A stretch of 64,000 nt of DNA from Thermicanus aegyptius DSM 12793 (lineage in GTDB: Bacteria > Bacillota > Bacilli > Thermicanales > Thermicanaceae): NCBI RefSeq assembly GCF_000510645.1, contig NZ_KI783301.1, forward strand, positions 2,976,698-3,040,697. Reading direction: 5' to 3'. The position numbers and the translations under genes were made by a program. Below, in pieces: positions 1-64,000 of this stretch. Every line of letters begins with the position of its first letter. Positions within the stretch are counted from its first letter, which is position 1. The notes under the pieces were generated by a model, which saw only the letters and a list, made by a program, of their open reading frames with translations, did no database searches and was not told the origin of the DNA.

Positions 1-200
1 TTTAATCTATGAACTGATTGCTCCTCCTATTTTAATTTGATTCACTTTTATCTGTCAATAATTCGCCATAAACAAAGCCCGATGTCACAAAAAATACATA
101 TTTTGTTCACATTTTAAGGGGAAAATTCCCTCATCCGCATACCTTTTTATGTTTTTTATATTCGTTATGTTTTTTATTGGAAGGGCAGAGTTGAAAAAGT

Positions 201-229
201 TTGCCCGCATCCTTTGCCTTGTATAAAAT
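201..229 (+). promoter_or_regulatory. putative sigma-A promoter of cls
   Basis: TTGCCC (201-206) and TAAAAT (224-229) are separated by 17 bases and lie about 30 bases before the cls start. The -35 match is moderate. Bases 1-200 are AT-rich and show no gene that I can support. Confidence 0.4.
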
Positions 230-258
230 AAGGAAAGAGAGGGGAAAGGGGAGATCGA

Positions 259-1683
259 ATGACTCTTTTCTTAGAATGGATCGGATGGATTTTTTTACTA
301 ACCAGCCTCTTGATTAGCATCGTTATCATCTTGGAAAAAAGAGATCCGGAGAAGACCATCGCCTGGCTTCTGATTCTTACTTTTCTCCCTATCGTCGGTT
401 TCCTTTTGTACCTGCTGTTTGGCCGGAATATGCGAAAGGAGCTGGCGGTACGCACCAAAGAGGAGATCAGTTTTGCCCGCCTGGATGAAGTTCATCATAC
501 CCATGATTGGCCTGAATTGTCCCACCCCGCCATACGCCGGCTCATCGCGGTGGGGTACAACGCCTTCGCCTCTCCGGTCACTCTGAACAATGAGGTTGGT
601 TTTTTCTATGAAGGAAAGAGCCTGTATGACTCTCTCTTTACAGAAATGGAACAGGCGACACATCATATTCATCTTGCTTTCTTCATCATCCGGAATGACC
701 ATGTGGGAGAACGATTGAAGGAAATTCTCCTGCGCAAGCGCAAGGAAGGGGTGGAAGTACGGGTCATCTACGACGATGTGGGTTCGGTCTGGTTAAATAG
801 GAGATATAAAGAAGAATTGCAGAGGGCCGGGGTGGAGATTTATCCTTTTCTTCCCGTTACCTTCCCCCTCATCGGTAGAAAACTGAATTACCGGTATCAC
901 CGAAAAATCGTGATCATCGATGGAAGAATCGGCTATCTTGGAGGGTTTAATATCGGGAGGGAGTACCTCGGGGAAAAAAAACGGCTGGGGCACTGGAGAG
1001 ACACCCATCTCCGCATTCAGGGGGAGGCGGTTTACAGTCTACAGCTTCTCTTCCTCCTCGATTTCGAGTTCGTCAGCAAGAAAAGCCCGGATGGTTGGGA
1101 ATACTTTCCGCCTGTCTCTACGCCCGAAGTCCGGCCTTTGCCGATCCAGATCATCAGCAGCGGTCCTGATTCGCCTCACCCCATCATTTTACATACCTAT
1201 TTAATCATGCTTACCAACGCAAAAGAGCGGATTTGGCTCGCCACCCCTTACCTGATCCCCGATGAAGCCGCCCTCGTCGCCATGAAAATGGCCGCTTTAA
1301 GTGGGGTGGACGTTCGAATCCTCATCCCGGACAAGCCGGATCACCCCTTTGTCTATTACGCCACCTCTTCCTATTTGGAGGAGCTCCTCAAAGTAGGGGT
1401 TAAGATCTATAAATATAAAAACGGCTTCATGCATTCCAAAGTATTGCTCTGCGATGATGAAATCGTCTCCGTCGGTACAGCCAACATGGATGTCCGCAGC
1501 TTCTATCTTAATTTTGAAGTGAACGCCCTCATTTATCGCCGCGAAGCCGTTCAAAAAGTGGCGGACCAATTTGAGCAAGATTTTCAAATGAGCGAACTGC
1601 TTGATCTAGAGGTGTATCAAAAACGCCCCTGGTATCGGCAATTTATCGAATCTATCGCCCGGCTCTTCTCTCCCATCATGTAA
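259..1683 (+). CDS. cls: cardiolipin synthase (phospholipase D family)
   Basis: This is a membrane-bound cardiolipin synthase, which condenses two phosphatidylglycerol molecules into cardiolipin and glycerol. Two hydrophobic segments (about residues 5-27 and 34-54) form the N-terminal anchor. Two phospholipase D HKD motifs follow: H214-K216-D221 in YHRKIVIIDGRIGYLGG and H392-K394-D399 in MHSKVLLCDDEIVSVG. The 474-residue length is normal for Bacillus Cls/YwnE-type enzymes. The ATG start has an AAGGGGAG ribosome binding site. The UbiD-family gene follows 43 bases downstream on the same strand and may be cotranscribed. The PLD-family assignment is secure; the exact lipid substrate is inferred from the family. 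Confidence 0.93.
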   Translation: MTLFLEWIGWIFLLTSLLISIVIILEKRDPEKTIAWLLILTFLPIVGFLLYLLFGRNMRKELAVRTKEEISFARLDEVHHTHDWPELSHPAIRRLIAVGYNAFASPVTLNNEVGFFYEGKSLYDSLFTEMEQATHHIHLAFFIIRNDHVGERLKEILLRKRKEGVEVRVIYDDVGSVWLNRRYKEELQRAGVEIYPFLPVTFPLIGRKLNYRYHRKIVIIDGRIGYLGGFNIGREYLGEKKRLGHWRDTHLRIQGEAVYSLQLLFLLDFEFVSKKSPDGWEYFPPVSTPEVRPLPIQIISSGPDSPHPIILHTYLIMLTNAKERIWLATPYLIPDEAALVAMKMAALSGVDVRILIPDKPDHPFVYYATSSYLEELLKVGVKIYKYKNGFMHSKVLLCDDEIVSVGTANMDVRSFYLNFEVNALIYRREAVQKVADQFEQDFQMSELLDLEVYQKRPWYRQFIESIARLFSPIM

Positions 1684-1726
1684 TGGGTAGGGCGAACCAA
1701 CCATTATAAAAATTAGGAGGCTCCCT

Positions 1727-3493
1727 ATGTTCCTGAATCTTCGCCAATATTTAGAAACCTTGAGAAAAGAAAAAGACCTCGTCGTGATCGAGGTACCGGT
1801 GGACCCATATCTGGAATTGGCTGAGATTCATCGCCGAGTGATCGAAGAAGAAGGACCTGCCCTCCTCTTCACACAGGTAAAGGGAAAGTCCTTCCCTGTC
1901 GTAACCAATCTCTTTGGAACCATGAGGAGGGTGGAGCGGGCCATCGGGACAAAACCGGAGGAGATGGTAAGGGGTCTGGTTCAGCTCTTGCCCGAACTCA
2001 TGCCACCGAAATTAAGCAAAATTTGGGAAAAGAGAAGCCTTCTCTTTCAATTCACCCGCTTCGGCACGAAAAAAGTGGAGAGGCAAACGGCTCCTCTCCT
2101 CGCGATCGAAGAGGCCGATTTTGACCTGGGGACGCTGCCGGCGCTCACAGGATGGCCGCTGGACGGGGGGCCCTTTTTTACCTTGCCTCTCGTCTATACG
2201 GAGCATCCAACCACCCGTGAGCATAACCTTGGGATGTACCGGATGCAGATCAAGGGAAGGAATAAAACAGGGATCCATTGGCAGATCCATAAAGGAGGGG
2301 GGTTTCATCATTTTGAAGCGGAAAAGAGAAAAGAGGCCCTGCCCGTCACCATCTTTCTCGGAGGACCGCCGGCGCTCATCGTAAGCGCGGTCGCCCCCTT
2401 GCCCGAACCCGTGCCGGAGCTTCTTTTCGCCTCTTTTCTTATGGGGGAAAAGCTTCCCCTGGTAAAGGTGGAGGGGCACCCTCATCCCCTCATCGCCGAA
2501 GCGGAATTTGCTTTTCTGGGGGAAGTTCCCGCCGGTATTCGGGAACCGGAAGGCCCTTTCGGCGATCACTATGGTTATTACTCGTTGACTCATGATTTCC
2601 CTGTTTTTAACCTGAAGAAAGTTTACCGGCGGAAAGGAGCGATCTATCCGGCTACAGTGGTAGGGAAACCGCGGCAGGAAGATTACTACATCGGAGAGTA
2701 CCTGCAGCAACTTCTCTCCCCCCTTTTCCCATTGGTGATGCCTGGGGTAAAGGAACTCTGGACCTACGCCGAAACCGGTTTTCATTCCTTAGCGGGGGCC
2801 ATCGTGAGGGAGAGCTACAGCCGTGAAGCTCTTTCCCACGCTTTCCGCATCCTCGGAGAGGGACAACTCACACTGACCAAGTTTCTCATGGTAACCGATG
2901 CTCCTGTATCCTTGCGGAATTTCCCTCAATTCCTGGAAGCTATCCTCGCCCGCTTCCGCCCCGAGCGGGATCTCATCATCTTGCCCCATACCTCTATGGA
3001 TACCCTCGACTACACCGGGCGAACGTTTAATCACGGCAGTAAGGCGATCATGCTGGGAATAGGAGAGGAGATTCAATCCTTGCCCGAAACATACACGGAA
3101 GGAGATCTTGCGGGCGTGGAGAAAATTTCCGTCTTCTGCAGAGGAACCTTGCTCCTCTCCGGAAAAAGCTATGAGGAGGACGAGGGGCTGCCGACGAGGA
3201 TCACCGCAGGATTACATGGACGGGACTTTCCCTGGCCTCTCCTCATCCTCGTCGATGATGTGGAAGAGATTACCGATCAAACTTCTTTCCTTTGGACGGT
3301 TTTTACCCGTTTTGATCCCGCCCACGATCTTTACGGAAATAAGGAGATCGTAGGAAATCACATTGCCTTTCATGGCCCGATCCTGATCGATGCTCGTATG
3401 AAACCTTTCTATCCCGACGAACTGATCCCTGATCCGGAGACGGTCACCCTCGTGGACAAGCGCTGGCGTGAATATTTCCCGGAAGGGATTTGA
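1727..3493 (+). CDS. UbiD family (prenylated-FMN) decarboxylase
   Basis: This protein belongs to the UbiD family of reversible decarboxylases, which use prenylated FMN and a divalent metal to decarboxylate aromatic or alpha,beta-unsaturated acids. The family signatures are GIHWQIHKGGG (about residues 184-194, cofactor/metal region) and EGPFGDHYGYYS (about residues 275-286, with the conserved acidic and glycine residues). At 588 residues it belongs to the longer UbiD subgroup found in Bacillota, not the roughly 490-residue E. coli type. Its role here is not fixed by context. A menaquinone-pathway or phenolic-acid decarboxylase role is possible, and no UbiX-type prenyltransferase is visible nearby. 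The start has an AGGAGG site six bases upstream of ATG. Confidence 0.85.
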   Translation: MFLNLRQYLETLRKEKDLVVIEVPVDPYLELAEIHRRVIEEEGPALLFTQVKGKSFPVVTNLFGTMRRVERAIGTKPEEMVRGLVQLLPELMPPKLSKIWEKRSLLFQFTRFGTKKVERQTAPLLAIEEADFDLGTLPALTGWPLDGGPFFTLPLVYTEHPTTREHNLGMYRMQIKGRNKTGIHWQIHKGGGFHHFEAEKRKEALPVTIFLGGPPALIVSAVAPLPEPVPELLFASFLMGEKLPLVKVEGHPHPLIAEAEFAFLGEVPAGIREPEGPFGDHYGYYSLTHDFPVFNLKKVYRRKGAIYPATVVGKPRQEDYYIGEYLQQLLSPLFPLVMPGVKELWTYAETGFHSLAGAIVRESYSREALSHAFRILGEGQLTLTKFLMVTDAPVSLRNFPQFLEAILARFRPERDLIILPHTSMDTLDYTGRTFNHGSKAIMLGIGEEIQSLPETYTEGDLAGVEKISVFCRGTLLLSGKSYEEDEGLPTRITAGLHGRDFPWPLLILVDDVEEITDQTSFLWTVFTRFDPAHDLYGNKEIVGNHIAFHGPILIDARMKPFYPDELIPDPETVTLVDKRWREYFPEGI

Positions 3494-3532
3494 CCCGCTC
3501 CATCCCTCCCATCCCCCTCAACTTCATCTTTC

Positions 3533-4093
3533 CTACGCATAATAAGGCGAGATCATGAGGTATACGATGACTCCCGATGCCGCCACGTAGAGCCAAAGAG
3601 GCATGGTCCAGCGGGCAATGCGGCGGTGTTTCTCATCCTGGCGGTTCAATCCTCTCGCTAATGTGGTGAGTGCCAGCGGAACAATGACGATGGCGAGCAA
3701 TATATGGGTAAGAAGGAAGAAGTAATAGAGATAACGAAAAACATCTTCTCCTCCATAAGGGGTAGACTTCGCCAAAAAATGGTAGGTGACATAGGTAATC
3801 AGAAAAAGAGCCGTCGTGATAAAGGCGGCAAAGATAAAGCGCCGATGCATCACAATGTTCTTCCGGCGGATGAAATAGAGCGCAGACAAGAGAAAAACAA
3901 AGGTAAAACTATTAAAGACGGCGTTTAACATCGGGAGAACGGTAAGATCGAGTTGATTTCCCCTCTCCATCTTCGGCATGAAGAAAAGGATGGCCACGAT
4001 CAAGTTAATCGCGATTGAGAGAAATACAATCCAGGGGGTATAATTCCGCTTTTCTCCCCTGATTTCCATTTTGTCGGCATGGTTTTGTTTCAT
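3533..4093 (-). CDS. DUF420 membrane protein (YozB/CtaM type)
   Basis: This small integral membrane protein has about five hydrophobic segments and scattered conserved histidines (for example MHRRFIFAAF and THILLAIVIVPLAL), matching the DUF420 family. In Bacillales, DUF420 members of the YozB/CtaM kind are linked to assembly of haem-copper oxidases; that link is family knowledge and not shown here. I prefer the ATG at 4093 because an AAAGGGGA site lies seven bases upstream, while the ATG at 4099 would directly abut it. The gene is convergent with the UbiD gene, separated by about 40 bases. No cytochrome oxidase genes are in the window, so this copy stands alone. Confidence 0.78.
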   Translation of the reverse strand: MKQNHADKMEIRGEKRNYTPWIVFLSIAINLIVAILFFMPKMERGNQLDLTVLPMLNAVFNSFTFVFLLSALYFIRRKNIVMHRRFIFAAFITTALFLITYVTYHFLAKSTPYGGEDVFRYLYYFFLLTHILLAIVIVPLALTTLARGLNRQDEKHRRIARWTMPLWLYVAASGVIVYLMISPYYA

Positions 4094-4263
4094 CTTCATT
4101 CCCCTTTGTCCTCATTTTCTCCTTCCATGATAAGGAAAGCACAAGAATTTCGCAAGGGGAATGGGTTAAACTCCCTCCTTTTCTGCTCGTTCTTTTCTCT
4201 CTCTTCTATGACTCTCTTCAAATGAATCGTTTCTCCCTTTTCAAAGATGGATCCGAAAGGGAG

Positions 4264-4290
4264 AAAAACCCGCCGATGAAAACCGACGGG
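4264..4290 (-). terminator. rho-independent terminator after osmC-like gene
   Basis: Read on the minus strand, CCCGTCGGT and ATCGGCGGG form a nine-pair stem (two G-U pairs) with a TTTC loop, followed by a T5 run. It lies about 40 bases past the OsmC-family stop codon. Confidence 0.75.
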
Positions 4291-4331
4291 CAGCTTTAAA
4301 CGCATCCTTTTCATTCTCACCAAACCTGAAC

Positions 4332-4772
4332 TTACTTCGTCGATTCCACTTCTTTGACGGTTACGCCCGACAACGTATCTTTAACCGGGCAGATTTTTTC
4401 GATATGGCCGATCAGTTCGCGGATCTTCCCCACATCCGAAGGAGAATCGACCTCTATGCGATAACGAATTTCCTGAAATCCCGGCCTTACGGCAGGGTTC
4501 TTCTCCATGAAACCGTCCGGATCCAGGTCCCCTTCAACATGTACCTTAAAACCGTTCAGTTCAACTTGGTGGGTCTTGGCATGAATCGATAAAAGAACCG
4601 ATAAACAACCACCCAAGGCAGCCAAAATCAACTCGACCGGATTGGGACCTTGATCCGTCCCTCCTAAGGATTTCGGTTCATCGATGACAATCCTCTTGTC
4701 TCGGATCACCGCTTCGGAGCGAACCCCTTCACCTGACCAAAGCACGTCTGTCTGAAATGTGATCTTTGCCAC
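4332..4772 (-). CDS. OsmC family thiol peroxidase-like protein
   Basis: This is an OsmC/Ohr superfamily protein, a small cytoplasmic dimer that typically reduces organic hydroperoxides through two reactive cysteines. Both expected cysteines are present: one in AALGGCLSVLL (about residue 56) and one in KICPVKDTLSGV (about residue 128). The 146-residue length is typical. The pattern fits the general OsmC branch (YhfA-like) better than Ohr. Translation starts at GTG with AAGGAGG eight bases upstream. The gene is monocistronic with a strong terminator downstream. The exact substrate is unknown. Confidence 0.88.
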   Translation of the reverse strand: MAKITFQTDVLWSGEGVRSEAVIRDKRIVIDEPKSLGGTDQGPNPVELILAALGGCLSVLLSIHAKTHQVELNGFKVHVEGDLDPDGFMEKNPAVRPGFQEIRYRIEVDSPSDVGKIRELIGHIEKICPVKDTLSGVTVKEVESTK

Positions 4773-4914
4773 AGATTATTCCTCCTTCTCGTTTTAGCCT
4801 TTCCAAGCATTTATGGATTTCTGTCTTCTTCCAATTCCTTCAACCGGTCCGTATAACCCTGACGGCTTCCGCCCCATCCCGAAACATATTGGCTTAACTG
4901 ATTTGCATCATGGA

Positions 4915-5466
4915 TCATTTCGATTCGGTCACTTGGAACTCCGGATCTTCATAAGGATGCGCGATCCAACCGGACTGATCGATGAAAAGACGGATGGCGA
5001 CGACCTTTCGATTTTCCAAAAGCGTAAAGAAATGAGGAGTATTTTTCGGAACGGAGATCACATCGCCTGCCTGAAGAACCGCGTTAAAATAACCGATTTC
5101 GCTCGTCCCCTTGATCGTAAATGTCCCGTTTCCGGAGACGATCGCCCTGACTTCATCATCACTATGGGTGTGGATCTGTTCGAACTTCTTTAACAGCTCC
5201 TCCAGATTAGGCGTTGCTTCGGATAGTGAAATCACATCCCATTTCACATACCCATTCCTTTCAGCCAGGGAGCGGATCTCCTGATCAAATGCGTGAAGAA
5301 TCTCTTCCTTTTCCTCCTCGCTTACGTTGTATTTCTCCCTTAAACCTGCCGGCAGTTTACCGGCATCCCAACGTTCATAGAGAACTCCCTGTCGGGCCAA
5401 AAAATCTTTCACCCGCTCTTCATCCTGAATCTTCTCACCGGTCTTCCGAATGACAATTTCGGCCAT
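4915..5466 (-). CDS. mtnD: acireductone dioxygenase
   Basis: This cupin enzyme performs the last ring-independent step of methionine salvage, converting acireductone and oxygen to 2-keto-4-methylthiobutyrate and formate with iron (or an off-pathway product with nickel). Metal ligands are visible in IHTHSDDEVRAIVSG (H99, H101, E105) and in TPHFF (H145). The start at 5466 is chosen because it follows the mtnB stop codon by one base and has a GAGAGGGA site. This gives 183 residues, close to the usual 180; upstream in-frame codons lie inside mtnB. It is the last gene of the mtnWXBD operon under the SAM riboswitch at 8167-8346. Confidence 0.93.
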   Translation of the reverse strand: MAEIVIRKTGEKIQDEERVKDFLARQGVLYERWDAGKLPAGLREKYNVSEEEKEEILHAFDQEIRSLAERNGYVKWDVISLSEATPNLEELLKKFEQIHTHSDDEVRAIVSGNGTFTIKGTSEIGYFNAVLQAGDVISVPKNTPHFFTLLENRKVVAIRLFIDQSGWIAHPYEDPEFQVTESK

Positions 5467-5467
5467 T

Positions 5468-6187
5468 TTAGCTTCCCTCTCTTTCATGTTTCGTTTTATG
5501 GAAATGGAGTTTCCTCCCTTTTCCCAACGATACGTCGGCAAATGTGTGAATCGGCAACAGCCCGAGGCTCTTCATCTGGAGAAGCTTTACGTGGTAATCA
5601 AACAAGAATTCAAAAGCCTCCAGATGCTTCTTCGCCTCTTCGGGGTTCCTACCCCACGCGTAAATACCATGGCGCCGTATCAGGATACCCGGGGTTTGCG
5701 GCCGAACCGCATCCCTCACCAACTGCGCCAGGGTGGGAATGTGGGCCTTATTTTCGACGATGGGGAGACGGATGGCGCCATCCTCTTCCCAGATATTGAA
5801 CGCTTTGATCAGTTCATGCCCGGAAAAGAGAATCTCCCCATGATCCCCGTAAAGTTCGGAGAGGAGATTGTTGGCCACCGTATGAACATGAAACACGGCA
5901 CCCGTATCCGGCAGGCGGTCGTAGATGGCCGTGTGGATCATTGTCTCGGCGGATGGTTTTAGCCGGGTAGGGAATACAGGTACTCCATCCCGATCCACAA
6001 GAAGAAAATCCTCGGAAGTCTGAAGACTCTTATCTTTTCCGCTGGCGGTAATCACAATCGCCCGCTTACCGTCCTCACAAGTCGCCAAGACGGAGAGATT
6101 GCCGCTCGTGGCAGGAAACCATCCCCGGGCAGCAAAACTCTCTTTCACAACCCGGAGACTGTGGACGGCGCTCATTATCTCTTCCAT
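5468..6187 (-). CDS. mtnB: methylthioribulose-1-phosphate dehydratase
   Basis: This class II aldolase-fold zinc enzyme dehydrates 5-methylthioribulose 1-phosphate to the 2,3-diketo compound used by MtnW. Zinc ligands are seen as H100 and H102 in VFHVHTVANN and H173 in RRHGIYAWG; ATSGNLS near residue 26 is the phosphate-binding loop. At 239 residues it is about 30 residues longer than typical Bacillus MtnB. The excess is a basic, histidine-containing C-terminal tail after about residue 205, just before mtnD. Neighbour spacing is tight: four bases after mtnX and one base before mtnD. Confidence 0.93.
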   Translation of the reverse strand: MEEIMSAVHSLRVVKESFAARGWFPATSGNLSVLATCEDGKRAIVITASGKDKSLQTSEDFLLVDRDGVPVFPTRLKPSAETMIHTAIYDRLPDTGAVFHVHTVANNLLSELYGDHGEILFSGHELIKAFNIWEEDGAIRLPIVENKAHIPTLAQLVRDAVRPQTPGILIRRHGIYAWGRNPEEAKKHLEAFEFLFDYHVKLLQMKSLGLLPIHTFADVSLGKGRKLHFHKTKHEREGS

Positions 6188-6191
6188 GGGT

Positions 6192-6866
6192 TCACCCCGC
6201 TTTTTCCGATGTATTCTGCAGATAATCGATCACGTCGTAAAAGGTTTCAAAGGGGACATAGGGGATGGAGAATTCTTCGCATTTGATTCGGAGAAAGTCG
6301 CGGGCGATCACCCGGTCGGCGATCCGAGCCGCCGCCAGATCGGTTATGCTGTCGCCGATGACAATTCTTTCGTATTCTTCCTGCGGAAAGGACCGCAAGA
6401 GGGTTGTCTTGCACATCCCGCAATCACGATGGCACTCATCATCGCAAGGATGAGGCCAGAGGATACGAATCTTCTCCCCGCTAAAATCACTGCCGTTGCA
6501 ATAGATATCCCCATACGGGATGTCATAGGGGACAAGCAAGGGGTAGAGGAAAAAATCGATCCCTCCGCTCGAAATAAGCAGCCGTATTCCTTCTTCTCTC
6601 GTAAATCGGATCAACTCAGAAAACCCCGGCCGAATCTCCGTATGATGGAGCACGTAATTTCGGATCTCCTCTTCTTTTGAGACCGGAAGCAAGGAAAACA
6701 TCTTCCCCACTCCTTCCCGAACACTTACCCGCCCTGCGAGAATCTCCTCCTTCAACTTCTCCCATTCCGGAGGCGCAAACTCCCTCATGATTTGAATGAT
6801 GGTATCCTGCACCGTAATCGTCCCGTCAAAGTCACAAAAAAGTACCTTTCTCCTTCCTCTGCTCAT
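6192..6866 (-). CDS. mtnX: HK-MTPenyl-1-P phosphatase
   Basis: This HAD-superfamily phosphatase dephosphorylates 2-hydroxy-3-keto-5-methylthiopentenyl 1-phosphate to acireductone, the MtnD substrate. The nucleophile motif DFDGTIT (D12, D14) is at the N-terminus, ISSGGIDFF is motif II and IVIGDSITDLAAA is the metal-binding motif. The 224-residue length matches Bacillus MtnX. Its start overlaps the mtnW stop by four bases (ATGA), a sign of translational coupling. MtnW plus MtnX is the Bacillus-type two-enzyme alternative to the fused enolase-phosphatase MtnC. Confidence 0.93.
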   Translation of the reverse strand: MSRGRRKVLFCDFDGTITVQDTIIQIMREFAPPEWEKLKEEILAGRVSVREGVGKMFSLLPVSKEEEIRNYVLHHTEIRPGFSELIRFTREEGIRLLISSGGIDFFLYPLLVPYDIPYGDIYCNGSDFSGEKIRILWPHPCDDECHRDCGMCKTTLLRSFPQEEYERIVIGDSITDLAAARIADRVIARDFLRIKCEEFSIPYVPFETFYDVIDYLQNTSEKAG

Positions 6867-8095
6867 CCCTCAACCACCCCCCATTTCTCAATCGCAAGGC
6901 TTAGTTTTACGGAACGGGCCGCGGCTTCCCGGAGAGAATAACCTGCCATAATGGCTGAGATGGCATCCAGGAAAGCCCTTCCCCCTGCGGTCGATCCTTG
7001 CGGATGACCATGAATCCCTCCGCCCGCATTGATCACCAGGTCAGGTCCAAAATCCCTGATCAGGACAGGAACGAGGCCGGGATGAATCCCCGCCGACGGC
7101 GCCGGAAGAGAAGGTTTGATATTCCCATAGGGACGGCGCAACCGGTCCGCAACCGACAACGATTCCTCTTTAGGCATAGCGACAGAACCATAGGGAGAGG
7201 GATAGAGGACAATGTCCGCCCCTGCCAAACGAAGAAACTTGCCTAATAGAAGGGAAGAGGATACCCCATGTTCCGGAGATGCGTATATCGCTCCGGCAAA
7301 CGCAGGATGGGCAAGAATGGGAACCGGGATGTCGGGGTCCGAAGCCAGGCGATGGAGAATATCTAGGCCGTACACAAACACATTCAGGAGAAGGCCGGAA
7401 GCACCCGCTTCCACCAACCGTTTCGCCCTGTCCACCATTTCGTTCACCGGCCCTGTCAGGTTGACAGCATAGAGGGCCTTTCTCCCGGTCCGCTCTTCTC
7501 TTTGACGATTTAACGCTTCAAAACGCTTCACCCTTTCGATGGCGGGAGCTTTCCCATCTGCGAAAAAGATCTCGTCATCCTTTACCAGATCTACGCCGCC
7601 TTCAATCTGTTTCCTGTACTCTTCCTCCAACTCATCGAGGGAAAGACCGATGCATTGTTTAAAGATGCTCATCAGGAGGGGTCGATCCTTCATCTGCAGC
7701 AAATCCCGAACCCCCTGAATTCCAAAACGTGGGCCCGGAAATTGGGAAAGGAGGGAGTCGGGAATGTGGAGATCCAAGAGTTTGATCGAACCATCCAGGG
7801 ATAACTTTCCGAACACCGTGGTAAGAATGGATGGAAGATCAGGGGTCACGTTGACGATCGGATATGCGATGGTAATTTTCCCCACGGGCTGCTTCCCTTC
7901 TTCCTCCGGAAGTGGGACGACATCGACCACTTTCCCCAAATGTTGCGCCATGCTTTCCTTTTTCTCACTCGGCAGCTCGGTCCATGTCCCCACCGTAAGC
8001 CCGACGGCAATCCCTTGCGCCTTTTTGTATAGATCCTTTTCCCCTTTCAGCAGGTAAGTCGCCAAGATATATTCCTCATCCAACGACAATCCCAT
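6863..8095 (-). CDS. mtnW: 2,3-diketo-5-methylthiopentyl-1-P enolase (RuBisCO-like)
   Basis: This form IV RuBisCO-like protein catalyses the enolase step of methionine salvage and does not fix CO2. The sequence keeps the family landmark GGVDLVKDDE (about residues 167-176), whose lysine corresponds to the carbamylated lysine of RuBisCO, and the glycine-rich phosphate-binding segment INAGGGIHGHPQG. The roughly 410-residue length is normal. Possible starts are the GTG at 8098 and the ATG at 8095, with AAAGGCGG just upstream. It is the first gene after the SAM riboswitch and its intrinsic terminator, so it should be expressed when SAM is low. Confidence 0.93.
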   Translation of the reverse strand: MGLSLDEEYILATYLLKGEKDLYKKAQGIAVGLTVGTWTELPSEKKESMAQHLGKVVDVVPLPEEEGKQPVGKITIAYPIVNVTPDLPSILTTVFGKLSLDGSIKLLDLHIPDSLLSQFPGPRFGIQGVRDLLQMKDRPLLMSIFKQCIGLSLDELEEEYRKQIEGGVDLVKDDEIFFADGKAPAIERVKRFEALNRQREERTGRKALYAVNLTGPVNEMVDRAKRLVEAGASGLLLNVFVYGLDILHRLASDPDIPVPILAHPAFAGAIYASPEHGVSSSLLLGKFLRLAGADIVLYPSPYGSVAMPKEESLSVADRLRRPYGNIKPSLPAPSAGIHPGLVPVLIRDFGPDLVINAGGGIHGHPQGSTAGGRAFLDAISAIMAGYSLREAAARSVKLSLAIEKWGVVEG

Positions 8096-8111
8096 CACCG
8101 CCTTTTTTTAC

Positions 8112-8144
8112 AAAAATAAAAACCTCTTTCGTTCTGAAAGAGGT
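8112..8144 (-). terminator. riboswitch-controlled intrinsic terminator (mtnW leader)
   Basis: On the minus strand, ACCTCTTTC and GAAAGAGGT form a stem with a short loop, followed by a T-rich tract. The hairpin sits between the SAM aptamer and the mtnW start, as expected for an S-box expression platform. Confidence 0.85.
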
Positions 8145-8166
8145 TGTAGAAACAATATCCCACACC

Positions 8167-8346
8167 CTTATCTTTCAGAACATAACGTTCTGCAGGAATT
8201 AGCACCTTACCTTCACTCCTGAAAGGATGGAGATCCCCCCTACGATCCCTGGGAGAAGCTCCTCCTTCCAGTCGTTTAGCCCATAGGTATGGGCAGCAGG
8301 TTGCCGGGCGTCATCGGGCCAGTCCCTCAGCCTTCTCTGGATAAGA
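8167..8346 (-). promoter_or_regulatory. SAM-I (S-box) riboswitch aptamer, mtnWXBD
   Basis: The minus strand shows the S-box core. The P1 strands CTTATC and GATAAG close the element. It contains AGAGAAGGCTGAGGGACTGGCCC, the GATGACGCCCGGCAACC core, AAGGTGCTAATTCC and TGCAGAACG. An extended P3-like arm makes it somewhat long. It is followed by the terminator at 8112-8144, so high SAM is expected to stop transcription of mtnWXBD. Confidence 0.96.
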
Positions 8347-8382
8347 GTAATTCTTATTTTCAATTGTCACTCGATGGTCATA

Positions 8383-8411
8383 ACTATAAACGCAGCATAC
8401 TTCTCTGTCAA
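8383..8411 (-). promoter_or_regulatory. sigma-A promoter of mtnWXBD
   Basis: On the minus strand, TTGACA (8406-8411) and TATAGT (8383-8388) have a 17-base spacer. Transcription would start near 8376, just upstream of the SAM aptamer. Confidence 0.75.
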
Positions 8412-8586
8412 TCCCCAAAATGTCGCTATTTTTGCATTTTTTCTGATTTCATCCACCTCCCTTGAGATCATCACCGAACCTTCCTGCAATCTATCCGCCT
8501 TTTCTGCAATGGGTTGTGAACCGATCCCATGCTGGCACAAGATTTATATCTGCAAACATTCCACCTCTCACCTTTAAATTTTTCCC

Positions 8587-8615
8587 TTGACAAACGTTGA
8601 GAAAAAAAATAAATT
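8587..8615 (+). promoter_or_regulatory. sigma-A promoter of mtnKA
   Basis: TTGACA (8587-8592) and TAAATT (8610-8615) have a 17-base spacer. This divergent promoter faces away from the mtnW promoter and lies about 100 bases before the second SAM aptamer. The stretch 8412-8586 between the two promoters shows nothing else that I can support. Confidence 0.65.
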
Positions 8616-8712
8616 AATCACCAAAACCAAGTGAATTTGATTCTGATTCTCATCAAATCGCTTGGGGCAAATGTATGGATGTAAAAACCGAATAGAGTTT
8701 GACCGATTCGCT

Positions 8713-8880
8713 CTTATCAAGAGATGGCGGAGGGACTGGCCCAATGATGCCCGGCAACCTGCATTTCCCTATACGGGGTGACGGATCGGAGAGGACGGCA
8801 GGATGTTCCTGCACGAAATCTTTGTTTCCGGTCACAGCAAGGTGCTAACTCCTGCAGAACGTACCGTTCTGAGAGATAAG
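8713..8880 (+). promoter_or_regulatory. SAM-I (S-box) riboswitch aptamer, mtnKA
   Basis: The plus strand carries a second S-box. The P1 strands CTTATC (8713-8718) and GATAAG (8875-8880) enclose AAGAGATGGCGGAGGGACTGG, the CAATGATGCCCGGCAACC core, CAAGGTGCTAACTCC and TGCAGAACG. A terminator hairpin follows at 8898-8932, just before mtnK. Confidence 0.96.
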
Positions 8881-8897
8881 GGGTTGGATAGATTTTA

Positions 8898-8932
8898 AAC
8901 CTCTGCCCTTTCAGAAGGGTCAGAGGTTTTTT
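8898..8932 (+). terminator. riboswitch-controlled intrinsic terminator (mtnK leader)
   Basis: AACCTCTG-CCCTT and AAGGG-T-CAGAGGTT form a long stem with a TCAG loop, followed by a T6 run. Its 5' side follows the aptamer P1 strand, which suits antiterminator/terminator switching. Confidence 0.88.
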
Positions 8933-8952
8933 CATTTCACACGAAAGGATCG

Positions 8953-10176
8953 ATGGGAATGGCACATTATCATCCTCTAAACGAAGCGGAAGCGGTAGCC
9001 TATGCGAAGCGCCTTAGGATCTTCCCGGAAGATGCCCGACTAACCGCCCGGGAAATCGGCGATGGGAATCTAAACCTGGTATTTCGCATCCAAGAAGAAG
9101 CTACGGACAGAAGCATCATCATCAAACAAGCGCTCCCTTACGCCCGGGTGGTCGGGGATTCGTGGCCCCTTACCCTGGACAGGGCACGCATCGAGAGCGA
9201 GGCCCTCCACATGGAGGAAGCGCTCTGCCCCGGTTCAGTCCCGAAAGTATATCATTATGATCCGCATCTTGCCCTGACCGTCATGGAGGATCTCTCCTCC
9301 CATATCGTGTTAAGAAAAGGGCTGATCCTTAGGCGGCGCTATCCAAAATTGGCCCAGCATATCGGAACCTTTCTGGCCAGGACCCTCTTTTACACCTCCG
9401 ATATCGCCTTAAACTCCCGAAGGAAAAAAGAACAGGTGGCACAATTTATCAATCCGGAGATGTGCCGCATCACCGAGGATCTCGTTTTCACCGATCCATT
9501 TTACAACGCCGAGACCAACCGGTTTAACCCGCTCATTCTCGAAGAGGTGCGCAAAATCTGGAGCGACGGCAGATTGAAACTTGAAGTGGCGGCTTTGAAA
9601 GAAGGGTTCCTCACCCGAACTCAAGCCCTGATCCACGGGGATCTTCATACGGGGAGCATCATGGTGACGGAACAGGATACCCGGGTGATCGATCCGGAAT
9701 TCGCCTATTACGGGCCGATGGGTTTTGATATCGGAGCGGTACTCGCCAACCTGTTCTTAAACTTCTCCGCTCAAGAAGGCTTAACCGACGACCCTGCTGA
9801 GAAATCGGAGTATCAGGTGTATCTTCTCAGGACGGCGGCCGAAATCTGGTCCGTCTTTGAAAGGAATTTCCGCCAGTTATGGTGGAATGACGGATTGGAA
9901 GCCTTCACTTCCGTTCATGGATATTTGGACGATTACCTGGAAAGGATCCTCCAGGATACCGCCGGGTATGCCGGCTGCAAGATGATACGCCGCGTCATCG
10001 GTCTTGCCCATGTGGCCGATCTGGAATCGATTGAAGATCCTAAACTCAGGGCAAAAGGAGAGACAATGGCTCTTGCCATCGGCAGGGAACTGATTCTGGC
10101 ACGGCATGGAATCCAGAGGATCGAAGATATATTGCAAATCGTGCAATCAATCCGGGAAGAGAGGATTGCCTCATGA
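8953..10176 (+). CDS. mtnK: 5-methylthioribose kinase
   Basis: This kinase phosphorylates 5-methylthioribose on C1 using ATP, feeding methionine salvage. It has the aminoglycoside-phosphotransferase-like fold: the catalytic loop is [11 protein letters not shown] (H228-D230-H232) and the metal-binding segment is [17 protein letters not shown] (about residues 245-261). The 407-residue length is typical. The ATG at 8953 has an AAAGGA site; a second ATG lies at 8959. The last four bases overlap the mtnA start (ATGA). Expression is expected to be SAM-repressed through the riboswitch upstream. Confidence 0.95.
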
Positions 10177-11258
10177 CCCATTCCTTTATCCAATCGGTTC
10201 AATGGAAAGAGAATCATCTCCTCCTTCTGGATCAGAATCGGTTGCCTGAAGAAACACGCTATCACAAAATTGACACGATCGAAGAAGTATGGAAGGCCAT
10301 CCGGCAACTCACGGTCCGGGGAGCTCCGGCCATCGGCATCACGGCCGCCTACGGACTCTATCTGGGAGTTCAACATCTCTCTTACGGAAATGTACCGGAA
10401 CTGATCGAGGACCTAAAAGGAAAGGCGGAATTCCTCTCCCAAGCGAGACCTACCGCTATTAATCTTCGCTGGGCACTCATGCGTCTGCTCACCAGGGCGG
10501 AGATGGACGGCGCCCATGGCTGCTCGACAGAGGAAGTGAAAGCGGGCTTATTGGCGGAAGCCCTTCGGATTCAAAAAGAAGATGAAGAAACATGCCGCCG
10601 GATCGGCGAGCATGGACTAACATTACTGAAAGACGGAATGGGCATCCTGACCCACTGCAATCCTGGAAGCCTGGCGACGGCCAAATATGGAACGGCCACC
10701 GCTCCTATCTATCTGGCCCGGGAACAAGGGATGACGCTTAAGATTTTTATTGATGAAACCCGCCCCGTCTTGCAAGGCGCTCGCCTTACCGCATGGGAAC
10801 TGATGCAGGCAGGCATTGATTCGACGCTGATTTGCGACAATATGGCGGCCCTGGTGATGGCTAAAGGGTGGGTCCAGGCCGTCATCGTCGGTGCCGACAG
10901 GGTGGCGGCGAACGGGGATGTGGCCAACAAGATCGGGACCTATGGACTGGCGATATTGGCGAAAGCCCACAACATTCCTTTTTACGTGGCGGCCCCCCTA
11001 TCCTCCTTTGATCCTGAGACGCCAACGGGTGAGGAGATTCCCATTGAAGAAAGACCGGCGGAAGAGGTGACCGAGGGCTTTGGCAAGCGTACCGCCCCTG
11101 TGGGAATGAAGGTATACAATCCCGCTTTTGACATAACCCCTTCTTCCCTCATCACGGCCATCATTACGGAAAAGGGCATACTCTATCCCGATCAAGACGG
11201 ATGCTATGGAAAAGCGATCAAGGAGATCCTGGGACGAAAATCCCAAACCTTATCCTGA
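10173..11258 (+). CDS. mtnA: methylthioribose-1-phosphate isomerase
   Basis: This eIF2B-like sugar phosphate isomerase converts 5-methylthioribose 1-phosphate to methylthioribulose 1-phosphate, the MtnB substrate. Landmarks are [11 protein letters not shown] near residue 48, the catalytic cysteine in [10 protein letters not shown] (about residue 161) and the catalytic aspartate segment [19 protein letters not shown] (about residues 241-259). The 361-residue length is normal. It is translationally coupled to mtnK by a four-base overlap. Together the two divergent operons hold MTR to ketomethylthiobutyrate; the nucleosidase MtnN and aminotransferase MtnE are not in the window. Confidence 0.95.
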
Positions 11259-11344
11259 TCCCTCCGAATCCCATAAAAGGAGGGCTGTGCCCTCTGTGCT
11301 GTTCGGCATTTACCTGACGGCCGCCTTACAGCGGGTATCCGGCC

Positions 11345-11734
11345 TTAGAGTTTCTCCACCTCCGTGAGTGCTTGGTCCAGTTCCTCTGCCGCTTGTTTCA
11401 GAGTCTTTGCATCCAAGGGAGTAACTTCCACCCCTGCCCCAATCGTCTTAAGAGACCTTTCCGTCTTTTCATAAAGATCGCCGGACTTCTCTTTTACCCC
11501 ATCTTCGAAGCTTTTCCATTTCTCTTCCAGTTTTTGCCCCAGTTCCTTTACCTTCGCAGCATCATTCTGGTCCAGGGCCATTTTTAACTCAGCCAAGGTT
11601 TCCTTCATTCCCTTCGCCCCATCCCTGATGGGGTTATTTCCGCAAGCGGCAAGCAGAAGGGTTGAGATCAAAAGGAGGGAAAAGAAAAAAGTCCATTTGC
11701 GAAATGCGTTCCTTTTTGCTCTATGATTGATCAT
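11345..11734 (-). CDS. lipoprotein related to the FTR1 N-terminal repeat
   Basis: The N-terminus is a lipoprotein signal with a lipobox (LLLAACGN, cysteine about residue 31). The remaining roughly 100 residues are helical and charged. The segment EEKWKSFEDGVKEKSGDLYE resembles QMWKKIEDGIKEASKKAYG in the extracytoplasmic part of the neighbouring iron permease, so the two share a domain. ATG has an AGGAGG site six bases upstream. The gene lies 35 bases after efeU on the same strand, so an iron-uptake accessory role (a periplasm-side iron-handling lipoprotein) is inferred from context. It has no cupredoxin or imelysin signature, so I do not call it EfeO. Confidence 0.75.
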   Translation of the reverse strand: MINHRAKRNAFRKWTFFFSLLLISTLLLAACGNNPIRDGAKGMKETLAELKMALDQNDAAKVKELGQKLEEKWKSFEDGVKEKSGDLYEKTERSLKTIGAGVEVTPLDAKTLKQAAEELDQALTEVEKL

Positions 11735-11769
11735 AAAAAACCTCCTGTTCTTCGGTTGTTATGCAGCAA

Positions 11770-13272
11770 TCAATTGGCTTCCATTTTTCTCCGGTAGGAA
11801 AAGGCTCTATACCGCTCCCATACCGCAAAGAATAGGACAACGACGAGCAGTGCCGCTTGTAGGATCAGCCCCTCCGCCGTGGGGTAAATGGAGAAAAACT
11901 CAATGGTCGGAAACCACTCCACATGGGTTGCCGGGAGAAGACCGGCCAATTGGAGGCTCTTGATCCCCATGCCGGTAAACTTAAGACTTAGGTAAAAGAC
12001 AAGCAGGCTGGAGAGGAGGAAGAAAGGCCGCAATGGAATTCTCATACCCACTTTCAGGATTAAGATGCCGAGTATGATGAGGAGAATGATTCCAAAGGCG
12101 ATCCCCCCTAATAACTGCGTAAGAGAAATGGAAGAGGCCATTCCGATGAAGAACAGGACCGTCTCGGTTCCTTCCCGAAAGACCGCCAGAAACGAGAGAA
12201 CAGCCAGGGAGAGAAGACTACCGGTGGCTAGCGCCTTTTCGCTCTTCGTCTTGATGTACTTTCTCCAATTTTCGATGCTTGCTTTGTTGTGGAGCCAGTA
12301 TGTCATGTAGAGAAGCATCGCCGCCGCGAACAGGCCGGTCCATCCTGCGATGAGGAAATTATTGGTGCCGAAAGCTCCTGAGGTGAAGAGGATTTGGACC
12401 AAGATCCCCAAGAAGAGGCTCCCTCCTAACCCTGCGCCCACCCCGCCCCAGACCCAGCCTTTTTTCTCTCCGTGGCCTGATTTATCCAGGAAGGCAAGCA
12501 GCGCGACAATCACCAGAAGAGCTTCTAATCCCTCCCGAAGAAGGATGGATACGGCGTCAAAGAAGGTATATTGATTTTTCGCCAGCAGGGGAGCCAGGTA
12601 TTCTCTCATGTTGGAAATCACTTCTTTGCCTTTTTCCACATCGGGTGGTGTGGACGTAAGGTAGGCATAGGAGAGAACCATGTCCCGTTCCGCATCTTGG
12701 TAAGCTTTCTGGGATTGGGTGAGGACAATTCCTTCAATATCCAGCCACATTTCGCGAAATTGCCTGATGCTTTGGGCGGCCCCCTTCACATCTCCCTCCT
12801 TTAATCGGGAGAGGGATTGATCCAGGAGGGCAATCAATTCATTTCCATCCTGTTTCCCCGAAGAGGCTCCGCTATCCTCCGCAGGATACTTCCCATCGAT
12901 AAAATCTTGATTTACCTTGAGAAGCTGATCCAATGCGGACAAGATTTTTTCTTTATTCGGCGGATCCTGGCTGAAAACAAACTGAACCATCCCCATGCTA
13001 TCCTCAATATCCCCATATGCCTTCTTTGATGCTTCCTTAATCCCGTCCTCTATCTTTTTCCACATTTGCGTGAAGTCCTCATACGCTTGTTTGGCCGCCG
13101 CAACCTCTCCCTTCTCTATCTTCTCCCGCGCCTGGATCAGCGATTGATTCGCCCCTTTCAGATCATCGGCCGGGGTAAAGGCGAAGGCATATGCAGGCAC
13201 GAGGAAAAAAAGGAGTAAAAGAAAGCTTAACCGTTTTCTCCCCCCCATTTTCTTTCGCGCGATTCCTTCCAT
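11770..13272 (-). CDS. efeU: FTR1 family high-affinity iron permease
   Basis: This is an FTR1/EfeU-type iron permease of the cytoplasmic membrane. A signal peptide (about residues 10-32) is followed by an extracytoplasmic helical region of about 200 residues containing two related repeats (IEDGIKEASKKAYG and LDIEGIVLTQSQKAYQ). A seven-helix permease domain carries the iron-binding REGLE motifs in LLREGLEALLVIVALLAF and AVFREGTETVLFFIGM. The start at 13272 is chosen for its AAGGAGG site eight bases upstream. A Fur box lies about 95 bases upstream, so iron repression is likely. The lipoprotein gene follows in the same operon. No DyP peroxidase (EfeB) is present. Confidence 0.92.
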   Translation of the reverse strand: MEGIARKKMGGRKRLSFLLLLFFLVPAYAFAFTPADDLKGANQSLIQAREKIEKGEVAAAKQAYEDFTQMWKKIEDGIKEASKKAYGDIEDSMGMVQFVFSQDPPNKEKILSALDQLLKVNQDFIDGKYPAEDSGASSGKQDGNELIALLDQSLSRLKEGDVKGAAQSIRQFREMWLDIEGIVLTQSQKAYQDAERDMVLSYAYLTSTPPDVEKGKEVISNMREYLAPLLAKNQYTFFDAVSILLREGLEALLVIVALLAFLDKSGHGEKKGWVWGGVGAGLGGSLFLGILVQILFTSGAFGTNNFLIAGWTGLFAAAMLLYMTYWLHNKASIENWRKYIKTKSEKALATGSLLSLAVLSFLAVFREGTETVLFFIGMASSISLTQLLGGIAFGIILLIILGILILKVGMRIPLRPFFLLSSLLVFYLSLKFTGMGIKSLQLAGLLPATHVEWFPTIEFFSIYPTAEGLILQAALLVVVLFFAVWERYRAFSYRRKMEAN

Positions 13273-13364
13273 GTGTTCTCCCTCCTTATCCATTTCAAAT
13301 CATTTTTAGCGTTGTTACCCATATGAATGAGAACCTTAGAATCAATTTAAAATAATATTTCTTA

Positions 13365-13387
13365 TTGATAATAATTCTCATTCTCAT
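13365..13387 (-). promoter_or_regulatory. Fur box upstream of efeU
   Basis: The minus strand reads GAGAATGAGAATTATTATC (13367-13385), which matches 16 of 19 positions of the classical Fur consensus GATAATGATAATCATTATC. It lies about 95 bases upstream of the efeU start. The rest of 13294-13530 has no supported gene. Confidence 0.82.
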
Positions 13388-13530
13388 TTGCTCAACAACA
13401 AGATACCATTCCTTTTTCTCAACTGTCAAGGGGAAATGGCGTGAAAGATTTAATGCGCATATCGGCAGTGGGGAACTTCTCCGGGATGCACGCCGGCCCA
13501 AACCGTGAACGAACGGAAAGCTGAACATGG

Positions 13531-13559
13531 AAAAGCCTGCGGAGAAAGACCGCAGGCCT
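13531..13559 (-). terminator. rho-independent terminator after corA
   Basis: On the minus strand GCCTGCGG and CCGCAGGC form an eight-pair GC-rich stem followed by TTTT. It lies about 25 bases past the corA stop. Confidence 0.75.
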
Positions 13560-13582
13560 TCGATGCGAACATCAGCGGTTAT

Positions 13583-14521
13583 TTAAAAGAAACGTCGCTT
13601 CCAAAAGATGACGGCCGTGGCCGTGGAGAGGAATGCAGAGATCAAGATGGCGATCCAAAAAGAAAAAGGATACGTCTGAAACGGAATCGGAACATTCATC
13701 CCGTAGAAACTGGCCACCATGGTGGGTAAAGATAAAATGATGGTAAAAGAAGCGAGAAATTTCATGACGATATTTAGGTTATTCGAGATGACCGATGCGA
13801 AAGCATCCATCATTCCGCTTAAAACGGCGGAATGGGTTTCCGCCATCTCGATGGCCTGCTGGTTTTCGATGATGACATCTTCCAGGAGATCCTGGTCATC
13901 CTCATACATCTTTAGAAGCCCATTGCGCATCATCTTTTGCATCACGATATTATTCGACTTCAGGGATGTGGCAAAGTAAACCAAGCTCTTCTCCAGATTG
14001 AGAAGGGTGTATAATTCTTGGTTTTTCATCGATTGGTGAAGCTCCCGCTCAATCTCATTGGTCCGCTTGTAGATCAACTTCAAATAACGAAGGTAATGGG
14101 TAGCAATCTGATACAGAATCTGTAAAGAAAAACGCGTTTTCTTGAAGGTGAAGAATTGCTTGATTCGATTCTCCATAAATTCATGGAAAATGGGATGATC
14201 TTTTAAGCTGACCGTGATAAAAGTTTCCGGGGTGATAATCATTCCAAGCGGTAAGGTGTCGAAGATGGGGGAATCCTGATCATCCGTCAAATATACGGGA
14301 ATATTTACGATGATAAGGACTATTTGATCCTCTTTTTCAATACGGGAACGTTCTTCTTCATCCAAAGGGTCTTTCAAGAAATTAAGGGGAAGCTGAAGGT
14401 GTTCCGCCACGCGGAGAATCTCGTTTTCCGTGGGGGAAACAAGATGCACCCAACACCCGTTGCAAATCTCCGTCCGTTCTTCCAGTTGACCGTCGTTGTT
14501 GGTGAAAAAGATTCTGATCAT
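13583..14521 (-). CDS. corA: CorA family Mg2+ (divalent cation) transporter
   Basis: This is a CorA-type pentameric divalent-cation channel of the cytoplasmic membrane. A long cytoplasmic N-terminal domain (residues 1 to about 250) is followed by two C-terminal membrane helices with the signature YGMNVPIPF between them and a basic end (WKRRFF). The 312-residue length is typical. The start at 14521 (MIRIFFTNNDG) has GAGGAGG seven bases upstream; a longer reading to 14557 would run through the leader hairpins and is unlikely. Substrate could be Mg2+, Co2+ or Ni2+ by family; the magnesium-peptide-like leader upstream argues for Mg2+. The ribosome binding site is fully paired in a predicted hairpin. 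Confidence 0.93.
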   Translation of the reverse strand: MIRIFFTNNDGQLEERTEICNGCWVHLVSPTENEILRVAEHLQLPLNFLKDPLDEEERSRIEKEDQIVLIIVNIPVYLTDDQDSPIFDTLPLGMIITPETFITVSLKDHPIFHEFMENRIKQFFTFKKTRFSLQILYQIATHYLRYLKLIYKRTNEIERELHQSMKNQELYTLLNLEKSLVYFATSLKSNNIVMQKMMRNGLLKMYEDDQDLLEDVIIENQQAIEMAETHSAVLSGMMDAFASVISNNLNIVMKFLASFTIILSLPTMVASFYGMNVPIPFQTYPFSFWIAILISAFLSTATAVIFWKRRFF

Positions 14522-14528
14522 GGTTACA

Positions 14529-14603
14529 CCTCCTCTTTTTTTGAGGAAGCTGCCCATCCGGACGATCGATTCAGGAGTCGGCCTTTTGGGCAGACGGACT
14601 CCT
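14529..14603 (-). promoter_or_regulatory. corA leader: competing hairpins and sequestered RBS
   Basis: Three pairings are visible on the minus strand. AGGAGTC (14597-14603) pairs with GACTCCT (14573-14579). CTGCCC (14588-14593), inside that first loop, pairs with GGGCAG (14550-14555). CTTCCTC (14543-14549) pairs with GAGGAGG (14529-14535), which is the corA ribosome binding site. The first two pairings compete (or form a pseudoknot), and the third hides the start site. The first pairing overlaps the end of the leader peptide ORF, so translation of the ORF could change the fold. Confidence 0.65.
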
Positions 14604-14675
14604 TAGACGATCCATCTTCTGCAGCATCCTCGGGCATAAATCGGGATCAGGTTCACCGGTACTTCGACTACCCAT
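14571..14675 (-). CDS. MgtL-like EPDP leader peptide upstream of corA
   Basis: This 34-codon ORF starts at ATG 14675 with AGGAG ten bases upstream and ends at TGA 14571-14573. Its residues 7-16 read GEPDPDLCPR. Enteric MgtL, the leader peptide of the mgtA magnesium transporter, begins MEPDPTPLPR. In MgtL the alternating acidic/proline run destabilises the translating ribosome at low Mg2+ and switches on the transporter. The motif, the magnesium-transporter context and the overlap of the 3' end of the ORF with leader hairpins together suggest the same logic. Translation is not proven. Another open frame through the same RNA exists (see rejected items). Confidence 0.6.
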   Translation of the reverse strand: MGSRSTGEPDPDLCPRMLQKMDRLRSPSAQKADS

Positions 14676-14716
14676 TCAGGCACAACTCCTTTCTTCGAAA
14701 AATAGTTGAGAACTAT

Positions 14717-14722
14717 ATTATA
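14717..14722 (-). promoter_or_regulatory. -10 element of the corA leader promoter
   Basis: A perfect TATAAT on the minus strand lies about 42 bases before the leader peptide ATG, giving a predicted leader RNA of about 190 bases. No good -35 hexamer is at the right distance; ACAATT or TACAAT is the best candidate. Confidence 0.4.
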
Positions 14723-14802
14723 ATACTCTTTTCCGCAAGAATTGTACATAGATTCTTTCGGGATGGGAAGCCCTTTTTCGTCAGCTTGATTACTAGGATA
14801 AC

Positions 14803-14830
14803 CAAAAAAAGATTCCCCACACGGGGAATC
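14803..14830 (-). terminator. rho-independent terminator after the Nudix gene
   Basis: On the minus strand GATTCCCC-GTGT-GGGGAATC is a perfect eight-pair stem followed by T7. It lies about 57 bases past the Nudix stop and separates that gene from the corA leader. Confidence 0.88.
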
Positions 14831-14886
14831 CAAGATTCTTCATCGGACAACCGAGAGGGTCGAAAAACGATAGGCTACAGAATGAG

Positions 14887-15405
14887 TTATGCCGATCCCA
14901 ACTTCCTCGGAAGTGCAGAAGAGATCTCCACACTCTTCAACGGCCGCTTCTCATACCCGGTCATACAGCCTTGCTCAAAACGGCAATGATGGTCATAGAG
15001 GCCTTTTTCTTGAAGCATAACGGGGAGAAAATAAGGGATGTTGCTCGCTACCCCTTCATTCCGGGGATCTAAGACCCAATCTAACGATTTCCAATCGAGA
15101 ATCCCTTCCCGTATCTTTTTAGGGGTTTCATATATGTAATCTTCCGGAAGATACGCCAGGAAAAGATGCATTCCTCCCTGTTCCACACCCTCCCCGGACC
15201 AGGTGACAATCCCTTTATAGGAAACCTCCTCCAAGGTGAGGTCCGTCTCTTCCCTGATCTCCCGTAAAATCGATTCCTGAGGGGTCTCTCCCGGTTCGAT
15301 CTTCCCGCCCACGCCGTTCCAACGCCCCATCCACGCCGGCTTTTCACGATTTAACAGGAGGATCTTATCCCCCTGGAGAATAAAGCAAATGGTGAAGCGC
15401 AGCAC
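14887..15405 (-). CDS. Nudix hydrolase (MutT-like)
   Basis: This is a Nudix hydrolase of 172 residues. The Nudix box runs GGKIEPGETPQESILREIREET (about residues 33-54), with the GX5EX7REUXEE pattern intact. Such enzymes hydrolyse nucleoside diphosphates linked to another group, often oxidised dNTPs (the 8-oxo-dGTPase subfamily is the closest by overall look: FILQGDKILLLNREKPAW). Translation starts at GTG with an AGAGGGGG site. It is monocistronic with its own terminator. The substrate cannot be told from sequence alone. Confidence 0.88.
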   Translation of the reverse strand: MLRFTICFILQGDKILLLNREKPAWMGRWNGVGGKIEPGETPQESILREIREETDLTLEEVSYKGIVTWSGEGVEQGGMHLFLAYLPEDYIYETPKKIREGILDWKSLDWVLDPRNEGVASNIPYFLPVMLQEKGLYDHHCRFEQGCMTGYEKRPLKSVEISSALPRKLGSA

Positions 15406-15472
15406 TTTTCTCCCCCTCTACTTCAGCGGGTCGGCTCTCCCTCCGACCCTGTTTGTCCCATTATAGCACTTT

Positions 15473-16594
15473 TTAATCGGATTGGCCCATAATTTGGGCT
15501 AAGGATTGGATCGCTTCCTTTCCTCTCTCGCTAGCCGTGCGGGCGCTCATGTGAATCCATTGGATCTTCTCTTTCGTCCCGTCGATGGTAGAAAAAAGTT
15601 TCCTAAACATCTGAAAAACTTCCGAAAGGATCCCTTTACTTTCTTCCATCGTTTTACTTCCTTGCCGGATCAGTTCAATGGTCCTCTCAATCGTTTCGTT
15701 CATGGCAAAAATGGATTCTGCGATTTTTCTAGCGGAACCTTTTGTTTGCTCCGCCAATTTTCTCACCTCTTCTGCCACCACGGTGAATCCCTTTCCATGC
15801 TCCCCTGCCCTAGCCGCCTCGATGCCCGCATTTAAAGAAAGAAGGTTAATTTGATTCGTCAACTGGGTTATGGTATCGATAATCTCTGTGACCCGAGAAT
15901 TATATTCCTTTAGTACCTTGATTTGATCCACTTGTGTTAAGACAAGCTCCAAGAGAACGGCAACGGTGTTTTGAAACGATTGGAGCACCTGTTCTACACT
16001 CCGGGTTTTCATCAGCATCTCATCAGCCGCTTTTGTGCCCTCAACGCTTCTCGTTCCTACTTCCTCAATGCTTTCATTCATCTTTTGGATCAGAAGCCCG
16101 GCATGTTCTAGCTGTGATTTCCGGATCTCCTTTAATTCTTTCTGCTTTTCCGCCGACAAGAATAAAAGGTCAAGGATTGTGATATACCCTAAAAACCGCT
16201 TCCCCTCAAAAAGGAGAATCGCATCGTAAATCTTCTCCTGGGGACGGTCCATCGCCAATTGGATCATCTCTGCAAGGGGGATTGCCATCTCAACCCTGAG
16301 GGGAGAAACATCCATGATTTCGCCCATTTTCTTTAAACTGTAAAGGCTTAAGCCATAATTATACCCCAATATCCGATAAACTTGCTCTTTCATGATCAGG
16401 CCGGCAACTCTGGAATCCTCCATAATAACGGCACACTGCTCCTTGGATTCAAGAAGCTCCGAGTAGCACTCTTCAAAGCGTGTTTCTGTGGAAAAAAAGA
16501 GAGGCTGTTTTATGAGAAGAGTAACGGCATTTCTCTCTTCCCTTCCTCCCTTTTCCTGTGTCTCAGGAAATACCGGTTCTCTTAGTGTTATCAT
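15473..16594 (-). CDS. soluble CBS-like / methyl-accepting chemotaxis-type protein
   Basis: Residues 1-150 look like a CBS-pair or related ligand-binding module (QCAVIMEDSRVAGLIMKEQ, then a second similar half ending KRFLGYITILDLLFLS). After a coiled linker, residues 160-373 are a chemoreceptor signalling domain with the hairpin tip LNAGIEAARAGEHGKGFTVV followed by AEEVRKLAEQT. No transmembrane segment is seen, so it is a cytoplasmic receptor-like signal protein that probably meets CheA/CheW. The signalling domain is short and lacks obvious long methylation helices. The start has GAGGAGAG upstream of ATG. No other chemotaxis gene is nearby; the ligand is unknown. Confidence 0.82.
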   Translation of the reverse strand: MITLREPVFPETQEKGGREERNAVTLLIKQPLFFSTETRFEECYSELLESKEQCAVIMEDSRVAGLIMKEQVYRILGYNYGLSLYSLKKMGEIMDVSPLRVEMAIPLAEMIQLAMDRPQEKIYDAILLFEGKRFLGYITILDLLFLSAEKQKELKEIRKSQLEHAGLLIQKMNESIEEVGTRSVEGTKAADEMLMKTRSVEQVLQSFQNTVAVLLELVLTQVDQIKVLKEYNSRVTEIIDTITQLTNQINLLSLNAGIEAARAGEHGKGFTVVAEEVRKLAEQTKGSARKIAESIFAMNETIERTIELIRQGSKTMEESKGILSEVFQMFRKLFSTIDGTKEKIQWIHMSARTASERGKEAIQSLAQIMGQSD

Positions 16595-16735
16595 ACGTGC
16601 TCTCCTCTTCTTCCTTATAGGTATTTATTCATAGGAATTTACTCGTTCTCATTCTTCATCTTACAACCGCATTGTCCGAAATCTGTAAAGAATAAGTAAA
16701 ATTTATGTAAATTATTTGGATTTACTATGTTTCAA

Positions 16736-16763
16736 GAAAAAGGAGGCCCATAGCGGACCTCCC
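16736..16763 (-). terminator. rho-independent terminator after cytochrome gene
   Basis: On the minus strand GGAGGTCC and GGGCCTCC form an eight-pair stem (one T-G pair) followed by TTTTTC. It lies about 28 bases past the cytochrome stop. Confidence 0.8.
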
Positions 16764-16789
16764 TTTTGAATTACCATAAAGAATACCCT

Positions 16790-17743
16790 TTATTTTTTCT
16801 TAGCGGTTGTTTCATAGGGAACATCATCAGGCGCATCTCCGTTCGGCCAGTCGTTCGCCTTCGGCGCGAAATCAGGTCGATCATGGGATAGGATGTAAGC
16901 GGCCAGGTCCACAGCTTCCTGATCGGTTAAATCCCCTTTATTGATGCCGCCCATTGGGGCAAGAGGCATGTTCCGTTTGATGTATCCCGCCATGGTTCCG
17001 ATGCGGGCCATACCGGCTCCGATGTTAAAAGAATTATCACCCCAGAGTGCCGGCCCCGTGGTGGGCCCCGTTCCCGACCCATCGGCACCATGACATTGCA
17101 TACAAGCCTGCTGATATAATTTCTCCCCATTCTCCTTATTGGGGGTCGGTCTGTCAGAGATATAATTTTTTACCACCCAGGGGCGTTCTTTCGTACCGGT
17201 GGGCACCCCCTCCGAAATGTAGGTGAGATAAGCGACCATGGCCTTCATTTCATTACTTGTGTAATCTAAAGGTTTTCCGTTCATGCTGCGGAGAAAACAT
17301 CCGTTGATCCTTTCTTCAATCGTTAAGACTTTCCCTGCCCGGGCGTTATATTGGGGAAATACGGCGGTAACCCCAATAAAAGGAGAGGTGGAATCTAGGC
17401 CCGCATTCCCATGGCAGCTGGAACAGGCCAATTGATTCCCCACGTTGTTGGGAAGCAATGTGTTGGTTTCATTCATCAGCTTATAGCCCAGCTTAATGGC
17501 CTCTCCAAGAGGGCCTTCCGGCACCTGATCCATGCTGGGAACCGGAGGGAGCGCCGTATCTCCCGAAGCCGTCACCCCATTTGATGTTGACTGGCCTCCT
17601 TGGGGAGAGGGGGCACCATCCGAAACTTGGGAAGAAGCCGTTTGATCGGGAGCGATCGTCGCCAAGCCATAAATTACGATGCCGATGATCGTCAACGCTA
17701 ATAAAAGGGTGATCGCGGTCCACATCCATTTTTCGCTATTCAT
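16790..17743 (-). CDS. tsdA: dihaem cytochrome c, thiosulfate dehydrogenase (TsdA)-like
   Basis: An N-terminal membrane anchor (about residues 8-30) and a low-complexity linker precede two cytochrome c domains with haem sites CSSCH (about residue 107) and CMQCH (about residue 214). The segment EERINGCFLRSMNGKPL matches the TsdA family, where this cysteine is the unusual distal ligand of haem 1 in thiosulfate dehydrogenase/tetrathionate reductase. I infer thiosulfate oxidation to tetrathionate, or the reverse, outside the membrane. The 317-residue length is in range. The start has AAAGGAG upstream. No sox genes are adjacent. An alternative is a general dihaem electron carrier. Confidence 0.8.
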   Translation of the reverse strand: MNSEKWMWTAITLLLALTIIGIVIYGLATIAPDQTASSQVSDGAPSPQGGQSTSNGVTASGDTALPPVPSMDQVPEGPLGEAIKLGYKLMNETNTLLPNNVGNQLACSSCHGNAGLDSTSPFIGVTAVFPQYNARAGKVLTIEERINGCFLRSMNGKPLDYTSNEMKAMVAYLTYISEGVPTGTKERPWVVKNYISDRPTPNKENGEKLYQQACMQCHGADGSGTGPTTGPALWGDNSFNIGAGMARIGTMAGYIKRNMPLAPMGGINKGDLTDQEAVDLAAYILSHDRPDFAPKANDWPNGDAPDDVPYETTAKKK

Positions 17744-18042
17744 CTTCTCTCTCCTTTCTCCCTGGTGCGAGGGTCCTTTGCGTTAACGTTTAAAGAATGT
17801 AAATTACCCAACCCAGCACCCTATTTTCGCATCCCTCTTCATCATAGTTCTTTAAACTTTCCTTCACAATATTTCATTCATATTTTTCACAGATGTGTTT
17901 AATTTGCGAAGTATATATACTACTGCCATAGTGTTATATTTTGGACCCTTTGCCTCATTTTTAGAGAAATAATGGCCGTTCTGTTACATTTCCTTTTGTT
18001 TCTACCTCGTTCTTGTGTGAAATATCGCCTTCACCTAACCAT
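17744..18042. other. gene-free stretch upstream of tsdA-like gene
   Basis: About 300 bases of AT-rich DNA with no supported ORF. A 12-base palindrome AGTATATATACT lies near 17920; it could be part of the cytochrome promoter region or a regulator site. I do not recognise it. Confidence 0.4.
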
Positions 18043-18082
18043 AAAAAAACCGCTACGGTTTTATACCGTAACGGTTTTTTTC
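18043..18082 (-). terminator. bidirectional-looking terminator after flavoprotein gene
   Basis: AACCGCTACGGT and ACCGTAACGGTT form a stem with one mismatch, flanked by A7 on one side and T7 on the other. It can terminate on either strand; the gene that needs it is the minus-strand flavoprotein ending at 18144. Confidence 0.85.
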
Positions 18083-18143
18083 TATTTGAAGCGTTCAGGG
18101 GAATTTATTTCCTCTCATGTACTGATGTAAAACGCTTAGACGT

Positions 18144-18728
18144 TCAATGCTTCGCAGCGGCATCCGTCTTTAGCACATCATGGTCTACATAACGTTCCCC
18201 ATTCATCTCGCTGATGAGGTTGATGGCCACTTTCGCCCCATCCCCGGCGGTGATGATCGTATGGATGCTCACTCCTGCCACGGTACCTGCCGCCCAAATG
18301 CCGGGTTGACTGGTCCGTCCTTCTCGATCCACGTCCAGAACCGTCTTCACCCGCGGCTCTGTTCCAGGCTTTGTCTTTAAGCCGATCTTTTCCGCCAGGT
18401 CTACCATCAGTCCTGTGGCAAGAATGACATATTTTGCTTCAACCTGCTCCCCTTTATCGGTCTCGATGGTGAAACCATCCTCTTTTTTTATGATATTGGT
18501 CACTTTCCCCTGTTGGTACCGTGCTCCAAACTTCTCCGCCTGTTTTATTCCCGTCCCTACCAGATCCGGACCGGTAACTTCCGGCACCCCATAATGGTTC
18601 TCAATCCAGGCCCGTTTGGTGATGCTCTGGTCGCTGTCAATGAGAACGGTCTTCTTGCCTGCTTTGGCCGTAAATAAGGCTGCGCTGGCCCCTGCCGGAC
18701 CTGCCCCGATAACCGCTACATCGTACAT
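18144..18728 (-). CDS. small single-domain FAD-dependent oxidoreductase
   Basis: This is a compact (194-residue) pyridine nucleotide-disulphide reductase-like flavoprotein. The N-terminal dinucleotide fold is VAVIGAGPAGASAALFTAKAG, VILATG marks the second FAD contact, and GIWAAGTVAGVSIHTIITAGDGA is the C-terminal FAD segment. The NADPH domain and the CxxC redox pair of thioredoxin reductase are absent, so it is not a true TrxB. The start at 18728 has AGAGGTGA upstream and sits below a consensus promoter. Reaction and partner are unknown; it may act with the neighbouring redox genes, but that is only proximity. Confidence 0.8.
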   Translation of the reverse strand: MYDVAVIGAGPAGASAALFTAKAGKKTVLIDSDQSITKRAWIENHYGVPEVTGPDLVGTGIKQAEKFGARYQQGKVTNIIKKEDGFTIETDKGEQVEAKYVILATGLMVDLAEKIGLKTKPGTEPRVKTVLDVDREGRTSQPGIWAAGTVAGVSIHTIITAGDGAKVAINLISEMNGERYVDHDVLKTDAAAKH

Positions 18729-18776
18729 CAAATCACCTCTTCCTGAAATAAGGCTGTTATTGGTTTCCACTTTCTT

Positions 18777-18805
18777 ATTATACCTCCCGCATGTACGCTA
18801 TGCAA
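18777..18805 (-). promoter_or_regulatory. sigma-A promoter of flavoprotein gene
   Basis: On the minus strand TTGCAT (18800-18805) and a perfect TATAAT (18777-18782) are 17 bases apart. Transcription would start about 40 bases before the flavoprotein start codon. Confidence 0.72.
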
Positions 18806-18865
18806 ATAATAAGTAGTATGTAAAAATGATTATTGGATAAGGTTCAGATTCCCCTATATAACACC

Positions 18866-18901
18866 GCATCCCGATCCACGAACCAAAGTGAATCGGGATG
18901 C
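18866..18901 (-). terminator. inverted repeat at end of cassette 1
   Basis: GCATCCCGAT-CAC and its complement form the same hairpin that ends cassettes 2 and 3, but here the T tract has been lost, so termination may be weak. Confidence 0.5.
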
Positions 18902-18927
18902 TTATTGACCGACGTGTCGTCAACTCT

Positions 18928-19524
18928 TTAAAAAGTTTTTGTTTGATCGGTCATTTCCGTAAATTTGCCTGAAGGGACGTTAAACTTCCATTTGAAGCCG
19001 TCTTCGGCCTCAAGAATCAGATCAAGCCCTTCATAATCCACCACTTTAACTGCACCACGTTTTTCTGGAGTTAAGTATTGATGCCCTTCAAGTAATCCTG
19101 ATGGATATTTCCAGATTCGCATCAACACAACCCCTTGAGTTTTATCGTTGGTTAACGCACCCACTCCTACTTCTACGACACGACCTTTCATTTGACCTTT
19201 CGTTTCACTGATCCACCCATTTACAAAATTGATCTCTTTTTTGTCGATGGGATCTTCAAAGTGATCTAAAATTTCAGTTTTAATCGGTTCCGGGGGCTTG
19301 GGTGCCGGTCGTCCTTCTTTGTCCACTTTCTCTTTCACGTTTAAAAATTGTTGGTGTTTCGCCTCTAACCTCTCCAAAATTTCCCGTTTTTCCTTGGGTA
19401 AATCAGCATATTCCGATTGATCCGCCGACGCATTGTTCATTTGGTATCCGATCATTAACGCCAACCCAGCGATTAGAAGGAGAACGACCAATAAAGCGGC
19501 GATTTTCTTTCCCTTTTCCGTCAT
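18928..19524 (-). CDS. membrane-anchored cassette protein, copy 1 (unknown)
   Basis: I do not recognise this family. The 198-residue protein has an N-terminal membrane anchor (about residues 6-26), a charged helical segment (LPKEKREILERLEAKHQQFL), a proline-rich linker (EGRPAPKPPEPIKTE) and a C-terminal beta-rich domain of about 110 residues, so it likely sits outside the cell. A paralogue lies at 21847-22443 and a relic at 24382-24485; the three share an almost identical C-terminal end. Differences concentrate in the anchor and in two patches (LDHFEDPIDKKEINF, RIWKYPSGLLEGHQ). The ATG at 19524 has GGAGGG six bases upstream and begins two bases after the stop of the gene upstream. Confidence 0.75.
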   Translation of the reverse strand: MTEKGKKIAALLVVLLLIAGLALMIGYQMNNASADQSEYADLPKEKREILERLEAKHQQFLNVKEKVDKEGRPAPKPPEPIKTEILDHFEDPIDKKEINFVNGWISETKGQMKGRVVEVGVGALTNDKTQGVVLMRIWKYPSGLLEGHQYLTPEKRGAVKVVDYEGLDLILEAEDGFKWKFNVPSGKFTEMTDQTKTF

Positions 19525-19526
19525 GT

Positions 19527-20636
19527 TCATCCCTCCGGTCGTATCTGTCCAATAAAATCGACACTATACTGACCACCTCCACTATATGCATAAATCCCTA
19601 CGGTATAGTTACCGGTACTCGTCGGTTTAAAAGATATTACTTCTTGTGGATCTGTTCCAATACTCGAATAATCAGGTGCATCCGTATGTGGGTCTTTGCC
19701 CGGTCCCCAAACGTACAGATCAAAGTCATCACCATCCTCGTCTAACATTAATAGAGTGGTTGCGAAATAAAGATTCGTGTCAGTATGATAAACATTTATC
19801 GTGTAAGTGTGAATGAATCCTTCATCTATGGAAGTTTGACCAATAAGATGATCTCTGAAATCGTCGAATGAACCTGAGAAAGCCCCCTTTGCTTCTTTTA
19901 TCGAGTCGTAAGCCAAGATCTCTCCATTGCCATATACGGGATCAAAGCCACTTTTGCCAAAATCCTCGGTATAAATAGTATAGATTAAACTACCATTGCT
20001 TGCATCATTCATAAGTGCAAGAATCCCAGCAACTGCCGGTGCAGACATTGAGCCGTCCCTGTTTCCTGTCACGCCAAAATCCTTCCTAGCTTTTTTTGTT
20101 CCTGTCATTTCAGTGGATGCATTTAAGAAAGGTACAATTATACTATCTTCATCCTTCATTGAGTTGATGCTTTCGTCTATTGTTACAATTTCCGATGAAA
20201 GTGAAATCCATAAAACTTCTTTGTTTTGAGCAAGAAGTTGAATTTGTTGCCCCGTTAAATTAGTGTCAAAAGTATATGCAGATGTTATCTTTGCAATTTC
20301 TTTTTCGACTAAAGAAAGATTAGAAAGGAAATTTTGCAGATTATATTTGTAAGAAATACCGACCGTCACTGCGATTGGGGTATCCAATCCGACTTTTTGG
20401 ATTTTTTCTGATACATATTTAGAAATTTTGTTATAATTTTCTGTTTCTTCAATTGATTCTTTGCCCACATGATAGCTGATTTTAGTTTTATTGATAGTTT
20501 GTGTTTTCTTTGGAATATACTTTTCTGATTCCAGTAAATGGGGTGTTTCCTTTAGAGTAAAACCATTTGAAACTGGAATAAAGCTCGATAAGACGAGAAC
20601 TAAAGTAAAAATAAAGTACATATATTGTTTTTTCAT
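19527..20636 (-). CDS. secreted subtilase-derived protein lacking the catalytic core
   Basis: The protein has a signal peptide (about residues 1-25), a propeptide-like region (about 60-160), then DFGVTGNRDGSMSAPAVAGIL, then a C-terminal beta domain of pre-peptidase (PPC) type (DFDLYVWGPGKDP to the end). In subtilases the GVTG segment precedes the catalytic Asp by a few residues, and the SMSAP motif holds the catalytic Ser near the end of the domain. Here they are nearly joined, so about 200 residues holding the Asp and His are missing in frame, while the Ser motif remains. It should not be an active protease. ATG has AAGGAGG upstream. It is the payload of cassette 1. Confidence 0.75.
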   Translation of the reverse strand: MKKQYMYFIFTLVLVLSSFIPVSNGFTLKETPHLLESEKYIPKKTQTINKTKISYHVGKESIEETENYNKISKYVSEKIQKVGLDTPIAVTVGISYKYNLQNFLSNLSLVEKEIAKITSAYTFDTNLTGQQIQLLAQNKEVLWISLSSEIVTIDESINSMKDEDSIIVPFLNASTEMTGTKKARKDFGVTGNRDGSMSAPAVAGILALMNDASNGSLIYTIYTEDFGKSGFDPVYGNGEILAYDSIKEAKGAFSGSFDDFRDHLIGQTSIDEGFIHTYTINVYHTDTNLYFATTLLMLDEDGDDFDLYVWGPGKDPHTDAPDYSSIGTDPQEVISFKPTSTGNYTVGIYAYSGGGQYSVDFIGQIRPEG

Positions 20637-20718
20637 TAATTTTACCTCCTTATATAATTTTTTGATCTTTAGTTAATTTTTTTATCTAATATGAAAACTT
20701 ACTTTTCATCCAACAACC

Positions 20719-21147
20719 CTATTCCACCTCTGGATAGAGTTCATCTCTCAACCTTCTGACCGCCCTTTGCTTTATTCTGTTGACCGCCTGTTTCGAAATC
20801 CCCAATTGCTGGGCAACTTCCCGTTCAGAATGCCCTTCGAGCACAACCTTCGTGATGACCATTCTTTGTTGTGATGACAATTGTGAAAGAATTTCATAAA
20901 GTAAAATATCCTCCTCAATCCCTCGATGTTTTCCTAATCTGGCAACTAGATAATCTACCAGTTCGGTTGCATTCTCTTCTTCCAAATCACTCATTTTCTT
21001 ATCGAGGATTAACAACTCTTTTTCATTCATCCGTTTATGCTTTTTAGCTAATCTGATCGCCTCATGGTGTAGACCTGTGAGAATCCATGCTGCTAGCTTG
21101 GCATCTTCATCATCTAAAATTCTGATTTCAGTATGAGGCGGCAACAA
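20719..21147 (-). CDS. SigO-like sigma factor, region 4 subunit, copy 1
   Basis: The C-terminal half is a sigma-70 region 4 helix-turn-helix: LSSQQRMVITKVVLEGHSER, then EVAQQLGISKQAVNRIKQRA. The N-terminal half is helical and lacks a recognisable region 2. This matches the Bacillus subtilis two-part sigma factor in which SigO supplies region 4 and RsoA supplies region 2. The matching RsoA-like gene lies directly upstream (21244-21462). Start codons are all non-ATG: the TTG at 21147 is eight bases after AAGGAGG, while the GTG at 21156 overlaps that site. It probably drives the two cassette genes downstream. Confidence 0.78.
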   Translation of the reverse strand: MLPPHTEIRILDDEDAKLAAWILTGLHHEAIRLAKKHKRMNEKELLILDKKMSDLEEENATELVDYLVARLGKHRGIEEDILLYEILSQLSSQQRMVITKVVLEGHSEREVAQQLGISKQAVNRIKQRAVRRLRDELYPEVE

Positions 21148-21243
21148 CCACAACACCTCCTTTCTTAAAAAAATCTCCTTCTAATGTATAAAGAGAAAAA
21201 TGGGCTCCGTTTTAACAACCCCCTCATAAATTTTTTTCAAAAA

Positions 21244-21462
21244 TTATTCTTTGTCTTTCTCCTCTCTTTTGTCGGAAAAATCATACCTTTTAATTGCTGT
21301 AAGTAGCCACAAGATTAAGTCGGTTTCGGCACCATCATAGCCCAGTAAATGACTAAGATGATTGATCTTAGGTTTGAACCGTTCAATCAAGGGTTCAACA
21401 GCTTCACGATCTCCCTGCTGTATTCTTCTTACCCATTCACTTAGTTTTTGTTTTTCCTTCAA
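21244..21462 (-). CDS. RsoA-like sigma co-factor (region 2-like), copy 1
   Basis: This short helical protein has the motif LSEWVRRIQQGDREAVEPLI and then HLLGYDGAETDLILWLL, resembling the region-2-like RsoA (YvrHa) that pairs with SigO. The TTG at 21462 has AAGGGGG eight bases upstream and gives 72 residues; B. subtilis RsoA has 79. A longer reading to 21585 is open but has no better site. It lies 96 bases before the region-4 gene and is likely cotranscribed with it. The second cassette keeps only the 3' half of this gene. Confidence 0.7.
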   Translation of the reverse strand: MKEKQKLSEWVRRIQQGDREAVEPLIERFKPKINHLSHLLGYDGAETDLILWLLTAIKRYDFSDKREEKDKE

Positions 21463-21721
21463 AGGGTTTTCCCCCTTGTTTGTTCCCGCCCTCCTCGTGG
21501 GAAACATCCTTATTCTAACAATATAAACGTACTGAAATGGTAAATGTTTCAACTTAATAGTTTTTTTACATACAAGATTTGTCAACGGCTATTCGCATCG
21601 GTATCAAATTAAGGTAGACAGATAACGTCTCATCGTACGATAGGAGCCTATAAATCCACGCTTCACGATTTCCTTGAACGTCTTTTCACATTCAATTTCG
21701 GAAGCTCACATCATCTTTCTC

Positions 21722-21772
21722 GAAGGTCATCTCTGAAAGGTTCGATTTGTTTCAGGGCGGCCTTCTTTTTTT
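21722..21772 (+). terminator. plus-strand terminator in repeated spacer, copy 1
   Basis: GAAGG...TCTGAAA and TTTCAGG...CCTTC form a long interrupted stem followed by T7 on the plus strand. No plus-strand gene ends here, so it may end a small RNA or the relic of a lost gene. The same element recurs at 24253-24302. Confidence 0.6.
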
Positions 21773-21784
21773 GGAAAAAAGGCA

Positions 21785-21818
21785 CAAAAAATCCCGATCC
21801 ACGATCGTGAATCGGGAT
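21785..21818 (-). terminator. terminator of cassette 2
   Basis: On the minus strand ATCCCGATTCACGATCGTGGATCGGGAT is a near-perfect palindromic stem followed by T6. It lies about 30 bases past the stop of the 21847-22443 gene and closes cassette 2. Confidence 0.85.
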
Positions 21819-21846
21819 GCTTATTGACTGACGTGTCGTCAACTCT

Positions 21847-22443
21847 TTAAAAAGTTTTTGTTTGATCGGTCATTTCCGTAAATTTGCCTGACGGGACGTT
21901 AAACTTCCATTTGAAGCCGTCTTCGGCCTCAAGAATCAGATCAAGCCCTTCATAATCCACCACTTTAACTGCACCGCGTTTTTCTGGAGTTAAGTATTGC
22001 TGTGTATCAAGTAAACCCGAAGAATATTTAAAAATCCTAATCAAGACAACTCCTTGAACTTTATCTTCGGTTAACGCACCTACTCCCACTCCTACGAAGT
22101 GACCTTTCATCTGTCCTTTTGTTTCACTGACCCACCCATTTACAAAATCGATTTCTTTCTTGTTAAGAGGATCATCCACAAAATCTAAAATTTCAGTTTT
22201 AATTGGTTCCGGGGGCTTGGGTGCCGGTCGTCCTTCTTTGTCCACTTTCTCTTTCACGTTTAAAAATTGTTGGTGTTTCGCCTCTAACCTCTCCAAAATT
22301 TCCCGTTTTTCCTTGGGTAAATCAGCATATTCCGATCGATCCGCCGACGCATTGCTCACTTGCAATCCGATAATTACAGCCGTTGCAGCAATAAGCAGTA
22401 ATGCGAAGAGAAAACCTGCGATTTTCTTTACCTTCTGCGACAT
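21847..22443 (-). CDS. membrane-anchored cassette protein, copy 2 (unknown)
   Basis: This paralogue of 18928-19524 has the same layout: membrane anchor (about residues 8-28), helical segment, proline-rich linker and C-terminal beta-rich domain. The linker and the last roughly 55 residues are almost identical to copy 1. Divergent parts are the anchor (GFLFALLLIAATAVIIG), the stretch LDFVDDPLNKKEIDF and RIFKYSSGLLDTQQ. ATG has AGAAGGAG upstream. It follows the cassette 2 secreted gene by 22 bases. A partner or receptor role for the secreted protein made upstream is only a guess from the conserved pairing. Confidence 0.75.
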   Translation of the reverse strand: MSQKVKKIAGFLFALLLIAATAVIIGLQVSNASADRSEYADLPKEKREILERLEAKHQQFLNVKEKVDKEGRPAPKPPEPIKTEILDFVDDPLNKKEIDFVNGWVSETKGQMKGHFVGVGVGALTEDKVQGVVLIRIFKYSSGLLDTQQYLTPEKRGAVKVVDYEGLDLILEAEDGFKWKFNVPSGKFTEMTDQTKTF

Positions 22444-22465
22444 CGTATATCACTCCTTCTAAAAA

Positions 22466-23470
22466 TTATTCACCATGCCAGCTTACATCTGTAGAATATG
22501 GTAGTGTGGATTGCCTGGTGTCTGAATCAGCATCTAATTCATTCCAGAGTTGTGTCCAACCTTGAGCAGGAGAATTGTTAACTCCTGAACATCCACCTCT
22601 TTGAGCACAAGCTCCCTGTTGGGTAATTGAACCATGGATATAGAAACTTCCCTTGGTCACATTTCCGTATTTGGAAATGTTCTTCCATTGTTTTGCGTTT
22701 TTCCCACTCTCATTATAAATTTGTGGGATTACCAATGCCGGAGATGCACCGTATGAAATATAATAAACATCATTGATCGTCCATGTTTCTCCGTCTACTC
22801 TATCACAATTTAAAACTGTTTTTCCATCATAGCTTGTATCATAAGAACATCCGCATGCATCCCCTGTGTCATAGTAAAGGTAATTATTTACCGAGTCATA
22901 ACCGTCTACCCAATTTTTCGCTTTACTCGGCGCTCCCCATCCACCTTCAATATCATTCCCTCCAAAAACCCAAACTTGGGAATCATAATTGTTTTCACTT
23001 AGATAAGCACCAATGTTATTGATCATCTCTGCCCAAGCTTTGCCAGCATTATAAGTGACATAACTACCAGAATTATTCGTCGATACTACCAATCGAATTC
23101 TCGATGCTGTATCATACCCTGTACCAATATAATATCCACGTCCATACGCTTCGATCCCTGCTTCGATTTCGCTTGTCGTAACATCTGGATTGTACCACAG
23201 AGTTGCCCCGTAATTCGACGTCTGCGCACCTAAAAATAGAATAACAAGTGTGTCTTGAGCTCCTGAAGCAAGCCGATCTTCTTCACCTTTGGCATAACCC
23301 ATGTCATATAGAGTATCGGGATCAACGGTATTCATGTAATAACTGATCGTATAATCAGGTGCGGTAACGGCTGCCTCTACCGAAGTTGTAAAATTTAACA
23401 ATGGTTTGATAGAAAAGCTTGCCGTCAAAAAGAATAGAAAAACAACAAGAGATGCAAGTAATTTCTTCAC
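22466..23470 (-). CDS. secreted protein, payload of cassette 2 (unknown)
   Basis: I do not recognise this family. GTG at 23470 has AGGAGG six bases upstream and gives 334 residues with a clear signal peptide (to about residue 32, cleavage near VEAAV). The mature protein is rich in Tyr, Asn, Gly and Trp, has several cysteines (DACGCSYD, QGACAQRGGC) and no transmembrane segment. It looks like a folded extracellular, perhaps surface-associated, protein. It occupies the slot held by the subtilase relic in cassette 1 and shows no similarity to it. Confidence 0.72.
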   Translation of the reverse strand: MKKLLASLVVFLFFLTASFSIKPLLNFTTSVEAAVTAPDYTISYYMNTVDPDTLYDMGYAKGEEDRLASGAQDTLVILFLGAQTSNYGATLWYNPDVTTSEIEAGIEAYGRGYYIGTGYDTASRIRLVVSTNNSGSYVTYNAGKAWAEMINNIGAYLSENNYDSQVWVFGGNDIEGGWGAPSKAKNWVDGYDSVNNYLYYDTGDACGCSYDTSYDGKTVLNCDRVDGETWTINDVYYISYGASPALVIPQIYNESGKNAKQWKNISKYGNVTKGSFYIHGSITQQGACAQRGGCSGVNNSPAQGWTQLWNELDADSDTRQSTLPYSTDVSWHGE

Positions 23471-23554
23471 GAGAATACCTCCTCTCACATTTTTTACATT
23501 ACAATTATTGCCATTTAACTGAATGCTTGCTTATTACCATCTCAACCAACTATC

Positions 23555-23983
23555 CTATTTCAACATAAGATAAAACTCATCTCTCAACCTTCTGATTGCT
23601 CTTTGCTTTATTCTGTTGACCGCCTGTTTCGAAATCCCTAATTGCTGGGCAACTTCCCGTTCAGAATGCCTTTCGAGCATAACCTTCGTGATGACCATTC
23701 TTTGTTGTGATGACAATTGTGAAAGAATTTCATAAAGTAAAATATCCTCCTCAATCCCTCGATGTTTTCCTAATCTGGCAACTAGATAATCTACCAGTTC
23801 GGTTGCATTCTCTTCTTCCAAATCACTCATTTTCTTATCGAGGATTAACAACTCTTTTTCATTCATCCGTTTATGCTTTTTAGCTAATCTGATCGCCTCA
23901 TGGTGTAGACCTGTGAGAATCCATGCTGCTAGCTTGGCATCTTCATCATCTAAAATCCTGATTTCAGTATGAGGCGGCAACAA
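23555..23983 (-). CDS. SigO-like sigma factor, region 4 subunit, copy 2
   Basis: This is a near-identical copy of the protein at 20719-21147. Changes are few: VVLEGHSE becomes VMLERHSE, and the end RAVRRLRDELYPEVE becomes RAIRRLRDEFYLMLK. The region 4 helix-turn-helix (EVAQQLGISKQAVNRIKQRA) is intact. The TTG at 23983 follows AAGGAGG by eight bases. Its own region-2 partner upstream is broken, so if active it must use the copy 1 partner or another RsoA-like protein. Confidence 0.77.
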   Translation of the reverse strand: MLPPHTEIRILDDEDAKLAAWILTGLHHEAIRLAKKHKRMNEKELLILDKKMSDLEEENATELVDYLVARLGKHRGIEEDILLYEILSQLSSQQRMVITKVMLERHSEREVAQQLGISKQAVNRIKQRAIRRLRDEFYLMLK

Positions 23984-24084
23984 CCGCAACACCTCCTTTC
24001 TTAAAAAATCTCCTTCTAATGTATAAAGAGTAAAATGGGCTCCGTTTTGACAACCCCCTCATAAATTTTTTCCAAAAATTATTC

Positions 24085-24206
24085 TTAGTCTTTCTCCTCT
24101 CTTTTGTCGGAAAAATCATACCTTTTAATTGTTGTAACTAGCCACAAGATTAAGTCGGTTTCGGCACCATCATAGCCCAGTAAATGACTAAGATGATTGA
24201 TCTTGG
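24085..24206 (-). pseudogene. truncated RsoA-like gene, copy 2
   Basis: The sequence matches the last roughly 40 codons of the gene at 21244-21462, then breaks off at about 24206, where it joins the spacer seen at 21671 onward. The start, ribosome binding site and promoter region are gone. A GAC-TAA change also ends the frame two codons early. This is a deletion relic. Confidence 0.8.
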
Positions 24207-24252
24207 TTTGGTCTTTTCACATTCAATTTCGGAAGCTTACATCATCTTTCTC

Positions 24253-24302
24253 GAAGGTCATCTCTGAAAGGTTCGATTTGTTTCAGGGCGGCCTTCTTTT
24301 TT
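24253..24302 (+). terminator. plus-strand terminator in repeated spacer, copy 2
   Basis: This is the same long interrupted stem plus T6 run as at 21722-21772, again with no plus-strand gene before it. Confidence 0.6.
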
Positions 24303-24315
24303 AGGAAAAAAGGCA

Positions 24316-24352
24316 CAAAAATTCCCGATCCACGAACCAAAGTGAATCGGGA
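24316..24352 (-). terminator. terminator of the lost cassette 3
   Basis: TCCCGAT-CAC and GTG-ATCGGGA pair around a short loop, with a T5 run on the minus strand. It sits just past the relic of the third anchored-protein gene. Confidence 0.75.
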
Positions 24353-24381
24353 TGCTTATTGACCGACGTGTCGTCAACTCT

Positions 24382-24485
24382 TTAAAAAGTTTTTGTTTGA
24401 TCGGTCATTTCCGTAAATTTGCCTGAAGGGACGTTAAACTTCCATTTGAAGCCGTCTTCGGCCTCAAGAATCAGTTCAAGCCCTT
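24382..24485 (-). pseudogene. 3' relic of a third membrane-anchored cassette gene
   Basis: About 104 bases are nearly identical to the end of the 18928-19524 gene, including its stop codon and flanking hairpin. Similarity stops abruptly at about 24485 and is replaced by unrelated AT-rich DNA (24486-24611) with no supported gene. The cassette array once extended further, or recombination left this end. Confidence 0.8.
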
Positions 24486-24611
24486 TTTTACGATCTACTG
24501 CACTTATCCGAGTTATTCTTCTTACTTCAAAAGTTTACTATTTGAACGGGAACAAATTTATCGGACAAATAGTATCCTCAAAATGTATGAGATGAGAAAT
24601 TGTTAAAAGTA

Positions 24612-24640
24612 TTGTCTTTTCTGGAAAATCAGGATATAAT
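24612..24640 (+). promoter_or_regulatory. sigma-A promoter of the EVE-like gene
   Basis: TTGTCT (24612-24617) and a perfect TATAAT (24635-24640) are 17 bases apart, about 43 bases before the TTG start of the gene at 24683. Confidence 0.72.
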
Positions 24641-24682
24641 AACCTAGGATACATTTATATCCAGAGTTAGGAGGGATTCACC

Positions 24683-25714
24683 TTGCAAAAAAATATGTAT
24701 GGAGAGATCCCTGTTGTTGAAATTGACGAAAATCAAAGGTATTGGTTGGTAAGAACGCAATCAGGGGAATACTACCAAGAGTTTTTTCATGAAAATTTTA
24801 TTGGAATTGGCTGGGACGAACTTGATCTCAGACGAATATACAAAACTCCTAATGAGGAACAAATGATTGAACATATTAAGACCCAATATCCTGATGAAAA
24901 ACAACCTGGTAGAATTCTAAACCAGATAAAACGCTTTCTATACGACATGAAAATTGGTGACATCGTATTAATTCCTAGCCATTCATCATTGTGTGTATCC
25001 TTTGGTACTGTAGAAAGTGATCTATACCTCGAAGAAATTACGATAGAAGATGTGTTCGCTGGTAAGTGCCCATTTCAGAAAAGAAGAAAAGTAAAATGGT
25101 CAAAAACTGTTCAACGTGAAGAGCTTGACCCATATTTATACGGTTTGTTGAACTCGCACCATACGATTACCGATGCGACTCCATATTCAACGTTTATCGA
25201 TCGCACCCTTCACTCATTTTATATCAAAGGAAACTCAGCACACTTAATCTTAGGAATTCAAAAACCTGATCATATACCGGCAGTAGAGCTCATTGATGTC
25301 TTAAACAAAACATTAGAAATAATACCGTTCATCAATTCATTAACAGATTCAAATTATAAAAAAGAAGACATCGACATTCGTCTTACGCTCAATTCGCAAG
25401 GAATAATTGAAATCGTTACCTTTACATCTCCAGTGCTTATCCTTGGGATCGGAGTATTATTGCATTATTTGATTGGGGGAAAACTATCCGGAAAAATGAG
25501 TATTACATCCGAGGAAAAAAAAGTGGAATTAGAAAGTTCTTCAGATGGTCTATTAGGGAAATTCTTGAAAATAAAACAACATATTGGCCGCCAAAAATTG
25601 AAAGAAATGGAATTAGCGCATAAAATGGCTTTTGAGAAACTACAAGCAAAATTACCTACTGAGCTAAAAAATCTTCCTGATCCATCGGAATTGAATTCCA
25701 AAAAGGAAGATTAA
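24683..25714 (+). CDS. EVE/PUA-like N-terminal domain plus membrane segment
   Basis: The first roughly 115 residues (RYWLVRTQSGEYYQEF, IGIGWDELDL, MKIGDIVLIPSHSSLCVSFG) resemble the EVE/PUA-like domain at the N-terminus of Mrr-type and other restriction-system proteins, which can bind modified bases. No nuclease motif follows. Instead there is a middle region of unknown fold, one hydrophobic segment (about residues 246-266, PVLILGIGVLLHYLIGG) and a charged helical tail. A sensor domain tied to the membrane is a layout seen in defence effectors, but that function is inference. TTG start with GGAGGG eight bases upstream. The gene is AT-rich compared with the flanking operons, which suggests acquisition. 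Confidence 0.65.
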   Translation: MQKNMYGEIPVVEIDENQRYWLVRTQSGEYYQEFFHENFIGIGWDELDLRRIYKTPNEEQMIEHIKTQYPDEKQPGRILNQIKRFLYDMKIGDIVLIPSHSSLCVSFGTVESDLYLEEITIEDVFAGKCPFQKRRKVKWSKTVQREELDPYLYGLLNSHHTITDATPYSTFIDRTLHSFYIKGNSAHLILGIQKPDHIPAVELIDVLNKTLEIIPFINSLTDSNYKKEDIDIRLTLNSQGIIEIVTFTSPVLILGIGVLLHYLIGGKLSGKMSITSEEKKVELESSSDGLLGKFLKIKQHIGRQKLKEMELAHKMAFEKLQAKLPTELKNLPDPSELNSKKED

Positions 25715-25957
25715 TTATTTATATGGAGAAGTCACTCGAAAAAATTTAAACGTCACATAAGTAGAGGTTAGTACAAATACAGAAAATCCTACCGGCAAGT
25801 ATTCAAGGACGATTAAATTCCTAACCCATGGAATTAAGCCAAGGGTATACTGTTGCAGAGATAGGAAAAAGCCGAAAACCATCATATACGAGCCTGTACA
25901 CGACAGTACGTGCAGAATTTTCTTCAAAAAAGGATCTATCTTTATCTCGTTATCCAT
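25715..25957 (-). CDS. small two-helix membrane protein (unknown)
   Basis: This 80-residue protein has two hydrophobic segments (about residues 16-38 and 46-68) with short charged ends. The ATG at 25957 has GGAGG five bases upstream. Its stop codon directly abuts the stop of the convergent EVE-like gene. I do not recognise the family. Its position suggests it arrived with that gene, but nothing shows that they act together. Confidence 0.6.
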   Translation of the reverse strand: MDNEIKIDPFLKKILHVLSCTGSYMMVFGFFLSLQQYTLGLIPWVRNLIVLEYLPVGFSVFVLTSTYVTFKFFRVTSPYK

Positions 25958-26527
25958 AAATACCTCCACTGAATACGCGATCTAATTGCTATTATATACA
26001 AAAAAATTAAAAATGGAACGTCAACTTTACTTTAATATCTCAAAAAAATTTTAATCCCCACCGAATCCTAACCACGATGGGGATTCCCTCACGTACTTCC
26101 ATATATCCAATTAAGCATTGTTCAGAGGCGCCACAGAAAAACATAGGCGCACTGCCGAGCCAACCGCGCCGAGCGAACCAAACCGTTTCGTTCATTTTTT
26201 GTCTCTTCTTTTTTTCACACGATTTACAGACCACGGAGAGCGTTTCGTTTCCTTCGGAATCCCTGTATAATAGGAAGAGGGAAATTCATTCTTTCGTTAA
26301 TGGATAGTTCGTCAGAGTAAATAATAATGATTGGCTAGGACGCAATGCATCCTTATGTAACATGGAGCTTTCTTTCCGTGGTATGATCGTTTTCACACAA
26401 CAACCGGTTGCAACTGGGCATTGAAAGCAAGAGAGATTGTATTCAGTGGATCGGCATGGAATGCCGGCCATAAACCCTGTTAAAATGAAAACATACGGCG
26501 AACTAAAAATGGAGAAAGGGGAAGAAA
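25958..26527. other. 570-base stretch without a supported gene
   Basis: A long inverted repeat AATCCCCA...TGGGGATT at about 26053-26085, with a T7 run on its minus-strand side, looks like a terminator for a leftward transcript that no longer has a clear gene. The remaining bases hold only short unsupported frames. The last 100 bases include a GGCATGGAATGCC inverted repeat and probably the promoter of the SpoIIM-like gene. Confidence 0.45.
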
Positions 26528-27154
26528 ATGAAAAGATGGCTTTCATTCTGGAGGGAACATGTACGAGCGATGGGCTTGGCTGTCATCCTGTTTATCTTCG
26601 GTGGTGTCATAGGGTTTCTTTTTTGGCAACCGCTGAGCCACGTGATGCAGGACATTTTATCTCAACTGGTGGAAAAAGTGGGGATTGAATCGAACAAAGA
26701 AGTCAACTCCCTAAGCCTTTTCTTTGGGCTTTTTATGAATAACAGCATCGCTGTGGTCATCCTGATCCTAAGCGGCTTTCTCTTTGGAATTTATCCGGCT
26801 TGGGGAATGATCCTGAACGGATTACTTCTCGGGTATCTCCTGGCTGCTACCACCTACAGCGGTGGGAACCCATTCGCCATGTTCATTTTTGGGATCCTCC
26901 CCCATGGAATCTTCGAAATTCCTGCCCTTATCTTGGGGGCTACCTACGGTCTCATTTTTGGAGCCGCCGTCTTTAAATGGATCATTCGTCTTTTCAGTCC
27001 AAGACTACGTGCAGAAGATCCGGTTCAATGGAAAAAAATGTTTCGGCCTCTTCTCCCTACGCTGGGAGTAACATTGCTCCTTCTCCTCATCGCCGCAGCC
27101 ATCGAGAGCACCGTCACGGTTTATTTGGTCAAAACGTTTGTTGCTGGGGTGTGA
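26528..27154 (+). CDS. SpoIIM family (DUF95) membrane protein
   Basis: This 208-residue integral membrane protein has about five hydrophobic segments and the family landmarks FFGLFMNNSIAVVILILSGF and FGILPHGIFEIPALILGA. In spore formers SpoIIM is part of the DMP peptidoglycan machine with SpoIID and SpoIIP needed for engulfment. The gene stands alone here, so it may be the sporulation gene or a vegetative DUF95 paralogue; its sequence does not settle this. ATG has AAAGGGGA upstream. Confidence 0.8.
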   Translation: MKRWLSFWREHVRAMGLAVILFIFGGVIGFLFWQPLSHVMQDILSQLVEKVGIESNKEVNSLSLFFGLFMNNSIAVVILILSGFLFGIYPAWGMILNGLLLGYLLAATTYSGGNPFAMFIFGILPHGIFEIPALILGATYGLIFGAAVFKWIIRLFSPRLRAEDPVQWKKMFRPLLPTLGVTLLLLLIAAAIESTVTVYLVKTFVAGV

Positions 27155-27220
27155 AAAGTTGGAACACTGAAAGTTATTTAAATTAAGAAAGGGGGGATGA
27201 AAAATCCTCCCTTTTTCCGC

Positions 27221-28921
27221 TCACGACATCTTAATCCACATCACTTGATAGGGATCTAATGATATTGAACCTGAATGATACGTCCCATCGATCAAATCAA
27301 ACCCTTTTATTCGATCATTATGAAGGTGAACTTTTTCATCGGAGACATTTACCATGGATAAAATCTCTTCCCTCGATTCTTCATGGGTTCGGAGTACAGA
27401 GAACAAACGATCATCGAAGAATAAGATCTCTTGTTTTGAGTTTGGTGAGAATGGACGCTGTGAACGGCGGATTCGTATCAAATGGCATAGGGATGAAAAA
27501 ATTCGGCTTCTCAGAGTATCCGATTCAAGTTCCCAAAAGAGATGCTGTTTCTCCAACTTCTCCCTGTTTATTCTTCGATAAATCCCCGATTGCTCCACGC
27601 CTTTCCGGTCGCTCCGGGAGCCCAACAAGCTGTGGATGTAGATGCCCGGTACTCCGACCATGGAGAGGAGAATCGCGTGTGCCGCCACAAATCGTTTGAT
27701 CCGCCTATCCTCCGTTTCTTGGGGATGCGTCAGCGCATCCAGGTAGTTAATATTTAACTCGTACGGACTCTGTGTTCCGTCGCCATTACCCTTATAGGAA
27801 ACATATCCCCCATGCTCCAATGTTTTGGTAATCATGAGATTACGCTCATCCTCATCAAGGATTCCCTCGGTAGGCCGCATTCCGATCCCATCATGCGAGG
27901 CGAGAAAATTAAAGAAAGTGGTATTTTCCGTCGTCGCCTCGATGCCGTCCGCCCACGCCATCAATTTGCGGGCATTGCCGGTTAAAAATGAGAAGAGGAC
28001 AAGGGGCGGCAGCGGAAATTGGTACACCATATGAGACTCATCATAACCGTTGCCAAAATACCTTATATTTTCATGATGGGGCACATTTGTTTCCGTCACC
28101 AATATCGTCCCAGGGGCCAGTTGATCCAATATTGCCCGAAACAGTTTCACCACCAGATGGGTTTCTGTTAAATGCATGCAGGAGGTCCCCTTATTTTTCC
28201 ATAGGAATCCGATCGCATCTAAACGGATAAACCGCGCTCCATGAAGGACATATTGAATCAGAACCTTAAGAACTTCCAGGAGGACATTGGGGTTTTTATA
28301 ATTTAAATCGATCTGGTCTTCACTAAAAGTAGTCCAAATATATTTTTTCCCCTGGGAGGTCTCAAAAGGCGTTAATAAGGGCAACGCCCTTGGACGTATC
28401 ACCGCACTGTAATCCTCTTCCGGATCCGCCTCAATAAAATAATCCTTGTATCGTATATCACCCTTCAGATATCCCTGAAACCAGCGGCTTTCCCTAGAAA
28501 TATGATTAATAACCGCATCAAACATTAAATCATAATGATTTGCAAGATGATGGATATCCGCCCATGTTCCAAGTTTCGGATTCACTCTTTCATAATCGAC
28601 CACCGAAAACCCGTCATCCGATGAATAAGGATAAAAGGGGAGAATGTGGATGCCGGTAAAATGATCTTTAACGTACCTGCCCAAGAACTCTTGAAGGGTT
28701 TTCAGGGAAGGCTTTCCTTCCTCTCGAATGGTATCTCCGTACGTAATCAGGATTACATCGTTTTCACTGACCCACGGCCGATGGTGCCGAATTTTTCCGC
28801 GATAGTTCCCCATGAGGCGGTTTATCTCTTCAAGAACTTTCTCCCCCTGATCTTTGTAAAGAGAATGCATGATTTCTCGTACCTTATCATTCGTCTGTTC
28901 TTCTATTTTTGCTTTCGACAT
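27221..28921 (-). CDS. GH13_18 sugar phosphorylase, probable glucosylglycerate phosphorylase
   Basis: This is a retaining GH13 subfamily 18 phosphorylase (sucrose phosphorylase relatives), 566 residues. The nucleophile aspartate lies in ARFIRLDAIGFLWK (about residues 230-243), the acid/base glutamate in LVTETNVPHHEN, and the transition-state aspartate in FLASHDGIGMRP. The family includes E. coli YcjM, a glucosylglycerate phosphorylase giving alpha-glucose 1-phosphate and glycerate. A glycerate kinase gene overlaps its start by 35 bases, which favours that substrate over sucrose. It is the last gene of the operon. Start ATG has GGAGGAAG. Confidence 0.85.
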   Translation of the reverse strand: MSKAKIEEQTNDKVREIMHSLYKDQGEKVLEEINRLMGNYRGKIRHHRPWVSENDVILITYGDTIREEGKPSLKTLQEFLGRYVKDHFTGIHILPFYPYSSDDGFSVVDYERVNPKLGTWADIHHLANHYDLMFDAVINHISRESRWFQGYLKGDIRYKDYFIEADPEEDYSAVIRPRALPLLTPFETSQGKKYIWTTFSEDQIDLNYKNPNVLLEVLKVLIQYVLHGARFIRLDAIGFLWKNKGTSCMHLTETHLVVKLFRAILDQLAPGTILVTETNVPHHENIRYFGNGYDESHMVYQFPLPPLVLFSFLTGNARKLMAWADGIEATTENTTFFNFLASHDGIGMRPTEGILDEDERNLMITKTLEHGGYVSYKGNGDGTQSPYELNINYLDALTHPQETEDRRIKRFVAAHAILLSMVGVPGIYIHSLLGSRSDRKGVEQSGIYRRINREKLEKQHLFWELESDTLRSRIFSSLCHLIRIRRSQRPFSPNSKQEILFFDDRLFSVLRTHEESREEILSMVNVSDEKVHLHNDRIKGFDLIDGTYHSGSISLDPYQVMWIKMS

Positions 28922-30065
28922 GCTCTTCCTCCACTCCAGATGCTCTCTTTATGATTCGCAGAACGTTTTCAGCGGTTTTTTCCAAGTTTTTAGCCCCGTT
29001 TTGAAGCGCTTCATCCAAATCTGACGGGGAGATGGTAATGCCATGTACGGAGGTGAGTCCCTGTTCGTAAAGGGATTCATAACCGGGGCAAATGCTCCCG
29101 GCAAAGGCGATGACGGGAACGTTTTTCTTTTTTGCCCTCCTTACGATTCCCGCAATCACCTTGCCATAGGGAGTCTGATGGTCAATCCTTCCTTCCCCCG
29201 TGAGTACCCAATCCGCCCCCTCCAGTTTCTCCTCAAAGGAAAGAATGTCCAAAACAAGGTCAATCCCTGATCCCAACTTTCCTCCGCAAAGCAAAAGAGC
29301 TGCCCCTAATCCGCCCGCCGCTCCTCCCCCTGGCACGCTGTGAATTGGAATCCCTGTGTCTCGTTCCACGATATGAGCGTAATGCCTCATGTTTTTCTCC
29401 ATCATTTCTAACATTTCAGGCGTCGCCCCTTTTTGCGGGCCAAATACCAGGGTGGCGCCGAGGGGGCCGATGAGCGGATTGGACACGTCACAGGCGACGT
29501 AGATTTCCGTCTCCTTTAACCGCCGGTCCAGCCCGTCTAGATGAATGCGGACGATCCTCCCTAATTCTCTCCCCCCGAAACCGACCTGCTTCCCCTGCTC
29601 ATCCAAGATCCCGGCGCCTAACGCTTGCAGCATTCCTACTCCCCCATCATTAGTGGCGCTGCCTCCGATGGAGATGATCAGCTTTCGTACCCCAAGACCC
29701 AGGACGGTCCGAATCAATTCCCCGACGCCGTAAGTGGTCGCCTTGGAAGGATCCCTTTCCTGGGGGGAAATGAGGTGAAGTCCGTTTGCCTCCGCCGCTT
29801 CTACGACGGCCGTCTCCCTGTCCCCCAAAATTCCATACCGGGCGATCACCCTATTCCCCAGGGGGCCCGTCACCTCCTTCTCTCCGATCTCGCCTTCGGT
29901 GGCGTATACGAGAGCTTCCAATGTCCCCTCTCCCCCATCTCCCACCGGAAGAGGGAGGATCTCAGCATCGGGAAAAACGCGAAGAACCGCTCGCTCTAAT
30001 GCTTTTGCCGCCTCATTTGCCGACAAACTCCCCTTAAATTTATCCGGAGCCAATAGGAACTTCAT
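28887..30065 (-). CDS. glycerate kinase (GlxK/GarK family)
   Basis: This kinase phosphorylates D-glycerate, usually to 2-phosphoglycerate. Family marks are LLAPDKFKGSLSANEAA at the N-terminus, LPVGDGGEGTLEAL, SIGGSATNDGGVGMLQALG and VLTGEGRIDHQTPYGK. About 392 residues is normal, with a slightly extended charged C-terminus that overlaps the phosphorylase gene. The start at 30065 has AGGGGGT upstream. It lies between the GH65 and GH13_18 phosphorylase genes. The E. coli ycj locus lacks such a gene, so this insertion completes use of glycerate released from glucosylglycerate (inference). Confidence 0.92.
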   Translation of the reverse strand: MKFLLAPDKFKGSLSANEAAKALERAVLRVFPDAEILPLPVGDGGEGTLEALVYATEGEIGEKEVTGPLGNRVIARYGILGDRETAVVEAAEANGLHLISPQERDPSKATTYGVGELIRTVLGLGVRKLIISIGGSATNDGGVGMLQALGAGILDEQGKQVGFGGRELGRIVRIHLDGLDRRLKETEIYVACDVSNPLIGPLGATLVFGPQKGATPEMLEMMEKNMRHYAHIVERDTGIPIHSVPGGGAAGGLGAALLLCGGKLGSGIDLVLDILSFEEKLEGADWVLTGEGRIDHQTPYGKVIAGIVRRAKKKNVPVIAFAGSICPGYESLYEQGLTSVHGITISPSDLDEALQNGAKNLEKTAENVLRIIKRASGVEEEHVESKNRRTDE

Positions 30066-30085
30066 CTTTCGCACCCCCTATTTTG

Positions 30086-32440
30086 TTATTCATCAATTCC
30101 ATTTTTACCCATAGGTCCTTCAGGCGAATCAATAACCATCTCCCGATCCAGCATGTAGGACTTCCCCCAAATGACCACATTTACAGGAGGGGTAAACCCT
30201 TTTATTCGGCGAAGAGAGATGCGATGTGGGGTGATCTCAATCCGGAGGGTGTTCCCTTTCCAATGAAGAGGGAACGCTATGCGCCTCCACTCCTTGGGGA
30301 GAACGGGATAGATATGGAGAATTCCTCCCCGGCTCCGAATGCCTGCGAACCCTTGAATCGCGGCCCTCCAAATTCCCCCCAATGATGCGGCGTGAATTCC
30401 GGCGTCGGAAGAGCTGGGATTTGGGCTCAAATCAATGCGGCAGGCCTTTTTGAAGAATTGGTACGCCAAGTCCCGTTCACCCGCATCGCATGCGACAATA
30501 CTGTGAACGGCCATGCTTAAGGAGGAATCATGAATTGTCCTAGGCTCATAATAATGAAGATTCGCCTGCTTCACGGATGGGGGGAACTCTTCGCTCAGCA
30601 GATCCATCAACATCACCACATCGGCCTGCTTGGAGACCTGCATCCGGTTCACTTCTTCACGGCTGTAATCGAGAAGAATCGCCTGAACCCTGTCGGAATT
30701 CCGGTAAGCGTGCAGAGGAATTTCCGGCTTCGTAAGATAGGTGTCATCCTGGGGGATCACTCCATCTTCCCGGGGCTTGGGAAGATAGAGGGCGGAAAGA
30801 ACCTTTTTCCAGAGGATCGGACGATCCTCCAGACAAAGGGATGTCTGCAACCTGGCAAATGCCTCTTTTTTCCCCTTGCACTCCTCATAAGCCGCCAGCG
30901 CGGACGCGAGGTTTCGCGCAACCATGTAATTCGTATAAGCGTTATTATCCACATGCTCCTTATACTCGTCGGGACCAATCACATTCCGGATCGCATAGGC
31001 ATTTCTCTCTTCATCCCACTCGACGCGGCTCGTCCAAAAGGTGGCTGTTTCAAATAGCATTTCGTACCCGTACTTTTCCATGAAGTCTGTGTCACCCGTC
31101 GCCTGGTAATACTGCCAGATGGAATAGGCTATATCGCAGGTGATATGCTGTTCGATATCCCCGGACCAGATCCTCGTCGCTTCTCCGGTTAAAATATTTA
31201 CAGCTCCCCATTTCGGGGTTTCTTCCTCTCCGGTAAAGGCCGATTCCCAGGGATACATCGCCCCTCCATATCCGTTTTCTTTCGCCTTTTTCCTGGCGCC
31301 GCCCAGGGTGTGATAGCGATATTTCAATAATCCCCGAGCTATTTTAGGCTTCATGAAAAGAAAGTAGGGGAGGATGAAGATCTCGGAATCCCAGAATGAA
31401 TGCCCTTTATACCCCTCACCGGTCAATCCCTTGGCCCCAATTCCAAAGCGGGGATCATGGGCAGGTGTCATGATCAAGAGATGATATTGGGCGAACCGCA
31501 GGGCGGCCTGATCGAAAGAATCTTCACTATCCAGCTCGACCGTCACATCATTCCAATAACTTTCCCATTCCTCAGCACTTTCCTGAAGCAAGGAGAAATA
31601 CCCGATCCCCGACACGCTACGAAACCGGCACAGGGCATCCTCCGCCTGTTTCTCCAGCCGATAACCAGGATGATCATATTCTCTATCCCGGCTGGTATGA
31701 ATCGTTGCCACTTTCTCCATTGCGATGGTGGTGCCCATGGGGATGGAGACGGTATAAGAGAGATCGATCCGACGCCGCTCAAAAAACATCTTCGGTTCTA
31801 CCTGGACCTTTATCCCGTCTCTCCACCAGGAATGGGAAACATGATAAATAAAATGGATCTTCGATTGGGTCGTGGTCTGAATGAAACGGAGAATTTCCTT
31901 CCCGAAAATTCGTTTCTCCCCTTCCCGAAAATGCTGCGTTCCCGAATTGGTCATCCGACCGTTGACTCCTGAAGTAAGCGTAAGCGTGGAAGTAGTTGAG
32001 AGGGGGGTGATTTCTACCCTCATCGCCAACAGGTGTAAGCGTTTGAGGGAAACGAATCTGCGAAAAAAAAGGCGATATTGTTTCCCTTTTTGGCTTTCCC
32101 AGATGATTTCCCGGATTAACTCCCCAATTCTCATGTCGAGGTGTCGACGATAAAAATGGATCTTACCACGCTCCAGGGTGAAACGCTCTCCGTCCAACAG
32201 AATCTCCATTCCAATCACATCGGCTCCGTTCGGCAATTCGGTCGCTTCCGATCCGTCAAAGGCATTAAACGTTCCCGCCACAAAGAAATTGCGAACCTGT
32301 TTCAAATACTCCTCTTCATGGGAGGCTCGGACCCCCATATAACCATTACCCTGTGCAAAAAGCGATTCCCCTTTCCCAAGGAAATCGGGGTGAAAGGCTG
32401 TTTCTGCGATGATCCAACCGTTCTCTTCAACCTTTATCAT
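30086..32440 (-). CDS. GH65 family glucoside phosphorylase (YcjT-like)
   Basis: This 784-residue GH65 inverting phosphorylase has the standard layout: N-terminal beta-sandwich, linker, (alpha/alpha)6 barrel and small C-terminal beta domain. The catalytic glutamate is in VIGPDEYKEHVDNNAYTNYM (about residues 480-500). The family releases beta-glucose 1-phosphate from kojibiose, maltose, trehalose, nigerose or glucosylglycerol. E. coli YcjT at the equivalent locus is a kojibiose phosphorylase; the substrate here could be 2-O-glucosyl-type but is unproven. No beta-phosphoglucomutase is in the operon, so the product must be handled elsewhere. Confidence 0.9.
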   Translation of the reverse strand: MIKVEENGWIIAETAFHPDFLGKGESLFAQGNGYMGVRASHEEEYLKQVRNFFVAGTFNAFDGSEATELPNGADVIGMEILLDGERFTLERGKIHFYRRHLDMRIGELIREIIWESQKGKQYRLFFRRFVSLKRLHLLAMRVEITPLSTTSTLTLTSGVNGRMTNSGTQHFREGEKRIFGKEILRFIQTTTQSKIHFIYHVSHSWWRDGIKVQVEPKMFFERRRIDLSYTVSIPMGTTIAMEKVATIHTSRDREYDHPGYRLEKQAEDALCRFRSVSGIGYFSLLQESAEEWESYWNDVTVELDSEDSFDQAALRFAQYHLLIMTPAHDPRFGIGAKGLTGEGYKGHSFWDSEIFILPYFLFMKPKIARGLLKYRYHTLGGARKKAKENGYGGAMYPWESAFTGEEETPKWGAVNILTGEATRIWSGDIEQHITCDIAYSIWQYYQATGDTDFMEKYGYEMLFETATFWTSRVEWDEERNAYAIRNVIGPDEYKEHVDNNAYTNYMVARNLASALAAYEECKGKKEAFARLQTSLCLEDRPILWKKVLSALYLPKPREDGVIPQDDTYLTKPEIPLHAYRNSDRVQAILLDYSREEVNRMQVSKQADVVMLMDLLSEEFPPSVKQANLHYYEPRTIHDSSLSMAVHSIVACDAGERDLAYQFFKKACRIDLSPNPSSSDAGIHAASLGGIWRAAIQGFAGIRSRGGILHIYPVLPKEWRRIAFPLHWKGNTLRIEITPHRISLRRIKGFTPPVNVVIWGKSYMLDREMVIDSPEGPMGKNGIDE

Positions 32441-32493
32441 GCCGTTCTCCCCTTCGTTCGCCGATTACTCACCGATATTCTCCCTTTTTCTTT

Positions 32494-33543
32494 TTAAAAT
32501 CTGACGGCCATCCCCGATTGCGCCGAATCATATAACCCGTTTATGATCCTCTGGACGAGGAGCCCTTGTTCCGGAGTGACCAAAGGGGTCCTCCCATACA
32601 AGCAACAATCGATGAAATGATGAATACTTCGTTCATATTTGTTCACATCCGGAAGAAACGGAAGCTCCGTATCCATGAGGTAACCGCCTTTCTCCAAATG
32701 AAGCGATAAGGGAAAAAGTTCCGCTCCACCCCGATCCCCATAGAGAAAGACATTCATCACCGATTTTTCTTTCATATTCAGGGCAAAAGAGGTTTCCAAC
32801 ACCAAAGAGGCGGAATTTTTAAATCGTATCATTCCCATGGCCGCATCCTCAACCGTAAACTTCTCGGGATCCCAGGAACCCATTAACCCTACCCCCGGGC
32901 GATTCCCAATCCGGGTATGGGTTACTCCCATGAGAAGTTCCGGTTCCGGATCGCCCATAAGATAGAGGGCCGTATCCAGCATATGGATGCCGATATCGAT
33001 AAGCGGTCCTCCCCCCTGAATCTCCTTATTCGTGAAGACGCCCCATCCCGGAATTCCTCTTCTCCGTAATGCGAGAACCCGCGCCGCGTAGATTTCGCCC
33101 AATTCTCCCGCATCGATGATTCGTTTCAACGCTTCCACTTCGGCGCTGAAGCGGTAATGGAAATTAAATGTTAAAATCTTGTTCCTCTCTTTCGCCGTGT
33201 CCGCCATCATCTTCGCATCCTCTTCAGTGAGAGCCGGGGGTTTCTCGCATAGAACATGCGCCCCCGCCTGCAAGGCGGCAATCGTCGCTTCCGCATGGAA
33301 CTTATTCGGTGTGCAAACACTTACCACGTCCAACTCACATTGGCGAAGCATCTCCCGATAATCTGCGAACACGTGGGGAATGGAATATTTGGAAGCCACA
33401 GAATCGGCTTTTTCTTTGATCAAGTCGGATAGGGCTACGATCTCAACTTCATTCGGCCGGGACAGGTAACCGGGTATATGGGCCACCTGGGCAATCTGAC
33501 CTGCCCCGATGATGCCGACCCTTAATTTCCGCAAATCTTTCAT
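32494..33543 (-). CDS. Gfo/Idh/MocA family dehydrogenase (YcjS-like)
   Basis: This NAD(P)-dependent sugar dehydrogenase (349 residues) has the Rossmann motif VGIIGAGQIAQVAHIPGYL, the catalytic lysine in VLCEKPPA and the second-domain signature GGGPLIDIGIHMLDTALYLMG. By position it equals E. coli YcjS, which interconverts the 3-keto and hydroxyl forms of glucosides. The apparent ATG directly abuts an AAGGAG site, so a TTG four codons in (33534) may be the real start. It is part of the minus-strand operon running from the binding protein to the phosphorylases. Confidence 0.88.
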   Translation of the reverse strand: MKDLRKLRVGIIGAGQIAQVAHIPGYLSRPNEVEIVALSDLIKEKADSVASKYSIPHVFADYREMLRQCELDVVSVCTPNKFHAEATIAALQAGAHVLCEKPPALTEEDAKMMADTAKERNKILTFNFHYRFSAEVEALKRIIDAGELGEIYAARVLALRRRGIPGWGVFTNKEIQGGGPLIDIGIHMLDTALYLMGDPEPELLMGVTHTRIGNRPGVGLMGSWDPEKFTVEDAAMGMIRFKNSASLVLETSFALNMKEKSVMNVFLYGDRGGAELFPLSLHLEKGGYLMDTELPFLPDVNKYERSIHHFIDCCLYGRTPLVTPEQGLLVQRIINGLYDSAQSGMAVRF

Positions 33544-33618
33544 CTCCTTCTCTCACAGGATAGAAAAAGAGGATTGTACACGAATACAATCCGTTTTCGG
33601 TAAGAATAAAAAACATCT

Positions 33619-34425
33619 TTATTTCTTCGCTTTCTCCAGGCATTCACCGATATAGCGAACCGATTGTTTATACGCTTCTTCAGGAGGATTGCCGATCACC
33701 CGACATTCAAACGTTAAATACCCGTCATACCCCATCTCCGTAAGCGCCTTAAAACCGGGGATAAAATCGAGGTGGCCCGTTCCCGGCTCATAGCGGTGAC
33801 TGTCGGCCAGATGGATGTGTCCGATCAAATCCTTCGCTTCCCTTAAGCTCTCATCAATTCTCGGTTCCTCGATATTCATGTGATAGAAATCGGCAGTCAC
33901 CTTAACGTATGAAAACTTCCCTTCGCGAATGATGGAAACCGCATCGCCGAGTCGGTTTAACATATGATCTTCGTACCTGTTAAGGGGTTCCAGATAAATC
34001 AACGTACCGGTCGATTCCGCCACACGGTTTAACCGATCAAGCGATTCCAACAGGACCTTGCGATCCTCTTCCTCCGATCTCGGGGGAACCATGGGAGGGA
34101 GCCTCTTCGAGAACATCCCCCAGGCCGCAGGAACAACAATCCCCTTCCCGGATAAAAGAGACAACCTGTTTAAGATTTCGGCGATATCCTTTATGCAAAG
34201 CTTTCTTTTCTCTTCATCAAAATCACCGATCCAGCCTCTATATCCGCCGCATACGGTGACAACGGGTAAATCGGCATCAGCCATGGCCTTTTTTACCTCA
34301 TCGAAGCGGTTCAACAATTCTCTGCCATCGATTTCAAACCCATCAAATCCCATGGATTTTACCAGGGTGAACTTTTCGAAAAAAGATTCCGGAAAAAAAG
34401 GTTTATCCTGTGTTGCCAGCTTCAT
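33619..34425 (-). CDS. TIM-barrel sugar isomerase/epimerase (YcjR-like)
   Basis: This 268-residue member of the xylose-isomerase-like TIM barrel family has metal-binding glutamate and histidine positions visible in LIYLEPLNRYEDHMLNR, DFYHMNIEE, IGHIHLADSHRYEPG and LTFECR. In the E. coli ycj locus the equivalent YcjR epimerises C4 of 3-keto-hexosides, turning gulosides into glucosides between the two dehydrogenase steps. The same three-enzyme set is kept here. ATG has AAAGGAAG upstream. There is a 75-base gap to the Gfo/Idh gene. Confidence 0.85.
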   Translation of the reverse strand: MKLATQDKPFFPESFFEKFTLVKSMGFDGFEIDGRELLNRFDEVKKAMADADLPVVTVCGGYRGWIGDFDEEKRKLCIKDIAEILNRLSLLSGKGIVVPAAWGMFSKRLPPMVPPRSEEEDRKVLLESLDRLNRVAESTGTLIYLEPLNRYEDHMLNRLGDAVSIIREGKFSYVKVTADFYHMNIEEPRIDESLREAKDLIGHIHLADSHRYEPGTGHLDFIPGFKALTEMGYDGYLTFECRVIGNPPEEAYKQSVRYIGECLEKAKK

Positions 34426-34456
34426 TTGACTCTTCCTTTCCCTTCAGCAGTCACCA

Positions 34457-35515
34457 TCAGTCAAAGGTAACGCCCAATTTAATGCTGGATTCCGGATGTT
34501 GATCTACATAACGGCAATAGGCTTCCGCAGATTCTTCAAAGGGAACGACGGGAAAGATGATCTCCTCGCAGTTAATTCTCCCAGAGGCGAGCATTTCCCA
34601 ACAAGTCTCCTCGATTCTCCGGCGGTTCCATCGGGGATAGTCGGGATTAGGTTCGCTGGCCACCCGGGAGAACACAATTTTTGCATTGTTATAATGGGCT
34701 TCACGACCGAGATGAAGGCCTCCGGGAAATTCCTTGGCCCACCCCACATAGGCAATCGTTCCTCCATAGGCCAATCCGCGAAGTGAAGCTTGAAGGGCCT
34801 GGACGCTCGCGCTGGTTTCTATGATCACATCAACGCCCATTTTCCCCGTCGATTTTTTTAACTCCAATCCAACATCCTGGCTCAGCGGGTCAAACGCTTC
34901 ATCCGCCCCCGCCCGCAAAGCAACTTCCCGGCGGAGGCGAATGGGATCCACCACCGCTACATAACTTGCCCCATACTGTTTCGCCATTTGGGCGGCAATT
35001 TGTCCGATTGCCCCAAGTCCAATAACGGCCACACGATCTCCAGGACGCATATGGGAATCCCGGATGCCGCCCAATGCGAACTGGGCCGGATCATAACAAA
35101 CCGCGTTCTTCCAGGTCATTCCATCAGGCACTTTTCGGAGCCGGTAATTATCCACGGCATTCACGATATGGGTTTCCCTAATCCCGCCGTAACTGCATAC
35201 GATCTCCCCTACGTGAAATTCCTTCACTTCGTTCCCGACTTCAATGATCTCCCCAACCCACTGATTGCCCAGATTCCATGCCCCGAACCGGACGCCCCGT
35301 TCCTCTTTTGGATCCCGTGGCAGAAAGAGTTTCCACTCCGGATCGTATTGTTCATTCATAAACGGAGTAATTCCCCGGAAATCGGCCAGCTCGGAACCAT
35401 GCTTGGGAGAAGCATACTTAACCTTTACCTTTACCTCATTGGGTAAAATTTCCCGATCCTCGTATTCCCTTAATTCCGCCTTTCCGGGCGCGACTGCAAC
35501 AAGTTGTTTGTACAT
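34457..35515 (-). CDS. zinc-type alcohol/polyol dehydrogenase (YcjQ-like)
   Basis: This medium-chain dehydrogenase/reductase (352 residues) has the cofactor motif VAVIGLGAIGQIAAQMAKQYGA (about residues 160-181). The usual N-terminal zinc cysteine region is altered (YASPKHGSELADFRG), and the structural-zinc four-cysteine loop is absent, as in polyol-type members. E. coli YcjQ at this position oxidises a guloside at C3 in the first step of the keto-epimerisation route. The start at 35515 (MYKQLVAVAPG) has AGGGAGG upstream; the longer frame to 35548 overlaps the permease end and lacks a site. Confidence 0.87.
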   Translation of the reverse strand: MYKQLVAVAPGKAELREYEDREILPNEVKVKVKYASPKHGSELADFRGITPFMNEQYDPEWKLFLPRDPKEERGVRFGAWNLGNQWVGEIIEVGNEVKEFHVGEIVCSYGGIRETHIVNAVDNYRLRKVPDGMTWKNAVCYDPAQFALGGIRDSHMRPGDRVAVIGLGAIGQIAAQMAKQYGASYVAVVDPIRLRREVALRAGADEAFDPLSQDVGLELKKSTGKMGVDVIIETSASVQALQASLRGLAYGGTIAYVGWAKEFPGGLHLGREAHYNNAKIVFSRVASEPNPDYPRWNRRRIEETCWEMLASGRINCEEIIFPVVPFEESAEAYCRYVDQHPESSIKLGVTFD

Positions 35516-35550
35516 ATCCGTATCCTCCCTAGGGAAAATTGGTGCCATTT

Positions 35551-36393
35551 TTATTCCTTCACTCCGCCTTCCGTTAGACCACCAGTAAGATACTTGTCCA
35601 CAAGGGCGTAAAGGATGACGATCGGAACCGCCGTTAACAGTGATGCCGCCATCATTCGTCCCCAGACATAATGTTTCGTATTAAAGAGATGACTCAGCCC
35701 GATCGGCAACGTCATGTTTTCTTCCGAAGTGATGAAAACAGAAGCGAACAGGTACTCGTTCCATGCAATCATAAATACATAGATAAACACAGAGACGATG
35801 GCGGGGAGAGAAAGGGGTATGACGATCTTATAGATCACCTGAAACCGGCTCAACCCGTCGATCATCGATGCCTCTTCCAGCGATTCCGGTATCGTTCGGA
35901 AGTAGTTGCCCAGCATATACAGACTGACCGGCATCGTTAATACCAAGTACGTAATAATCAAGGAAAGTTTTGAATCATAGAGATTGATCGCCGTGATCAT
36001 CTGATACAAGGGTACGACCAACAACACGCCCGAAAACATGTAAATCAGCATGACCCCTTTTTGGAAGAGGTTGCGTCCCTTGTAATTCAACCGTGCAAAA
36101 CTGTAAGCCCCCATCGTCCCGATGACCACCGAAAAAAACGCGGTAATAAAAGAGACTTCAAAGCTATTTCGGAAATAGATCCAAAACGGAAATTTTTCAG
36201 GATTCAATACATCCTGGAAATTTTCCCATGTAATCCGTTTAGGGATGAGCTGCGGCACAACTTGAAGGGCTTCCTCATTCGTTTTCAAGGCGGTACTTAA
36301 CATGACCAGAAACGGAAAAATAGTGGTAATGAGAGTCAGGGTTACCAGGCAGAAAAAGATAATTCGATTTACGGTGCGATGTCTGGTTACCAT
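35551..36393 (-). CDS. sugar ABC transporter permease, MalG type (YcjP-like)
   Basis: This inner-membrane permease of the carbohydrate uptake-1 family has 280 residues and six hydrophobic segments. The EAA loop that docks the ATPase is seen as LEEASMIDGLSRFQVIYKIVIPLSLPA (about residues 172-198). Its start overlaps the end of the partner permease by seven bases, a coupled pair. ATG has GGAAGGTG upstream. No ATPase gene is in the operon. Confidence 0.9.
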   Translation of the reverse strand: MVTRHRTVNRIIFFCLVTLTLITTIFPFLVMLSTALKTNEEALQVVPQLIPKRITWENFQDVLNPEKFPFWIYFRNSFEVSFITAFFSVVIGTMGAYSFARLNYKGRNLFQKGVMLIYMFSGVLLVVPLYQMITAINLYDSKLSLIITYLVLTMPVSLYMLGNYFRTIPESLEEASMIDGLSRFQVIYKIVIPLSLPAIVSVFIYVFMIAWNEYLFASVFITSEENMTLPIGLSHLFNTKHYVWGRMMAASLLTAVPIVILYALVDKYLTGGLTEGGVKE

Positions 36394-37271
36394 TTCAACA
36401 CCTTCCTTACCGCCGTAAGCACGAAGAACATGACCAGGATGAACAGGGTGGCGGTGATGGCGGCAGCCATTCCGTGATTATAAGTGGAGAAGGCGGTCTC
36501 ATAGGTATACACGCTTACCACAGGAACTTCTTTTGTAAGAAGGTAAATCTCGTCGAATTTGTAAAAGTTCCAGATGAACCGGAGAATGACCAATGAACCG
36601 AGAACAAACTGTATTTCGGGCAAGGTAACATGCCAAAATTTTCTCCACCCATTTGCCCCGTCGATCTCGGCCGCTTCATACAAGGTGGTATCGATCGACT
36701 GAAGACGGGCTAAAATCATCATGAACGAAAAAGGAAAGAGATGCCATATATCGAACAGGACGACCAGCCAAAAGGCTGCCTTCGGGGAATCCAGCCAGTC
36801 CACACTCAACGGGAGGACATGAAGCTTTTGAACCAATGCGTAGTTTACCATCCCATAAACCGGATTAAACATATATTGCCAAACAAACACCAAAGAGATG
36901 ACCGGAGCCACATAGGGTAATAGTATTACGGATCGTGCCAATCTCCTGCCTCTAAAAGGCTTGTTCAAGAGGATGGCGGTCCCGAGGCCGACTATAGTAG
37001 CCCCGGCGACCGTTATGAGTGTATAAAGCAGGGTGATGGAGATGGATTGCCAGAAGTCGGTATCCCTAAGCAACTCCAGATAATTTTGTAAGCCGATGAA
37101 AATGTCCGGTTTTTTCGGATTGAGAGAGACCTTATGAAAACTTAGCCAGATATTGTAGACGATCGGGTACAAAATAACCGTTACGATGAGAAGGAAAGCA
37201 GGGGCAATGAGCAAATACCCCAATCTTTCTTCCTGAGCCTTTAAGGAATTCCTCTCTCTCTTATTCAGCAT
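36387..37271 (-). CDS. sugar ABC transporter permease, MalF type (YcjO-like)
   Basis: This 294-residue permease has six hydrophobic segments and an EAA loop (YEAAEIDGANGWRKFWHVTLPE). The short form without the large MalF periplasmic loop is usual for CUT1 permeases of Gram-positive bacteria. It pairs with the MalG-type gene at 35551-36393 and follows the binding protein gene by 31 bases. ATG has AAGGAAGTG upstream. Confidence 0.9.
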   Translation of the reverse strand: MLNKRERNSLKAQEERLGYLLIAPAFLLIVTVILYPIVYNIWLSFHKVSLNPKKPDIFIGLQNYLELLRDTDFWQSISITLLYTLITVAGATIVGLGTAILLNKPFRGRRLARSVILLPYVAPVISLVFVWQYMFNPVYGMVNYALVQKLHVLPLSVDWLDSPKAAFWLVVLFDIWHLFPFSFMMILARLQSIDTTLYEAAEIDGANGWRKFWHVTLPEIQFVLGSLVILRFIWNFYKFDEIYLLTKEVPVVSVYTYETAFSTYNHGMAAAITATLFILVMFFVLTAVRKVLKW

Positions 37272-37302
37272 TTACTCACTTCCTTATTAAGGCTGTTCTC
37301 GT

Positions 37303-38649
37303 TTATTGCGTTACTTTTTCCATCGCCTCTTGAGCCTTGTCGGCCGCCTCCTTGGGTTCCATTCCGTGTTCCGTCATGTTGTAGATCGCGTCGCCGATGA
37401 TAAACTGCGCCGAAATCGATCCCATTTGCGGATAGGTAATGCCGTCTTGGAAGCCAAATCGTTGTAAATTGTCCAAAGCAAACGGAATCGTGCTTGCGAG
37501 TTCTCCAAAGGTTTTGAGCACTTCATTATCCAAATAAACAGGATCTTCGGCAATCGACTTTCTCACAGGGTTCGTTCCACCGGGCGACAGGTGCAAATAC
37601 TTGATGTTACTTTCCTTTTCCATCATAAAGAGCACAAATTTCTTGGCAGCTTCTCTTTGTTCCGGGGTGATCGTGTTCATGACGGCGAGGGAGGAGATTT
37701 GCCCGAAAGAAGCCTTGCTCTTTTTCTCGGGAACGGCAAATCCCGTGGCTTTGGCCAACTCCTTATTCTGAGAGAGGTCCCCCATAATATAAGTGGAGTA
37801 CATCACCATCGGTACGCGGCCCGCAAGATACATCTCCCGTGCTTCACGCCAGCTTTCTGCGCCGGGGGGCGTGTATTGGGCTAACTCTTTGTAAAATGTG
37901 AGGGCTTCCACCATTTCAGGCGTGTTAAAATTCACTTTGCCGTCACGGTCGAATACCACGGCGTTATTCGACAGGGCGAATTGGCTGAAGGTCTGTTCCG
38001 AAAAATCATCTTTTTGTGTCCCGATCACGATGCCATATTTTTGATTCTGCGGATCATAAAAAGCCTTTGCAGCCTTTAATATATTTTCCCAAGTTGTAGG
38101 AGGCTCCAGCCCTTTTTCTTTGAACAATTCCTGATTATACCATATCCCCTGTACCCAACCGGAGATCGGCACGCCGAAATATCCGCCTTTTGGATCTTTC
38201 ATGTTGTCCAGCGGACCTTTGAAAAAGTCATCTTTCCCAATCTCATTGATGATTTCTTCATGGAGGGACTCATCAAGAACTTCCGATTTCCCAAGGAACA
38301 TCATCTGGTCAATCCCGCCCTCAATGATGGCAGGCAATTTATTGGCGCCGAGCGCAGCGGAGATCTTGCTTGGAAAGTCTTCTTCCGCCGTAGGTACCTG
38401 CTCCACATGAATCCCCGGATTCTCCGCTTCAAACTTGGCAATGAGATCTTTGAGCACCGAGACCCGTTCTTCCTCAGTCAAAGTATGCCAAAATTGGATG
38501 GTAACATTTTTCTCTCCCGAATCATTTTTCCCCTGGTTCCCGGTTGAGGAAGAGTCGCCCTGGGTGTTCCCGCTTCCTCCACCGCAAGCCGTTAATACCA
38601 ACGAAAAAGATAACAGCAGACTCAGAAACAAGGTAATTTTACGCTTCAT
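37303..38649 (-). CDS. sugar ABC transporter substrate-binding lipoprotein (YcjN-like)
   Basis: This extracellular solute-binding protein family 1 lipoprotein (448 residues) has a lipobox in SLVLTACGGGS (cysteine about residue 22), a Ser/Gly/Asn-rich linker and a bilobed domain typical of oligosaccharide receptors (VTIQFWHTLTEEERV; YFGVPISGWVQGIWYN). It is the first structural gene of the operon and lies just downstream of an AACGTT-centred operator. It delivers the glucoside to the two permeases. GGAGG lies nine bases upstream of ATG. Confidence 0.9.
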   Translation of the reverse strand: MKRKITLFLSLLLSFSLVLTACGGGSGNTQGDSSSTGNQGKNDSGEKNVTIQFWHTLTEEERVSVLKDLIAKFEAENPGIHVEQVPTAEEDFPSKISAALGANKLPAIIEGGIDQMMFLGKSEVLDESLHEEIINEIGKDDFFKGPLDNMKDPKGGYFGVPISGWVQGIWYNQELFKEKGLEPPTTWENILKAAKAFYDPQNQKYGIVIGTQKDDFSEQTFSQFALSNNAVVFDRDGKVNFNTPEMVEALTFYKELAQYTPPGAESWREAREMYLAGRVPMVMYSTYIMGDLSQNKELAKATGFAVPEKKSKASFGQISSLAVMNTITPEQREAAKKFVLFMMEKESNIKYLHLSPGGTNPVRKSIAEDPVYLDNEVLKTFGELASTIPFALDNLQRFGFQDGITYPQMGSISAQFIIGDAIYNMTEHGMEPKEAADKAQEAMEKVTQ

Positions 38650-38668
38650 CCTTTCATTCCTCCTTTTA

Positions 38669-38682
38669 CAAAAACGTTTTTG
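38669..38682 (-). promoter_or_regulatory. LacI-type operator before the binding protein gene
   Basis: The perfect palindrome CAAAAACGTTTTTG is identical to the one in front of the regulator gene (39743-39756). It sits 20 bases upstream of the binding protein start, between the regulator stop and the operon. Confidence 0.75.
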
Positions 38683-38699
38683 GCCAAAGGCATAAAAAA

Positions 38700-39722
38700 C
38701 TACTTTTTAAGACGGGATGTGGATGACCTGACGACGAGCTTGCAAGGTAATACGACCGGATGGATTTCCGGTTCAGGATTCTCAATGAATTTCAGAAGGA
38801 GACCGGCCGCTTCGCTGCCCAGCCCATATTTGTCTTGCCGTACCGTTGTCAGGGGAGGTGAAAACGTTTTAGCTTCCTTAATGTCGTCAAACCCTACAAC
38901 AGAAACATCTTCAGGAACTTTGTATCCCAACTCAGTAAGAGCGTCAATCACACCAAACGCCATTTCATCACTCGCCGCGAAAAATGCAGTGATCTCGGGA
39001 TGTTTCAACATGATCTCCTTTGTCGCCGTGTATGCCTTTTCTCGAGAAAAATAGCCCAATTGAACATACGTAGGATTAAATCCGATTTTTCTTTCCATCA
39101 GAGCATCCTGATAGCCTCTTAATCGGTCAAAACTGGTCTTGCTGATCTCGTCACCTCCAATAAAGGCGATCCTTTCATGTCCCAAATCAAACAGATGTGA
39201 CATCGCTTCTTTTGATCCGTGATAGTTATCGGATTCTACATAGGTGCAGACCCTCCCCTCCATAGGAATGTCGATGGCAACACAAGGGATATCGCTTTCC
39301 TGAAGTTCAGTGAGCGTCTCCGTTTTTTTCTTTCCCTCACCTGTTAGCAAAAGAACAACTCCATCCACGCTTCTCTCACGGCATAACGTCGTATAGGTTG
39401 CCCTCTCCTTATTCTTGTTCGTAAAGATGAGGAGATCATATCCCGCATTCCCCACTACTTCCCTAACCGCTGAGATGACATCGAGAAAAAAGGGATGGTC
39501 GAATCCAGAATTCACTTTGTTGCCAAAGAAGATGCCGATCGTATATGTCTTCTTCTGGACCAGACTTTTGGCTACGGCATTCGGAAAATAATTCAATTCT
39601 CTGGCGATCCGAAGGATCTTTTCCCGGGTCTCTTTACTCACATCGGAGTAATTGTTTAGGGTTCTTGATACCGTAGAAACAGAGACTCCTGCTCTTTTCG
39701 CAATATCTCTTATGGATGCCAT
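38700..39722 (-). CDS. LacI family transcriptional regulator of the glucoside operon
   Basis: This LacI/GalR regulator (340 residues) has an N-terminal helix-turn-helix (SIRDIAKRAGVSVSTVSRTL), the hinge helix with the NAVAKSLVQ pattern near residue 55, and a periplasmic-binding-protein-like effector domain (about residues 60-335). The ATG at 39722 has GGGGGT five bases upstream; the TTG at 39734 is less likely. It is the counterpart of E. coli YcjW and is transcribed in the same direction as the transporter genes. Identical palindromes before this gene and before the binding protein gene point to autoregulation and operon repression relieved by a sugar or sugar phosphate. Confidence 0.9.
   Translation of the reverse strand: MASIRDIAKRAGVSVSTVSRTLNNYSDVSKETREKILRIARELNYFPNAVAKSLVQKKTYTIGIFFGNKVNSGFDHPFFLDVISAVREVVGNAGYDLLIFTNKNKERATYTTLCRERSVDGVVLLLTGEGKKKTETLTELQESDIPCVAIDIPMEGRVCTYVESDNYHGSKEAMSHLFDLGHERIAFIGGDEISKTSFDRLRGYQDALMERKIGFNPTYVQLGYFSREKAYTATKEIMLKHPEITAFFAASDEMAFGVIDALTELGYKVPEDVSVVGFDDIKEAKTFSPPLTTVRQDKYGLGSEAAGLLLKFIENPEPEIHPVVLPCKLVVRSSTSRLKK
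38859..38872 (-). promoter_or_regulatory. operator-like palindrome inside the regulator gene
   Basis: TGAAAACGTTTTAG contains the AAAACGTTTT core of the two outer operators and also resembles a CcpA cre. It lies in coding sequence 190 bases upstream of the operator at 38669, so it could be an auxiliary operator or chance. Confidence 0.35.
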
Positions 39723-39742
39723 AACAACCCCCAATATTCATT

Positions 39743-39756
39743 CAAAAACGTTTTTG
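39743..39756 (-). promoter_or_regulatory. LacI-type operator before the regulator gene
   Basis: CAAAAACGTTTTTG, identical to the site at 38669-38682. It lies at about +5 to +18 relative to the predicted start of transcription, a position suited to repression. Confidence 0.78.
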
Positions 39757-39767
39757 TTAACGTATAC

Positions 39768-39796
39768 ATCATAACACGATCCATGTTATTAATCAA
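39768..39796 (-). promoter_or_regulatory. sigma-A promoter of the regulator gene / operon
   Basis: On the minus strand TTGATT (39791-39796) and TATGAT (39768-39773) are 17 bases apart. The operator lies immediately downstream. The stretch 39797-39945 has no supported gene. Confidence 0.72.
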
Positions 39797-39945
39797 TAGG
39801 TGTCATGATTTCGTAATATAGTAATGTAGAGATGATCTATTGCTCACCAAGAGAATAAAGATCCGCCGGTATTCCTCACTTTATTTTATTGTGGGTGTTT
39901 TGATGAGAACATTCCTTATCAATGAATAAGAGGGCATTCATTTTA

Positions 39946-40233
39946 TTACATAAACCGATGGTCGTAATAAAAATAGAATAAGAGGATCTGCAAAAAAAAG
40001 AAAACCGGAATCCACAGAAGAAAGCGAAAATGTTTCGTCTTATGCCGGAAAAATCTCATGCCGAGCCAAACTCCAAAAGCTCCGCCTAAAGCCGAGAGGA
40101 GAAAAAACGTCTTCTCAGGGACCCTTCTTCCTCCCCGTTCGGCTTTTCGTTTATCAAACCCCATGAGGATAAGCCCCAGGAGATTTATGAAAATCAGGAT
40201 GGATGCAATTACCGCTTCAATCGGAGAAATCAT
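39946..40233 (-). CDS. DUF1294 family membrane protein
   Basis: This 95-residue protein has three hydrophobic segments and the DUF1294 signature MGFDKRKAERGGRRVPEKTFFLLSALGGAFGVWLGM... with RHKTKHFRF. The family's function is unknown. The ATG at 40233 has GAAGGGA upstream; the in-frame TTG at 40236 is an alternative. The gene stands alone between the glucoside regulator and pepT. Confidence 0.85.
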   Translation of the reverse strand: MISPIEAVIASILIFINLLGLILMGFDKRKAERGGRRVPEKTFFLLSALGGAFGVWLGMRFFRHKTKHFRFLLWIPVFFFLQILLFYFYYDHRFM

Positions 40234-40502
40234 CAACTATCCCTTCCATAAAAGATAAAGAAACCTTTTTTCTCCCTTTAAGGATGAATCTTTCATGTCC
40301 TTTTGCCAAATGAGGAATCCTAAAATGAGCTTTATCCACATATGGCGTTAAAATAATCGTATCACAGGTCCTTGAAAAATTAAACCTAAAAATCCCTATT
40401 ATTTTCCTTCTCCCGGTGGTAAGTTTTCCGCATCTCTTCCACTTATGGTAAAATGATTGGTAAAATGGTTTTATCCATACAGAATGGAGATGAAGATCAT
40501 TG

Positions 40503-41747
40503 ATGGATGAATTAAAACAAGAAATCGTTGAACGGTTCTTCACGTATGTAAAAGTGGATACCCAGTCCAATGAAGAGAAGAGCACCTGCCCCTCCACACC
40601 GGGCCAGTTCACCTTGGCCCGCATGCTCGTGGATGAGTTGAAAAAAATCGGTATGGAAGAGGTGACCCTGGATGAAAATGGGTATGTAATGGCTACACTG
40701 CCGGCCAATACGAACAAGCAGATCCCCACCATCGGCTTTTTGGCCCACCTGGACACTTCTCCCGACTTCACGGGCGCCCATGTGAATCCGAAGATTATTG
40801 AACATTACGACGGAGGAGAAATCCTCCTCAACGAAGCATTACATATCGTGATGTCGCCGCACGATTTCCCCCAACTTGCCGATTACAAAGGGCATACCCT
40901 CATTACCACCGACGGAACGACCCTCCTCGGCGCAGACGACAAGGCCGGCATTGCGGAAATTATGACCGCCATGTCTTACCTGATCGCCCATCCGGAAATC
41001 AAACACGGAAAAGTGAGGGTCGCTTTTACCCCCGATGAGGAGATCGGCAGAGGTCCGCATAAATTCGATGTGGCCGCCTTTCATGCCAATTTCGCCTATA
41101 CGATGGATGGCGGACCCCTGGGAGAATTGGAGTATGAAAGCTTTAATGCAGCTTCCGCCAAAATCACGATCAAGGGAAAAAACATTCATCCCGGAACGGC
41201 TAAGGGGAAGATGGTAAACTCCATGAAGATTGCCATGGAATTGCACCGTCGTCTACCCGAAAAGGAAGCTCCGGAATATACCGAAGGCTATGAGGGTTTT
41301 TATCATCTCAACTCGTTTCAAGGAGATGTGGAACAGACGAAACTGCACTACCTTATCCGGGATTTTGACAGGGAAGCATTTCATGCCCGCAAAGCAGCCT
41401 TGGAAAAGATCGTAAATGAATTCAAGGAGAAATACGGAGAAGATAAGATCTTGCTGGATATGAAAGACCAATATTACAACATGAGGGAAAAGATTGAACC
41501 GGTGAAGGAGATCGTCGAGATTGCCCATCAGGCGATGGTCAACCTGGGGATAAAACCCATCGTGAAGCCGATCCGTGGCGGAACCGACGGCTCCCAGCTT
41601 TCCTATATGGGGCTGCCCACGCCCAATATCTTCGCGGGTGGCGAAAATTTCCATGGAAAGTACGAATTTATTTCGGTTGAGAATATGGTAAAGGCAACCC
41701 AGGTCATCATTGAAATCCTAAAGCTGTTTGAACAACGGGGGACATAA
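40503..41747 (+). CDS. pepT: peptidase T (tripeptide aminopeptidase)
   Basis: This cytoplasmic M20B zinc peptidase releases the N-terminal residue from tripeptides. Metal and catalytic residues are seen in [14 protein letters not shown] (His, Asp), [14 protein letters not shown] (bridging Asp), [15 protein letters not shown] (catalytic Glu pair), [14 protein letters not shown] and, near the end, the His in [11 protein letters not shown]. About 414 residues is normal. The ATG at 40503 is 13 bases from GGAG; the TTG at 40500 is ten bases away and may be used instead. The gene is monocistronic and divergent from DUF1294. With the dpp/ykf genes downstream it forms a peptide-use neighbourhood. Confidence 0.93.
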
Positions 41748-41768
41748 CGCCTCGATCTATCCCAACGG

Positions 41769-41804
41769 TAAAGGGAATCCCTCTCATCAGAGGAATTCCC
41801 TTTA
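41769..41804 (+). terminator. hairpin after pepT (possibly bidirectional)
   Basis: TAAAGGGAATCCCTCT and AGAGGAATTCCCTTTA form a 16-base stem with one mismatch and a CATC loop. The flanking T/A runs are short, so it could serve both pepT and the convergent ykfC-like gene, although about 100 bases separate it from the latter. Confidence 0.65.
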
Positions 41805-41908
41805 TCGGAAAGAAGCTTCTCCTCAAATCTTAATGAAAGGACCTCAGTTCCATTCGCCTCTTTCGGTCATCGTTTACCTTTCATGGTTGCTTATGAAAAA
41901 GGAAGCGG

Positions 41909-42859
41909 TCAAACATACCTTCTCGATATGGCGTGTTCCTTTTCCAGCTTATATCCCGCAAGGGATACGATTTCCACGCAGCTCGATGTGTCGGGAGAGT
42001 GAATCATTCGGTTATTCCCGATATACATCCCCACATGGTGAACCCTCCCCTTCCCTTCTTCGTGGGCAAAGAAGAGAAGATCCCCCGGGAGTAATTCATC
42101 CCTCCCGATCTTCCTGCCATGCTCCGATTGGACGGAAGAGTCCCTCGGGATGATGATCCCATGAGCCTTGTAAACCGAATAAACAAATCCTGAGCAATCG
42201 TAACCGTACGCCGAAAGCCCGCCCCAGAGATAGCGGAGGCCGAGGAAACGTTTTGCGGTCTTTACCAACGCTTCACCGATTTCGATCCCGGTCGTTTGCC
42301 CTTCCCCCTTATCCCCTTCGGAAGCAACTACCGTCACATCTTCCTTACGAAGGAGCCGAGGTCCGTGCGGCGTCGCCACGGTAATCCAGTCTTCCCCCGG
42401 GTTTAGGATCGGAAGCCGGGTGAGGAAACTCAGTTCAATCCCCGGTTCTTTCTCCGTAGAATAGAGATTCGTCTTGTGAGCGGTAACCATCGCAACGCCG
42501 TGCCTTTTCTCCTCCATCTCGGGAAGCACGGGGGATAACTGACAGGTTGGAATCCATCCCGGATAGCCGAGGGGGTTCTTCGGCGTCGGCTGATCGGGAA
42601 TGGCAATTTTTGCCCAATCCCCCCTCTCTTCCAAGAGAATAACCCGAGTCCCATAAAGCGCCTGCGTTTGTATACGATTGCCGGTATATAAATCAAGCCT
42701 ATCCCCATCATCCATCCGGGCGAACCAGCCGTAGAGATCGACGGGATTGAGCAACGCGCTGCGGTCCTTATCCCTAGGGGAATCCGGGGATGTCCAGACC
42801 GTGGCTACGGAGACCGATATGATTCTTTCCTTTCCTGCCATTGATGCCTGATTCAACAA
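41909..42859 (-). CDS. ykfC: NlpC/P60 dipeptidyl-peptidase (YkfC-like)
   Basis: This protein cleaves the gamma-D-Glu to L-Lys/DAP bond of wall peptides. Two SH3-like domains (about residues 10-180) precede a C-terminal NlpC/P60 domain with the catalytic Cys in GYDCSGFVYSVYKAHG (about residue 223), His in RVHHVGMYIGNNRMIH and a third polar residue downstream. No signal peptide is seen, so it acts in the cytoplasm on imported muropeptides, as Bacillus YkfC does. The start is TTG at 42859 or 42856 with GGGAG upstream. It is the last gene of the dpp-ykf operon. The epimerase YkfB is not between it and ykfA as it is in B. subtilis. Confidence 0.88.
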   Translation of the reverse strand: MLNQASMAGKERIISVSVATVWTSPDSPRDKDRSALLNPVDLYGWFARMDDGDRLDLYTGNRIQTQALYGTRVILLEERGDWAKIAIPDQPTPKNPLGYPGWIPTCQLSPVLPEMEEKRHGVAMVTAHKTNLYSTEKEPGIELSFLTRLPILNPGEDWITVATPHGPRLLRKEDVTVVASEGDKGEGQTTGIEIGEALVKTAKRFLGLRYLWGGLSAYGYDCSGFVYSVYKAHGIIIPRDSSVQSEHGRKIGRDELLPGDLLFFAHEEGKGRVHHVGMYIGNNRMIHSPDTSSCVEIVSLAGYKLEKEHAISRRYV

Positions 42860-42965
42860 AATCGACTCCCTCGTTCTTTCCTTATCGATTCATAACTCTC
42901 TTCCTCATAAGAGAAAGACCATCTTCCATTCTATGGTTGTCCTTTGTTACCGGCACGGCAACGGA

Positions 42966-43901
42966 TTAACCTTCAACCCCCGCCTCTACCGTTATAAACA
43001 TCTTGCTCCCGGTCGTAAGTCTCCCTCTCGCTCCGACGGGGATAGCTATATGGGGTGAGCAATGTCCGATCTTAAAGCCCGACATGGCCGGTTTTCCGAT
43101 CGGTTTAATGTAATAATCGAATAACTGCTCCAGCGTAAGAGACTCCTTCCTTTTTCGAGGCCCGCAGTTATTGAAATCGCATAACAGAAACCCTGCGGCT
43201 TCCTCCAGTTTCCCGGCCATCTTCAGTTGGTTCAGCATCCGGTCTATGCGGTAGGGTTCCTCATCGATCTCCTCAATCAATAATAGCTTTCCTTTTGAAT
43301 CAATCTCAAAAGGGGTACCTAAGGTACTCGTTAATAGAGAGAGATTGCCCCCTACGATTCTTCCTTCCGCCTCTCCTTCCACCAAAACCTGCAAGGGAGA
43401 AATCTCCTCGGTGTAAGTGATCTCCTGAGGATGAAAGGCTTGGCGGAAGGATTGCAGGGTGAGGGGATGGATCTCCTCCTCTCCCAGATCGGAACTTAAC
43501 ATGGGCCCATGAAAGGTGATTAGCCCTGTCCGTTGGAAGATGGCATTTAATAGAAAAGTAATGTCGCTGTATCCCCAGAAAATCTTCGGATTGGCTCTAA
43601 TCAGATCATAATTGATATGAGAAGCGATTCGACCGCTCCCATATCCGCCGCCGGCGCAGAAGATGCCTTTTATATTCCGATCCGCAAACATCTCGTGCAG
43701 TTCATCGAGTCTCTCTTCATCGGTTCCCGCCAGGTATCCATACTTCCGCGTCAGAGAACGGCCGAAATGAACCCTTAACCCGAAGTTTTCCAAAAGTGCG
43801 GCCGCCCTCTCCGCCTTTTCCGGATTGGGCGGGCTCGCCGGCGCAACCACCCCGACGGCATCTCCTTTTGCAAGCGGGGCAGGTTTTAGAACCTTTTCCA
43901 T
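42966..43901 (-). CDS. ykfA: LD-carboxypeptidase (S66 family, YkfA/LdcA)
   Basis: This serine peptidase removes the terminal D-Ala from L,D-linked murein tetrapeptides in the cytoplasm. The nucleophile serine is in IFWGYSDITFLLNAI (about residue 110), and the glutamate and histidine of the triad are in LLLIEEIDEEPYRIDRM and FKIGHCSPHIAIPVG. The start at 43901 (MEKVLKPAPL) has AAAGG ten bases upstream; GTG at 43910 overlaps that site. It sits between the peptide-binding protein gene and ykfC. Role: recycling of wall peptides brought in by the Dpp transporter. Confidence 0.92.
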   Translation of the reverse strand: MEKVLKPAPLAKGDAVGVVAPASPPNPEKAERAAALLENFGLRVHFGRSLTRKYGYLAGTDEERLDELHEMFADRNIKGIFCAGGGYGSGRIASHINYDLIRANPKIFWGYSDITFLLNAIFQRTGLITFHGPMLSSDLGEEEIHPLTLQSFRQAFHPQEITYTEEISPLQVLVEGEAEGRIVGGNLSLLTSTLGTPFEIDSKGKLLLIEEIDEEPYRIDRMLNQLKMAGKLEEAAGFLLCDFNNCGPRKRKESLTLEQLFDYYIKPIGKPAMSGFKIGHCSPHIAIPVGARGRLTTGSKMFITVEAGVEG

Positions 43902-43936
43902 TGCGATCACACCTTTAGGAGTAAGCTTAGGAGCCT

Positions 43937-45559
43937 CTACTTCAAATCGGCATATTTAAAGTCGATATAGCCAAAGACCGGCCGTAAAACGCCCGTTACA
44001 TTCTCTTTTTCCAGATAGACATTGTTGTAGAAATAAAGGGGAATGATAGGGAGTTCCTCCATCAAGATCTTTTCTGCTTCGTGCAACATAGCGAACCGCT
44101 TGGCATTGTCCGGTTCCAAATAGGAATCCTTAATCAGCTTATCAAACCGCTCATTTTTCCAGCCCGTACGGTTGGAGGAATTGTCCGAGACCATGATCTC
44201 CAGCGTATTGACCGGGTCGGCAAAGTCAGGGAGCCATGAGGAACGGGAGATCTGGTAGTTTAAGTTCTTCTGATTTTCGGTCAGCACTTTCCGGTCCATT
44301 CCGGCCAATTTCACCTCGACGCCAAGGTTCTCCTTCAACATTTCCTGGATCGCTTCGGCATTTTTCTGGTTCACATCGCTGGTGTTATACGTGATGGTCA
44401 CTTCGGGGAAGGTCTTAAGCCCCAATTCCGCCATCCCCTGCTCTAGGAGTTTTTTCGCCTCAACGGGGTCGTACTTCACCAGCGCTCCGCCTACATCGCG
44501 GAATTCCCCGCCGGCCGGATCTTTAAACCCATAAGAGACGAAACCGACGGCCGGCTTCTGTTTTCTCTTCTGCACCAAATCGACGATTTTCTGACGATCA
44601 ATGGCGTAATTAAAGGCCTTGCGAATATTCAAGTTATTGAACGGAGGAACCGTGGTGTTTAAACGGTAAAATTCAATCCCCGCCGAATCGTTCACTTTCA
44701 CCTTGCCTTCGGCAAACAGCTGATCGCTCATGTCGGAAGGAAGGGAGGAGCTGTCCAGTTCGCCGGACTGGTACAACTGGTATTCCGTATTGGTATCCGA
44801 AATCATCTTAAAAATAACACCGTCCAGCTTCACATTCTCTTTATCCCAGTAATATTCGTTCTTTTCCAATCTAATTTCACTGTCATGTTTCCATTCGGTA
44901 ATTTTAAAAGGACCGTTGCTGAGGATCGTAGCGGCTTCCGTATACCAATTGGGGTTTTTCTCGGCCGTCGCTTTATGAATGGGATAAAAGGCCGGATTGG
45001 CAACCAGTCCGATGAGCCAGGGAACCGGATGCTTTAACCGAACCTCCAGCGTCTTGGCATCCAAAGCCTTAATACCGACATCGTCCGCCGATCCTTTCCC
45101 TGAATTATACTCCTCCGCCCCTACGATGGGATAGGCGAGGAAAGCGGCATCGGAGGCGGTCTCAGGATCCAGCATATGTTTCCACGCATAGACGAAATCA
45201 TCGGCGGTGACAGGATCGCCGTTCGACCATTTCGCCTCTTCCCGGAGATAAAAGGTATAGGTCTTCCCATCTGGCGACACTTTCCATTCTTTCGCCACGG
45301 CCGGAGCCGGGTTTTCGTCCTTATCCAGACGGGTCAAGCCTTCCAAAAAGTTGTTCACCACATCATAAGAGGGTTGATCATACCCGCGGGAGGGGTCTAA
45401 GGAGGTGGGCTCCCTCGTGCTGTTATAGCGGATATACTTCCCCCCGCCCGCTTGATTCCCCGTATTGTCCCCCTGCGATGCGGGATTGGACGAACAGCCG
45501 GCCAGTAAAAAAGAGAAAATCAGAGAAATGCCGACTAAGATCGAAAAAAGCCTCTTCAT
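43937..45559 (-). CDS. dppE: peptide ABC transporter substrate-binding lipoprotein (DppE/OppA)
   Basis: This family 5 extracellular solute-binding lipoprotein (540 residues) has its lipobox in FSFLLAGCSSN (cysteine about residue 22) and typical OppA/DppE segments (REPTSLDPSRGYDQPSYDV; FYLREEAKWSNGDPVTADDF; PFNNLNIRKAFNYAIDRQKI). It binds di- or oligopeptides, possibly murein peptides given the adjacent genes. It follows dppD by 21 bases. The order A-B-C-D-E matches the B. subtilis dpp operon. Confidence 0.93.
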   Translation of the reverse strand: MKRLFSILVGISLIFSFLLAGCSSNPASQGDNTGNQAGGGKYIRYNSTREPTSLDPSRGYDQPSYDVVNNFLEGLTRLDKDENPAPAVAKEWKVSPDGKTYTFYLREEAKWSNGDPVTADDFVYAWKHMLDPETASDAAFLAYPIVGAEEYNSGKGSADDVGIKALDAKTLEVRLKHPVPWLIGLVANPAFYPIHKATAEKNPNWYTEAATILSNGPFKITEWKHDSEIRLEKNEYYWDKENVKLDGVIFKMISDTNTEYQLYQSGELDSSSLPSDMSDQLFAEGKVKVNDSAGIEFYRLNTTVPPFNNLNIRKAFNYAIDRQKIVDLVQKRKQKPAVGFVSYGFKDPAGGEFRDVGGALVKYDPVEAKKLLEQGMAELGLKTFPEVTITYNTSDVNQKNAEAIQEMLKENLGVEVKLAGMDRKVLTENQKNLNYQISRSSWLPDFADPVNTLEIMVSDNSSNRTGWKNERFDKLIKDSYLEPDNAKRFAMLHEAEKILMEELPIIPLYFYNNVYLEKENVTGVLRPVFGYIDFKYADLK

Positions 45560-45580
45560 AAGATCTCCTCCTCGTAAACG

Positions 45581-46621
45581 TTATTTAGAAGAAATGAGAA
45601 ACCTCGGTTCACTTGCTCTTTTATCCACCAGTTCCTTAATCGGTTTCGCCCGAGGATCCTGCAGCCAGCAAGATACGGTATGGTCGGGATGGATCAGCGT
45701 CTCTTTCGGCGCTATGGTACCGCAAACCTCCATCGCATACTTGCATCGCAGGGCAAATGCACACCCCGGCGGGGGCGCGTAGAGATCGGGCGGTGTTCCG
45801 GGGATGGGTTGAAGGGGGACTTTGCGATCCGCATCAATGCGCGGCATCGATGCCAGGAGACCTTTCGTGTAAGGATGCTGGGGGTGGTAAAAAATATCCT
45901 GCACCGAGCCCGACTCCACAATTCTTCCGGCATACATGACACCTACCCGATCGGCCATCTTCGCCACCACCCCAAGATCATGGGTGATGAAGAGGATGGA
46001 GACTCCCGTCTTCTGCTGCAGCTCTTTGAAGAGCCGGATGATCTGTGCCTGGATGGAGACGTCCAGGGCCGTGGTCGGTTCGTCGGCGATCAGGATCGAC
46101 GGCTTGCACGCGACGGCGATGGCGATCATGATCCGTTGCCTCATCCCCCCGCTCAGCTGGTGAATATGCTGCTTCAGGCGGATTTCCGGATTGGGAATCC
46201 CGACGAGCCCCAGGATCTCCACCGCTTCTCTCCGTGCTTCCTGCCTGGATACCTTGCGATGCCTCAGGATCCCCTCCATGATCTGTTCTCCGACGGAAAT
46301 GACGGGATTTAAGGCGGTCATGGCATCCTGGAAGATGATGGAGATCTCCGCACCCCTCAGCTTTCGCATCTCTTTTTCGGATAAGGCGGTTAGTTCCCTT
46401 CCTTTATAGCGAATGCTTCCCCGGATGATCCGGCCGCTCCGTTCGGGGATGAGTCGCATGATGCTGCGAGCCATCACGCTCTTACCGCTGCCGGACTCAC
46501 CGACGATCGCCAACGTCTCCCCTTCGTTTAAGGTAAGGTTTACCCCCCGCAGTGCTTTCACTTCACCGCCATGCGTTTTAAAAGAAACATGGAGGTCATT
46601 GATTTCCAGCAAGCTCGGCAT
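45581..46621 (-). CDS. dppD: dipeptide ABC transporter ATPase (DppD)
   Basis: This ATP-binding subunit of a peptide importer has Walker [10 protein letters not shown] (about residues 38-46), signature LSGGMRQR, Walker [13 protein letters not shown] and the oligopeptide-family C-terminal extension with four cysteines that can hold an iron-sulphur cluster ([15 protein letters not shown] and SCWLQDP). The start at 46621 ([10 protein letters not shown]) has GAGGAGG eight bases upstream. It overlaps nothing but begins five bases after dppC. Only one ATPase is encoded in the operon; the second is either supplied in trans or this one acts as a homodimer. Confidence 0.93.
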
Positions 46622-46626
46622 GCCCG

Positions 46627-47544
46627 TCACCTCCTCTGTTTCGGGTCGAAGGCCTCTTGCAAGCCATCCCCCAACAAGTTAAAGGCCAGCACCGTCAATG
46701 ATATGAAAAAGGAGGGAAAAAAGAGCCGCCACCAATGTCCGGAAAGAATGGTCGGCAAACCGTCATTGGCCATCACTCCCCAACTGGCCAAAGGGGGCTG
46801 AATCCCTAAGCCGATAAAACTTAAAAAGGCTTCGGCGAAGATGGCGGAGGGGACGGTAAAGGTAATCTGCACGATGATGATTCCCATCGTGTTCGGGAGC
46901 AGGTGGCGCCGGATGATATACCACGTCCCTGCCCCCATCGTCCTGGCCGCCAACACATAATCCGAATTCTTAAGCTGCATCACCTGGCCTCGGATGATAC
47001 GCGCCATTCCGATCCATCCCGTCGCCGTAAGCGCCACAATGATGGTGGCAAGCCCCGGACCCATCACCACCATGAGCAGGATAACGACCAACAGATAAGG
47101 CAGTCCATACAAAATGTCCACAAACCTCATCATGATCTCATCGGTTTTTCCCCCCACATATCCGGCCACTCCGCCATAGATCACCCCGATGAAAAAATCG
47201 ATCAAGGCCGCCATCAGGCCGATAAATAAGGAAATCTTCGCGCCGTACAGGATCCGGGCAAAGACATCCCGCCCTAAATGATCGGTGCCAAACCAATGTT
47301 CCGCCGATGGGGGCAGATTGGCTTGCAGAAGAACCTGCTTATCATAGGTATAAGGCGTAAGGAATGGCCCGAAGATGGCTAAGAGGGCGATGAGCAAAAT
47401 GGTGACGAGGCCAAAGACGGCCGGTTTGTTCTTCAATAACCGGAGCCACACCTCCCACAGGTAAGGGAGCTGGGGCCGGACGATCGCCTCTGCGGCGGCT
47501 TGATCTTTGTTCATGAGAACAAATAAATGATCGGGCGCCTCCAT
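46627..47544 (-). CDS. dppC: dipeptide ABC transporter permease (DppC)
   Basis: This 305-residue permease has an N-terminal segment, six membrane helices and the binding-protein-dependent transport motif (LVRTMGAG-like ARTMGAGTWYIIRRHLLPN). FGTDHLGRDVFARILYG is the family landmark after the first helix. ATG at 47544 has GGAGGG upstream and lies just after the dppB stop; an internal ATG at 47514 is possible. It pairs with DppB to form the channel. Confidence 0.92.
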   Translation of the reverse strand: MEAPDHLFVLMNKDQAAAEAIVRPQLPYLWEVWLRLLKNKPAVFGLVTILLIALLAIFGPFLTPYTYDKQVLLQANLPPSAEHWFGTDHLGRDVFARILYGAKISLFIGLMAALIDFFIGVIYGGVAGYVGGKTDEIMMRFVDILYGLPYLLVVILLMVVMGPGLATIIVALTATGWIGMARIIRGQVMQLKNSDYVLAARTMGAGTWYIIRRHLLPNTMGIIIVQITFTVPSAIFAEAFLSFIGLGIQPPLASWGVMANDGLPTILSGHWWRLFFPSFFISLTVLAFNLLGDGLQEAFDPKQRR

Positions 47545-47545
47545 C

Positions 47546-48478
47546 TTAACCCTCCCTCCTGTGCAATTTCATTCGGGGATCAACCACGCCATATGCGATG
47601 TCCACCAGAAAGATGAGAAAGATCAAAAGAGCGCTATAGAAGACCGTCGTCCCCATGATGACGGCATAATCACGGTTTCCTACGCTATCCACAAAGTATT
47701 TGCCCATACCGGGGATGGCGAAGATTTTCTCGATGACAAAACTCCCTGTCAGGACATTGGCCAGCATCGGCCCAAGAAGCGTAATCACCGGAAGGATCGC
47801 ATTCCGCATCGCATGCTTTACCACGACGGTCAAAGGAGAGAGTCCCTTTGCCCTGGCGGTCTCGATATATTCCTGATTTAAGACCTCCAACATGTTGGCC
47901 CGGGTGAACCGGGCGATAATCGCTAAGGGGCCGGTGGCCAAGGCGAGCGAAGGCAAAACCGCATGTTTCCAAGTTCCCCACGTAGCGGCGGGTAAAAGGT
48001 GCCACGTTACCGCCACATATTTAATCAGGAGGGAGGCGATGACGAAATTGGGTACGGCAATGCCCAATACGGCAATCACCATCGCCACCTGGTCAATGAC
48101 GCGGTTGTGCCGCAGGGCGGCCACCGTACCCAGACCTACACCGGCCACGATGGCAAAGGAAAGGGCGATGAGCCCGATCGTGAAGGAAACGGGAAACGAC
48201 CGGGCGATCATACCGTTTACCGTATCGGTTGGGTTGGCGATGGAAGGGCCTAAGTCAAAAGAAACGAGGGATTTCAGGTAGAGAAGGTATTGTTCCCACA
48301 AGGGCTTATCCAGGTTGTAGTGCTCCATTAAATTCTTCCTCACGGTTTCCCCTAAGGCCTTTCCTTCCTTGTCAAAAGGAGAGCCGGGTACGGCATGCAT
48401 GAGAAAAAAGGTGGCCGTGACAATGAGCCATAACGTAATCAGCATAGAAACCAGTTTTCGTGCTAAGTATCCGGCCAT
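47546..48478 (-). CDS. dppB: dipeptide ABC transporter permease (DppB)
   Basis: This 310-residue permease has six helices, the N-terminal ATFFLMHAVPGSPFDKEGKA motif of DppB/OppB proteins and the EAA-type loop EYIETARAKGLSPLTVVVKH. It follows dppA by 12 bases and precedes dppC with the stop codon overlapping the next ribosome binding site. Operon position and sequence both match Bacillus dppB. Confidence 0.92.
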   Translation of the reverse strand: MAGYLARKLVSMLITLWLIVTATFFLMHAVPGSPFDKEGKALGETVRKNLMEHYNLDKPLWEQYLLYLKSLVSFDLGPSIANPTDTVNGMIARSFPVSFTIGLIALSFAIVAGVGLGTVAALRHNRVIDQVAMVIAVLGIAVPNFVIASLLIKYVAVTWHLLPAATWGTWKHAVLPSLALATGPLAIIARFTRANMLEVLNQEYIETARAKGLSPLTVVVKHAMRNAILPVITLLGPMLANVLTGSFVIEKIFAIPGMGKYFVDSVGNRDYAVIMGTTVFYSALLIFLIFLVDIAYGVVDPRMKLHRREG

Positions 48479-48490
48479 ATTCCCACCCGC

Positions 48491-49315
48491 TTAACTAAAG
48501 GTTGTCCGCATCGCCAGTTCGGTCATCACCAACATCCCTTGATAAGCTTCCAGGATATTTTTCGCCCGGAAATGAACCACAGGGGAACCCAGATCCATCT
48601 CCGTCCCCGGCATGAGGTGCGCCCATTCGGCCTGGCCAAAGTTGGCAAATTCTATGCTAAGCACCGGGTTATCCGGAGGAATTAACGGCTTTACCCGGTC
48701 GCGGCGGGCAATCGCCTCTTTCGTTTTCTCCCGCAAAAGTTGGGCGGTTTTCTGCGGCGTGAGGCAAAGTGCGGAGGTACGGGAGATATAGGTCTTCACC
48801 GCCGCCGTCGTTACGCCCGGAATCAGTTCCTCCGCCTCCGCCGCGGTTTGATCATCCCCTGCCACCATCCAGACCGGAATCCCGTAATAACCCGCCACAT
48901 AGGCATTAAAGCCCAGCTCCCCTATCGCCACCCCATTGATGTACATATTCCGCACACCGAAGATCATCGTGTGACTTAAAACCCCTCTGCGGGCCGCCCG
49001 TGCATGATATCCCAGAAAAATCGCGCCGGAGAATCTCCCGTCCAGTCCCTGAACCATGGAAAAAGGCTTCACATCCCCCGAGATAAGGCGTGCCTCCGGA
49101 TGAAGTTTCTCAATCAACAGATTGTTCATTTTGGAGTGGCTGTCGTTTACGATAACCTCCTTTACCCCTTCCTCCAATGCCGCTTCTATCACATGATTGG
49201 CTTCCGCCGTCATAATCTCCTGGCCGCGGGTGTAATGACGTTTATCCGAATCGATGAAGGTGGGATCAACCAATCCGGTAATTCCCTCCATATCGACAGA
49301 TAGATAAAGTTTCAC
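48491..49315 (-). CDS. dppA: D-aminopeptidase DppA (M55)
   Basis: This zinc-dependent D-aminopeptidase forms a decameric, self-compartmentalised cytoplasmic enzyme that releases N-terminal D-amino acids. Zinc ligands and catalytic residues are seen in YLSVDMEGITG, VNDSHSKMNN and FLGYHARAARRGVLSHT. The GTG at 49315 has AAGGAGG nine bases upstream and gives 274 residues, the same length as B. subtilis DppA; the longer frame to 49354 is not needed. It is the first gene of the dpp-ykf operon and follows a consensus promoter. Confidence 0.94.
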   Translation of the reverse strand: MKLYLSVDMEGITGLVDPTFIDSDKRHYTRGQEIMTAEANHVIEAALEEGVKEVIVNDSHSKMNNLLIEKLHPEARLISGDVKPFSMVQGLDGRFSGAIFLGYHARAARRGVLSHTMIFGVRNMYINGVAIGELGFNAYVAGYYGIPVWMVAGDDQTAAEAEELIPGVTTAAVKTYISRTSALCLTPQKTAQLLREKTKEAIARRDRVKPLIPPDNPVLSIEFANFGQAEWAHLMPGTEMDLGSPVVHFRAKNILEAYQGMLVMTELAMRTTFS

Positions 49316-49397
49316 GATCGTATTCCTCCTTCTCTCCCTGGGTAAAGATAGCATAGATCACCATTCATGTAAGATAATCTAACATACAATTGGTTCA

Positions 49398-49427
49398 ATC
49401 GTATCAGAATTGCTCGTTTTCTGTCAA
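49398..49427 (-). promoter_or_regulatory. extended -10 sigma-A promoter of dpp-ykf operon
   Basis: On the minus strand TTGACA (49422-49427) and TACGAT (49398-49403) are 18 bases apart, with a TGA extended -10 just before TACGAT. The predicted leader is about 75 bases. In B. subtilis this operon is repressed by CodY and AbrB; I see no clear CodY box here. Confidence 0.62.
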
Positions 49428-49560
49428 CATTAAAGCCTTAAATATGCTTTTTTCTATCGAACAAATGTTTTGATCCCCTCTATCCTCATCGCTCCGCATC
49501 GATCGAGGCGGAGTAAGAACACCCTAATTACGAATGATATGGAAAGGCAGCCTAAAGATC

Positions 49561-50766
49561 CTAACCGCAGATCTGTTTTTGATAGAGAAGTTCGGACAAA
49601 TCCTCCTCTACGTCAAAAAAACCGGAACGCCTGCCCTTACCGTACGCCGACCCGTTCATGATAAAAATGATTCCGAACCGTTCTTCTTTATGGAAATACA
49701 TGGAGCTTAATAACCCGTACGCTTCCCCGGAATGCCCGATCATTCGCTTGCCGGGAACAAACTCCTCCGTGATATGAAACTGCAATCCGATCTTACGGAA
49801 AAGCTCCCCGGACCGGGGATTGATAAAATGGGTTTGATGCATGAGCCGAGCCGTATCGGGCGAGAGAATGCGCACCCCTTCATGCTCCCCGTCATTCATA
49901 TGGGCAAGAAGAAATTGGGCTAAATCCCCTGCCGTGGTGCGAAGCCCTCCCTGGGGAGAGAAGACGGCCCCTGTGGTTCCCGGGACATAATCCCGTAAAT
50001 CGAGGGGCTCCGGCCTTCTTCCTTTCAGGTCGTCCGTTCCCACGGTAAACCGATTTTGAGCGGGATCGTACTCGTATAAGACGGCGAGGTCATCCATGTT
50101 TTGAAAATCCCGCAAATGAAAACTGGATCGGGTCATGCCCAAAGGAGCAAAAATATGATCTCTGCAATAAAGATCCATACGTTTCCCCGACCATCTCTCC
50201 AACAGCGTGGCCAGGATGATCGTCCCCAGATTGGAATAGGCAAACGACTCCCCCGGTTTGGACGGCGACCAGAGATCATGGGTGTAAAATGCGCCTCCCG
50301 GAAGGAATACCTCCTTCAGGGAGGGAGGGTGACTGCATTGGCAGGCCATTGAATAGCGGACATAAACTTCCCCCATCTCTTCGTCGGACCTAAGGCCGGT
50401 GGTATGGGTCAAAAGATGCCGATAGGTGATTTTTTCCCGGGGATGGTGGGGGTTCCTGACGGGAAACCCCAGGGCATCGCCGATATCATCGTCTAGGCGA
50501 AATTTTCCTTGTTCATACTGCTGCATAAGCGCCGTTGCCACCACCGTTTTCGAGATGGAGGCGACACGGAAGAAGGTCGTCTTGCGAACAGGAATCTTTC
50601 GGCCCAGGTCCGCCCATCCATAAGAATTGGACCAAAAAATCTTCCCCTCGTTGATCAGATGGATGGATAGTCCGACCACCTTATACCGATTCATGAGATC
50701 AAGTACCTCTCGGTCGATTTCCGTGCTTCCCTCCGGTACACCATGGGGATGAAATCCAAAAGACAT
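49561..50766 (-). CDS. beta-lactamase family serine hydrolase
   Basis: This class C beta-lactamase/DD-peptidase fold hydrolase (401 residues) has the nucleophile SxxK in RVASISKTVVA (about residues 69-72), YSN in ESFAYSNLGTI and a HSGEAYG segment in place of KTG. No signal peptide is seen, so it is probably cytoplasmic, like the D-aminopeptidase or esterase members of the family. The start at 50766 (MSFGFHPHGVPEG) has AAAGGAG upstream. It lies upstream of dppA on the same strand but with its own spacing and a dppA promoter between, so a shared role in D-amino acid peptide use is only suggested. Confidence 0.82.
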   Translation of the reverse strand: MSFGFHPHGVPEGSTEIDREVLDLMNRYKVVGLSIHLINEGKIFWSNSYGWADLGRKIPVRKTTFFRVASISKTVVATALMQQYEQGKFRLDDDIGDALGFPVRNPHHPREKITYRHLLTHTTGLRSDEEMGEVYVRYSMACQCSHPPSLKEVFLPGGAFYTHDLWSPSKPGESFAYSNLGTIILATLLERWSGKRMDLYCRDHIFAPLGMTRSSFHLRDFQNMDDLAVLYEYDPAQNRFTVGTDDLKGRRPEPLDLRDYVPGTTGAVFSPQGGLRTTAGDLAQFLLAHMNDGEHEGVRILSPDTARLMHQTHFINPRSGELFRKIGLQFHITEEFVPGKRMIGHSGEAYGLLSSMYFHKEERFGIIFIMNGSAYGKGRRSGFFDVEEDLSELLYQKQICG

Positions 50767-50940
50767 CTTGCTGCATCTCCTTTCCGTGTGATAACGAACT
50801 CTACGGGACTTTTTTAAAACCTCTTTGCACAATGGAAATATGTAGATTAAATAACTTTTTTCATTTCATTTTTAATCATAATATCGCGAAAAGTGAAAAC
50901 TGTAAATAAAAATCGTGTGCCCAAATCACCGACCGATTTA

Positions 50941-50975
50941 AAAAAAAAAAGCGCTTCTTCCGATTTGGAAGAGCG
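50941..50975 (-). terminator. rho-independent terminator after dinB-like gene
   Basis: On the minus strand CGCTCTTCC and GGAAG-A-AGCG form a stem with one bulged A, followed by a run of at least nine T. Confidence 0.85.
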
Positions 50976-50997
50976 GTCTCATCCGACGTAAATCTCT

Positions 50998-51480
50998 TTA
51001 GGATTGGTCTGCCATTTCCCTCAGATAATAAATGTAGTCCGTCGATACGCCGGTTTGCCCCAGCTGCCTTAACATCGCAGCGATATTTCCACGATGATAG
51101 GTCCCGTGATTCACGATATGGTGAATGATTTCTTCAAGACGGTTGGTAAAACTTTCTCCTTTCGAGTTTCGATAATGAATCGTCATCCGGGGATCCTGGG
51201 TGCGAACGAAACTCACCATCTCATGATGGAGGCTCTCAAATGCGGACAAGGCGTTCCGGATGTTGTCAAGATCTCTTTCGACTCTTTGAAAATCCTTGTT
51301 GATTCGGGCATACCAGATTTGGTCCACATCGTACAAATGATTCACAACCTGCGAGAGAGACGGAAAAACACTGACCATCGATTCCCGATATAAATGGCTT
51401 GGCAGCTTTGCCAAATGGTTAAGAATTTTCCGTGTCGCCCAATCATGATAACCGAGCAATTCCAATAAATGTTCTTTCAT
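50998..51480 (-). CDS. DinB family protein
   Basis: This 160-residue four-helix DinB/YfiT-fold protein has the metal-binding histidines of the family at VVNHLYDVDQIWY (about residue 48) and HIVNHGTYHRGNIAAMLRQLG (about residues 127-146). Members bind zinc or nickel and act in thiol-dependent transfer or detoxification; the specific reaction is not known here. ATG has a GGAGGCCC site upstream. It is monocistronic with a strong terminator. Confidence 0.85.
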   Translation of the reverse strand: MKEHLLELLGYHDWATRKILNHLAKLPSHLYRESMVSVFPSLSQVVNHLYDVDQIWYARINKDFQRVERDLDNIRNALSAFESLHHEMVSFVRTQDPRMTIHYRNSKGESFTNRLEEIIHHIVNHGTYHRGNIAAMLRQLGQTGVSTDYIYYLREMADQS

Positions 51481-51573
51481 CAGGGCCTCCTCTCATCCCT
51501 CTTTATTTACATTTAACTGTGGTTCCTGATTCACATCCTTCTCCGAAGGGTTGATCGGGTGCCTTCCCATCGG

Positions 51574-52929
51574 CTAATCCCCATAAAATTCATGATAGAG
51601 AGCGATGACCGCCCGTTCTGCGTCGGCGGCCTTCACGCCGAACATCATGCTAACCTCCGAAGAACCTTGGTTAATCATCTCCAAATTAACCTTCGCTTTG
51701 GCCAAGGCGGAGGTTGCCCGCGCCGCAATTCCGATATTTTCCCTCATTCCCTCGCCCACGATCATGATCAGCGCCAAATCCCGCTCGATCGAAACATGAT
51801 CGGCATTGAGCTCCTTGTATATTCGTTCCACAATCCGTTCTTCCTTCGCGCGGTCCAAAGCCTGTTCACGAATGATCACCGAGATGTTGTCGATCCCGGA
51901 AGGAGTATGTTCATAAGATAGGCCTTCCTCTTCAAAAATCTGCAGCAGTCTGCGGCCGAAGCCGATTTCTCTGTGGAGTAAATATTTGCTCACAAAAACA
52001 CTGCAAAAATTCTGTTCACTCGCAATCCCCGTAACGGGATTCCCGTTCAAGGTACGCTCAGAAACAATCATGGTGCCGGGAGCCGATGGATTATTCGTGT
52101 TCTTCACACAAACCGGGATTCCTGCCCGGTAAGCGGGAAGAAGTGCCTCTTCATGAAAGACGCTGAAGCCTGCATAGGATAGCTCGCGCATCTCCCGGTA
52201 CGTAATCTCCTGAATCTCCCGCGGGTTTGGAATGATCCGGGGATTCACCGTATAGATGGCATCCACGTCGGTAAAATTCTCATAAAGTTCCGCCTGTACG
52301 GCCGCCGCCAAGATGGAGCCGGTAATATCGGAACCCCCCCGGGAAAATGTGACGAGGACACCCTCCGGTGTGTATCCGAAAAAGCCGGGAAAAACAAGAA
52401 TCCCTTTCCTTTCTTTTAATGAACGCAGACGGTCGTAGGATTCGGGGAGAATCTGGGCGTTTCCCGCTTCATCGGTCAAATAGAATCCCGCATCCCACGG
52501 ATTGACATAAAACGCCTCTTCACCCAGAAGACGAAGATAATGGGCAACGATCCGGGCATTCGTGTCTTCCCCGACAGCCTTGATCGCATCGAGAAAACGT
52601 TCCGGCCGATCTTTGGGAGCCGATCGAAGCGCTTTATTTAAATCCCCTAAGATCTCCTCTTTTTGATGATTCGGAAACCCCAACCCCTCCATGATTTGTT
52701 GAAAGCGGCTTAAGACAGCCTCCTTCTCCGCCTCCGCCGTACCTCGCTGAAGGATGCCCTGCCCGTATGCAATAAGAAGGTCGGTCACTTTTACATCTTC
52801 TTTAAACCGTTTCCCCGGCGCGGATACCACAATAATGCGACGGGATGCATCGGCCCGGATAATGGCTCCGACCTTTTGGATCTGCTCTGCACTGGCCAGG
52901 GAAGTTCCGCCAAATTTTGCGACTTTCAT
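51574..52929 (-). CDS. aspartate kinase (YclM/LysC-III type)
   Basis: This enzyme phosphorylates aspartate, the first step towards lysine, threonine, methionine and diaminopimelate. KFGGTSLAS opens the kinase domain, FSRGGSDITGSILAAA is the substrate and nucleotide region, and tandem ACT domains occupy about residues 300-451 (IRE.., MINQGSSEVSMMFGV). The 451-residue single-subunit form resembles B. subtilis YclM (aspartokinase III, threonine-lysine regulated), unlike the alpha/beta LysC that has internal starts. No riboswitch is seen upstream. It stands alone between DinB and TatD. Confidence 0.93.
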   Translation of the reverse strand: MKVAKFGGTSLASAEQIQKVGAIIRADASRRIIVVSAPGKRFKEDVKVTDLLIAYGQGILQRGTAEAEKEAVLSRFQQIMEGLGFPNHQKEEILGDLNKALRSAPKDRPERFLDAIKAVGEDTNARIVAHYLRLLGEEAFYVNPWDAGFYLTDEAGNAQILPESYDRLRSLKERKGILVFPGFFGYTPEGVLVTFSRGGSDITGSILAAAVQAELYENFTDVDAIYTVNPRIIPNPREIQEITYREMRELSYAGFSVFHEEALLPAYRAGIPVCVKNTNNPSAPGTMIVSERTLNGNPVTGIASEQNFCSVFVSKYLLHREIGFGRRLLQIFEEEGLSYEHTPSGIDNISVIIREQALDRAKEERIVERIYKELNADHVSIERDLALIMIVGEGMRENIGIAARATSALAKAKVNLEMINQGSSEVSMMFGVKAADAERAVIALYHEFYGD

Positions 52930-53034
52930 CTCTCTCCAACTCCTCCAAAACCCCTTTGTAAGGTTTTCTCTATCTCTATCCTATACCTGTCTTAATATGT
53001 AAGAAGTATACGCCAAAAATGAAGGTTTGTGAAG

Positions 53035-53826
53035 TTAACCCAGATGATAAAATGCCTTCGTGTTGTTTAATATTTGCAAAGCCGCCACATCGGGGTCAAT
53101 CCCTTTGATCTCCGCTATTTTTTCAATCGATTTCCGAATCATACGAGGATGGGTAAGTTCCCCGAGGAACGGGCCTTCGAAAGGCCAGGGTCCATCCGTC
53201 TCCACCATCATTCGTTCGATGGGATACATCGAAACGAGCTTCTGGATCTCTTCCTCATAACAGACATCCGGAGTGATTGAGATAAAGTAACCCCGACCCG
53301 CCATGCGGCGGGTCACCTCCTCCGGCCCTTTATACCAATGAAAATGCGCCTGTGTCATCTGATGTTTCTCCAAAAAATCACAGGCGATCTCCGCATCTTC
53401 ATAAACCGCATGGAGGACAATCGGCTTCCCTAGCGATTTTGCTAATAGAATGAATTCTTCCAACAAAGCGATATAGGAGGCATAGTCAAGTTCTTCCCCT
53501 TTTCCCTCCGCTTCTTTTCTCGTATAATAGGGAAGACCCACTTCCCCCACCGCCACCATCTCATGGCTGTGAGAAATCATCCATTGAAGGAGCATTTCCT
53601 TTTCAGATGAATTGGGCAAATTTTGTTCAGGATGGTATCCATATGCAGGATGAACCAGGTTGGGATATTTCATGTGAATCTCCCGATTCATTTTGCAGGA
53701 ATCCAAGTCCGTGGAAACCGTGATCAGTCCTTTTATGTTCATGGAACCTGCATCAGCAAGCAACTTTTCCCGTTCTTTGTCATTGTATTGATCCAGATGA
53801 AGATGGGCATCAATGATCGGTATCAT
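53035..53826 (-). CDS. TatD family metal-dependent hydrolase
   Basis: This 263-residue TIM-barrel amidohydrolase has the metal motif DAHLHLD at the N-terminus, VAVGEVGLPYY with the bridging glutamate, IVLHAVYEDAE and the C-terminal aspartate in MMVETDGPWPFEG. TatD proteins are DNases or D-aminoacyl-tRNA/phosphoester hydrolases. This one diverges from the housekeeping TatD (YabD) and lacks its usual neighbours (metG, rnmV, ksgA), so it is a paralogue of unknown substrate. The start at 53826 has AAAGGAG seven bases upstream. Confidence 0.85.
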   Translation of the reverse strand: MIPIIDAHLHLDQYNDKEREKLLADAGSMNIKGLITVSTDLDSCKMNREIHMKYPNLVHPAYGYHPEQNLPNSSEKEMLLQWMISHSHEMVAVGEVGLPYYTRKEAEGKGEELDYASYIALLEEFILLAKSLGKPIVLHAVYEDAEIACDFLEKHQMTQAHFHWYKGPEEVTRRMAGRGYFISITPDVCYEEEIQKLVSMYPIERMMVETDGPWPFEGPFLGELTHPRMIRKSIEKIAEIKGIDPDVAALQILNNTKAFYHLG

Positions 53827-53965
53827 CTTATCTCTCCTTTCACTTACAACCGGGTCCACACATCAAAGTTCATTATTTAGAAAGTTCATTATTTAGGTTC
53901 ATATGATATGGAGGCATGTCTCAATTCTCCTCTTTTGGGCGTGTATTAGCCCTAAGGAAAGGAAG

Positions 53966-53994
53966 AAAAAAGCCATCCCTTCCCAGATGGCTTT
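53966..53994 (-). terminator. hairpin terminator after the Fic relic
   Basis: On the minus strand AAGCCATC-TGGGAAGG-GATGGCTT followed by a T run forms a clean intrinsic terminator. It now follows only a broken gene fragment. Confidence 0.75.
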
Positions 53995-54006
53995 CGCTTC
54001 TATGCA

Positions 54007-54153
54007 CAATTTCCCTTGTATCGAGATAGGTAATTTCCTCATTCTCGTTCTTACCGGAATGGAACGCAAACAGGATGCGGAAGCTGTCGAGGTATTTATC
54101 CAAATCGGCAGCGGATGCAATGTGGTAAGACCGCCACAGGCGGCCGTTTGCTC
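54007..54153 (-). pseudogene. fragment of a Fic family protein
   Basis: The minus strand encodes, without a usable start, NGRLWRSYHIASAADLDKYL followed by DSFRILFAFHSGKNENEEIT and YLDTREIV. This matches the N-terminal inhibitory/recognition part of bacterial Fic proteins, whose usual form is close to NSGKIENDEITYHDTREIF. The frame is preceded by a stop and, after TREIV, turns into unrelated sequence ending in the terminator hairpin, so the catalytic HPFxxGN part is missing. It is a remnant. The remaining bases between 53827 and 54226 hold no gene. Confidence 0.62.
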
Positions 54154-54226
54154 ATATTTATAACCTCTTTCAGCTCTACTTTCAGGACCGCAGATCCCTA
54201 AACACGTTTTATATGAAAGTATTGCT

Positions 54227-54748
54227 TTACATGATCGCTCCATTTTGGCGAAGAAACTCAGCGACGTTATTGTTACCTTGCTTGATCGCAAGAGACAATG
54301 GAGTATCTCCACCTTCAACCCTAGCGTTTACATCAGCTCCATGTTCAATCAATAAGCGAATCATCTCTGTGTTATCATCATGAAAGGCTGCGGTATGCAA
54401 ACATGTATGACCATTGCTATCAAAAATGTTTGTCTGGGCATTGTGTGTGAGAAGAAGTTCAATAACATCCATATTTCGCTCCCCGGCGATTGCGGCATGC
54501 AGCGCAGTATTGGAAGGAATGTAAGAAATCTTGGAATGCGATACGGCATTAACGTCTGCGCCATAATCTAGTAAGACTTGCACGATATCTTTGTTCCCAA
54601 AATGCGCTGCAAATCCTAAAGGTGTAAGTCCATCGCTGTTTTCCGTATTTGCAAGCCTCGGATAAGATCCCAATATTTCTTTGAGCCCAGAAGCATCTCC
54701 TGATTGCACCGACTGAAATAATTCGTCAATGAGATGAGCTAATTCCAT
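54227..54748 (-). CDS. ankyrin repeat protein
   Basis: This 173-residue cytoplasmic protein is made of about four ankyrin repeats: DGLTPLGFAAHFGNKDIVQVLL, SNTALHAAIAGERNMDVIELLL, NGHTCLHTAAFHDDNTEMIRLLIEHGADVNA (longer repeats shown only in part in the gene) and GDTPLSLAIKQGNNNVAEFL. Such repeats bind other proteins; no catalytic domain is present. The start at 54748 has GGAGG eight bases upstream. Partner unknown. Confidence 0.85.
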   Translation of the reverse strand: MELAHLIDELFQSVQSGDASGLKEILGSYPRLANTENSDGLTPLGFAAHFGNKDIVQVLLDYGADVNAVSHSKISYIPSNTALHAAIAGERNMDVIELLLTHNAQTNIFDSNGHTCLHTAAFHDDNTEMIRLLIEHGADVNARVEGGDTPLSLAIKQGNNNVAEFLRQNGAIM

Positions 54749-54808
54749 CCTTTTATCCTCCATTTCGACTGTTTAAAGCAATACCTGTCCATTCCGGATC
54801 CTTTCACC

Positions 54809-55207
54809 TTAACCATCGTTTTTCATTATTTTTATGTAGACTTGCCTACTCCTTGGGCCATCAAACTCGCAAAAATAAATGCCCTGCCATGTTCCAAGCT
54901 TTAATTCGCCATTCTCGATCATGACCATACAGGATGCTCCCATCACGGAGGCTTTCATATGTGCATGAGAATTCCCCTCCGCATGCCGGTATCCGATATT
55001 TTCCGGGAAAGCTTTTTTAAGTCCCAATAAGATATCATGAACCACATCTGGGTCGGCATTTTCATTAATGGTTACGCCCGCCGTCGTGTGAGGAACATAT
55101 AGGATGGCAATGCCATCCTTCACTCCTTTTTTTCTCACCTCTTGTCTGACCATATCTGTAATTTCGATCATTTCTTCCGGTCTGGAGGTTTTTATGGTAT
55201 ATTCCAT
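54809..55207 (-). CDS. YjbQ family protein (UPF0047)
   Basis: This small trimeric beta-rich protein carries family motifs VPHTTAGVTINENADPDV, YRHAEGNSHAHMKASVMG and GTWQGIYFCEFDGPRSRQV. The conserved histidines suggest metal binding. Members have a weak thiamine-phosphate synthase-like activity when over-produced; the true role is not known. The start at 55207 (MEYTIKTSRP) gives 132 residues, the normal size; the GTG at 55231 is possible and both sites have weak ribosome binding sites. Confidence 0.88.
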   Translation of the reverse strand: MEYTIKTSRPEEMIEITDMVRQEVRKKGVKDGIAILYVPHTTAGVTINENADPDVVHDILLGLKKAFPENIGYRHAEGNSHAHMKASVMGASCMVMIENGELKLGTWQGIYFCEFDGPRSRQVYIKIMKNDG

Positions 55208-55343
55208 TTCAGCTTCACCGCTTTTCTTCACATTTCTTTCATAGAATATTTATTTCCATTTTTTTATGATTGAGGAAAATCATACATGGTCCATATTCAC
55301 TTTACAGATTATATCTCAACAGAAAAAAGATCGAGTGATCATA

Positions 55344-55673
55344 TCACGACAAAAAGGTATGAATTAGATTTAAACATTCCGTGACGACCTCATCAGAAAC
55401 TTTACCTCTGATTTGAAATCGGCGGGCACGCCAATCCAAACTCTTCACTTGATCGGTCAGTATCACTCCTTCGAAGGCCAAGCCACCAGGTAATACGACT
55501 TCGAAAGGATACCCTTTCTGTTGGCGTGTAATCGGACAAACGACTGCAAATCCCGTCACTTCGTTAAATGCTTTTGGGGATAGTACAATTCCAGGTCGTG
55601 TTCCCGCTTGTTCATGCCCTGTTTGCGGATTAAAATTAACATAAACAAGGTCCCCTCTTTCAGGTACTTGCAT
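55344..55673 (-). CDS. mazF: MazF/PemK family mRNA interferase toxin
   Basis: This 109-residue endoribonuclease toxin has the family marks RGDLVYVNFNPQTGHEQAGTR (N-terminal beta strands and catalytic arginine), PGIVLSPKAFN, VCPITRQQKGYPFEVVLP and GVILTDQVKSLDWRAR. Its ATG overlaps the last base of mazE, so the pair is coupled. MazF cuts single-stranded mRNA at short sequences; the recognised sequence cannot be predicted. Confidence 0.92.
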   Translation of the reverse strand: MQVPERGDLVYVNFNPQTGHEQAGTRPGIVLSPKAFNEVTGFAVVCPITRQQKGYPFEVVLPGGLAFEGVILTDQVKSLDWRARRFQIRGKVSDEVVTECLNLIHTFLS

Positions 55674-55909
55674 TAGAATAGCTCATTCCCTTCTGCCCCA
55701 AAATCAATGTGAGCATGACGGTTTTCCGGTGTTACCTTCGCCAGAAGCTCTTCTAACGTAGGTTTCTCATTTTTAGGAACTAACAGGATTTTATGATCCT
55801 CTACACGAATCTCCATTTCCGAGCCCTGATGAATGGCCAGTTGCTCCACAATATGGCTGGGGATACGAATTGCCAGGCTATTTCCCCACTTCTGCACCTT
55901 CGTCCTCAC
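55673..55909 (-). CDS. mazE: MazE family antitoxin
   Basis: This 78-residue antitoxin has an N-terminal SpoVT/AbrB-like DNA-binding swapped hairpin (VQKWGNSLAIRIPSHIVEQL) and an acidic C-terminal tail (ENRHAHIDFGAEGNELF) that blocks the toxin. GTG start with AAAGGAG nine bases upstream, below a perfect TATAAT at about 55944-55949. It is of the chromosomal EcoMazE type and not the RHH type found beside Bacillus NdoA, which hints at separate acquisition. Confidence 0.92.
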   Translation of the reverse strand: MRTKVQKWGNSLAIRIPSHIVEQLAIHQGSEMEIRVEDHKILLVPKNEKPTLEELLAKVTPENRHAHIDFGAEGNELF

Positions 55910-56087
55910 GCATATCGCTCCTTTTCTCGCTCTAGACCCATTATATCACCTTCCATGTTCATTGTATATACATCATATAAACGTTACTTCGGAAAGAGGA
56001 TATTCAGTCACGTCATAACAACTGGCTGTTATTTTTTAAAACTTTTGCTCGATACCATATCTTTGTTGGGGTGTGGCAGGTTGCTGA

Positions 56088-56663
56088 ATGTTCAGGAACA
56101 AAACGGAAGCGATACTGGCGCATGAAGCGGTTCATGTTAAAAATCGTGATGTACTTTTGCAGCAACTGGCACGGTTGGTTTTCATTGGGCTTGTCGGCGG
56201 ATTGGTGTTTCTGTTTTATGATGAACTGAAATGGCTTGCCCAAAATCATGTTTTTGTCACCTTTGTATTGGTGTATACGCTGATGTTTCTCTATCCCAAT
56301 TATTTGTCTTTTTTTACCCAGTGGATGGAAGTACGGGCAGATCATCTGGGCGCCTCTTTGCTTTCAGGAGGACATAGGCAGATGGCCGGCGGGCTGACGG
56401 ATTTGGCTCGCGCACAGGAACATGACCTGGAAAAGTCAATGGAATACAGTTTGCCAAACAAACGTTCAATATTGCGAAGTTCGTCAATCCTGGAACAGGT
56501 TGCATGGTTTTGGCGGTTCCTAGAATTTCAGTTTCAATATCATCCCCCGATGTATTGGCGGATTCAAAGCCTTCTACAATGTGTGACGTGGCGGGAAGCG
56601 CGCAAGCATTGGATGATCGATCGGTTCAAGGAGTCGTGTCCGGATGTCGTTTGGAAGAAATAA
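56088..56663 (+). CDS. N-terminally truncated M48/M56-like metallopeptidase
   Basis: Residues 9-22 read AILAHEAVHVKNRD, the HExxH zinc site of M48-type membrane peptidases, followed by two hydrophobic segments (about residues 31-46 and 52-75) and a second-metal-ligand-like glutamate in WMEVRADHLGASLL. In intact M48 proteins about 100 or more residues, including membrane helices, precede HExxH. Here a stop codon lies directly before the ATG and no ribosome binding site is visible. It is probably a 5'-deleted gene, though translation from this ATG would give a 191-residue protein. Confidence 0.6.
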   Translation: MFRNKTEAILAHEAVHVKNRDVLLQQLARLVFIGLVGGLVFLFYDELKWLAQNHVFVTFVLVYTLMFLYPNYLSFFTQWMEVRADHLGASLLSGGHRQMAGGLTDLARAQEHDLEKSMEYSLPNKRSILRSSSILEQVAWFWRFLEFQFQYHPPMYWRIQSLLQCVTWREARKHWMIDRFKESCPDVVWKK

Positions 56664-56821
56664 ATGACCAGACCTCGTTCGGGACTCTCAGTCTAGAGAT
56701 CACATCCATGCCGGACATAGACGAATCATCGCCTCCTTCGTGGAAGGAGGCGACAATCCATTTCCCCATAAGCATTGAAAACATATCGTTCTTCCGGTGA
56801 ACCGGATGAAGGGTTCTTCCT

Positions 56822-58603
56822 TCACACCGTATACTCGCCTACTTCGATGACGAAATCGGCGATCCGTCGCTTTAAAGCGATCCGGTCGATGGGCTGGTAG
56901 CGGGTCAGTTTCCGGAGAAGGGCGAGCTGGGTCTTTAAGCTATCCCCCTCTTCCAGATGGGCGAGGGCTTCCTTCGCCAGCATTTCGATTCTCTCCATCC
57001 CTTCATATACCACCGCTTGGGCGAGATCGATCTTCCTGCTCGATTTCCCTACACCGTTTCTTCCGATCTCCTTTAAAGTCCGGAGGAGGGCGCTCTCCAT
57101 GGCGAAGATCTCCGCCGCCAGATCGGCTGCGTGGGAAAGGATTTCCTGTTCACCCTCCAATTTCTCCTGGTACTTCTGCACCGCCTGGCCGGCCACCAGG
57201 AGGAAGATCTTCTTCGCCATCGCCACCATTTCTTTCTCCTGGGCGAGGGGCTCCGTCCCGATTTCCGCCGGCATGAAGGAAAGGATTTCATTTTGAAAGC
57301 GAAGGGCGGCTCCCATCAGGTCCAGTTCCCCTTTCATCGCCTTTTTCACCAGCGTCCCGGGGACAAGGAGGCGGTTGATCTCATTGGTTCCTTCGAAGAT
57401 GCGGTTGATGCGGGAATCCCGGTACATCTTCTCCACTTCATATTCGGCCATGTACCCGTACCCGCCGTGGATCTGCACCGCCTCATCCACCACATAATCC
57501 AGCACTTCCGTGGCATAAAACTTATTGAGGGAGCATTCGATGGCATATTCGGCGATTCCCTTCGCCACCTCCCGCCCGTCTTCCACCTTCTCTCCGAGGT
57601 ATTCCATCATCTCATCGAAGAGCCCCACGGTCCGGTAGATCATGCTCTCGGCCGCATAGGTGCGAATCGTCATCTCGGCAATCTTGGACTTGATGAGGGG
57701 GAAATTGGCGATCTTCGTCTTAAACTGTTCCCTCTCTTTGGCATATTGAACCGCAAGCTCAATGACCCGTTTCGCTCCGCCAACGCTTCCTGCAGCCAGC
57801 TTGTAACGGCCGATATTTAAAATGTTAAAGGCGATCACATGCCCCCGGCCCACCTCGCCCAGGAGGTTCTCCTTCGGAACCGGTACATCCTGCAGGATCA
57901 AGGTGCGGGTGGAGGATCCTTTAATGCCCATTTTCTTCTCTTCCGGGCCGGTCGATACGCCGGGATCGTCCCGTTCTACGATAAAGGCGCTAAACTTCTC
58001 CCCATCCACCTTGGCGTAGACGATAAAGAGATCGGCGAAACCGGAATTGGTGATCCACTGTTTTTCACCATTGAGAATATAATGGGTTCCTTCCGGATTC
58101 AAAACGGCGGTCGTCTTCGCGCCCAAGGCGTCGGAGCCGGAACCCGGCTCGGTCAGGGCATAGGCGGCCAGCCTTCGTCCGCTGGCCAGGTCAGGAAGAT
58201 ACTTTCTCTTCTGCTCCTCGGTGCCGAAATAGACGATGGGGAGCGTCCCGATCCCCACATGGGCCCCAAAGGAGAGGGCGAAGGAACGGGCAAGGGCAAA
58301 TTTCTCCGCCACCAGCATGGTGCTGATCTTATCCAATCCCAGCCCCTCATATTTTTCCGGGATGTCCCCGGCGAGGAGGCCTAACTCCCCCGCCTTTTTC
58401 AGGAGGTTTACCGTTAGATCAAAGCGGTGATGCTCCTCAATTTCGTCCAGTACCGGCCATACCTCCCCCCTGATGAAGGATTCCGTCGTTTCTCCGATCA
58501 TCTTTTGCTCTTCCGAAAGATCTTCCGGCGTGAAAATCTCCTCCGGGGCTGTCTCCTCAATGAGGAAACTTCCCCCTCGTTTTACGCTCTTCGTCTCAAA
58601 CAT
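56822..58603 (-). CDS. fadE: acyl-CoA dehydrogenase (FadE)
   Basis: This flavoprotein performs the first oxidation of fatty acyl-CoA beta-oxidation. FAD/substrate motifs are AYALTEPGSGSDALG and QWITNSGFADLFIVYAK; the catalytic base region is RIFEGTNEINRLLVPG (about residues 404-419). At 593 residues it has the C-terminal extension of the Bacillus FadE/very-long-chain type. ATG has AAAGGAGG upstream. It is the third gene of the fadN-fadA-fadE set on the minus strand, about 150 bases after fadA. Confidence 0.93.
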   Translation of the reverse strand: MFETKSVKRGGSFLIEETAPEEIFTPEDLSEEQKMIGETTESFIRGEVWPVLDEIEEHHRFDLTVNLLKKAGELGLLAGDIPEKYEGLGLDKISTMLVAEKFALARSFALSFGAHVGIGTLPIVYFGTEEQKRKYLPDLASGRRLAAYALTEPGSGSDALGAKTTAVLNPEGTHYILNGEKQWITNSGFADLFIVYAKVDGEKFSAFIVERDDPGVSTGPEEKKMGIKGSSTRTLILQDVPVPKENLLGEVGRGHVIAFNILNIGRYKLAAGSVGGAKRVIELAVQYAKEREQFKTKIANFPLIKSKIAEMTIRTYAAESMIYRTVGLFDEMMEYLGEKVEDGREVAKGIAEYAIECSLNKFYATEVLDYVVDEAVQIHGGYGYMAEYEVEKMYRDSRINRIFEGTNEINRLLVPGTLVKKAMKGELDLMGAALRFQNEILSFMPAEIGTEPLAQEKEMVAMAKKIFLLVAGQAVQKYQEKLEGEQEILSHAADLAAEIFAMESALLRTLKEIGRNGVGKSSRKIDLAQAVVYEGMERIEMLAKEALAHLEEGDSLKTQLALLRKLTRYQPIDRIALKRRIADFVIEVGEYTV

Positions 58604-58752
58604 CTTCTTCTCCTCCTTTATCCTTTTCCTTTATCCGCAAATTCGCATAGTCCAAACTCCATCAGGGGACCGTCCGACCGTCCGTTCGAATGGTAGAAAT
58701 GTGGAAGCGAGTCTCCGCCCTAACAGGTGAAGAGGGTAGATTTGGCCGTTCC

Positions 58753-59937
58753 CTACTCTCCCACCCGCTCAAAAACCCCGGCGGCTCCCATGCCGCCACC
58801 GATGCACATGGTGACGACCCCATAGCGGGCTTTGCGCCGTCTCATCTCATGCATGAGCGTCACCGTCAGCTTTGCTCCGGTACAGCCCAAAGGATGGCCC
58901 AGAGCGATGGCCCCTCCATTTACATTCACCTTTTCTTCGTCCAGGGAGAGCTCCCGAATCACGGCCAGTGATTGGGACGCGAAGGCTTCATTCAATTCGA
59001 TCAGATCTACCTCATCCAGGGAAATTCCGGCCATCTTCAGCGCTTTTGGGATGGCGTAGATGGGACCGATCCCCATGATCTCAGGTGCCACTCCCGCCAC
59101 CGCAAAGGAACGGTAATAAAGCAGGGGGGGAAGTCCCAGCTCCCTCGCTTTTTCTTCCGACATGATGAGTACGGCGGCCGCCCCATCGCTCGTTTGGGAG
59201 GAGTTTCCCGCCGTCACCGTCCCCCCGAGGCGGAAAGCCGGTTTTAATTGGGAGAGCTTTTCCAGGCTGGTGTCATAGCGAATTCCTTCATCGGTGTCGA
59301 AGAGAAATTCGTGTTCCTCCACCCTCCCTTTCTCATTCAACGCTCGCTGCGTCACTTGAATGGGAATAATCTCCTCCTTAAATTTCCCTTCCTGTACGGC
59401 CTTTGCGGCCCTTTCATGGCTTCGTAAGGCGAAACGGTCCTGATCCTCACGGGAGATCCTATAACGGCGGGCCACCTCCTCGGCGGTGATCCCCATCGAC
59501 ATATAGACTTCGGGGCGATGATCGACCAGCCAGGGGTTGGGAGCCACTTTATGCCCTCCCATTGGGATGAGGCTCATGCTCTCCACACCTCCGGCGATGA
59601 TCACATCGGCAAATCCCAACATGATCCGTTCTGCCGCCATGGCGATCGTTTGAAGTCCTGAACTGCAATATCGATTCACCGTCATCCCCGGGACAGAATC
59701 AGGCAGTCCGGCCCTTAGGAGAATATTCCGGGCCATATTCATCCCTTGCTCTCCTTCCGGGAAAGCACATCCTATGATCACGTCTTCGATCTCCTCCGGC
59801 TTAAGGGTTGGAACCCGGGCGAGGAGGGCTTCAATTACGGCTGCTCCCATATCCTCGGGGCGGACATTCCGGAGACTCCCCTTCGGTGCCTTCCCCACGG
59901 CGGTTCGTACTCCCGCCACAATTACTGCATTCCTCAT
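58753..59937 (-). CDS. fadA: acetyl-CoA acyltransferase (thiolase, FadA)
   Basis: This 394-residue thiolase cleaves 3-ketoacyl-CoA to acetyl-CoA and a shortened acyl-CoA. The nucleophile cysteine is in [16 protein letters not shown] (about residue 90), with [29 protein letters not shown] (catalytic His) and [17 protein letters not shown] (second Cys). ATG has AAAGGAGAG upstream. Its place after fadN matches B. subtilis. Confidence 0.95.
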
Positions 59938-60139
59938 CTTCCCTCTCCTTTCTATTCCTTGATCTCTACATTGACACCTTTATCACTTGAACGTATCCTT
60001 CTCCTTCGCTCTCTTATCGAACGTGTTTTGTCGCTCCCATCAAGCCATCGTAGAGATGGCCTCCCTCTCGCTCAGGGAAAATAAAGAGGTATTTCTTCCA
60101 TCATCTCTATAATTTTGATATTCCGATCCAGCGTATGGG

Positions 60140-62536
60140 TCAGTTCCGCAGCGGTTTTCCCTTCGAGAGCATATATTGCATTCTAGCTTGCGTTTTCGGT
60201 TCTCCAGCCAGGCTTAGGAAGGCTTCTCGCTCCAGATCGAGGAGATACTCCTCCTCCACCTCCGTTCCTGCAGGCAGACGCCCCCCTGCAAGCACAAAGG
60301 CTAGCTTCTCGGCGATCTTCTGGTCATGTTCACTAATATAGCCCGCCTGCCTCATGGAGTAGGCACCTAACTTCATCACCGCATAGCCCGGCTCACCGAC
60401 CACCTTGATCTTTCTTTTTTGCGGCGGCTGATACCCTTTTTGGGCCAACGCCAAAACCTTCTGTTTCGCGTCATAGAGGAGGTGATCCGGATGGATGCTG
60501 ATCGTGTCGGTTGGGCGCATATACCCTAATTTTTTCGCTTCCAGCGCGCTGGTGGAGACTTTGGCGAAGGCGATCGTTTCAAAGACTTGATTCACATAGG
60601 GTTGGAGATCAGCCTTCGACCCTTCCGGAATCCGCTCCATGAAACGGATGAGAAGCTCTTTGGTTCCCCCTCCTGCAGGAATAAGCCCCACTCCCGTCTC
60701 TACCAACCCCATGTACGTCTCGGCGGATGCCTGAATGAGGCTGCCGGCTGCGGCAACCTCATACCCGCCCCCCAAGGTCATCCCAAAAGGAGCGGCAACG
60801 ATCGGCTTCGGGAAGTACTTCAGGCTCATGGTAAATCTCTGAAACTCGCGAACGAGCAGATCCAATTCATCCCAATTCTCGTCTTGGGCCTCCAACAACA
60901 TCATCATTACATTGGCCCCGGCACTGAAATTCTTCCCTTGATTTCCAATGACCAGGCCTTCGTAATTCCTCTCCGTCTCTTCCAGGGCAAAGCGGGCCAC
61001 CTGAATGATATCGCTTCCAAGGGCGTTCCCGGTCGAATGAAATTCCAGGCATAAGACGCCGTCACCCAAGTCGATCAGGCTGGCGCTCTTGTTCCCCTTC
61101 ACCTCTTTCCCTTCTTCTTTTAACCGTTCTAAGGAAATGAACTCCGGCCTTTCCTCCACCTTCCGGTAAGAACCCTTTAAATATTGGAAAATCCCTTCCC
61201 GATCCGTTCGGTAAAATCCTTTGATTCCGGATCGAAGCATCTCTTCAATCCAATCGGGAAGGTTTTCGCCCTCTTCCTTCATGCGGCGGGTCGCTTTTTC
61301 AAAGCCGATCGCCTCCCATAGTTCAAAGGGGCCCAGCTCCCATCCAAAACCCCATTTCATCGCCTGATCGATGGAGACGAGATCTTCGGATATCTCTCCC
61401 ACTTTCTCCGCCGCATAGAGGAGGGTGCGCTTCGTCACGTTCCACGCGATCTCACCCGCCCGGTCCTTCGCATAGAGGAGCGTGCGGAGCCGTTCCTTCC
61501 GATCCCCCGTCTTCGCCGCCTGCAAGGAAGGCGCGGCCAGCTTCCTCCGGGGACGGTAAGAAAGGCTCTCTATATCTAAGGCAAGGATCTCCTTTTCCCC
61601 ATTTTGCTTTACTTGCTTATAAAAACCCTGACCGGTCTTTGATCCCAGCATTCCCCGGGAGAGCATCTCCTCCATAAAGGGGGGAATGTGAAAGATGCTC
61701 TTCTCTTTTGGATCCTCCACATTCTCATAGACATTCCGAGCCACATGGACAAAGGTATCCAGCCCCACCACATCGAGGGTGCGGAAAGTGGCGCTTTTGG
61801 GACGACCCAGGGGCGGGCCCGTCACCGCATCCACTTCATCGACGCCGTACCCTCCCTTCAGCATCTCATCCACCGTCACCATCAGCCCGTAAGTTCCGAT
61901 GCGGTTGGCGATAAAGTTGACCGTATCCTTGCAGAGAACCACCCCTTTGCCGAGGATCCGCTCCGCAAAATCCTTCATAAACCGCACCACGTCGGGATCG
62001 GTCTCCTGGTGAGGAATAATCTCCAGGAGCTTCATATAACGGGGCGGATTAAAGAAATGGGTGCCCAGGAAATGGCGGCGAAAATCCTCACTCCTTCCTT
62101 CCGCCATGGCCGTGATGGAGATGCCGGAGGTATTGGAGCTTACGATGCTGCCCGGCCGGCGATAGGTTTCGATCTTCGCCAGAACCTCCTTTTTGACCTC
62201 CAAGCTCTCCACCACCACTTCGATGATCCAATCCGCCTTCTTCAATCGGTCCAGATTATCTTCCAGATTCCCGGGGGTGATCAGGTCGATCCGCCCTGGA
62301 TCGTACAGGGGGGCCGGGCTCGCCTTAAGAAGTTTGTTCTTCCCCTGTTCGGCCAAACGGTTCCTTACCTCCCTCTTATCCAGGCTTAATCCTTTTGCTT
62401 CCTCCTCCGGTGTAAGCGATTTCGGCACAATGTCCAGTAAGTCACTCCGAATCCCCACATTGGCCAAGTGGGCAGCGATCCCTGCCCCCATCACACCGGA
62501 GCCGATGACGGCTACTCTCTTAATGCTGCGCGACAA
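60140..62536 (-). CDS. fadN: 3-hydroxyacyl-CoA dehydrogenase / enoyl-CoA hydratase (FadN)
   Basis: This bifunctional beta-oxidation enzyme (798 residues) has the dehydrogenase first: the NAD-binding motif VAVIGSGVMGAGIAAHLA is at the N-terminus and HFFNPPRYMKLLEIIPH near residue 160 carries the catalytic His. The enoyl-CoA hydratase/isomerase domain is at the C-terminus (SAGANVMMMLLEAQD and GMTLGGGYEVAAAGSL). This order is opposite to E. coli FadB and matches Bacillus FadN. TTG start with GGAGGG six bases upstream. It is the first gene of the operon, under a FadR box. Confidence 0.95.
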   Translation of the reverse strand: MSRSIKRVAVIGSGVMGAGIAAHLANVGIRSDLLDIVPKSLTPEEEAKGLSLDKREVRNRLAEQGKNKLLKASPAPLYDPGRIDLITPGNLEDNLDRLKKADWIIEVVVESLEVKKEVLAKIETYRRPGSIVSSNTSGISITAMAEGRSEDFRRHFLGTHFFNPPRYMKLLEIIPHQETDPDVVRFMKDFAERILGKGVVLCKDTVNFIANRIGTYGLMVTVDEMLKGGYGVDEVDAVTGPPLGRPKSATFRTLDVVGLDTFVHVARNVYENVEDPKEKSIFHIPPFMEEMLSRGMLGSKTGQGFYKQVKQNGEKEILALDIESLSYRPRRKLAAPSLQAAKTGDRKERLRTLLYAKDRAGEIAWNVTKRTLLYAAEKVGEISEDLVSIDQAMKWGFGWELGPFELWEAIGFEKATRRMKEEGENLPDWIEEMLRSGIKGFYRTDREGIFQYLKGSYRKVEERPEFISLERLKEEGKEVKGNKSASLIDLGDGVLCLEFHSTGNALGSDIIQVARFALEETERNYEGLVIGNQGKNFSAGANVMMMLLEAQDENWDELDLLVREFQRFTMSLKYFPKPIVAAPFGMTLGGGYEVAAAGSLIQASAETYMGLVETGVGLIPAGGGTKELLIRFMERIPEGSKADLQPYVNQVFETIAFAKVSTSALEAKKLGYMRPTDTISIHPDHLLYDAKQKVLALAQKGYQPPQKRKIKVVGEPGYAVMKLGAYSMRQAGYISEHDQKIAEKLAFVLAGGRLPAGTEVEEEYLLDLEREAFLSLAGEPKTQARMQYMLSKGKPLRN

Positions 62537-62608
62537 ACCAATCCCTCCTCTTGAATGGTCTCACTTTTACTTTTATTCCGGAGCCGGCTCCTTCAGTCGT
62601 ACGGTGCG

Positions 62609-62626
62609 TGAATGAATACTCATTCA
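62609..62626 (-). promoter_or_regulatory. FadR (TetR-type) operator upstream of fadN
   Basis: TGAATGAATACTCATTCA is an almost perfect 18-base palindrome and matches the Bacillus FadR (YsiA) site TGAATGA-NTA-NTCATTCA. It lies just past the predicted transcription start of fadN. Confidence 0.88.
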
Positions 62627-62640
62627 TTATTCTTTCTATT

Positions 62641-62669
62641 ACTATAAAACAAATAGGGTTTACATGCAA
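62641..62669 (-). promoter_or_regulatory. sigma-A promoter of fadNAE
   Basis: On the minus strand TTGCAT (62664-62669) and TATAGT (62641-62646) are 17 bases apart. Transcription would start near 62634, so the FadR box covers about +8 to +25. Confidence 0.7.
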
Positions 62670-62760
62670 TGGGGAAAGTTGCATTTTCCGTACTCTTCTT
62701 TATTTTCAAAAGCGGAAACTCTCTATACAATGAAGGAAAAAGGATAGGAGGAAGAAACGT

Positions 62761-63669
62761 GTGAAGAAAAATCCCTTAGGCCATTCCCAATTATTCGTAA
62801 CAGAGATCGGCTTCGGAGCCATGTCCATCGGCACCGATGAAAAAACGGGAATCCGCCTCATCCATGAAGCGTTGGATCTCGGGGTGAACTTCATCGACAC
62901 GGCCGATCTCTATGATCATGGACAGAATGAGAAGATTGTGGGCAAAGCCATCCAGGGGAGAAGAGATCAGGTGGTTCTGGCGACCAAGGTGGGAAACCGC
63001 TGGCGAGAGGATGGGACCGGATGGGATTGGGTCCCTTCCAAGGAGTACATCAAGGAGGCAGTCCAAAAAAGCTTAGCCCGTCTTAAGACCGATTACATCG
63101 ACCTGTACCAGCTTCACGGGGGGACGATTGAAGATCCCATCGATGAAATCATCGAAGCCTTTGAAGAATTGGTCCAGGCAGGAGCGATCCGCTACTACGG
63201 CATATCCTCCATTCGGCCTAACGTGATTCGGGAATACCTGAAACGGTCCCGCATCGCAAGCGTCATGATGCAGTACGGTCTCCTGGATCGCAGACCGGAA
63301 GAAGAGATGCTCGATCTTCTTTATCAAAACGGGGTAAGCCTCATCGCCCGGGGACCCTTGGCGAAGGGACTCCTGACCGATCGTATCCTTAAGGAGGAGA
63401 GAGGGGACGATTTCTTGGGCCATTCCTATCGGGAAATCAGAGCGGCGGTAAAAAAGATGAAAAAGATCCGCCCGGAGATAAGTCTCTCAAGTCTCTCCCT
63501 GCGTTACCCGCTTTCTCACCCTGCTGTCGCCACCGTCATCCCTGGGGCAAGCAAGATCGAGCAGATGCAGGAGAATGTAAGGGCAGCAAAGACTCCTCCC
63601 CTGACCGAGGAAGAGAAGAAGGCGCTTCAATCCCTATTCTGGCAAGATCGATATGAACTCCATCGGTAA
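62761..63669 (+). CDS. aldo/keto reductase
   Basis: This (beta/alpha)8 NADPH-dependent oxidoreductase has 302 residues. The catalytic tetrad is visible: Asp and Tyr in FIDTADLYDHGQNE, Lys in VVLATKVGNRW and His in YQLHGGTIEDP. The C-terminal NADPH segment is ATVIPGASKIEQMQENV. GTG start with AGGAGG nine bases upstream. Substrates of this broad group are aldehydes or ketones; no neighbour fixes which. It diverges from fadN, with about 220 bases of shared upstream DNA. Confidence 0.92.
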   Translation: MKKNPLGHSQLFVTEIGFGAMSIGTDEKTGIRLIHEALDLGVNFIDTADLYDHGQNEKIVGKAIQGRRDQVVLATKVGNRWREDGTGWDWVPSKEYIKEAVQKSLARLKTDYIDLYQLHGGTIEDPIDEIIEAFEELVQAGAIRYYGISSIRPNVIREYLKRSRIASVMMQYGLLDRRPEEEMLDLLYQNGVSLIARGPLAKGLLTDRILKEERGDDFLGHSYREIRAAVKKMKKIRPEISLSSLSLRYPLSHPAVATVIPGASKIEQMQENVRAAKTPPLTEEEKKALQSLFWQDRYELHR

Positions 63670-63828
63670 TTCGTTGCATTAAGGTGTGGGGTTATGTTCA
63701 CCTTCCCCCGCGTTTCAAATTCACAGAAAAGTCATTCATCTATATGGATAAAATCAAGCATTTGGCGTATAATAGAATTACTATCTCATCTCAAAGAGAT
63801 CAAGAAACAGAAGAAGGAGGGATGAAGA

Positions 63829-64000
63829 ATGGATTTTTCCTTGAAAAGCAAACACGGTGCCTTTCCCGTCGAGGTGACGATTGATGAGGAGAATCATCGC
63901 TTCACCGTTCGCAACTCGGACACGACCGGAGAATTCTTCAATTCCCCCCTTGAATTGATCTCTTGGATCACAGAGAATTGGAGAAAAGAGGACTTCGAAG
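63829..64000 (+). CDS. unrecognised protein, 5' part only (runs off window)
   Basis: ATG at 63829 has AAGGAGG eight bases upstream and opens a frame that continues to the window edge (57 codons seen). The visible part begins MDFSLKSKHGAFPVEVTIDE and looks like a soluble alternating beta-strand domain. A competing ATG at 63822 gives only a short frame. I do not recognise it. Confidence 0.55.
   Translation, partial: MDFSLKSKHGAFPVEVTIDEENHRFTVRNSDTTGEFFNSPLELISWITENWRKEDFE

Follow-up and report, generated by a model that had tools for sequence, protein, structure and literature searches.

Locus and leader features

The window, a stretch of 64,000 nucleotides from Thermicanus aegyptius DSM 12793, carries on its minus strand a gene for a CorA-type Mg2+ channel, preceded by a leader that contains a short open reading frame (ORF) and the arms of three RNA helices (Table 1). 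The assignment of the downstream gene to corA in the preliminary description, which had been made from the letters alone, agrees with the Pfam domain and with the YGMN signature present in the protein. The same description had placed in the leader an ORF of 34 codons preceded by an AGGAG site of its own, and this is confirmed at 14571-14675(-), with the translation MGSRSTGEPDPDLCPRMLQKMDRLRSPSAQKADS, residues 7-16 reading GEPDPDLCPR as claimed. The sequence AAAGGAG is placed ten bases 5' of the leader ATG, and approximately 50 nt separate the leader stop from the corA ATG (14521), which has its own AGGAGG. Regarding the promoter-like site just 5' of the leader, relatives carry TTTACA...TATGAT at the matching position.

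Table 1. Features of the corA locus, with positions in the window and the basis of each assignment
Feature	Position	Strand	Basis
Promoter-like TGTACA-17-TATTAT, weak (9/12)	14720..14748	-	Just 5' of leader
Leader-ORF Shine-Dalgarno (SD), AGGAG	14686..14690	-	Sequence; GGAG(T) kept in alignment A1
Leader ORF, 34 aa, MGSRSTGEPDPDLCPR...	14571..14675	-	ATG at 14675; conserved in 72/81 corA leaders
EPDP codons GAA CCT GAT CCC, residues 8-11	14643..14654	-	Third-position drift, E/D and P retained
H1 5' arm, leader SD and start codon	14665..14690	-	21 bp duplex, covariation
H1 3' arm, within end of leader ORF	14573..14596	-	H1 duplex and layout in relatives
H2 5' arm, core GAGGATGCTGC (14621-14631)	14606..14631	-	In ORF, ~10-11 nt past last Pro codon; RNAalifold
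H2 3' arm, core GCAGCTTCCTC (14543-14553)	14543..14567	-	3' end doubles as H3 5' arm
H3 3' arm GAGGAGGT, corA SD region	14528..14535	-	Pairs with GCTTCCTC (14543-14550)
corA, CorA-type Mg2+ channel (ATG at 14521, end 13583)	13583..14521	-	Pfam PF01544, E 2.3e-55

The window leader folds better than all of 200 shuffles (z -3.8). When compared with Rfam at gathering and lenient thresholds (E up to 10), it matches no known RNA family beyond chance, and a covariance-model search for the M-box (RF00380) found none in the leader and none in its genome. A pattern scan of the same genome returned 14 pattern matches, one of them being the EPDP leader locus. Elsewhere in the window, two SAM (S-box) riboswitches are found diverging from each other, at 8165-8347 (-) and 8711-8882 (+), the plus-strand one being directly 5' of methionine-salvage type genes (8953 on).

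Conservation of the leader peptide

A CorA protein scan of 84,980 genomes yielded 80 orthologues with 58-73% identity, mostly from Bacillaceae, Anoxybacillus/Geobacillus, Paenibacillus and Sporolactobacillus relatives, giving 81 leaders together with that of the window. Under a strict criterion, which asks for an ORF preceded by an SD and encoding [ED]P[ED]P in its first 14 codons, 72 of the 81 corA leaders possess the motif. The layout is common to nearly all of them, consisting of AGGAGTTGA, an ATG, TTG or GTG start, MSSxxxN and then [ED]P[ED]P, with the motif located at residues 5-11. The remaining nine leaders hold mostly near-variants, such as SPDP, NPDP, SPEP, DPRP, EPDS and PGP (PDP, PEP, DP and EP forms); the acidic-proline pattern is lost in two of the 81 (L075 and L132), and a single acidic residue is left in a few. 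Missing or frameshifted ORFs in orthologues had been named beforehand as evidence against control by leader translation; the ORF is found in nearly all orthologous leaders, and indels between the start codon and the motif keep the frame, with lengths divisible by three, in 80 of the 81 aligned rows.

For the codon changes, the alignment was built blind to the motif and the changes were counted by Fitch parsimony on the CorA tree. Within the four codons of the motif, the first, second and third positions took 7, 5 and 63 changes, respectively, whereas in the eight codons flanking it positions 1 and 2 together changed 212 times and position 3 changed 110 times (Fisher p ~2e-15). The motif uses all four proline synonyms and all four GAN codons. 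The aligned leaders of corA orthologues thus retain the EPDP codons through synonymous changes, the outcome that the preliminary description had put forward as a check. This pattern and the in-frame indels indicate that selection acts on the translated peptide, so that the EPDP motif is, as judged from these comparisons, under selection as a peptide. The initial claim that the resemblance to the enteric MgtL leader is unlikely to be due to chance therefore stands for EPDP, given the 72 leaders and the codon changes, but not for the PR pair that follows it, which relatives do not keep and which is a chance match.

Conservation is limited to approximately the first 11 residues, and those 3' of the motif are not kept as protein. 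Leader lengths range from 32 to 52 aa, and the C-termini are not alignable, tracking the RNA arms instead. As for the distribution, a blastn search of the leader against 60 relatives, a sample without close genera, gave no homologue, and several corA genes among those 60 have no EPDP leader, including L032 at 62% identity. In a scan of the whole phylum under strict filters, the element was confined to the same class as the window. An isolated leader remnant, SQSSNEPDPDPG, was also observed in L152 (~340-500, reverse complement), with an unrelated opposite-strand gene at the place expected for corA, perhaps the product of a rearrangement.

Helices of the leader and modelled energetics of the proposed switch

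The first helix, H1, comprises 21 bp in the window, with -35.5 kcal/mol against a mean of -19.2 and a minimum of -30.5 in shuffles. Among the 72 leaders its median length is 23 bp, it is better than 30/30 shuffles in 66, and it usually contains the leader SD (68) and the start codon (70), while its 3' arm starts inside the ORF in all 72. In Geobacillus and in the window, H1 is rebuilt from different sequence. The second helix, H2, formed in the window by GAGGATGCTGC : GCAGCTTCCTC, is found in relatives as GAGGAAGTC, most often starting ~11 nt past the last proline codon and pairing with GACTTCCTC 5' of corA. Finally, H3 is formed by CTTCCTC paired with the corA SD, GAGGAGG. H2 and H3 are mutually exclusive, as they share a strand, and H1 and H2 cross each other, so that both together would make a pseudoknot with long loops.

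In alignment A1, 88% of the cells are paired in H1, 88.5% in H2 and 96.8% in H3. Covariation in H1 and H2 is above that of shuffles and slid controls, and RNAalifold recovers H2 unprompted. Conservation of RNA structure without the peptide had also been proposed as a counter-indication to peptide control; in these corA leaders both the peptide and the RNA structure are conserved, as far as sequence comparison reports on them. By the same comparison, the ORF, the selection on [ED]P[ED]P, the helices H1 to H3 and the exclusion between H2 and H3 are established.

The switch was modelled with the ribosome blocked at the motif or past the H2 arm, using a shuffled H2 region as a control. With a ribosome placed at the motif, the median cost of opening the corA SD is 3.0 kcal/mol, versus 8.7 kcal/mol with the ribosome past the H2 arm. 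The two costs differ by more than 1 kcal/mol in every one of 71 leaders, and the cost returns to 8.6 kcal/mol when the H2 region is shuffled. Meanwhile, whole-RNA equilibrium folds have the corA SD masked by H3 in nearly all leaders, and the switch is not visible there. As H3 is dominant at equilibrium, H2 must win kinetically or be helped by H1, and in the modelled switch this kinetic or H1-aided formation of H2 is the weakest step.

Association with M-boxes and DUF1003 genes

Two of the genomes, L090 and L142, carry a full M-box (160 bits) directly 5' of the EPDP leader and the same corA. In L090 (1606-2003) the order is M-box, EPDP leader and corA, which would place two Mg2+ sensors, both putative, one after the other on a single transcript.

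The leader covariance model, when run against 399 genomes from the class, gave matches in 15 genomes. Three of these matches precede DUF1003 membrane proteins, with the leaders MGSRCSDVPEPRS, MGSSGSSNPDPLP and VGSQ...TDPSP, and a search with the DUF1003 protein added further acidic-proline leaders (LDSMPPEPD, LDSMPGPE and MDSSSVNSPSPE). Among the DUF1003 leaders without an M-box, 8/9 cut the SD opening cost relative to shuffles, and some switch via other sequence, GGGGAATTG : CAATTCCCC : GAGGAGTTG. In addition, an M-box and terminator followed by a short (M/V)DPEPN ORF precede DUF1003 in L163 (1117-1282), L182 (1118-1284) and L181 (2218-2384, minus strand). These three ORFs overlap the DUF1003 start and give no H2/H3 signal there; they are tentatively read as the same kind of leader.

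The presence of M-boxes directly 5' of such leaders, for both corA and DUF1003, ties the element to Mg2+, and DUF1003 may belong to Mg2+ homeostasis. M-boxes were found in 3 of the 15 leader genomes compared to 51 of 151 genomes of the class, numbers that are too small to show replacement of one by the other.

Proposed mechanism and alternative explanations

The corA leader is likely to be a Mg2+-responsive translational attenuator controlled by its leader peptide. The leader SD would load a ribosome upon transcription, ahead of the emergence of the H1 3' arm. With sufficient Mg2+, this ribosome would pass EPDP and cover the H2 5' arm, leaving 14543-14550 to pair with the corA SD as H3, and corA translation would be low. 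When Mg2+ is low, the nascent MGSRSTGEPDP would destabilise or pause the ribosome at EPDP; the halted ribosome would leave the H2 5' arm free, outside its footprint, the anti-SD strand would be captured, and the corA SD would open for corA to be made. H1, closing over the leader SD and start codon, may then lock this ON state. If the halting register of MgtL is transferred here, the H2 arm lies ~20 nt downstream, which is beyond the usual ribosome footprint. Having corA on at the EPDP halt and off at read-through is the polarity expected for a Mg2+ importer, and the layout predicts, as modelled, a control of corA translation by SD masking, the conserved H3 favouring translational control over Rho-dependent termination. 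These results support the interpretation of the preliminary description, by which corA would respond to Mg2+ through abortion of leader translation; we infer that Mg2+ is the signal sensed, the direction of control, and that the ribosome aborts instead of simply pausing.

The same attenuator could respond to a signal other than Mg2+, with ribosomes pausing at EPDP when prolyl-tRNA, EF-P or an ABC-F factor is lacking, so that corA would follow the translation status of the cell. There are precedents: in Salmonella, the proline-containing mgtP of the mgtCBR leader is responsive to charged tRNA-Pro (PMC8092293), and MgtL is a target of EttA (PMC11282234). The geometry of the switch is equally compatible with a paused ribosome. 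However, the acidic residues are as strictly kept as the prolines, with E/D swaps only in most leaders, which is needless for pure proline sensing, and the occurrence of all four proline synonyms in the motif also speaks against it. Considering moreover that the genes downstream are a Mg2+ channel and DUF1003, and that M-boxes occur in tandem, a signal other than Mg2+ seems unlikely.

Less likely still is a translational coupling, where the full reading of the leader would melt H3 and hand ribosomes to corA, activating it. Such coupling is suggested by several leaders whose ORF ends within 20 nt of the corA start or overlaps it, but the stop is variable in position, ranging between 5 nt beyond and 48 nt ahead of that start, and the conserved and covarying H2 arm is found in the early part of the ORF, where no helix is required for coupling. 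Its polarity would also raise corA at plentiful Mg2+.

The strong structure of the leader (z -3.8), placed before a metal channel, could be that of a metabolite or metal riboswitch with an incidental ORF. This is very improbable, because the motif is conserved at the codon level and the conserved structure consists of arms around the ORF, without a conserved aptamer-like core, besides the lack of an Rfam match beyond chance (E up to 10) and of an M-box in the genome. Lastly, a small functional protein, although compatible with the conserved start, SD and N-terminal residues, can be practically dismissed, as only about the first 11 residues are conserved and the unalignable C-termini and lengths (32-52 aa) follow the RNA arms.

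Comparison with enteric leaders and implications

The Mg2+-responsive attenuator proposed for corA resembles MgtL of mgtA (Salmonella/E. coli), where ribosomes drop off at EPDP when Mg2+ is low, the halted ribosome having the first proline of EPDP in the P site (PMC11282234). In both, a Mg2+ transporter gene is preceded by a short ORF whose product has EPDP close to its N-terminus, the leader has alternative structures, an early stem hides the SD of the upstream ORF (uORF), and an efficient leader translation is predicted to repress the transporter. They differ in phylum and in the place of the motif, which occupies residues 2-5 in MgtL and is slightly deeper (5-11) here; in addition, mgtA encodes a P-type ATPase controlled by Rho-dependent termination, whereas here the gene is corA and masking of its SD is predicted.

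By analogy, mgtQ, located 5' of mgtB in Salmonella, would be the closest mechanistic match, as the transporter SD is what gets masked. Its ribosome destabilisation unmasks the SD (PMC8092293), and it shares with the present leader the acidic codons in a short ORF and the exclusive stems (1:2 and 3:4 versus 2:3), one of which masks the transporter SD. However, mgtQ has 8 aa and is intergenic and enteric, compared to 32-52 aa, a first cistron and another motif arrangement here. CorL of corA (Salmonella/E. coli) is also a leader ORF before corA with its uORF SD within a stem and a leader translation inversely related to corA expression, but a single proline is reported in its conserved N-terminal region and Rho is involved (PMC11552253). 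Regarding Bacillota, the M-box (ykoK, RF00380) is likewise a Mg2+ sensor before Mg2+ transport genes, and stands in tandem with the EPDP leader in some genomes; it is, however, an aptamer RNA without a leader peptide, and was not detected in the window leader or its genome.

When MSSxxxNEPEPxS of the relatives was compared by eye with the enteric leaders, no likeness was seen beyond the EPDP motif. Convergence is thus likely, and the EPDP leader of Bacilli is probably a convergent counterpart of the enteric MgtL and MgtQ leaders. A broader view, towards which we lean slightly, is that Bacilli evolved, independently of enterics, an [ED]P[ED]P Mg2+ sensor based on ribosome stability, which would act through a conserved anti-SD switch on the translation of at least CorA and DUF1003 and which, in some lineages, lies behind an M-box, as two sensors in series. 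Searches of the open-access literature, subscription journals and preprints lying outside them, turned up no description of such a Gram-positive leader, and the EPDP leader is likewise missing from two surveys of structured RNAs and uORFs. In the literature found, the destabilisation of ribosomes by the nascent chain as a means of Mg2+ sensing is confined to enteric bacteria. If the broader view is true, a widely conserved and probably convergent version in Bacilli would turn this way of sensing into a general principle, would give Bacillota a second mode of Mg2+ sensing beside the M-box, and would connect the DUF1003 membrane proteins, which have been little studied, with Mg2+ homeostasis.

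The leaders also offer dozens of natural variants ([ED]P[ED]P, EPEPEP, NPDP and SPDP) that are usable for probing ribosome destabilisation in Gram-positive bacteria. Among those where the pattern was lost, L132 is the leader of a second CorA copy of Anoxybacillus calidus, in which the SD layout is kept and DLES replaces EPEP; as a loss that arose naturally, it could be used as a control.
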